Virus record (IMG/VR): IMGVR_UViG_3300020595_000157
Location: 1 to 27,516 of that record
Source: a virus
Strand: one strand, 5' to 3'
Length of the DNA stretch: 27,516 nt
Position 1 is the first letter of the stretch. Each line of letters opens with the position of its first letter. Positions 1 to 27,516 of this stretch are shown piece by piece. The position numbers were made by a program, and so were the translations under genes. The notes beneath the pieces are model-generated. The model had not been told where the DNA came from and searched no databases. It saw only the letters and a program-made list of their open reading frames with translations.

Positions 1-734
1 GTGCCTTCAAATCTATAATAACGAGCTAATTTAAGAGAAGTATCATAATTACCATTATTTTCTGTAAGATCAAATGGTACTCCTGAATTATATATAGCTG
101 CTACAGCGTCTGCATCTAAAGCAACACCAAATATACCAACTTCATCTATTTGCCCAGTCATATGTTGACCTACAGTACCATTAGTATTTTTTGCTCCAAT
201 AGCAAGCCCTCGTGCGACCCCACTAGTACTTACTTCAGTAGCTTCAAAATAGTTTTTCGTCTGCGTAGCAGCAGATGCTAATAACGATCCATTTATATAT
301 ATATTATGTGTACCGTTAGTGGAGTTGTCTGGTCCTTTTATTACTGTATATGCTACATGTATCCAGGCGTTTGGAGTGTTTGTTGCAGTTGGGTTAACAG
401 AAGTTATAGTACTCCAATTTTGATTACTTGATTTACCAGTAGCTTGAAAAGCATCAAGTGCACCAAAGTATAAATAGTTTACTTCGAACCTTCCCGCAAC
501 ACTACTACCTGTATCGTCATATCCAAACAAATGAAAACTAGCATTATAAGGAGCTCTTATCCACATAGAAACACTAAAATTACCACGTATCAAAGTTTGT
601 AAAGCTGCTGCAGTATAATTTGTTTCTACATAATCACCTGTACCATCAAGGTCAATTGATTGTGCGTTTGTGTACCCTGCTCCTGCTACGGGTACATAAC
701 TTAATTTTCCTGCTCCAAGTCCTAATCCTAACAT
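1..734 (-). CDS. LamG / concanavalin A-like virion adhesin, C-terminus outside window
   Basis: An open frame begins with ATG at 734-732 and stays open to the window edge for 244 codons, so the C-terminus is missing. It begins MLGLGLGAGKLSYVPVAGAG, then shows the LamG pattern: DLDGTGDYVET near residue 28, a strand FSVSMWIRAP near 53, WIHVAYTV near 124, NIYINGSLLAS near 143, and the closing signature GQIDEVGIFGVALDADAV near residue 198 followed by AAIYNSGVPFDL. LamG_3/concanavalin-like folds bind glycans or proteins; in phage tail regions they are usually parts of fibres or surface adhesins. Its ATG shares one base with the TAA of the upstream gene (TAATG), so translation is coupled. The glycan-binding role is inferred from the fold and position. 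Confidence 0.8.
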   Translation of the reverse strand, partial: MLGLGLGAGKLSYVPVAGAGYTNAQSIDLDGTGDYVETNYTAAALQTLIRGNFSVSMWIRAPYNASFHLFGYDDTGSSVAGRFEVNYLYFGALDAFQATGKSSNQNWSTITSVNPTATNTPNAWIHVAYTVIKGPDNSTNGTHNIYINGSLLASAATQTKNYFEATEVSTSGVARGLAIGAKNTNGTVGQHMTGQIDEVGIFGVALDADAVAAIYNSGVPFDLTENNGNYDTSLKLARYYRFEG

Positions 735-1075
735 TACGATCCTGCTACTGCTACTGTTACTCCACGTTTTGCATAACCTACTGCAGTTCCACTATCTAGT
801 TCAACAACTCCAAAATTACCATAAATAGTAACGCCTGCAGGAATTGTTAAAGTTCCTGATAAATTTTGCATTGACCCTGAATCATCACTTTCTACAATGT
901 TAGTGTCACCTTCACTTGCATCAATTACAGTTTCTGTTAAAGCTGTAATTGCATAAAAAGGTCCTGTAAAAGCTTTTGTTCCTGTAAGGTACACTGTATT
1001 GTGAGGTGCAATCATATCCTCGTGAGCTTTTGTTAACTTATCTAACAATCTATCGGTTGTTGTATTTAATCCCAT
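734..1075 (-). CDS. Small beta-rich virion protein, function unknown
   Basis: 113 aa. The N-terminal 35 residues look helical (TTTDRLLDKLTKAHEDM); the rest is beta-rich and Gly/Thr-rich, with LTIPAGVTIYGNFGVVELDS near residues 76-95, a turn pattern seen in short phage fibre or beta-roll proteins. There is no signal peptide or membrane segment. It sits 5 bases after the connector-family gene and overlaps the start of the LamG gene by one base (TAATG), so it is likely co-translated with that adhesin. It could be an adaptor or a decoration on a fibre. No family could be named with confidence; the gene call rests on the tight packing and protein-like composition. Confidence 0.7.
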   Translation of the reverse strand: MGLNTTTDRLLDKLTKAHEDMIAPHNTVYLTGTKAFTGPFYAITALTETVIDASEGDTNIVESDDSGSMQNLSGTLTIPAGVTIYGNFGVVELDSGTAVGYAKRGVTVAVAGS

Positions 1076-1080
1076 TTTAA

Positions 1081-1749
1081 TTATTGTTTATCTTGTTGTC
1101 GATCATTGGTGGTATCATTAATACCCCCAACTAAAAGTGCCAGTTCTCCTGCAGCCATCCCTGCAGTAATTGTGCTAACCATATCCATTGGCAATGGAAA
1201 TGGGGATTGGTCGTCATAACATTCTCCGTCTTTACATGTAGAAAAGTTTGCTACATCTTCTGGATCTTCAAATACACCACGAACATTTATAGCTTCTAAT
1301 CCTTTAGGATTGTATACGTAAATATAGTCATCAATAATATAATATTTACTGTGCCCAGAAGTAAATTTATCGTAAGGTAAAAGTTCTATCTCGTAAGACT
1401 CTACTTTAGGTATTGTACCTGTACCGTTAGGCTTACCAATAAAAGTAAAAGCATCAGTAAAATTAAACCTTACGGTTTTAGGTGGTTTTTCTTTTGTTCG
1501 ATATACTGGACAATTTTGAGGAAGATTACAGCATCTACTTGCGTCTACTTGTTCTAATTCAAGACATCCTAAATCTTGTTCTAAATGATTAGAGACATAG
1601 CCATTTCTAGCATAGTCTCTACGTATAAACATAGCACGATAATGTTTAATGTTAAACTTAATCTGTTCCACAGATATAAGTTCATCATTACTAGATCTTC
1701 CTCCCCTTAGTAGGTTTAGAATGTTATATGCAATTTCATCTAGGGTCAT
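1081..1749 (-). CDS. Conserved crAss-like phage connector/tail-ring family protein
   Basis: 222 aa. The order of motifs is one I recognise from crAss-like and other Bacteroidota phages: an N-terminal helical part with FNIKHYRAMFIRRDYARN (about residues 31-48), then QDLGCLELEQVDASRCC (58-74), a Cys pair followed by RTKEKPPKTV, then an aromatic-rich part and INVRGVFEDPEDV (155-167). The C-terminus has a short Ala/Gly-rich helix. The family lies with head-to-tail joining and tail genes and is thought to be structural, forming part of the tail or its ring stack; no enzymatic motif is visible. It overlaps the end of the upstream gene by 14 bases. The family match is from memory of sequence patterns and the exact virion position is not known to me. 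Confidence 0.7.
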   Translation of the reverse strand: MTLDEIAYNILNLLRGGRSSNDELISVEQIKFNIKHYRAMFIRRDYARNGYVSNHLEQDLGCLELEQVDASRCCNLPQNCPVYRTKEKPPKTVRFNFTDAFTFIGKPNGTGTIPKVESYEIELLPYDKFTSGHSKYYIIDDYIYVYNPKGLEAINVRGVFEDPEDVANFSTCKDGECYDDQSPFPLPMDMVSTITAGMAAGELALLVGGINDTTNDRQQDKQ

Positions 1750-2035
1750 CTATTTTTTCTTTTTCAATCGCAAGAACTAACTCGGCACATTTTTCGTACT
1801 CTTCGTTATCTTCGAAGTATCTGATTATGTCATCAACTATTAACTTAAACGTGTCTGGTTTGGAAGGATCAAAGGGCAAAAAGATCATGTCCGGACTTTT
1901 GTTTAAAAGTTCACGTACAGATAATTTGCCCGTAGCGATAGCATATGCATTTCTGTATGCTTCGTCTAAGATTTCTATTTCTTCTTCTACTGAAGAAGTG
2001 TAGTCTTCATCATCTATGTCGTCAAACTCTAACAT
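1736..2035 (-). CDS. Small acidic protein, function unknown (99 aa, internal start chosen)
   Basis: The frame is open back to an ATG at 2182, giving 148 aa, but that would overlap the metallophosphoesterase by 161 bases. An ATG at 2035-2033 gives 99 aa starting MLEFDDIDDEDYTSSV, with only a 14-base overlap and an AAGGA stretch 13 bases upstream; I prefer it. The product is acidic and mostly helical: EEEIEILDEAYRNAYAIATG, then FLPFDPSKPDT and a C-terminal helix with YEKCAELVLAIEK. Similar small proteins sit beside phosphoesterase and connector genes in marine phages, but I know no function. The region upstream of 2035 in this frame shadows the C-terminus of the phosphoesterase gene and looks less protein-like. 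Confidence 0.65.
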   Translation of the reverse strand: MLEFDDIDDEDYTSSVEEEIEILDEAYRNAYAIATGKLSVRELLNKSPDMIFLPFDPSKPDTFKLIVDDIIRYFEDNEEYEKCAELVLAIEKEKIDDPR

Positions 2036-3161
2036 TTGTTTGTAAATATCCTTCAAGTCCTCTTTGCTTATTCCATATATATGCCTGCCCTGTTCGTTTA
2101 GCCTCATACCCCATCTGCTTGTGCCATTCATCGTTAGGACAAATAGATGGTAAGAACCTAACCTTGATACCTCTGTACTCATTCACCATTTCTTTATGAA
2201 GATGCCCACAGTGTACTTCTCGGCTTGTAGTACGTGCAAACATTTCGGGTTCTTCAGTAGCCATAATTAATGGCATATCAGCAGGTTTCTCCTTGTCACC
2301 ATGGGTAAACATTAACATGTTATTCCCATACTCATAGTACTTTCTAGAGTTAGAAGTATTATCAACTGTGACATTAGTATCATTCCTAAACCAACCAGAG
2401 ATTACATCTCCAGCATAAAACATTCGTTCAAAATCATGATTACCTGAAATCACAATAACATGAACGGGGGCAATTTCTTTTAAGTAGTTGATCGCTATAA
2501 CCATAAGATTCCAGTAACCTGTAAAGGTTGCTTTCCACCCAGCATTATCTTGCTGTGGAGTTCCTTTAGTTGTAGCCATACGCATGCCCTCTGAATTCAT
2601 TCCATCATTACCGATAGGTAGAATAAACTTTTCAATGTTTAGACCTTCAGCTTTACGAACTAGATCTACTACAGCATCCATAAATTGATCTTCAACTTCA
2701 TCTAAAGTATAATTATGCAATTTGCCATAGTGGATGTCTGGTAATGATATTTCGTACGCTACAGGATCTATATTAATTTTAGCTTCGTATTCTTTTACCG
2801 TAGGTGAAAAACTTAAAGCAAAATCTTCAATCTCCTTTTTAAACTCATCCATAGTTTTGGATTCGTTCTTTGTAACTACTGAGAATCTTTGTTTACCTGA
2901 CACTGTTTGCCAGAACTTAACGCTTGAAACGTCTGTAGGATTGATACCATTTTTATCAAGGAACTCTTGGAACTCGTTAATAACACTGTCGTTGTTGTTG
3001 GCATTGTCATCAGGCTGTTCCTTAGCCGTTCGTCTCATTTCATAGAGTGCTGTTTCACAAAGTTCAATATCACACTCTAATCGCCCGGAAAGCACCTCTG
3101 CGCTCTTTTTTAAATATCCGGGCTTACTTTCTAAAAAACTCTTTATTTCACTAATCGTCAT
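2022..3161 (-). CDS. Calcineurin-like metallophosphoesterase
   Basis: 379 aa. An N-terminal helical part (1-120) precedes a catalytic domain with the five metallophosphoesterase blocks in order: D-x-H in LPDIHYGK (D142, H144), GND at 184-186, GNHD at 240-243, the His of FTHGDK (H287) and GHLH at 319-322. These residues bind two metal ions and hydrolyse phosphate esters, often in nucleic acids or nucleotides. The second block is GND rather than the textbook GD, a variant I associate with phage members. It lies between the holin and the small acidic gene, 15 bases after the holin, so it is expressed with the tail/lysis genes rather than with replication genes. The substrate cannot be told from the sequence. 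Confidence 0.88.
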   Translation of the reverse strand: MTISEIKSFLESKPGYLKKSAEVLSGRLECDIELCETALYEMRRTAKEQPDDNANNNDSVINEFQEFLDKNGINPTDVSSVKFWQTVSGKQRFSVVTKNESKTMDEFKKEIEDFALSFSPTVKEYEAKINIDPVAYEISLPDIHYGKLHNYTLDEVEDQFMDAVVDLVRKAEGLNIEKFILPIGNDGMNSEGMRMATTKGTPQQDNAGWKATFTGYWNLMVIAINYLKEIAPVHVIVISGNHDFERMFYAGDVISGWFRNDTNVTVDNTSNSRKYYEYGNNMLMFTHGDKEKPADMPLIMATEEPEMFARTTSREVHCGHLHKEMVNEYRGIKVRFLPSICPNDEWHKQMGYEAKRTGQAYIWNKQRGLEGYLQTNVRV

Positions 3162-3176
3162 GTGTTTGGTTTGAGA

Positions 3177-3614
3177 TTATTTTTTTGATTTCTTTTCTAT
3201 AGTTCTACCTGCAAAGTAAGCACCAAATGCTGTAAGCATTAGAAGCTCTAGTAAAGACACATAAGAGTTCTTTACATTAAAGGGTACGTTGTCCATACTG
3301 TCTATAAACATAGTCACCATAAACATCCCCATAAGGCATATAAGCGTAACAGGACGTATAAGTTTAGCTAGCTTTACATCGCTGCCCATGTCTGCTTTCC
3401 AACGCTCTGTAACGTTTTCTTGAAATTTTATTTCAGCATCTATTTTAGCTTGAGCCTCTACAGGATCAATACTGTCATCTTTACTAATTAGATTTTTAAC
3501 TACACCTAAACCCCCAGAATCAGGAAGAAGATCTCCCACAACATCTAATATATTAGGTGCTTTGTCTTTAAGCCAGTTCCCTAGCTTTGTGTCTTTAATC
3601 TTCTTCTTGCCCAT
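3177..3614 (-). CDS. Holin, GTA_holin_3TM-like
   Basis: 145 aa. A basic, soluble N-terminus (GKKKIKDTKLGNWLKDKAP) and a helical part are followed by ENVTERWKADMGSDVKLAKL (67-86), close to the ERWxAD...S....RP signature of the GTA holin family, then two hydrophobic segments at about 88-104 (PVTLICLMGMFMVTMFI) and 118-136 (YVSLLELLMLTAFGAYFAG) and a basic C-terminus (RTIEKKSKK). Holins oligomerise in the inner membrane and let the lytic enzyme out, or trigger lysis. It shares one base with the preceding gene's stop (TAATG) and is followed 15 bases later by the phosphoesterase. No endolysin is adjacent; the only candidate cell-wall enzyme here is the DUF5675 gene about 23 kb upstream. Confidence 0.8.
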   Translation of the reverse strand: MGKKKIKDTKLGNWLKDKAPNILDVVGDLLPDSGGLGVVKNLISKDDSIDPVEAQAKIDAEIKFQENVTERWKADMGSDVKLAKLIRPVTLICLMGMFMVTMFIDSMDNVPFNVKNSYVSLLELLMLTAFGAYFAGRTIEKKSKK

Positions 3615-4015
3615 TATGTAGTTTCTTTAACTGCAAAGTATTCTACCTTAACTCCATTAGAAGCATCATTTGAGTAAACGTTAATGTCTATACTTTCACT
3701 GTTTACGTACCAAGGAAACATAGTATACGCTCCTGGCTTAAGTTTAAATGCTACCTGACTACCTATTTTTAAATAGATATACTTGTTAGCTGTTGTTGTT
3801 GTATTTTTTACAAATACAAAAACTGTTTCTTCGCCCGTAGAATGATAATCTGAAGCATCTAATAATATCGCAGGAGCACCTGATGCTACTTTAATTGTTT
3901 TTATCCTTCTGTCTGCATCTGTGCCTACGGCAGTTACTTTATCATGTCGAGCACTTAAAGCATTTGAAAATAAGTTCTTAGATCTAACACTAAGTCTAGT
4001 AATTATTGAAGCCAT
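3614..4015 (-). CDS. Small beta-sandwich virion protein, function unknown
   Basis: 133 aa, beginning MASIITRLSVRSKNLFSNAL and continuing with alternating hydrophobic strands: VFVFVKNTTTTANKYIYLKI, QVAFKLKPGAYTMFPWYV and VKVEYFAVKETT. The LKPGxYxxxPW pattern near residues 92-102 is shared by small beta proteins that I associate with phage tail or fibre modules. There is no signal peptide or membrane segment. Both ends share one base with neighbouring genes (TAATG), so it is translationally coupled to the helical 135-aa protein before it and the holin after it. A tail-decoration or fibre-accessory role is inferred from position and fold character only. Confidence 0.7.
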   Translation of the reverse strand: MASIITRLSVRSKNLFSNALSARHDKVTAVGTDADRRIKTIKVASGAPAILLDASDYHSTGEETVFVFVKNTTTTANKYIYLKIGSQVAFKLKPGAYTMFPWYVNSESIDINVYSNDASNGVKVEYFAVKETT

Positions 4016-4422
4016 TATTCTATTATTTTGATGAGCTTCTCAATATGCTCACCAGTAATTTCCTCGGGAAGCTGAGCTTCTTTAATGATATGCAGATATA
4101 CTTCTGCAGAGTCATCAAGCATATCTTCAACAGCTGCAAGTTGTGCTTTTCTCTCATCAATAATATCTTTATTATTAGCTTCCAAAGCAGTCATTGCGTC
4201 TTTGTCTTCTTTCTCTGCAAGTTCTTGCATCTTCATAGATATTTCCTGAAAAGGAAAAGGTGGCTGTGCAGCCGTTTCAATAGGTTCGAGAACATGTCTC
4301 AACTCTTTAAGGTTTTTACCAACGAGTACGGCAAAGCGTGCTCCTTTGATTGTTTTTACGGCCTCGAGTCCACGGAATAGATCGAGGAATTCACGGTTGG
4401 TTGCTTCGACTTTAGTCATCAT
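4015..4422 (-). CDS. Helical phage protein, DUF1617-like in character
   Basis: 135 aa, almost entirely helical and charged. It opens MMTKVEATNREFLDLFRGLE and continues AVKTIKGARFAVLVGKNLKE, a pattern (hydrophobic helix, K-G-x-x-F-A-x-x-V-x-K-N) found in small helical proteins of many phage tail modules, some filed as DUF1617. The second half is a Glu/Asp-rich helix pair and the C-terminus ends HIEKLIKIIE. Two in-frame Met codons start the gene; either could be used. It is the first gene after the 502-aa fibre, with a 31-base gap that contains a TAnnTTTG box, so it may have its own transcript. A fibre chaperone or assembly factor is possible but unproven. Confidence 0.65.
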   Translation of the reverse strand: MMTKVEATNREFLDLFRGLEAVKTIKGARFAVLVGKNLKELRHVLEPIETAAQPPFPFQEISMKMQELAEKEDKDAMTALEANNKDIIDERKAQLAAVEDMLDDSAEVYLHIIKEAQLPEEITGEHIEKLIKIIE

Positions 4423-4441
4423 AATTTATTTTAAGGTTTGT

Positions 4442-4449
4442 CAAATATA
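4442..4449 (-). promoter_or_regulatory. Candidate promoter -7 box (TATATTTG) before the 135-aa gene
   Basis: Reads TATATTTG on the coding strand, matching the Bacteroidota sigma-ABfr -7 consensus TAnnTTTG, and ends 20 bases before the ATG at 4422. No good TTTG or TTG was found 17-21 bases further upstream, so this is half a promoter at best. It would allow the small tail and holin genes to be transcribed separately from the giant fibre region. Confidence 0.35.
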
Positions 4450-4453
4450 CGAA

Positions 4454-5962
4454 TTATACGGAGTTATTAATAATTAAGAAGTGAATTTTACTTGCAGTAG
4501 CTGAAGTAGCCCCAGTTGCTGCAGGATTAAACACTGAAATTTTAAAGCTTCCACCAGCTATTGTATGTGTGCATGCAGTAAGCTGTGCATTGTTAGTTGT
4601 GTTCTCATCCTGCACTGTTAAAATAATAACTGAGTCTGCTTGTACAGTGCTATTAGTAACAGTAAATTCTGCATTCGTTGCAGCATTAAGTGCGGCAGCA
4701 GCTAATTGTATTACACCAGAAGTAGCATTAATAGTTACACCTGTAGTGTGATTAGTTGCTTGAGTAATTGTTCCTGACCCTGTATGCACTAACCCGTCTG
4801 TAGCAGCTGTTATAATAGCGTGTCCCCCAAATGTAGTGTTTTGAACATTATCTACAGTGATGGCTGTAACACCCCCTGTTGTAATCAAAACTGATCCGTC
4901 TGTACCAGAACCTGCTTTAAGTCCACCATTTAAATGTAAGGGTCCACCATTACCATTAGTATCTCCATTACCAGCTGAAAGTTCAGTTCTACCACCTGTA
5001 TTTCCAGTTCCTGAAGCGTTCGCTCCTGAGATAGTTAGATTAGGTGATGTTCCTGAAGTACAAGGTTTCATAGTTAACCCTACAGTAGAACTTCCTGTTA
5101 TATTTCCAAGGGATATACTTCCATTAACATTAAGAGACGAAGTAAAGTATGATGAAGGAGTTGATTCTCCTATAAATACTTTACCTGCTGAATCAATATT
5201 AATACCTTCATGTGTACCATCTCCACTTAACCATCCTGTACCTAGATCAATATCATAATTGTTCATATCTAGGTCAGCAGCAATAGTTCCAATTGTTGAT
5301 GCAATACTAATTCTTCCGTCTGAATTTGTAACAGTAACATTTGTTCCCCCTGTAAGAGTAGCTACTGCCGGTCCGGATGAGCCCCCAATAAGAAGTTGCC
5401 CATTTGTAGACATTGCTACAGCAGCAAGTGTATCAGTCCCTGAATCTTGTGTTATGATTACAGACTTGTCTGCAAATGCAGTAGCTCCAGTACCTCCATT
5501 TGCTACTCCCAATGTCCCAGTTACGTGTGTGGCACTACTGAGTGTAACTTGTGAAAGAAAGGCTGAGGTGGCATTATTACAAGCATTAAGATCTAAAACA
5601 GATTGATTAAAGTCTAATACTATATTTCCTTTAGTAGCATCTCCTGGTAACGTTTCATTTTTAATTTCTAAAACAGTATCATTAGAACGAATACCTTTAA
5701 ATATAAGTGTATTCTTATCACTGCCTGTAATACTACTACCAAATCCCCCACCTACAAATAAAGGGGTAGTTGAGGATACTCCTAGGGCACTTCCTAAAAT
5801 TTTACTGCCGGAGGTAGTAGCTCCATTTTGGAGCATAGGAAATATATCATCAATAGGAAACTGACTTGCTTTGTTAGTATCTGTATTTTGTACTATGAGC
5901 ACTTCATTTGTAGTAGCGCTACTTTTAGTTTTTTTGCTTAAATCTTTAGCTCTTAGTGCCAT
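4454..5962 (-). CDS. Tail fibre protein
   Basis: 502 aa, rich in Gly, Thr, Ser, Asn and Ala and poor in charged residues. The N-terminus (1-45: MALRAKDLSKKTKSSATTNE then VLIVQNTDTNKASQFPIDDI) is probably the virion-attachment part. The fibre linker signature VANGGTGATAF is at residues 153-163, typical of trimeric phage fibres. The middle holds Gly-rich strand repeats. The last 100 residues (SGVIQLAAAALNAATNAEF, then FTVTNSTV and AGGSFKISVFNPAATG) resemble a C-terminal trimerisation/receptor domain that I associate with marine phage fibres. It follows the giant protein with one base between the genes. Function: host recognition. The antisense strand also contains open frames here because of codon composition; those are shadows. 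Confidence 0.82.
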   Translation of the reverse strand: MALRAKDLSKKTKSSATTNEVLIVQNTDTNKASQFPIDDIFPMLQNGATTSGSKILGSALGVSSTTPLFVGGGFGSSITGSDKNTLIFKGIRSNDTVLEIKNETLPGDATKGNIVLDFNQSVLDLNACNNATSAFLSQVTLSSATHVTGTLGVANGGTGATAFADKSVIITQDSGTDTLAAVAMSTNGQLLIGGSSGPAVATLTGGTNVTVTNSDGRISIASTIGTIAADLDMNNYDIDLGTGWLSGDGTHEGINIDSAGKVFIGESTPSSYFTSSLNVNGSISLGNITGSSTVGLTMKPCTSGTSPNLTISGANASGTGNTGGRTELSAGNGDTNGNGGPLHLNGGLKAGSGTDGSVLITTGGVTAITVDNVQNTTFGGHAIITAATDGLVHTGSGTITQATNHTTGVTINATSGVIQLAAAALNAATNAEFTVTNSTVQADSVIILTVQDENTTNNAQLTACTHTIAGGSFKISVFNPAATGATSATASKIHFLIINNSV

Positions 5963-5963
5963 T

Positions 5964-8900
5964 TTAAAAAAGTTTTATTTCGTTACCGTTTTCGTCAACG
6001 AGTCCTGAAGGACTTGAATCTTTCTGTATGTCTCTTTTTGCAGATGTATCTGCGTCTGCATCTTCTGCTACTTTGTATACTGAACATTGTTCGCAGAACT
6101 TAGCCATAAATTCATACAGTTTTGTTATATATGCAGGTTCTCCTGGGTTATTAGAACTCTTACCTCTAACTGTTTTACAAGGAGTCCACTTAGAGACTTT
6201 TGTATTTGAGATTGCTGTTCGAGGGGGAACATCTCCTGATCCGATAGCAGCTGTAGAAGTATAAAATCGTCTTTTTAATTGACCTGCTTCGTATCTTATT
6301 ACTGCTACTGTAACACCTTTACCATATGTACTAGTAGGTGTCCATACCTCAAATCCTCCAGACTTCCATCTCTCGTTACAAGAGGGCTTCTTAATACCTT
6401 TTGCAATTGCTTTTGGATCTTCAGTGTCGTCACAATTAGCCATACAAGGCTCATTGATTGCATTGTTAAATAAGTAATTAATTAACTCTAGCTTTATAAG
6501 ATCTGTGCGATCCATCTTAACTCCTGATCTTAGCTTAAATAAAAGTTTACTTCCTTCATTTGCAGAACATGTCATTGCTGCTAGTCTTACGTCTTCAAAG
6601 GTAGTATAGTTACCTAGTCCTGTAGGGGTACAGTATACGTCTTCAATGATAGGATCATCTATAATAACAACATCATCATCGTCTCCACCGTCGTCACCTT
6701 CTGGGCAGTTTCCAAGAATAACACATTCTGCTTCTGGGGGACCTCCACAATCTCCATTAGGACATGGGTCTACTGGAGGCTCTAAACAGTCAGGATTAGT
6801 TGGATCTGGACATTCAGGTTGTACACAATCTGGTAGTATATTACCATTAACGTCTTCACATTCGTCAGGTCCTGGATCATCTATACATTCTTCATCACTG
6901 GGGTCGCAACAGTACTCACATCTACTTTGTAAACATACATCTACTGTTGGATCATAGTTACATGCTAATGGGTCACAACATCCTTCTGTAGTATCGTTAA
7001 ACTCATCACAATTTCTAAATCCAGGTAATCCTGAAGCTTCTGCAGTATCACAGTCTTCACATCCTTCAGCATTTTCATTTTGATCACATTCAGACTGATC
7101 ACTATAATCGCAAATACCTGTATCAAATGTTGCAGTAGGATCGTAATTAGTTGCATTTTCATCTGTACACCCACCTATTTGATCGCCGCAATCTTCTGGG
7201 TTTGTTTGATCATTACATGGAGTTGGGCAATCTGTAAAATTAAAGGTACTACCAACAGTTGCAAAAGAAATAGAATCAAAGTTTGCTACTAATACACTTG
7301 TGCAGTCTGTGTCTTGTACCATGGCAAAAGAAGGTATAAGCATTACTGCATAATACCCTGCATCTAATATAGTTCCTGTTGTAAGAAGCGGTTGTCCTGC
7401 AGCGTCAAATCCTAAGAAACCCCCAATATTAACACCAGCATTAGTTGTAACAAAAATTGTTTCTGTTCTTGTGGTATCTGTTATCTGTTCGTTTTGATTG
7501 CTGCTGAACAAATCTAAAAGATTTGTTACTGCTGCTCCTGCGTTACCATTAATTACTTGACAGTAGCCCATTACAAACGTACCTGCTATTGTTGCATCCT
7601 CTCCTCCTCCTGTTATATCATTTATGAAGGTATCTACAGTAATAGATCCTACTCCTGTATCTACAAGTACAGTTGTAGTTGTATTCGTATCTTCATCTAG
7701 TGTTTCTACTACACAATCAATAACTGTATTTACTGTGCTAATTTGAGTAATTTTACCTGAAAGGTATACATCATCACAATCTACATACTCACAAGTTCCA
7801 TCATCTACCTCAGCATCTGCATTATAATTTGTTGCGTCAGGATCCGTACATCCTACTACTAGGGGTGGACAATCCGTTCCGTCGCCCAAGCCTACTGTAA
7901 CAGTAGGTAGTGATATCATAGGACATGGTACAGGCTCACCTGAATAGTAATCTTCTTGGAAAGAAAATGCACTTAATTGATTTATAACTACAGTATATAG
8001 ACCAGCAGTTAAATTAGTAAATACTAAATTTAATTGTCCAGAAGATGCAGGGTTAAATCCTACAGCAGCATAATCGTCATAGGATTGAAAACTGTAATAC
8101 ATTCCTTCTTCAGCAACAGGCGTTGTTCCGTCCCATGAACCTTCAATTAGCCACATTTCAAATTGGAATAACTCATCCCCAAATACAAATGCATACTGAT
8201 CTGCGTTGTCCGCTCCAGTATAAGCTCCAAATACGTCTACTGTTAATGTTCCTACAAATGTTTGATTTCCGGTTCCATCATTAAGAGGAATACAATCTGA
8301 AGTAGCAGTTTGAGTACAAGCATCAATAAAGTTTTCACAGTTAAAAGGATCTGGAACGGGTAAGCAGTATCCAGCAGATTCTGCATCAGAATTTCTTTTT
8401 ATTCTACTTCCAGCACCTGATACACATTGATCAAAGATATTGTATCCTGCTGGAAATGTACTTGTTCCGCTCCATACATAATCAGTAATTAAATCTCCTA
8501 TGTAATTAGGGGAATCTGGAAGATCACAACCACAAAAAGTAACCCAGAAATTATATGGAACTCTTAATTGAATATTACATGATAATTCGTCAGCAGTAGC
8601 GGCATCAATATACCCGTTAAACAAAAGACCTATGTCAATATTTAATACAACTAAGTATTGTTTACCAGGAGCAAGAAACGTTTGACCAAATCCATCTGTG
8701 AGAGGCGATAACAATTGTGTTGTGGATTCTCCATCTATTGTTTGAGTAACGTTCAATCCATTAAAATAACTTGCTTCAAGTGTAGCATTACCTGCAACAG
8801 CGGGGCCACCAACCCCAATTGTAACTGAACTATCATAAGAAGCAAATCTAGCTTGTAGTGGGTTTGTAGATTGGTTAGTCATGCTTCCTATAGAAACAGT

Positions 8901-11900
8901 ACTAGCTCCATCTGTTAAATAACTTGCTTCAAAGTCATCTTGTGTATAAAGTGTTGCGTAATCACTATTCTCTCCATTCCACTTTTCTATATCGTAGAAA
9001 GATAAAGTAAATATATTAGTAGCATCTGCTCCAGCTTGCTCTATTAAAGTAGTAAGCAAAGATTCTAAATTATCATTTGGATAGTTAGCAGATTGGTAAG
9101 GAGCAAAATCAAATTCAAATCTAAAATTTGTATATATGTTAGCCTCCTCCCCAAAATCATCTCCGTAGGGAACAGCTACAGATCCATCAGCTGCTACTGC
9201 AGCATTAAGTCCATAGCCCCAGTAATTATGAGCGTTACCTATTTGTCCTTGGTACCACTCTATTTGAGATATAAAACTGGATAATCCAAATGGTATGTTT
9301 GAACCAGTAATTGGAGCTTGTGGGAATATTTGAATATTAGAAATACCTGAGCTAAGAAACTCTCCATATGCGCTATTTAATGGATCATCTTCATCACAGT
9401 ACTGACAACTACCATCATCTACATCAGCTTTAGGATTATAATTAATTGCATTGGGATCTGTGCATCCAGGCGTAGGTTCTTGAACACCTCCTCCTTCTAC
9501 GACTTGTACACCAAGTGAGACGAAGTCAAATGTTTGGGGAGAGAATTCAACAGCTGTTGATGAATATTCAAATGGGGGCTCTAGACCAAGTTGATAAGAT
9601 GTTTCACCTGCTCTTTGCCCTAATTGTATTTTAGATGTTGGGGCAAAAGTTTCATCCCATTGAAAACTGCTTAAGTTTACGTCTACAAGAGGCCTGTCTA
9701 CACTTAATGGAGTTTGATTATCTAAATTAACAGTAAGTGTTAGAGGATGATTATTATCAGTATCAACGCTTGAATCGTCTGCTGTTACTTGTGTTCCTAT
9801 CGAGTACGTATCATCGTTGATGGGAAATAAAATTGGATCTATTTCATGTCTCCCGGGTGTGTACTTTATTGCAAATATGTTTAAAGCATTTGCGTCTACA
9901 TTCAAATTAGATGCATTTTCCCACTCTACTTTAGTGGGGAGGGAATTGCATCCACAATCTGCTAAAAACTCTAAAGTAGGAATTATGCTAGATGAAACAA
10001 TATTACCTACTCCTGCATCATATTTAGCTTTAAATTGTAACTCTGTAACATTTGTAGTAACCTCACTTAGTCCTGGAGTTATTAATAAGTCCAGCTGATA
10101 GTTACTTGAAATTGAATCTTCTATAATAAGCTCACGTCCTCTTTTTAAATTTAAACATCCTCGTAGATATACAAATCTATTATCTGAAGAGGTGGCTCCG
10201 GGTCTCCATCTTAAGCCTTGAGTAACTATTCCTTTTGCTGCAGCATGGGATATATCAGTATAATAATTTGATTCTTGTAGGCTGTTCCAAAATGTCGAAA
10301 GAGCAGGATTTGTTGCTTGTAAAATTTGTAAAGTATAGGAATCGACGCCTACTGGTTCGTTTAAGTTACCATTAGTCCATTTTACAGAGTTTTTATCTAA
10401 ACTTGGCAGGTCTAAAGAATCGCTTGGAAGAAGAGCCGTGTTAGGAGTTACATTATTTTTGACTGGTGTGTATACTGTAAGTATATTCGCTATTTGAGAA
10501 CTTGATACATTAACTACCTGTACTTTGGTATTATCAGTACCTTCCGGAAATTGAGATTGAAACAAAGAAGTAGATAAACTAGCAACTGGTCCAGCTTGAC
10601 CTGTAAGACTTCCAATAAATGCATCTTGCGCAGGTACGCCCCCCTCTAAGCCTGCAGTTCCCATTACTGAGCTATCCGTAAAATTATTACCAGCTTGAAT
10701 TGTATTACAACTTATATTTTGAAAAGAATCTACATATATATGATAAGGAACAGCTGTAATATATTTAGGGTCCTCTCCTACATTATCTATAGCTAGCCCA
10801 TTAACAGTTGATTGTGCAAAATCGCTACTACCATCCCTAGGAGTAAAGTTTGGATGTTGTGCTTTTTTAAATAAAGAGGCAGCTAAAGATGACTGATAAG
10901 TACTTTGAGCGCTATCAACTCCTGCTCCTAAATGATGTGGTCTAGATAAAAAGAAAGTATGTTGCCCAAATATAAAGTTACTTATTAAGTCTTGAGGAGA
11001 CATTAAATTACACATCAATTGATTACCAGCTGAACTCTCATAGCCCGGAGGCAACCAAGCCCCCTGACTATATCCTCCTAAAGATTGATTGATGCTTTGT
11101 GCTTCAGCTCCTTCTAAAAGTTTAATAGCTATGTCACGTAACAAATTGTTCGCTGTGTCATACCCGCCATCTACAGCAGCAAACCCTGCACCCGAAAAAT
11201 TTGTATTATTTTGTTTTTTTATTCCAAAAACAATACCATCCATTCGTCTAGAGGTATCAGTATTACTACGAACATTAGGACTATTTTTTAAATAAAACGC
11301 GTTTACTAGACTTTTACTAGGTACTCCATCAGAAGTATATTGACCTGCATATCCCCTAGCTCCTCCGTATAAAGTCCCGGCTAAACTTTTTTCTTTTATA
11401 TTCAAAAGGTTAGGATTAAAAAGATCGCTGGGGTCAGACACTATTTGCCCAGTTGCAGTTATTGAAGGGCATACAGTATTAAAAAACTCTATACTTTTAT
11501 AACCATCTCGGCCTGCAGTAGCTCCGAACTGAATTAAATTAGTGCTTATTGATTGTAAGCCGTCAAGAGTCTCGTTATATAAACTACCTCCTACAATTCC
11601 AGTAGAAGAATCATAGCTGTAATCAGTAGTAGAAGCGATTTGTCTAAATTCCCATAAAGCACTTCGTGTACCTATAGTATAATTATTCCCATCCTGTCCA
11701 GTAACTATTGTTGAGTTCCCAGCCCCGTATGGTAATATTTCATTATTAATATATATGGTTTGATAATAATCTCTAGTCTGAGGCGCTTCTATATTTCCCC
11801 ACTTGGGATCTGTATAAGCTGCTGTATGAAATACAATAGGATCGCTACCTCCTGGATTATTGTTAATTCCTATACCACTTCTTAAGGGTACTCCTCCTCC

Positions 11901-12410
11901 TGATTGAAGTGGTGCACTTCCTGTTTCGTTGGAGGTAAATACTTGGTCAAAGTTTAAACTAATGTCTTCTAAACACTCACTATGTATAACTGGCTGTTTT
12001 ACAGAGTGGTAATCTCCATCTTCAAATAGTACTTTAAATTCTATTTCTCGGGCTACATCATCTTGAAATGCTTCTTGATTATAAATAATGCTTATTATTT
12101 TATGCCCGTCCTCAAGATAGTTGTATCTGATTTTATCAATATATGTACTAATATTGCTTTCAGACAATAAGACAATATCTCCTGTATGGTAATTATGTAT
12201 TTTAGAAGGCACAACACCCATAACTTCTTGAAAGAACCCTTCCTCGAAACGATACTTGTCCCCGTCATATGTTACGTCCTTTCCTCCGTTATGACTGTTA
12301 AGTATTTTAAATGGGCAAAATACACTAGTACTTGCAGCAGCATTATTGCTAGCAGCATTTATATCAGTTAATGTGGGTACTACCACATAATGTTTACCTC
12401 CTTTATTCAT
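5964..12410 (-). CDS. Giant (2148 aa) multidomain virion protein, probable host-contact tail/fibre protein
   Basis: The largest gene, over 6.4 kb. The first 170 residues (MNKGGKHYVVVPTLTDINAA) look like a compact attachment domain; about 170-970 is beta-rich and Asn/Ser/Gly-rich. Four Cys/Asp repeats of the GCTDP-x-A-x-NY-x-P-x-A-x-x-DDGSC type lie at about residues 981, 1520, 1745 and 1810; the last two are degenerate (DTGIC; GCCDPLACNYDP). Beta-sandwich-like blocks separate them. Residues 1770-1930 are a Cys/Pro/Asp-rich linker. The last 230 residues form a compact, more basic domain (ANEGSKLLFKLRSG, then FEVWTPTSTYGKGVTVAVIR). No catalytic motif is seen. It lies between the Cys-rich 154-aa gene and the fibre. 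The repeat is characteristic of Bacteroidota secreted proteins, so I infer surface contact with such a host. A tape measure is unlikely because long helices are absent. Confidence 0.8.
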   Translation of the reverse strand: MNKGGKHYVVVPTLTDINAASNNAAASTSVFCPFKILNSHNGGKDVTYDGDKYRFEEGFFQEVMGVVPSKIHNYHTGDIVLLSESNISTYIDKIRYNYLEDGHKIISIIYNQEAFQDDVAREIEFKVLFEDGDYHSVKQPVIHSECLEDISLNFDQVFTSNETGSAPLQSGGGVPLRSGIGINNNPGGSDPIVFHTAAYTDPKWGNIEAPQTRDYYQTIYINNEILPYGAGNSTIVTGQDGNNYTIGTRSALWEFRQIASTTDYSYDSSTGIVGGSLYNETLDGLQSISTNLIQFGATAGRDGYKSIEFFNTVCPSITATGQIVSDPSDLFNPNLLNIKEKSLAGTLYGGARGYAGQYTSDGVPSKSLVNAFYLKNSPNVRSNTDTSRRMDGIVFGIKKQNNTNFSGAGFAAVDGGYDTANNLLRDIAIKLLEGAEAQSINQSLGGYSQGAWLPPGYESSAGNQLMCNLMSPQDLISNFIFGQHTFFLSRPHHLGAGVDSAQSTYQSSLAASLFKKAQHPNFTPRDGSSDFAQSTVNGLAIDNVGEDPKYITAVPYHIYVDSFQNISCNTIQAGNNFTDSSVMGTAGLEGGVPAQDAFIGSLTGQAGPVASLSTSLFQSQFPEGTDNTKVQVVNVSSSQIANILTVYTPVKNNVTPNTALLPSDSLDLPSLDKNSVKWTNGNLNEPVGVDSYTLQILQATNPALSTFWNSLQESNYYTDISHAAAKGIVTQGLRWRPGATSSDNRFVYLRGCLNLKRGRELIIEDSISSNYQLDLLITPGLSEVTTNVTELQFKAKYDAGVGNIVSSSIIPTLEFLADCGCNSLPTKVEWENASNLNVDANALNIFAIKYTPGRHEIDPILFPINDDTYSIGTQVTADDSSVDTDNNHPLTLTVNLDNQTPLSVDRPLVDVNLSSFQWDETFAPTSKIQLGQRAGETSYQLGLEPPFEYSSTAVEFSPQTFDFVSLGVQVVEGGGVQEPTPGCTDPNAINYNPKADVDDGSCQYCDEDDPLNSAYGEFLSSGISNIQIFPQAPITGSNIPFGLSSFISQIEWYQGQIGNAHNYWGYGLNAAVAADGSVAVPYGDDFGEEANIYTNFRFEFDFAPYQSANYPNDNLESLLTTLIEQAGADATNIFTLSFYDIEKWNGENSDYATLYTQDDFEASYLTDGASTVSIGSMTNQSTNPLQARFASYDSSVTIGVGGPAVAGNATLEASYFNGLNVTQTIDGESTTQLLSPLTDGFGQTFLAPGKQYLVVLNIDIGLLFNGYIDAATADELSCNIQLRVPYNFWVTFCGCDLPDSPNYIGDLITDYVWSGTSTFPAGYNIFDQCVSGAGSRIKRNSDAESAGYCLPVPDPFNCENFIDACTQTATSDCIPLNDGTGNQTFVGTLTVDVFGAYTGADNADQYAFVFGDELFQFEMWLIEGSWDGTTPVAEEGMYYSFQSYDDYAAVGFNPASSGQLNLVFTNLTAGLYTVVINQLSAFSFQEDYYSGEPVPCPMISLPTVTVGLGDGTDCPPLVVGCTDPDATNYNADAEVDDGTCEYVDCDDVYLSGKITQISTVNTVIDCVVETLDEDTNTTTTVLVDTGVGSITVDTFINDITGGGEDATIAGTFVMGYCQVINGNAGAAVTNLLDLFSSNQNEQITDTTRTETIFVTTNAGVNIGGFLGFDAAGQPLLTTGTILDAGYYAVMLIPSFAMVQDTDCTSVLVANFDSISFATVGSTFNFTDCPTPCNDQTNPEDCGDQIGGCTDENATNYDPTATFDTGICDYSDQSECDQNENAEGCEDCDTAEASGLPGFRNCDEFNDTTEGCCDPLACNYDPTVDVCLQSRCEYCCDPSDEECIDDPGPDECEDVNGNILPDCVQPECPDPTNPDCLEPPVDPCPNGDCGGPPEAECVILGNCPEGDDGGDDDDVVIIDDPIIEDVYCTPTGLGNYTTFEDVRLAAMTCSANEGSKLLFKLRSGVKMDRTDLIKLELINYLFNNAINEPCMANCDDTEDPKAIAKGIKKPSCNERWKSGGFEVWTPTSTYGKGVTVAVIRYEAGQLKRRFYTSTAAIGSGDVPPRTAISNTKVSKWTPCKTVRGKSSNNPGEPAYITKLYEFMAKFCEQCSVYKVAEDADADTSAKRDIQKDSSPSGLVDENGNEIKLF
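6908..6983 (-). repeat. GCTDP/DDGSC-type repeat 4 inside the giant protein, degenerate
   Basis: Codes for GCCDPLACNYDPTVDVC and continues to CEYCC, the fourth and most divergent copy; the DDGSC end is replaced by a Cys-rich variant with Gln, Ser and Arg. Located at about residues 1810-1835, inside the Cys/Pro/Asp-rich linker. Confidence 0.65.
7100..7173 (-). repeat. GCTDP/DDGSC-type repeat 3 inside the giant protein
   Basis: Codes for GCTDENATNYDPTATFDTG and then ICDY, with DTGIC replacing DDGSC. At about residues 1745-1770, directly before the Cys-rich linker. Confidence 0.75.
7780..7853 (-). repeat. GCTDP/DDGSC-type repeat 2 inside the giant protein
   Basis: Codes for GCTDPDATNYNADAEVDDG and then TCEY, a near-consensus copy at about residues 1520-1545, between two beta-rich blocks. 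The Asp-rich end resembles calcium-binding thrombospondin type 3-like loops; that comparison is inference. Confidence 0.85.
9397..9468 (-). repeat. GCTDP/DDGSC-type repeat 1 inside the giant protein
   Basis: Codes for GCTDPNAINYNPKADVDDG and then SCQYC, the copy closest to the consensus seen in marine Bacteroidota secreted proteins. At about residues 981-1006, marking the boundary between the N-terminal 970-residue part and the repeat-separated C-terminal blocks. Confidence 0.87.
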
Positions 12411-12420
12411 TTGTAGATGT

Positions 12421-12885
12421 TTAGCATCCGCACGCGCAGACCTCAGTACACAACTCTTTCGCTTTTCTCATTTTGTCAGCAGCCATTAGTGGGTTTACAA
12501 GTGTAAAAGCTTCATGCTTTGCAGATTGAAGTAGAAGATAAATAGTTTCAGCTCTCTTTAAATCTTCTACACATTTATTGCACTTACAAGTACAATTGAT
12601 TGCATCATGCACTAGCTTAGCAATGCAACAATCGATTTCAGCGGTACCTATTGCGGCGTTTTTCTTAACGACCTTACCTTTAGAATCTCTAATTATTGTT
12701 TGTACAACTCCTCCACTTTGGAAAGGTACTGTCTTATGCAGTTTTCCTCCAATAGATATTTGCTTGAACATTTTAGTAGCACCTGTACTTAGGTTGGTAA
12801 GTTCAACAGTATATCTTTCTCGAGCACTTAAGTTAGATGCTCTTACTCGAAGTTTTGAATCGCTATATGTGGGTTTTGATGCCAT
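12421..12885 (-). CDS. Cys-rich small virion protein, function unknown
   Basis: 154 aa. The first 85 residues are beta-rich and Ig-like (SKLRVRASNLSARERYTVEL, then GGVVQTIIRDSKGKVVKK). The second half is helical and holds ten cysteines in clusters: DCC, NCTCKCNKC and the C-terminal CTEVCACGC, around a helix AETIYLLLQSAKHEA. The clusters could bind metal or form disulphides in the particle. It sits 59 bases after the 372-aa structural protein, behind a strong stem-loop, and 10 bases before the giant protein, whose C-terminal part is also Cys-rich. A tail adaptor for the giant protein is a reasonable guess; I cannot name a family. Confidence 0.7.
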   Translation of the reverse strand: MASKPTYSDSKLRVRASNLSARERYTVELTNLSTGATKMFKQISIGGKLHKTVPFQSGGVVQTIIRDSKGKVVKKNAAIGTAEIDCCIAKLVHDAINCTCKCNKCVEDLKRAETIYLLLQSAKHEAFTLVNPLMAADKMRKAKELCTEVCACGC

Positions 12886-12901
12886 GGTTAAAAGTATTAA
12901 A

Positions 12902-12923
12902 GGGGGTACCCAATTGTACCCCC
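12902..12923 (-). terminator. Perfect GC-rich stem-loop after the 372-aa structural gene
   Basis: On the coding strand GGGGGTAC, a six-base loop AATTGG, then GTACCCCC: a perfect 8-bp stem followed by TTTAATACTTTT. It lies 22 bases after the stop of the 372-aa gene and 17 bases before the ATG of the 154-aa gene. It has the form of an intrinsic terminator with a poor T-tract, so a partial terminator or mRNA-stabilising hairpin is likely. Confidence 0.75.
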
Positions 12924-12944
12924 AGTAATTTTATAGATTAGTTA

Positions 12945-14063
12945 TTACCAAATAAACTGCTCGTCAACGTTTTCAACGAAGTTGAATACGTCAGCAAACT
13001 CGTTTGACGCGGTAGTACCTGGATCGGTACCCTCATTCGTGTAGTAGATAGTAGCAATATTAGTGCTACCTGCAGGAACAATACCTGCACCATTTGGCCA
13101 GTTAGGCGTTTCGTACTCGATAGTAATCTTATCGTAGTCATGCCCTGCAGTTACATAAGTATCAACAGCTTGTGGAAAGTACATACGATTAAAGTTACCT
13201 TGACCGTAGCGGCAACGAGCTTCATCATCAGCAACCTGCCAGTCATTACCAACACCTTTCACTTCTCCAGTAGTAGCTGCAACCACACCATCGTCATCTC
13301 TATCCAAGTTTGTTACAATCAAGTCAAAAGTAAAACCTGGGTGGAGTGAGGTGAAGACCATGTCATTACTAACATCTGCAACAGACACCATGTCTTTGAG
13401 GAGTGGGTGTGCTGCAACAGCATTAGTAGCGTTAGTTATGTTGGCTGCTGCATCAGCATCAGTGTGATCAGCAATCACAACAGTCATGTTTATTGCTTTG
13501 TGGTTAGTAGCATTAAACGCTCCCGTTGGGAATTGCTTAGTATAAATACCAGCAGCTGTAGTATTATAGAACGCTGTCTGATTGACAGGAACTGTTCGAA
13601 TAATAAACTTAAACTGGTAAGAGTCAGCATTAACAGAGTTAGTAGTGTCGAAAGTTGCATCAACACAAGTTGCCTTATGACCAACCCATTCAACGTGTCC
13701 GTTGTAGTTGATGCGCTTAACTCTAGTTGCATCGATAATTGGTGATGCAATAATGTTTCCTGTTAAAGCACGTTGTGTAAGTTGAAAAGCACTTACTGTC
13801 CAGATTGGGGCTACAGTAGTAAGCAAGTCTTCGAGCGGGTCGTCAGCGGCACCACTGTCACTAGTGTCGACGTTAGTTCCAACACCTGCAAACTTCTTTT
13901 GATAAATTGCTGTCTTAGTGTATGCTGGAGTACCTGTACCCAGCGTAAAAATACCTACATCATCAGCACCATCAGCGCCAGCAAGACTACCAAACTGAGC
14001 TTGAGTGCCTTCTATAACTGTTAAGGCATTTGATATGAATACCTGATTTAAATTAGATCCCAT
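12945..14063 (-). CDS. Probable major structural protein (tail or head accessory), family not recognised
   Basis: 372 aa, rich in Ala, Thr, Asp and Asn, without membrane segments or catalytic motifs. It starts MGSNLNQVFISNALTVIEGT; the C-terminal half contains ARCRYGQGNFNRMYFPQAVD, YDKITIEYETPNW and ends FVENVDEQFIW, the look of an ordered beta-rich virion subunit. It has its own 31-base upstream gap with a TAAATTTG box and is followed directly by a perfect stem-loop, an arrangement typical of a highly expressed structural gene. Candidates are a tail-tube protein, an auxiliary capsid protein or a head fibre. A tube would argue against a short crAss-like podovirus tail; I cannot decide from the sequence. 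Confidence 0.72.
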   Translation of the reverse strand: MGSNLNQVFISNALTVIEGTQAQFGSLAGADGADDVGIFTLGTGTPAYTKTAIYQKKFAGVGTNVDTSDSGAADDPLEDLLTTVAPIWTVSAFQLTQRALTGNIIASPIIDATRVKRINYNGHVEWVGHKATCVDATFDTTNSVNADSYQFKFIIRTVPVNQTAFYNTTAAGIYTKQFPTGAFNATNHKAINMTVVIADHTDADAAANITNATNAVAAHPLLKDMVSVADVSNDMVFTSLHPGFTFDLIVTNLDRDDDGVVAATTGEVKGVGNDWQVADDEARCRYGQGNFNRMYFPQAVDTYVTAGHDYDKITIEYETPNWPNGAGIVPAGSTNIATIYYTNEGTDPGTTASNEFADVFNFVENVDEQFIW

Positions 14064-14089
14064 GATTTTTTTTAATTTAAGGGATTAAA

Positions 14090-14097
14090 CAAATTTA
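14090..14097 (-). promoter_or_regulatory. Candidate promoter -7 box (TAAATTTG) before the 372-aa structural gene
   Basis: TAAATTTG on the coding strand fits TAnnTTTG and ends 26 bases before the ATG at 14063. It overlaps the last codon and stop of the upstream gene. No clear -33 TTTG is visible at the usual distance. Confidence 0.35.
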
Positions 14098-15285
14098 TTC
14101 ACTTTCTAGGACCTCCCCAGATTGTGATTGATATCTTGGAGACTCAATTGCCTCCAGGATGCTTTTAACTGCCATCTCTACGACTTCGTCGTGAGCATGT
14201 TCGGGCAGCTCGGAACCAATACCTCTGCTATAACTCATCAGGGCTGGTCTCCGTAAATATTTTATATAAATGTCCTGTGGTAGGAATTCACTAGTTGCAT
14301 ACAAATCTACAAAATTTTCTTGTATTGTATACAAAGGTGACGAACTTTTTGTCGAATTAAATGGGTCATCTAATAATGCATATAAGTCGTCATGTTGAGA
14401 GTACTTGCAAAGTGTCCTTTTAAGCTTAAGATTAGGTGTCTCTGTTATAATCTCAGGAGTTACATCTCTTAGTACTTCTTCAATTATAGAAGGACCTTGG
14501 TTAATGTTTACTTGAATTATTTCTTCTGTAACCGGGTGCTTCCAATTGAGTACTGCATAAGCTCCTACTGATTCAGTTGCACCATCTCCTCCTAGATCTA
14601 GTGATTGTACAAATTTTCTTTCTCTTTTTAGAAAAATCTCATTAGCATCTGCTACTGGAGAATCTGCTGTAATTGAAGCAGAAGTTAAATCTGAAAATCC
14701 ATCATTAGGGGATAATGTTGGTACTACCTCTTCCCCGTAATTACCATTACGCAAAGAGTCTATAGTTAAACCTCCAGGGTTAGCTTTAACTGAAGTTAAG
14801 GCACCTTCGTCATTTGGGAGTAAAATGTCTACAAGTATGTAGCCTCTAACTGGGGCACTAATAGGAAGTCTTAGATAATAGTAATCTTTGTTTATCTCTT
14901 GAAAAGGCACAATAGGCTTTTTAACATTACATATCTCAAATACCTTAGCTCTTACATTTACAAGATGCATGTAGTCTGTAGGAAACTTTACCCTGTATAC
15001 AAATACATCTCCTTTGCTAGAAGATGTATATACTGATCCCATAAAACTGGGCAGGTTGTGGTAGTAATCTTCAACGAGGTTACGTAGATCATCAAGCCTT
15101 TTTTGAGACTGTTCAAATCCTTTTCTTTTCTGATTACTCAGATTAGAGTAGCGTTGTTTAATGAATCTCCTTTGTGCAAGGTTTAATTCATGATCTATCT
15201 CTTCTGGTAAGAGATTGTCAACCTGGAAAGACCCAATTTTTTGGGTTCCCAAGTTGACAGCTATATGCATCTCTTCTATTGTCAC
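14095..15285 (-). CDS. Head-tail connector / ring protein, crAss-like family
   Basis: 396 aa. The N-terminus contains IDHELNLAQRRFIKQRYS (about residues 30-47), and the C-terminus LPEHAHDEVVEMAVKSILEA followed by IESPRYQ (about 362-388). Both blocks are ones I recognise from proteins encoded just after the capsid gene in crAss-like and related Bacteroidota phages, where proteins of this type are described as ring/connector proteins below the portal. The middle is beta-rich, with an Asn/Ser/Gly loop region around 160-215. The start overlaps the stop of the 268-aa gene by 4 bases, indicating translational coupling. The structural role is inferred from family and position. Confidence 0.72.
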   Translation of the reverse strand: MTIEEMHIAVNLGTQKIGSFQVDNLLPEEIDHELNLAQRRFIKQRYSNLSNQKRKGFEQSQKRLDDLRNLVEDYYHNLPSFMGSVYTSSSKGDVFVYRVKFPTDYMHLVNVRAKVFEICNVKKPIVPFQEINKDYYYLRLPISAPVRGYILVDILLPNDEGALTSVKANPGGLTIDSLRNGNYGEEVVPTLSPNDGFSDLTSASITADSPVADANEIFLKRERKFVQSLDLGGDGATESVGAYAVLNWKHPVTEEIIQVNINQGPSIIEEVLRDVTPEIITETPNLKLKRTLCKYSQHDDLYALLDDPFNSTKSSSPLYTIQENFVDLYATSEFLPQDIYIKYLRRPALMSYSRGIGSELPEHAHDEVVEMAVKSILEAIESPRYQSQSGEVLESE

Positions 15286-16088
15286 TGTGCGTCTTTAAGT
15301 TGTGCTCTCATAGCATTCACTGCTCCTGAGTGCTTTTTATTTTTAAAGTAAACAATTGTATCTGTTATATTTTCTCCGATTGTTTCATCGCCAGAAATAT
15401 ACTGATTACCAATTTTACGAAGAACTGACTTCTCAACCATTTCTTCTATTTCTGCTCTGAGATCTAAATCTTTATCTAGTGCACGCTTTAAAAACTTAGC
15501 GGGATTCGCACTTTTAAATTCGTATAATTTATTCTCAATTTCGATGTTTGCAAGAGTATCAGGGTTAGTTCCTTTAACAAGGAGTCTAAGAAGTCTTTTC
15601 ATCTTAGCGACGTCCGATGACACTTTGATGAATTCTTTATCAGCTTCTTTGCTAATCTTTACTTTTGCATTCTTTTTCAAAAGGTCTCTTTGTGGATCAT
15701 AGATATAAAACTTTTTTTGTCCATCTTTATCCATTTCCTCTTTTGAAATAGCTACTTGTCTATGCTTTTGGCACCACTTGTAACTAACGTAGTCTAAGGC
15801 GTTGTGAGGGGTACCATCTTCATCTGTAGTGATGTCTAGTTCTTTACCCTCAAACGGTATTTTTAATGCCATACTTGCCCAAAAATCTTTTTCCAATCGT
15901 GGCCAAGATTCGTGTCCAGGAGGAACATCTAAAATACCTCCAAGCAATTTGTGAGCTTCCTCACCTTCAACTCCTTTTAATGGTTGTCTACCTACGTAGA
16001 CTGAACCAATTTTAATCTTTGCCCCAGCTCTAATCTCTTTTGGTAGATGACCGAGGACTTCTTTACGTCTAATAATAACTTTTTTCAT
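15282..16088 (-). CDS. Conserved head protein downstream of the capsid gene, function unknown
   Basis: 268 aa. The N-terminal 110 residues contain YVGRQPLKGVEGEEAHKLLG and ESWPRLEKDFWASMALKIPF, a pattern I recall from unnamed proteins encoded beside the capsid gene in crAss-like and marine Bacteroidota phages. The C-terminal 150 residues are charged and helical (KMKRLLRLLVKGTNPDTLAN, then FLKRALDKDLDLRAEIEEMV), suggesting an assembly or internal head protein. No enzyme motif is visible. It is separated from the capsid gene by a 131-base gap with a large stem-loop and overlaps the connector gene by 4 bases. Confidence 0.7.
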   Translation of the reverse strand: MKKVIIRRKEVLGHLPKEIRAGAKIKIGSVYVGRQPLKGVEGEEAHKLLGGILDVPPGHESWPRLEKDFWASMALKIPFEGKELDITTDEDGTPHNALDYVSYKWCQKHRQVAISKEEMDKDGQKKFYIYDPQRDLLKKNAKVKISKEADKEFIKVSSDVAKMKRLLRLLVKGTNPDTLANIEIENKLYEFKSANPAKFLKRALDKDLDLRAEIEEMVEKSVLRKIGNQYISGDETIGENITDTIVYFKNKKHSGAVNAMRAQLKDAQ

Positions 16089-16104
16089 GTTCTTTTAAGT
16101 TTAG

Positions 16105-16142
16105 AAAGAATAACTAAGTTGTTCTTTAGTCAAAGAATAACT
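16105..16142 (-). repeat. 11-base direct repeat flanking a small palindrome
   Basis: In the gap after the capsid gene, aaagaataact occurs at 16105-16115 and again at 16132-16142 (+ strand). Between and overlapping them is the inverted repeat ttcttt-agtc-aaagaa at 16122-16137. This 5' leader of the 268-aa gene could be a processing site or a protein-binding site; it may also be chance in AT-rich DNA. Confidence 0.45.
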
Positions 16143-16166
16143 CAATTGTGTGGTTTTACAATAGTT

Positions 16167-16210
16167 GGTTGCAAGCAGGGGGACAGTTACCCATCCCCCC
16201 TATGCAAACC
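16167..16210 (-). terminator. Large stem-loop after the major capsid gene
   Basis: On the coding strand GGTTTGCA, TA, GGGGGGA, loop TGGGTAACTG, then TCCCCC, TGCT, TGCAACC. The inner arm pairs GGGGGA with TCCCCC and the outer arm pairs GGTT/GCA with TGC/AACC around small bulges. It begins 10 bases after the capsid stop codon. No run of T follows, so it is more likely a partial terminator or a 3' mRNA-stabilising structure for the capsid message than a full intrinsic terminator. Confidence 0.6.
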
Positions 16211-16219
16211 AAACACAAA

Positions 16220-17668
16220 TTACGATGCAGTGCAAGTTAAATCAAGCGAAGTATCGAATCTGCGAAGCAGGATACCAGCTGTTTTCAACATGTGCACAGA
16301 AGCACCGTCTATATCTGAAGCTCGAGTGTCTGTCTCGCTGAACCCTTTAGGTACAACAGAACCAGCAACACACCAGCGAAGCATTTCACGACCCTTCTTA
16401 TTAATCATCTGAAGGTTGTTTTCACCGTCATAAGTAGACTGATCAACAAATACCATACGGTATGATTCTAGTGGAAGACCTGTTTCAGGATGCTTATTAG
16501 AAGCCTGAGCAACAGGACCGTGATCAAATAATGGTGACTTAACTACATTCACTGTGTGACCATCAATGTGATCGTACGAAGTGAAGTAACCAGTGATACC
16601 AAGGCTACGACCGCTACCAGTAATGAACTTAGATTCAGATGTCTTCAAGTAAGAAGTAGTCTGAGTCATACTAGCTGAATTAGCACCTGTAGCGTAGTAG
16701 TTACGAAGAGCTTTATCGAACTCACGTGCTCCACCAATACCTGTGTATAGTGTTACCTGCTTGTCCGTAGCATCTGTCATACCGTAGAATAGATCACCAA
16801 TGGTATCCTCAATCTTCTTCTGTGTAAGAGTAGAGTAAGAATCTTTGTTGATAATCTGCTCAAGAAGACCAGGTCCAGAAACAACTGGCTGTCCGTTCTC
16901 ATCTAGCATAGTAGACTTGCCGTTAGCGTCGTGAGTTTTTTGTCCGTACCAGTAGTACATTTCACACTCTTCTTTAAACTTGAGCATGTGACGGTACTCC
17001 TCGTAATCCATCCAAAGTTTAGTAGAAGATCCCTCCTTCAATGGGAGAGTAAATTCAGCTACGTAATCTTTAGCGTTTCCTGAGAAGTGGTACGACTTAC
17101 GTACAGTACCAATCTTAGAACGAACTAAACCTGGAGCACTCCAGTTAGAAGCATTTCCACGAGAGAAATCTACTCCAACGTTAGCGTATAATTGTCCCCA
17201 AAGTGCACCTGCAGCAACATCAGCAGAAGCTGCCCCTGCACTGTTATCCGGAGATACTAGTTGAAGAGTATATTCATACCCTCCTCCCGTAGCTACAGGG
17301 TCTGCCATAATACGAGCTAAAGTACCACTTGCTGATACTAGAGTGTATGGGAAAACAAACCATTTGTCTGGGAAGACAATTTTGAACATAGCACCTCCGG
17401 CGCCTGTTCCTACTGAAGAAATTACTGGTCGAACGTTTACTTCATGAGTCTTAACACGGTACTCATACTCAAATCGATTGATCGAGCGCGTGTTTCCAAC
17501 CCCTTCCGTTAAGAAGGAAAGAGGAAATTTCTTTTCTTCACGTCCGGCCAAGTGCGTAATGATAGGAGAGAGCTCTTCGGGCTTCTCCATCAATGCGTTG
17601 ACCAACGAGTTAGTGTCGGTCATCTGAGAGTCGTTATAGTACGACTTAAGTACTTGCATCAAAGCCAT
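16220..17668 (-). CDS. Major capsid protein
   Basis: 482 aa, in the position expected for the capsid subunit: directly after the acidic scaffold and downstream of portal and terminase. Length and composition suit an HK97-fold capsid protein of the crAss-like type. The helical N-terminal arm (MALMQVLKSYYNDSQMTDTN) precedes HLAGREEKKFPLSFLTEGVG; later blocks include GGAREFDKALRNYY (about residue 327) and STYDGENNLQMINKKGREML (about 412-431), followed by a short C-terminal domain. It has its own 31-base leader and a large 3' stem-loop, consistent with abundant expression. The phage GroES upstream may help fold it. The HK97 fold is inferred, not visible as a motif. Confidence 0.85.
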   Translation of the reverse strand: MALMQVLKSYYNDSQMTDTNSLVNALMEKPEELSPIITHLAGREEKKFPLSFLTEGVGNTRSINRFEYEYRVKTHEVNVRPVISSVGTGAGGAMFKIVFPDKWFVFPYTLVSASGTLARIMADPVATGGGYEYTLQLVSPDNSAGAASADVAAGALWGQLYANVGVDFSRGNASNWSAPGLVRSKIGTVRKSYHFSGNAKDYVAEFTLPLKEGSSTKLWMDYEEYRHMLKFKEECEMYYWYGQKTHDANGKSTMLDENGQPVVSGPGLLEQIINKDSYSTLTQKKIEDTIGDLFYGMTDATDKQVTLYTGIGGAREFDKALRNYYATGANSASMTQTTSYLKTSESKFITGSGRSLGITGYFTSYDHIDGHTVNVVKSPLFDHGPVAQASNKHPETGLPLESYRMVFVDQSTYDGENNLQMINKKGREMLRWCVAGSVVPKGFSETDTRASDIDGASVHMLKTAGILLRRFDTSLDLTCTAS

Positions 17669-17699
17669 GATTGTATATATTTAAAAATTAATTGCTTGT

Positions 17700-18794
17700 T
17701 TAAAAAAGCGCGTTTATGTCCAGTGTATCTGGATCAAATGTTTTTTGTCTACGAGAAGCTTTACGGGCACTCTTTACTTGGGCTTCATTATTTTGTATAC
17801 GTGATCTAAGATTTTCTACACTTTTGGTACGAGCTTTCGTATCAATAATGTCTCCTAAATTAAAACCACTGTACATTAAATAATCAATAGCAAGTTTGAT
17901 ATCCATGTTAGCTTCAGAGTAGTCTAAGTCTCTTTGAGTATTACCTTGTTCATCTACCGATGCAGATATGTAATCAAAGAACTCTTGTTTATCGTTATCA
18001 GGTATACGAATACCTGCAAATTCATTTCCATCTTCAATGGTGTTTGCAACTGCATCCCAAAATTCTTCTTGTTCTGCTTGAGTTTCTTGTTGCTGCATCA
18101 TTTGTTGTTGGTACAACTGTTCTTTTTGCTCTTGTTGAGCAAGAGATAATTGTTCTTGTGCAGCTAGTGCTTTACCATATAATTTTCCAGACTCCTCATA
18201 ATCATTGAGCATGTCTAGAACAAAATCTTCTTGGTGACCTTTAGCTTTAAAGTATTCCCCAAGCATAGCCCGTTGTAGTGTAATATCTTGTTCAGACATT
18301 TGTATGTTACCATAGTCTGATTGTGGACTGTTAGTAGCATAAAACTGTTCAGGATCTCCACCTGCCATTATATAGTCAAGGTGGCGTTGTACTTCTGGGA
18401 ATTCTTCAAATAGACTTTGTAGTTGGTCTTCTGCTACTTCTTGAGACATGTCTCGTACAAAGTTTGTAAGTCCTTCTACAGTGTCATCATATTCAGTTTC
18501 TAATTCAAGTCCTAAAACTTCTGAAATTTGATCAGCTATTGGTAATTCATCTTCAACGGTTAAAGATTCATTATCTTGATCATTGTAGTCTTCGTCTACA
18601 TTGTCTTCGTAATCTTCATCACCGCGATCGTCTCCAGGGTCTGAGGCTGTTGCCTCTTCTTCTAGTGTTTCAACTTCTTTTACGTCATCCGGCGTTGTTT
18701 CCTCAACGTCTTGAGGAGCCGTTTCCAGTCCATCTCCTAACATATCGTCGAAGGAGATTGCACTGATGTCTAATTTGTCATTTGGGTCTTGCAT
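17700..18794 (-). CDS. Acidic capsid scaffold protein
   Basis: 364 aa. Residues 25-90 are extremely acidic (long Asp/Glu runs such as DYEDNVDEDYNDQDNES). The middle is helical and ends in a Gln-rich coiled coil (AAQEQLSLAQQEQKEQLYQQ, about 215-245). The C-terminus is basic (SARKASRRQKTFDPDTLDI), as in the capsid-binding tail of scaffold proteins, and ends NALF. An acidic helical protein with a basic C-terminus directly upstream of the capsid gene is the classic scaffold profile; it would nucleate shell assembly and leave before DNA packaging. No protease motif is seen, so how it is removed is unclear. Confidence 0.78.
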   Translation of the reverse strand: MQDPNDKLDISAISFDDMLGDGLETAPQDVEETTPDDVKEVETLEEEATASDPGDDRGDEDYEDNVDEDYNDQDNESLTVEDELPIADQISEVLGLELETEYDDTVEGLTNFVRDMSQEVAEDQLQSLFEEFPEVQRHLDYIMAGGDPEQFYATNSPQSDYGNIQMSEQDITLQRAMLGEYFKAKGHQEDFVLDMLNDYEESGKLYGKALAAQEQLSLAQQEQKEQLYQQQMMQQQETQAEQEEFWDAVANTIEDGNEFAGIRIPDNDKQEFFDYISASVDEQGNTQRDLDYSEANMDIKLAIDYLMYSGFNLGDIIDTKARTKSVENLRSRIQNNEAQVKSARKASRRQKTFDPDTLDINALF

Positions 18795-18798
18795 AGTA

Positions 18799-18806
18799 CA
18801 AATTTA
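18799..18806 (-). promoter_or_regulatory. Candidate promoter -7 box (TAAATTTG) before the scaffold gene
   Basis: TAAATTTG on the coding strand, ending only 4 bases before the scaffold ATG at 18794. It lies in a 64-base, extremely AT-rich gap that also contains an alternating TA tract. If used, the transcript would be nearly leaderless. No clear -33 element is visible. Confidence 0.3.
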
Positions 18807-18858
18807 TTAATTGTTTTGGTTTATATATATATAAAATTATTTTTTATATTCTCTATTA

Positions 18859-20466
18859 CTATATTACACTCCTTATTTTTTGAGCCTTATGTCTAACACC
18901 TCCTCTCCGTAAATTATACTTACTAGAATTCTTTCTTCCCCCATACATTTTTTTAGAAGTAGATTTGCTTTGACGACTTTCAATGTCTTCATCTGAAATG
19001 TATTCTCTTGTTTCAGGATCAAAGTAGAAACGATCGTATACTTTAAAAGGGTTTCCTGCTTTATGCATCAAAGAAGACTGAATGTATGCTATTTCATTTT
19101 GACTTGCGCTTCCGTCTCCCCTACGATCTTTATTCTTGCCCCACGTATCAGCATAATGTTTTGGTGAAAAATCCCAAGCATCAGATATAGACATATAAGG
19201 TAATTGTAATTCGTCATCCCATGCTAAACCTTGTTTGTGATGCCCTAAATTAGCCCCTAACAAATCCGCAGCTAAATTTTTTCTAGTATCACGTTTCCAG
19301 TTTAAATCATCTTCTTTTTCGTTGTCACCGTATTCTGCTCCTGCCAAGTAACTAGTATCATCCCATCCCGCAGCAGTGTGTAATGTTTTTTTATTTTTGA
19401 TAAAATTTTCCCAATCCATTCCTTTCTCTTCTAATATAAGATCAGTCATTTCTTTTAAAGAAGTGTCCCTATCAGTAGGGTTAAGATCCTCAATAATGTT
19501 ATCTTTTAAAGAATATGACGGAAGAAATTCTAAATAATCAGAAGTAGGTTTATATCTAGATTTAGGTAATGTTCTTTTATCTTCGTCTTGGAAATAGATG
19601 TCTAATAGTTTATGAGGAGTTTGATGATTTGCCTCATACCCTTCCCTAAACGTACCAGTATAGTTTTGTGATGAAGAATTAATATTTTTTAATTGACTTG
19701 GTAGTCTCGTAGCACCACTGTTTTGACCAGCTATATTTTTAGCCTTATCTTTAATCATATCCCCAACAATAGGAACATCCATTAACCACGGATTTTTATA
19801 AACTGCATCTAATTTCCAATCTCCACTTGAAATATCTTTTATCTCAGGATTAAAATATTCTTCTTTTTTTTGGTCTTCAGATTTTATAACGTCTATTTTT
19901 TTGTCTGCTGTTTTTAGTACACTAGAAACACTAGGGATACTTACTTTAGTATTGTCTGATTTAGTAGTAGTACCTGTTACTAAATTTTGACCTATTGGGG
20001 AACCATATTTATCTACTGTTCCTCCCTTTTGCTTCTTATTTACAAAACCTCCTTTTTGATAACCTTTAGCTGGGGTTTCTATTACGTCTCCTCTGTATGG
20101 GCCTGTAGGTATATTACGAACTCCGGGAGGAACGCTTTTATGCGATTCTACAAGATGTCCTTGCTCATTATACTTATCAATATTTATAGGAACCTTCATC
20201 CCATTTGTGTTAAATGGAGTATTAGCAGGCACGTCTTTAAAAACTGCAGTTTTATTTAAATCCCCAGCTGCGTGGTAAGGTCTCAAGCCCTCTCGTTGTT
20301 CTTGGGGGCCAGTGAGAGTGACCGGTTGGTCTTTGGCTTGAGACGCTTCATGTTGTGATATAAGATCCACACCTTGGTTGTAGGCTTGGAACACGTCGAG
20401 TATAGATCCCTCCATTCCTGAAGATCTAAATCTATCTAATAACTGTCTACGTTCTTGATTGGTCAT
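18859..20466 (-). CDS. Gly/Lys-rich virion protein of the portal-capsid interval, function unknown
   Basis: 535 aa. It contains blocks I recognise from proteins encoded just after the portal gene in Bacteroidota and crAss-like phages: ESHKSVPPGVRNIPTGPYRG and DVIETPAKGYQKGG (about residues 107-140), a QKGG repeat, and the C-terminus NLRRGGVRHKAQKIRSVI. The centre is hydrophilic and probably extended, with SYLAGAEYGDNEKEDD and DAWDFSPKHYADTW. It may be an internal head (cargo) protein or one loaded through the portal. It overlaps the portal stop by 4 bases, so the two are translationally coupled. No enzymatic motif was found. Confidence 0.72.
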   Translation of the reverse strand: MTNQERRQLLDRFRSSGMEGSILDVFQAYNQGVDLISQHEASQAKDQPVTLTGPQEQREGLRPYHAAGDLNKTAVFKDVPANTPFNTNGMKVPINIDKYNEQGHLVESHKSVPPGVRNIPTGPYRGDVIETPAKGYQKGGFVNKKQKGGTVDKYGSPIGQNLVTGTTTKSDNTKVSIPSVSSVLKTADKKIDVIKSEDQKKEEYFNPEIKDISSGDWKLDAVYKNPWLMDVPIVGDMIKDKAKNIAGQNSGATRLPSQLKNINSSSQNYTGTFREGYEANHQTPHKLLDIYFQDEDKRTLPKSRYKPTSDYLEFLPSYSLKDNIIEDLNPTDRDTSLKEMTDLILEEKGMDWENFIKNKKTLHTAAGWDDTSYLAGAEYGDNEKEDDLNWKRDTRKNLAADLLGANLGHHKQGLAWDDELQLPYMSISDAWDFSPKHYADTWGKNKDRRGDGSASQNEIAYIQSSLMHKAGNPFKVYDRFYFDPETREYISDEDIESRQSKSTSKKMYGGRKNSSKYNLRRGGVRHKAQKIRSVI

Positions 20467-22676
20467 TCTCCGTCAGGTGTAAGATCTCCTTCTTTATCCA
20501 AAGCTTGTTGCTTAAGATTAAGTTCTCTTTCTTTTAACTCAAACTGTTGCTGCATCTTAGCCATATCTAAATTAAGCCTGTCTTCATTGTCTGATGCCTC
20601 AGCTTTAATAAGAGCAACTTCTATTTCAAGTTGTCTATCTTTTTCTTTATCAATAGCATTCTGCTGTATCTGCTGTTGCTGTATCTGAGCCTGCTGTGCA
20701 GCTTGTTCTTGCTGAGCTTGTTGTTGAGCTTCATCTAGTTCTTTCTGTGCCTTTTCTGCTCTCTTAATCTTATCTTTAATACCTGCATAGTTTTCGGTAT
20801 CAAATAAGTCAAGTACTGCAGAGGCCGGTACCCCATTTTGAATCATAGACTGAGATAGAGCTTTAGCTTGTTCAAGTTTATCTTGATCTCTCCCAGAGTC
20901 AGATACAAATACACCATACTCACTCTCCATGTGCTCAAAAGAATCTAGCTCTAAAAACTGTGTATTTAAATCAGGCATTACGTACATCGCTTTTTTGCCT
21001 GTAATCCACGCTTCTTTAGAATAATCCAAAAGGCCTTGGAGGTCTCTTTGTTCAAATCTAGAGAATTTGCGGAAAATATCTTCAGTAATGTGCGATGATT
21101 GAACAATCGCTTGTTGTGACGTTGCTTTTCCTTCATAAGTTCCGATACTTCCTTGACGCTGTCTATTTACTCCTGAGATCTTCTCCCATTCTTGCATGAT
21201 AGACTCTAGAAGTCCTAAGTACTGATCAATAGTTTTGATTGACATGTCTAATACAGACTGATGTTGTGGGGATAGTTGTATACCCTCTTTATTATAATCA
21301 ACCCATGCAATACCGGTACCTTCTACAAAGTACATGAACTTATCCATGTCCCATTTTTTGGGTATCATATTAATGTCAAACTGTGCGATAATATCCTTAG
21401 ACCTGGCAATCGCTAGTTCCATTCTATACTTAAATATATTGTAATTAAGTTGAAATGGGATACCTAGTGATACAAGTGATATGTTTTCAGCATTTACATC
21501 TGAGTACTTTCTTCCGTTAAGTGGGAGTTTACATGTAGATGGATTGTCTAATGATGTACGTTGATTAGCTACAGGAGACATACGAATATAAAATCTCCCA
21601 TCAATCTTTGTTCCTTCCCATACTTCATTTACCCATTCATACTTAATCTTTGCTCCTCTTTCTTTCATATCAGCAGACATCCGATACCCTTCCTCTACTT
21701 GCAGCATCTCCATAGTACCGGTATTCTCGTCTATGTATTCTACAAATCCAATACGTTTCCTACCTTTCCAGTACACTGTTATACACTCAATGAGTCGGTT
21801 ACGTGCAATGTTATCGTCAGAGCCTGTAGCTTCTGATCGATATAGCAGGTATGATTCTGTAGACTCATGCTTTGGGTTCTCTAACTCAAGCACTTGTTCA
21901 GGTGTTAAGAAGTCCCCAAAGGTATCTATAATGGTAGATGCGTGTGCAAACTTTCTAACGATAGACCAGTCCCCATCCTCTACAAACTCTATGTCTGGGT
22001 CTTTATCATAGTCTATATCTAATGGGTTAAGTATCTCGTAAAACGGTTCGTTACGTCTTACTCCTTTATGAGAGTATACTTCCCCTGTCACAAGGAAATG
22101 AAAAAATCCTTTTTGAAATTTATCGTACACCTCTTCTTGGTGCATGATATAGTTAATTGCTTTTTGTCCTGTAATAGCTCTGTTGTCTACATAGCTTCGG
22201 TCAAACTCTTCTTGAACCTGCTTTGGGAGAATAACTTCTTGCTCTTCCATATTAAAGTCAGGCTGCTTAGCAAGTTCATTCATATACATTTTCTCTACCT
22301 GTTGGAAGATAGCTTGTTTCTTAGCTTCTTCTTTCTGGGATACAGAGTCTGCGTTACTTACTGTAACTGTATAGTTCAGGGGACGTTTTGACTTCTCACC
22401 TAGTAGTAAATCAATAATAGGTTTAATTATAGGGTAGTTTCTAAGCTTCGAAGGGAAGTTAGATCTACTTTTACCATAGGGCTTTAGCACATATTTATAA
22501 TCATCGTCATGTATGTTACCATTATAGTATTCATACAACGATTTAAGTCTGCTTCGTCGTTCTGACAACCCAAACTTTGATAGATTGATAAATGCGTCTA
22601 CGCATTCCTCTCTCCACTTTTTTGTTTTCTGCGTTAGTGGTATACGCTGTTTAGGTATTTGATGGGTCCCATACAT
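20463..22676 (-). CDS. Portal protein
   Basis: 737 aa, directly after the large terminase. The N-terminal portion with RNYPIIKPIIDLLLGEKSKR (about 79-98) followed by PLNYTV matches the portal pattern of a conserved Pro/Ile helix followed by a short loop and strand. The middle contains QLNYNIFKYRMELAIARSKD and QRQGSIGTYEGKATSQQAIV, the stem/wing part of large phage portals. The last 100 residues (from about 638) are a Gln/Glu-rich coiled coil forming an extended barrel or helical tail inside the head. Twelve copies would form the DNA channel at one capsid vertex and dock TerL. Length is typical of portals in large Bacteroidota phages. The start at 22676 leaves 11 bases after terL. Confidence 0.88.
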   Translation of the reverse strand: MYGTHQIPKQRIPLTQKTKKWREECVDAFINLSKFGLSERRSRLKSLYEYYNGNIHDDDYKYVLKPYGKSRSNFPSKLRNYPIIKPIIDLLLGEKSKRPLNYTVTVSNADSVSQKEEAKKQAIFQQVEKMYMNELAKQPDFNMEEQEVILPKQVQEEFDRSYVDNRAITGQKAINYIMHQEEVYDKFQKGFFHFLVTGEVYSHKGVRRNEPFYEILNPLDIDYDKDPDIEFVEDGDWSIVRKFAHASTIIDTFGDFLTPEQVLELENPKHESTESYLLYRSEATGSDDNIARNRLIECITVYWKGRKRIGFVEYIDENTGTMEMLQVEEGYRMSADMKERGAKIKYEWVNEVWEGTKIDGRFYIRMSPVANQRTSLDNPSTCKLPLNGRKYSDVNAENISLVSLGIPFQLNYNIFKYRMELAIARSKDIIAQFDINMIPKKWDMDKFMYFVEGTGIAWVDYNKEGIQLSPQHQSVLDMSIKTIDQYLGLLESIMQEWEKISGVNRQRQGSIGTYEGKATSQQAIVQSSHITEDIFRKFSRFEQRDLQGLLDYSKEAWITGKKAMYVMPDLNTQFLELDSFEHMESEYGVFVSDSGRDQDKLEQAKALSQSMIQNGVPASAVLDLFDTENYAGIKDKIKRAEKAQKELDEAQQQAQQEQAAQQAQIQQQQIQQNAIDKEKDRQLEIEVALIKAEASDNEDRLNLDMAKMQQQFELKERELNLKQQALDKEGDLTPDGE

Positions 22677-22687
22677 CTGCTACAAAA

Positions 22688-24640
22688 TTACTTATAAATT
22701 TGATTAAACCAATCGTCTGCTGATCTATCTGTTAAAATTTCTACCACCTCTCTATTATATAACTCTCGCGTATGGTACATCCCTACCATAAACGACATAA
22801 CTCTATCAAAGTTGCCTTTGTGATTAAACTTGATTAACTCTTGTAGTAGCCCGGCATCATAGATTTTGTGCAGGTTTAAAGTTACATTCCCATCTTCATC
22901 TGTATGCCTAGGAGTAATTAACCAATCTCTTATATAAAGTTCTCCTTGGCGTTTTCTTTGCTCAGTCATGTGCATACCATACTGGCGTTTCACGTTCCTG
23001 GATCGTAATTCTTTTTTATCCAACATTTCAAACTCTTCCTGTAGCTTATGTAGCTTGCGATATCTTTTCGCATAAGCAATAAGCTCTCCACGGTCGTTCT
23101 CGAATCCAATTTTGGCGTTGTAGTGTTCAGCCAACATAAATAGATTCCGGTTGTATTCATCTTGTGTCTTAGGTCTTCCAACATAGCTAGCTACAATTAT
23201 ATCATCAGGTTTTGATAGGTTATTAGGTCGTTTGATTACATATGCAGACCCAAGAGATTCGTTTGAAACGGACTTGGATTGAGCGTATGGATCATGGCAT
23301 ACAATATACAAATTATGTGGCACTTCTCCCTCTTGTGTTGTATAAGGTGATTCATATATAACTATAGCACCTTCTATTTTGTCCCCTTTCCTATGTGGAA
23401 ACTTGTATATAGGTGTTACATCTGCGGAAGGTCGGAAAGAACTCTTCCCATCTTTGTCGTAGTACATGATTCCGGCTGTTCCTTCGGAGTCAAGCCCATG
23501 AACCTTAATCTTGTTATACTGTTCTTTAAGAGAAGTAACATCGAAGAGATTTGCAGTGACTTGTAACGTCGCCTCCTGTGGAGTAAACGGGTGCTCCGCT
23601 GTATACTGGTCCAATGCTTTTGGATCATTTGCCCCTTTTTTCTTTTCCCTCTGTATTTCTTCATGTGCTTGTGCTTCTGCTTTTAAAGAATTACCATTAT
23701 CATCTATAAAGCCATCTAAGTTTTGTTGTATTGGGACAAAGTACCCACATTGTGTACCCATTGCTCCTGGATCCCAAGTATTTTCAAAAGCTAGGCAATC
23801 ATAGGAATCCGGATGATAAAAAAGTTCATCCATTCCTTCGAATCCTGAACCTTCTTCCCCACCTGTACCAAAAGCTACCATAGTGCCTAGAGTTTTTGAA
23901 CCTTGACGCATTGTAGGCATAGCAACTTCCCATGCTTTAAGCAATCCCCCAAAAGAACCCGCTTCCTCAAAGAATATTAGATCACCAGCTTTACCACGGA
24001 CCTTATCAGGGTTATCTTTAAGAGAAACACCCATTATTTGAGACTTCATCCCAAGTTCTACGTCTGCCCCGTTTACATTCTTTTTGTAACCGGCCATTTT
24101 AGACATTTCTCTATCTCGCAGCCGAGGCTGAGTCCAGGCAGTGTTGTCATCAATAAAACTTAAAAACTCCCAAGCCTTAGAAAGCAAACCGTCCCCAATT
24201 AAATATTCTTTTTGAGATGCAAAAACGTAGTTTTTACTATTACGTACGTGAAAATAGTTGCGGGCTAACATAGCTCCTGCTTTATATGAGAAACCTTTAC
24301 GTCTAGCTTTAAGCACAACCATATGTTTATTTTCTCTACGAGCTTTGTCTATAGCGTGAAAGTATTCATGGTCTCCGTCGTAAAATGCCGGGAATGTTCT
24401 TTCTCTTCGTGCAATCTTTGTCCCGTCTTTTAGTATATCGTCTACTACTCTATCTATTGGGCAGAAGTTTAAATAGAAGTAGTGATACCCTGTTATATCT
24501 AAGTATCCTTCTAAGCATCTGTCTTTTTGTGTGTCCCAATACTCATAGAATTCTCTTGTGCCTGGGATAGCGTCAGTGTAGAAACCTTTCTCCAAGTAAT
24601 GTAAAGCAGCCGGCAGGTATTTATCACTGTTCTTAAACAT
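22688..24640 (-). CDS. terL: Terminase large subunit (TerL)
   Basis: 650 aa with both terminase domains. ATPase: HMVVLKARRKGFSYKAGAML, with the Walker A-like KARRKGFSYK at 111-120; Walker B LIFFEEAG at 221-228 (E225/E226); coupling motif AFGTGG near 256-261. Nuclease (RNase H-like): first acid in VCHDPYAQ (D450), second block IGFENDRGELIAY (E514, D516), third acid in FDRVMSFMVG (D612). It pumps DNA into the prohead through the portal and cuts the concatemer. It shares one base with the 165-aa gene upstream (TAATG) and precedes the portal by 11 bases. The Walker A lysine/serine pattern is of the R-rich phage type, not the textbook GxxxxGK. Confidence 0.93.
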   Translation of the reverse strand: MFKNSDKYLPAALHYLEKGFYTDAIPGTREFYEYWDTQKDRCLEGYLDITGYHYFYLNFCPIDRVVDDILKDGTKIARRERTFPAFYDGDHEYFHAIDKARRENKHMVVLKARRKGFSYKAGAMLARNYFHVRNSKNYVFASQKEYLIGDGLLSKAWEFLSFIDDNTAWTQPRLRDREMSKMAGYKKNVNGADVELGMKSQIMGVSLKDNPDKVRGKAGDLIFFEEAGSFGGLLKAWEVAMPTMRQGSKTLGTMVAFGTGGEEGSGFEGMDELFYHPDSYDCLAFENTWDPGAMGTQCGYFVPIQQNLDGFIDDNGNSLKAEAQAHEEIQREKKKGANDPKALDQYTAEHPFTPQEATLQVTANLFDVTSLKEQYNKIKVHGLDSEGTAGIMYYDKDGKSSFRPSADVTPIYKFPHRKGDKIEGAIVIYESPYTTQEGEVPHNLYIVCHDPYAQSKSVSNESLGSAYVIKRPNNLSKPDDIIVASYVGRPKTQDEYNRNLFMLAEHYNAKIGFENDRGELIAYAKRYRKLHKLQEEFEMLDKKELRSRNVKRQYGMHMTEQRKRQGELYIRDWLITPRHTDEDGNVTLNLHKIYDAGLLQELIKFNHKGNFDRVMSFMVGMYHTRELYNREVVEILTDRSADDWFNQIYK

Positions 24641-25137
24641 TAATTTGAGTACTTATTAGTAACTACCCCACCACGGTTAGGGTTATCTTTCTGTTCGTGC
24701 TTTTGTACTAGCTCTTCCAGTTCTTCCAGTCCGTTAATGACTTTGCTCATGTTTGATAGGTTAGCTATCAAGTCTTTAGCGTGATATATTGGCTTACCAT
24801 TGTCATCAATCAGCTGTAAGTCTATTGTTCTGAAGTATTTTTCTAACTTTGTTACGGATGTACGTGCAGATTTAAGAAGTTTGACTGCAGAAGTTTCTGA
24901 TAATTCTTTATACTTGTCAATTCCAGCTTTTACCTTTGGGGTAAATTTAATTTTTAAGTCTTGAGTAATTTTTTCAATTCGTTCTTCCTCATCGTAGACA
25001 ATGTAAGGGGATCTATGGTCTGAGTAGAAATATACAGCACTGAGTTCCTGCCCTTTCAAACCTTTGAATTCGTTGATAGTCAGTGCATAGGTGCTTGGAA
25101 TAACTACGTTGTTACTTACCGTTATCAGATTCCTCAT
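24640..25137 (-). CDS. Conserved pre-terminase protein, possible small terminase
   Basis: 165 aa. The N-terminus is beta-rich (NVVIPSTYALTINEFKGLKG); from residue 65 on it is helical (FTPKVKAGIDKYKELSETSA, then VTKLEKYFRTIDLQLIDDNG and LANLSNMSKVINGLEELEEL). It lies between the IHF-like gene, which it overlaps by 26 bases, and terL, with which it shares one base. Position and the helical second half suit a small terminase subunit, which would recognise DNA and regulate TerL; but no helix-turn-helix is obvious in the N-terminus. It could instead be an unnamed crAss-like conserved protein. I treat TerS as a hypothesis. Confidence 0.72.
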   Translation of the reverse strand: MRNLITVSNNVVIPSTYALTINEFKGLKGQELSAVYFYSDHRSPYIVYDEEERIEKITQDLKIKFTPKVKAGIDKYKELSETSAVKLLKSARTSVTKLEKYFRTIDLQLIDDNGKPIYHAKDLIANLSNMSKVINGLEELEELVQKHEQKDNPNRGGVVTNKYSN

Positions 25138-25327
25138 TGCGTTGTAGATACTTAAGCCTGCCCGGCATTACGTGAAATTTGCCCAGATAGGGTAGTCGTA
25201 CTGATTCAAACTTTCCTTCTTTCATAATCTTGTTTACGTATTTAAACTGTGAGTACACCACTTCCTCTACTTTTTGTATTGACAGGTTGTACTTATTTGC
25301 TAGTTTTTGTATTATCACTCTTTCCAC
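25112..25327 (-). CDS. IHF/HU-like DNA-bending protein, short form
   Basis: 71 aa. The helical N-terminus (ERVIIQKLANKYNLSIQKVE) is followed by FKYVNKIMKEGKFESVRLPY and LGKFHVMPGRLKYL, matching the HU/IHF core: two helices, then strands with the G-x-F motif (LGKF at 48-51). Bacterial HU and IHF have 90-100 residues; this one ends just where the DNA-contacting arm should begin and lacks the arm tip (RNPxTG) and last helix. Crassvirales also carry an IHF-like gene near TerL. It may bend DNA at the packaging site. It overlaps the Cys protein by 35 bases and the next gene by 26. Confidence 0.82.
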   Translation of the reverse strand: MERVIIQKLANKYNLSIQKVEEVVYSQFKYVNKIMKEGKFESVRLPYLGKFHVMPGRLKYLQRNEESDNGK

Positions 25328-25616
25328 TCTTGCCCTTTTTTAGTTTAACTGTTTTACCTCCTGCCCCAACTTTAATAGGGTCCCATCTTTTTTCTGGGCA
25401 TGTAGTTGTAGCCCACTTTGCTTTATGTTCTACTACGCATCCACATTTACCACATCTCATAACCTCTCTTTTTAGAAAAGGACAAGAGCCACATGTCTTT
25501 AATCTTTCGTTGTACTGAGCCTCTGTTACATGAGGAGCTCCTTCTTTGGCGTATTCAATAACTTCTTTAGTGAAGTTCTTCATCATGTCCATCAATGACG
25601 GTGTCTTGTCGCTCAT
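25293..25616 (-). CDS. Six-cysteine zinc-ribbon-like protein
   Basis: 107 aa. A helical N-terminus with YAKEGAPHVTEAQYNERLKT is followed by cysteines C42, C45, C55, C58, C60 and C73 in the frame TCGSCPFL ... RCGKCGC ... TTCPEKRWDP. The pattern (CxxC, CxxCxC, then CPxxxW) is recurrent in small proteins of marine phages and probably binds one or two zinc ions. The C-terminus is very basic (KLKKGKSGKSDNTKTSK), suggesting nucleic-acid contact. It overlaps the IHF-like gene by 35 bases and the 54-aa candidate upstream by 50 bases. No specific role is known; its place beside IHF and terminase hints at packaging or late-gene regulation. Confidence 0.78.
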   Translation of the reverse strand: MSDKTPSLMDMMKNFTKEVIEYAKEGAPHVTEAQYNERLKTCGSCPFLKREVMRCGKCGCVVEHKAKWATTTCPEKRWDPIKVGAGGKTVKLKKGKSGKSDNTKTSK

Positions 25617-25731
25617 CTTCTAGGTGTTTAATTATTATACTTAGTAACTGTCCTTGAGAACTTTGTAAGATACTAACTGCCCAAGGATACTCTATGTACT
25701 GGCTGTTTACTATTTCATGTAAGGATTTCAA
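25567..25731 (-). CDS. Probable hidden small gene with TTG start (54 aa)
   Basis: This frame is open from after a stop at 25735-25737 to TAA at 25567-25569 and fills the otherwise empty 98 bases between the winged-helix gene and the Cys protein. It has no ATG or GTG; a TTG at 25731-25729 gives MKSLHEIVNSQYIEYPWAVS then ILQSSQGQLLSIIIKHLEDE and an acidic end. The sequence reads like a folded amphipathic protein: aromatic YIEYPWAV, a hydrophobic helix LLSIIIKHLE, few repeats. It overlaps the winged-helix gene end by 17 bases and the Cys protein by 50 bases. Alternatives are a start at ATT/ATA or a chance frame. No function is proposed. Confidence 0.5.
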   Translation of the reverse strand: MKSLHEIVNSQYIEYPWAVSILQSSQGQLLSIIIKHLEDERQDTVIDGHDEELH

Positions 25732-26029
25732 TGATTACGCTTTTGTCTTTTTTAAGAAGTTTTGATATAATGTACCCATTTTTACTTTTAACTATTGCTC
25801 CTTTATCTTTAAGTCGCTTGACATAGTTGTTTAAAGTGTTTGGGTCTGCAATTCCTACATTGTCTGCTACTTTCTTTTTACTGTCTGCTGAACAGATGTT
25901 AGTTGTTTCTGACAGGTCAATGAACTTTGATAATATTAATAGCTCTTTGTCAGTCAACTCTAATATACCATTAAATACTTGTAGATATTTAAAGGTAGTA
26001 TCCGTTTTGATTTGTATTTTTCTACTCAT
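25715..26029 (-). CDS. Winged helix-turn-helix DNA-binding protein
   Basis: 104 aa. An N-terminal basic strand (MSRKIQIKTDTTFKYLQVF), then LTDKELLILSKFIDLSE (about 25-41) and the recognition part SKKKVADNVGIADPNTLNNY (about 50-69) with VKRLKDKGAIVKSKNGYIIS, the wing. This is the arrangement of MarR/replication-initiator type winged helices: helix, helix-turn-helix with P-x-T at the turn, then a beta wing. It overlaps the gene upstream by 8 bases. Transcription control of the late genes or DNA-end recognition are both possible; a small-terminase role is also conceivable because such subunits use HTH folds near terL. Confidence 0.7.
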   Translation of the reverse strand: MSRKIQIKTDTTFKYLQVFNGILELTDKELLILSKFIDLSETTNICSADSKKKVADNVGIADPNTLNNYVKRLKDKGAIVKSKNGYIISKLLKKDKSVIIEILT

Positions 26030-26261
26030 CTCTGATTACTATTTTAACTTTCCCATCGTCGAGGTTTATTCTAGACTTGGTAGATTGTCTGTTAAACTCG
26101 TCTACGTATTCTTTAATGTGTTCTCTTGTGCACAAGAATGATAGAAATACTTCTATCTCTCTAGCGGCTCTCTTAAGGTTATCGTTTTTGCTTTGTGCTA
26201 TTTCTTTTGCACCTCTAAGCTGGTCAAAGAGAGTAATAGGTATTGTTACTGTCCCATCCAT
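26022..26261 (-). CDS. Small helical protein, function unknown
   Basis: 79 aa, starting MDGTVTIPITLFDQLRGAKE. A short beta start (TVTIPITLFDQL) resembles the beginning of some phage coiled-coil proteins, followed by a charged helix (NDNLKRAAREIEVFLSFLCT) and a basic C-terminus (SRINLDDGKVKIVIRDE). Its ATG shares one base with the GroES stop (TAATG) and its end overlaps the winged-helix gene by 8 bases, so all three are likely one translation unit. It could be a partner of either neighbour. I recognise no family. Confidence 0.65.
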   Translation of the reverse strand: MDGTVTIPITLFDQLRGAKEIAQSKNDNLKRAAREIEVFLSFLCTREHIKEYVDEFNRQSTKSRINLDDGKVKIVIRDE

Positions 26262-26539
26262 TACTTAGGAATAACCCCACAAACAGAAAACTCATTGACC
26301 ATCACGCACTCTGTGCTATCGATAGTGACAATGAGTCCTTCAGTATTGGGGTGTACCATAACGGTATCATCAGTCTTTACCATCAGGCATTCTGGTCCGG
26401 CAGCGAGTACCTTAAGAATGTTTGACTGCAAAGATTTCTTAGCTGAGTCCGGGAGAATAATACCTGCATCAGTTTCGTCCTTCTTTACTAAAGGTAGAAC
26501 AATCCAATCACGGGTAGGGAGAAAGTTTAATTTTGCCAT
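26261..26539 (-). CDS. groES-like: Phage GroES-like co-chaperonin
   Basis: 92 aa with the GroES pattern along its length: LPTRDWIVLPL (7-17, equal to the P-x-D-R-V-x-V strand), the mobile loop KDETDAGIILPDSAKKSLQS (20-39) with hydrophobic tripeptide IIL at 27-29 that docks into GroEL, then KVLAAGPE, KTDDTVMVHPNTEG and the end VCGVIPK, matching the usual ILAVI finish. GroES caps GroEL and closes the folding chamber. Phage versions (T4 gp31 and others) let host GroEL fold capsid protein. There is no GroEL here, so it must use the host's. A promoter-like pair lies directly upstream; the stop overlaps the next ATG (TAATG). Confidence 0.9.
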   Translation of the reverse strand: MAKLNFLPTRDWIVLPLVKKDETDAGIILPDSAKKSLQSNILKVLAAGPECLMVKTDDTVMVHPNTEGLIVTIDSTECVMVNEFSVCGVIPK

Positions 26540-26555
26540 AATGTTTGATTTACGA

Positions 26556-26588
26556 CAAATATATAAAACTTTATCTTATATAAGCAAA
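26556..26588 (-). promoter_or_regulatory. Bacteroidota-type promoter before the GroES-like gene
   Basis: On the coding strand, TTTG (26588-26585), 21 bases, then TATATTTG (26563-26556): the -33 TTTG and -7 TAnnTTTG elements of the Bacteroidota primary sigma factor at near-usual spacing. The ATG is 17 bases downstream. It sits in the 61-base gap after the DUF5675 gene and is the best-formed promoter candidate in the window. Confidence 0.55.
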
Positions 26589-26600
26589 TAGTTTACAATT

Positions 26601-27080
26601 TTATTTCATAATTGTAAAGTCGGTGTACTTGATCGTTACGTCCTCTTGTCCTTCGTCTAGTACTGCAGCAATTTTTGGGTACACATTAAAGTAAGCTTCT
26701 GTACTGTTACCTATAAATCCATTAGTCTTAACATTGTTGTTTACTTGCGAGTTACCCAGTAGTAAACATCCTGCAGTGTGTTCGTCAGTATTGCCACAAT
26801 GGATGAGTATATATTTAAAGTTAGGCACATCAAGTACGTGAAGCATGCCTTTGTGTATGTCGGCAAACCTTTTAGAGTATTTGGTGTGATGTCCACCCAC
26901 AGTCCTAAGACCGATGCAATACTCTCCTTCAGGTATACAAGTTTCTCCCCATACTTTTTCTTCTCTACTTTCATCTTCTAATGTGTAGCATAAAAATTTT
27001 CGTTCACCATTTGATATATCAAAGAGAATACCATTAGTAGAATCTATTCCGTAATTAAATCTTAGGACTTCTAATTTCAT
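26601..27080 (-). CDS. DUF5675 family protein, possible cell-wall enzyme
   Basis: 159 aa. Blocks in order: FLCYTLEDESREEKVWGETC (29-48), IPEGEYCIGLRT (49-60), GMLHVLDVPNFKYILIHCGN (78-97) and TAGCLLLG (102-109). The H-C-G-N ... H-T-A-G-C arrangement (H94, C105) recalls the HG ... S-x-GC active site of YkuD L,D-transpeptidases; these families may be related and the Cys may be catalytic. I recall DUF5675 as widespread in phages and Bacteroidota. A murein-acting role would make it a candidate lysis or entry enzyme, but this is inferred. There is no signal peptide. It follows the structured RNA region, whose 3' hairpin ends 16 bases before its ATG. Confidence 0.75.
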   Translation of the reverse strand: MKLEVLRFNYGIDSTNGILFDISNGERKFLCYTLEDESREEKVWGETCIPEGEYCIGLRTVGGHHTKYSKRFADIHKGMLHVLDVPNFKYILIHCGNTDEHTAGCLLLGNSQVNNNVKTNGFIGNSTEAYFNVYPKIAAVLDEGQEDVTIKYTDFTIMK

Positions 27081-27360
27081 AGTTGTATCGTAATAAAGTT
27101 ACAAAAGGATATAACTCACCCCCTTGGTTTTCAGTCAAACGTTGGATTTCCACTCGCCGTGTTTAGCCTACGTGGGGGCATTTCTATCAGCCTATAGCCT
27201 TGTCCCACCCGAGTTTTATACCAACGCACTTTTTGAAACTACCGGGGACGACTTTCACTGACTATGTTGACAGCTACTTTAACCCGATGTCTAGTCCTAT
27301 TATGATTACCTAAAGGACGGTCACTAAAGTGGTTTCGATGCAAATATAATAAAATATACT
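27081..27360 (-). ncRNA. Candidate structured RNA / long 5' leader, no gene inside
   Basis: This 280-base gap holds no plausible protein. On the coding strand it folds into one long irregular rod: 27250-27244 with 27123-27117 (7 bp, two G.U), 27243-27241 plus 27238-27235 with 27132-27126 (7 bp, 2-base bulge), 27226-27221 with 27145-27140 (6 bp), 27214-27210 with 27156-27152 (5 bp), 27208-27204 with 27176-27172 (5 bp) and a tip hairpin 27197-27194 with 27187-27184. A second domain pairs 27296-27288 with 27264-27260 and 27272-27269. The G.U pairs favour the minus strand. GC content is visibly above the flanks. A TATATTTG box lies just before it. I found no match to tRNA, tmRNA, RNase P, group I intron or hammerhead cores. 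Confidence 0.55.
27341..27348 (-). promoter_or_regulatory. Candidate promoter -7 box (TATATTTG) before the structured RNA
   Basis: TATATTTG on the coding strand, continuing GCATCG. The same TATATTTGCAT 11-mer occurs again before the 43-aa gene. A start 6-7 bases downstream would begin the transcript at about 27335, at the edge of the structured segment. No -33 TTTG is seen at the usual distance. Confidence 0.4.
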
Positions 27361-27492
27361 TTATCTTCCTTGCCCTCGATACTTTTTTTTGTAGTGCTTA
27401 GAAGTTTTGTTGTTTGAGTTTTTAGTTTTTGCGTGCACTCCAGGACGTGAAGCATCGTTTGCTACGTAAAGTTGGTGATTTGTTTTTTTCAT
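27361..27492 (-). CDS. Small basic peptide, 43 aa
   Basis: ATG at 27492-27490 to TAA at 27363-27361. Product starts MKKTNHQLYVANDASRPGVH and ends TSKHYKKKYRGQGR; about a third of residues are Lys, Arg or His and there are no hydrophobic helices. The closing KxYxGQGR block is one I have seen at the ends of short basic proteins of other phages near the packaging genes, which supports a real gene; a nucleic-acid-binding or virion role is plausible. It lies between two identical TATATTTGCAT boxes. The upstream box ends 4 bases before the ATG, so the mRNA may be leaderless. Confidence 0.65.
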   Translation of the reverse strand: MKKTNHQLYVANDASRPGVHAKTKNSNNKTSKHYKKKYRGQGR

Positions 27493-27496
27493 AATG

Positions 27497-27504
27497 CAAA
27501 TATA
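27497..27504 (-). promoter_or_regulatory. Candidate promoter -7 box (TATATTTG) before the 43-aa gene
   Basis: TATATTTG followed by CATTATG, where ATG is the start of the 43-aa gene. The -33 region lies beyond the window edge. It shares an 11-base identity (TATATTTGCAT) with the box before the structured RNA. Confidence 0.4.
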
Positions 27505-27516
27505 TAAAAATTTTTT

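Follow-up and report, generated by a model that had tools for sequence, protein, structure and literature searches.

The gap at positions 27097 to 27340 (minus strand) of the window, by which we mean the whole 27,516-nucleotide (nt) stretch of IMG/VR record IMGVR_UViG_3300020595_000157, codes for a structured RNA about 230 nt long. As defined by a covariance model and homologues, its conserved extent runs from helix P1 to a 3′ tail (27107 to 27337, minus strand). The RNA is probably a cis-acting leader of the late transcription block in a clade of marine crAss-like phages. It may work by antitermination specifically, a narrower claim that we regard as possible and a little short of probable because the step from anatomy to mechanism is an inference.

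A conserved RNA family in a gene-free gap

An earlier note on this DNA, made from the sequence alone, had described a gene-free island with a structured RNA of no assigned class on the coding strand, preceded by a promoter box of its own, and this description was fully supported. No credible open reading frame (ORF) lies between the start of the DUF5675 gene (27080) and the stop of a 43-amino-acid (aa) ORF (27361), both on the minus strand. A protein-coding gap was rejected, since the sequence is not coding among the homologues, in which no stop-free frame is kept.

The search for homologues started from the neighboring DUF5675 protein, which gave 80 loci in IMG/VR. Five of these contain the gap sequence at 85 to 100% identity, and the remaining DUF5675-bearing loci yielded RNA model matches at chance level only. 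Exact-pattern scans with several invariant stretches, confirmed with the covariance model, identified homologues on 63 other IMG/VR contigs. The match of covariance model R1 in the window covers 27337 to 27106 with a score of 255.6 bits, and in the 18 contigs searched over the whole record there was a single strong match per record. The RNA was not found in 84,980 GTDB genomes with two exact patterns, blastn with two RNA members revealed no homologue among named phages, and the covariance model had no match in six crAss-like or Flavobacterium phages. That the RNA matches no class testable by eye, as the earlier note had it, agrees with cmscan, which returned no Rfam match up to an E value of 10; the RNA is absent from Rfam 15, and ARAGORN found zero tRNA or tmRNA genes in the window. 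Within the open-licence literature we found no description of structured RNAs of crAss-like phages, and one may exist elsewhere.

Covariation defines a pseudoknotted fold on the minus strand

The structure consists of nine nested helices and a three-pair pseudoknot, and support was obtained for all ten helices. In alignment A3, 98.2% of the cells are paired and 19 pairs have changed on both sides (0/500 shuffles). Alignment A5, which is the A3 set plus the variants L228 and L229, holds 44 sequences and 47 pairs; here 98.5% of the cells are paired, compared with only 40 to 49% in slid controls, and 24 pairs have changed on both sides, in 139 cells (0/500 shuffles for compensatory changes). Since A5 was fitted to the model, A3 provides the unbiased figure. 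When an unsupervised covariation score was run on a 42-sequence MAFFT alignment, the Watson-Crick pairs of the structure ranked top, including a long-range pair that crosses P1, and the RNA tree requires at least 52 Watson-Crick to Watson-Crick compensatory events. Covariation among homologues, which had been named as a check, is thus very strong and extends to the pseudoknot. The helix cells across the homologues contain 157 G.U pairs versus 7 A.C pairs; this fixes the minus strand as the RNA strand and bears out the earlier reading of the G.U pairs.

Folding energy gave a different result. A folding energy no better than that of dinucleotide shuffles had been set in advance as evidence against an RNA, and this is what we observed in the window, with z values of 0.04 on the minus strand and −0.83 on the plus strand; the mean z over 14 homologues is 0.07. 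Folding energy is uninformative as a test for this RNA, with z close to 0 on both strands, and a real RNA would be lost if it were the sole criterion.

The separate 5′ domain proposed before corresponds to P1 to P5 (27235 to 27336, minus strand). It is closed by P1 (27336-27332 with 27239-27235) and encloses P2 (27331-27329/27324-27322), P3 (27318-27313/27299-27294), P4 (27288-27283/27246-27241), and P5 (27273-27269/27262-27258). Every helix of this domain shows compensatory changes, as exemplified by GAAAC/GUUUC to GAGAC/GUCUC in P1 and CUGUC/GGCAG to CUAAC/GUUAG in P5. The covariation of P5 also bears on whether the element could be the remnant of a self-splicing intron or another ribozyme. 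Short R/S-like motifs, ACTAGACATCGGG ... AACATAGTC, superficially resemble P7 of group I introns, but the S-like strand belongs to the covarying hairpin P5 and the R/S pairing is not conserved (GGCCTA faces TAGTC in L084 and L092). For this lack of a conserved P7 pairing, and with no Rfam match, a group I intron was rejected, and we consider a ribozyme remnant of any kind hardly credible.

Next to the 5′ domain lies a 3′ rod formed by P6 to P8 (27139 to 27227, minus strand). The earlier note had put this rod at about 134 bases; it does form, but its length is 89 nt. P6 (27227-27221/27145-27139) covaries in six of its seven pairs. P7 (27213-27210/27156-27153) and P8 (27208-27204/27176-27172, with an inner part at 27199-27197/27179-27177) are invariant in A3, and each gained one compensatory change with the new variants: G-C to A-U for P7 in L229 and U-A to A-U for P8 in L228. 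The internal loop of the rod, UAUAAAA / UGGAAAU, is near-invariant.

The pseudoknot pairs 27252-27250 (GUC) with 27136-27134 (GAC), thereby spanning 27134 to 27252 on the minus strand and crossing P1. Its pair 27250/27136 ranks third in covariation among all column pairs (C-G in 25 sequences, U-A in 17, and unpaired in 0), and all three positions are paired in 44 of the 44 sequences. Downstream of it stands the 3′ tail, AAGGGGG..(A/G)TTATAT (27107 to 27125, minus strand), near-invariant in A3. In L229 a hairpin is inserted between the pseudoknot and the AAGGGG tail and the tail is kept, indicating that the latter is a separate conserved element. Nor is it simply a ribosome site, because it is retained where no start codon follows.

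A compact pseudoknotted fold with long invariant loops would also suit a ligand-sensing riboswitch or a timing switch for the late block, and on inspection of the sequence the CCCCC of P8 and the GGGGG of the tail could pair alternatively. However, there is no conserved expression platform or terminator, and it is not obvious which metabolite a lytic phage would sense on entering late expression. We therefore view a switch of this kind as very unlikely.

A promoter box adjoins P1 and the RNA probably shares a transcript with the downstream genes

The motif TAnnTTTG is the −7 element of Bacteroidota promoters. A −7 box of this type, TATATTTG, is located at 27348 to 27341 on the minus strand, as the earlier note had claimed. 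Among 38 distinct homologous upstream sequences, 37 contain TAnnTT[TC]G (TAnnTTTG or TATATTCG), for which the chance expectation is 1.6% in 33 nt, and the end of the box nearly always lies 3 to 5 nt upstream of the first helix of the RNA. A TTG 19 to 22 nt upstream occurs in only 13 of the 38. With the box just before P1, transcription very probably starts at or adjoining this helix.

No conserved hairpin with a U run, as expected of a terminator, follows the RNA among the homologues. In amidase-first phages the ATG comes 0 to 4 nt past the aligned RNA end, so that a start codon can stand about 15 nt beyond the last conserved block, the AAGGGGG tail. From these two features we reasoned that RNA and mRNA are on one transcript. 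The earlier note had offered three readings, a cis-acting leader, an independent small RNA, and a packaging-motor RNA, and the same two features favor the first. L113, which diverges most among the members, has a possible weak terminator past the RNA, an A+U-rich hairpin with a short U run (L113:1090-1130).

An independent RNA would be cut or terminated from the leader and act in trans, alone or as a ribonucleoprotein, on host RNA polymerase, on ribosomes, or on a phage protein. The large invariant unpaired segments and the L113 hairpin fit such an RNA, as do groES-first phages, which have no gene directly after the RNA (about 70 to 95 nt without a start) and a promoter box belonging to groES itself; in these phages it is possible. 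Against it stand the missing conserved terminator and the position of the RNA, which always leads the late block codirectionally, a placement that a free RNA would not need. The TROVE domain of Ro (PF05731) is absent in seven contigs, which are possibly incomplete, and was detected in a control genome; a Y RNA or YrlA acting with Ro was therefore rejected. Overall, we find a trans-acting RNA rather unlikely and favor the cis-acting leader over it.

A leader could instead act at the level of the mRNA, as a stable 5′ structure that keeps the lengthy late mRNA from being degraded or adjusts how the first gene is translated. Standing a few nt past the promoter box, P1 would form the 5′ end of the transcript, and the start codon of amidase-first phages comes about 15 nt after the AAGGGGG tail. 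Yet the RNA contains more invariant sequence than a protective structure requires, and gene-specific translation control does not apply because the first gene differs among phages and groES-first phages have the 70- to 95-nt stretch without a start. An mRNA-level function of this sort is accordingly unlikely in our estimate.

The RNA keeps its place at the head of the late block

Judged by its proteins, the window belongs to a marine crAss-like phage, an assignment based on a large terminase with 40 to 44% identity to those of gut crAss-like phages and a capsid protein with about 30% identity to that of crAss002. The terminase gene (22688 to 24640; phrog_6681, 2.2e-128) is of the crAss type. 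The first gene after the RNA encodes the DUF5675 protein (26601 to 27080; PF18925, 8.8e-26), and the second gene of the block a GroES-like co-chaperonin (26261 to 26539; Cpn10, 6.4e-07); all three genes are on the minus strand.

The RNA heads a codirectional late block in G001, G002, G003, G004, G009, G014, G016, and G017, usually at the point of divergence from the replication block. In G002, G003, G016, and G017, the RNA is preceded directly or nearly so by opposite-strand genes of the other block, which encodes PolA, DnaB, and a DEAD helicase in G002; in G001 a few codirectional genes stand before the RNA. The nearly unbroken codirectional block that follows it in G016 measures about 48 kb. 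The next gene varies: Amidase_2, DUF5675, groES, a 514-aa ORF (L113), or a 1,720-aa ORF (G016). The block led by the RNA is reordered in L113, where the terminase is many genes away; in L228 the RNA directly precedes a 1,720-aa gene similar to p2148; and in L005 and L006 it has kept groES and the packaging genes as neighbors, the DUF5675 gene being divergent on the other side. A constant position with a variable next gene indicates that the RNA goes with the beginning of the late block and not with one gene or with packaging. Hence, what the earlier note took for the head of a packaging operon is the start of the whole late block.

This placement also weighs on a packaging-motor or virion RNA comparable to φ29 pRNA. 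The RNA is near the terminase gene in the window only; cmscan (E ≤ 10) gave no match to a pRNA model, the large terminase is an ordinary one of the crAss type, and the contexts in L113 and L228 show that the position tracks the start of the late block rather than packaging genes. The packaging reading is thus unsupported, and we rate it as highly improbable.

Several further features of these genomes were noticed. The DUF5675 gene has moved across the RNA in L005, L006, L093, L095, and L229, where it is divergent and adjoins two further ORFs, with the RNA directly before groES. A 2,148-aa protein (5964 to 12410, minus strand) carries repeated GCTDPNAxNYNPxAxVDDGSC-like motifs; its relatives differ in length and occur at several places in these genomes, including directly after the RNA in G016. 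In the gut crAss-like phage cr52_1, a stretch of about 348 nt (L160:589-935) at the corresponding divergence point, before the chaperonin-terminase block, is free of genes; this RNA is absent from the gap, which may hold an analogous element.

The leader may act by antitermination

Terminator-like hairpins are found inside the late block. In the window, GGGGGTACAATTGGGTACCCCC followed by TTTAATACTTTT is situated between p372 and p154 (12902 to 12923, within the hairpin region 12890 to 12940, minus strand). A GC hairpin with a T-rich tail is present between these genes in all seven late blocks with a readable gap, its stems changed yet still paired. Most late blocks have another strong hairpin just past the major capsid gene (16100 to 16200 in the window, minus strand). 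Such hairpins would be what an antiterminated transcript needs to pass.

The late genes of crAss-like phages are probably transcribed by host RNA polymerase (PMC10136315, PMC8375218). If the leader acts by antitermination, transcription would start at or adjoining P1, the RNA would fold while emerging from the host enzyme, and the folded RNA, alone or together with a protein of the phage or the host, would bind the elongating polymerase. The latter could then run through terminators and pause sites across the lysis, packaging, capsid, and tail genes, a stretch of tens of kilobases. Against this model, the late block contains further promoter-like boxes, one of them ahead of groES, so readthrough may be unnecessary. 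This RNA family is missing from gut crAss-like phages and φ14:2, whose late blocks are similar and which must therefore manage otherwise. Known antitermination RNAs are also much shorter, the put RNA being about 70 nt (PMC9378689).

Candidate protein partners were considered as well. A NusG paralogue (PF02357) is absent in six RNA-bearing contigs, with 11 of 14 control genomes positive, which also speaks against the model, and LoaP/UpxY-type antitermination was rejected in these six contigs for want of a phage-encoded paralogue. A very basic protein of 42 to 45 aa with a near-invariant C terminus, YRGQGR, is encoded at 27361 to 27492 (minus strand) in the window and in L112, L113, L116, and others. 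Of 60 RNA loci, 38 encode it upstream of the RNA. It was rejected as a dedicated RNA partner because relatives occur in the crAss-like L069, L075, L076, L077, and L080, which lack the RNA.

Comparison with known systems

The put RNA of HK022 causes readthrough by direct contact with the zinc-binding domain of the β′ subunit of RNA polymerase. It has two stem-loops and is made from the early promoters of an Enterobacteria phage, where antitermination begins just past the promoter, needs no dedicated protein factor, and extends for 10 kb or more (PMC9378689). The element described here is likewise a phage RNA close past a promoter, as in putL, that heads a long unit with internal terminators, but it is about 230 nt long, with nine nested helices and a pseudoknot, and belongs to the late block in marine crAss-like phages, with no known similarity in sequence to put RNA. 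Because the resemblance is one of position and the folds differ, we filed the RNA as a new family. It would be of a known kind, the phage leader RNA, with an unexpected place and size.

In lambda, the late leader (pR′ 6S RNA, Q/qut) is about 200 nt and lies upstream of the lysis, packaging, and structural genes, Q is bound to DNA, and a terminator stands at the end of the leader. The length and the placement before such genes are similar, whereas the element described here is conserved in the RNA structure itself and has no conserved terminator at its end, with a weak candidate only in L113. With φ29 pRNA (RF00044) the element shares being a structured phage RNA; it differs in matching no such model, in accompanying a crAss-type TerL (phrog_6681), and in a position unlinked to packaging genes. 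Orphan structured RNA motifs from comparative genomics (PMC2864571) are similarly defined by covariation and conserved context, while this RNA has been seen only in IMG/VR contigs of crAss-like phages and not in Rfam 15.

On how crAss-like phages direct host RNA polymerase to their late genes, the literature goes no further than the likely use of this enzyme. The conserved RNA at the start of the late block offers a concrete, small, and testable element for that switch. We tentatively suggest, as one possibility, a new class of processive antitermination RNA, several times the size of put RNA and pseudoknotted, that makes host RNA polymerase terminator resistant over the whole 30- to 48-kb late block of crAss-like phages of marine Bacteroidota. 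If the RNA does act on the polymerase, it would be the first antiterminator of Bacteroidota phages, to our knowledge, to be based on RNA, and would provide a large new fold for structural work.
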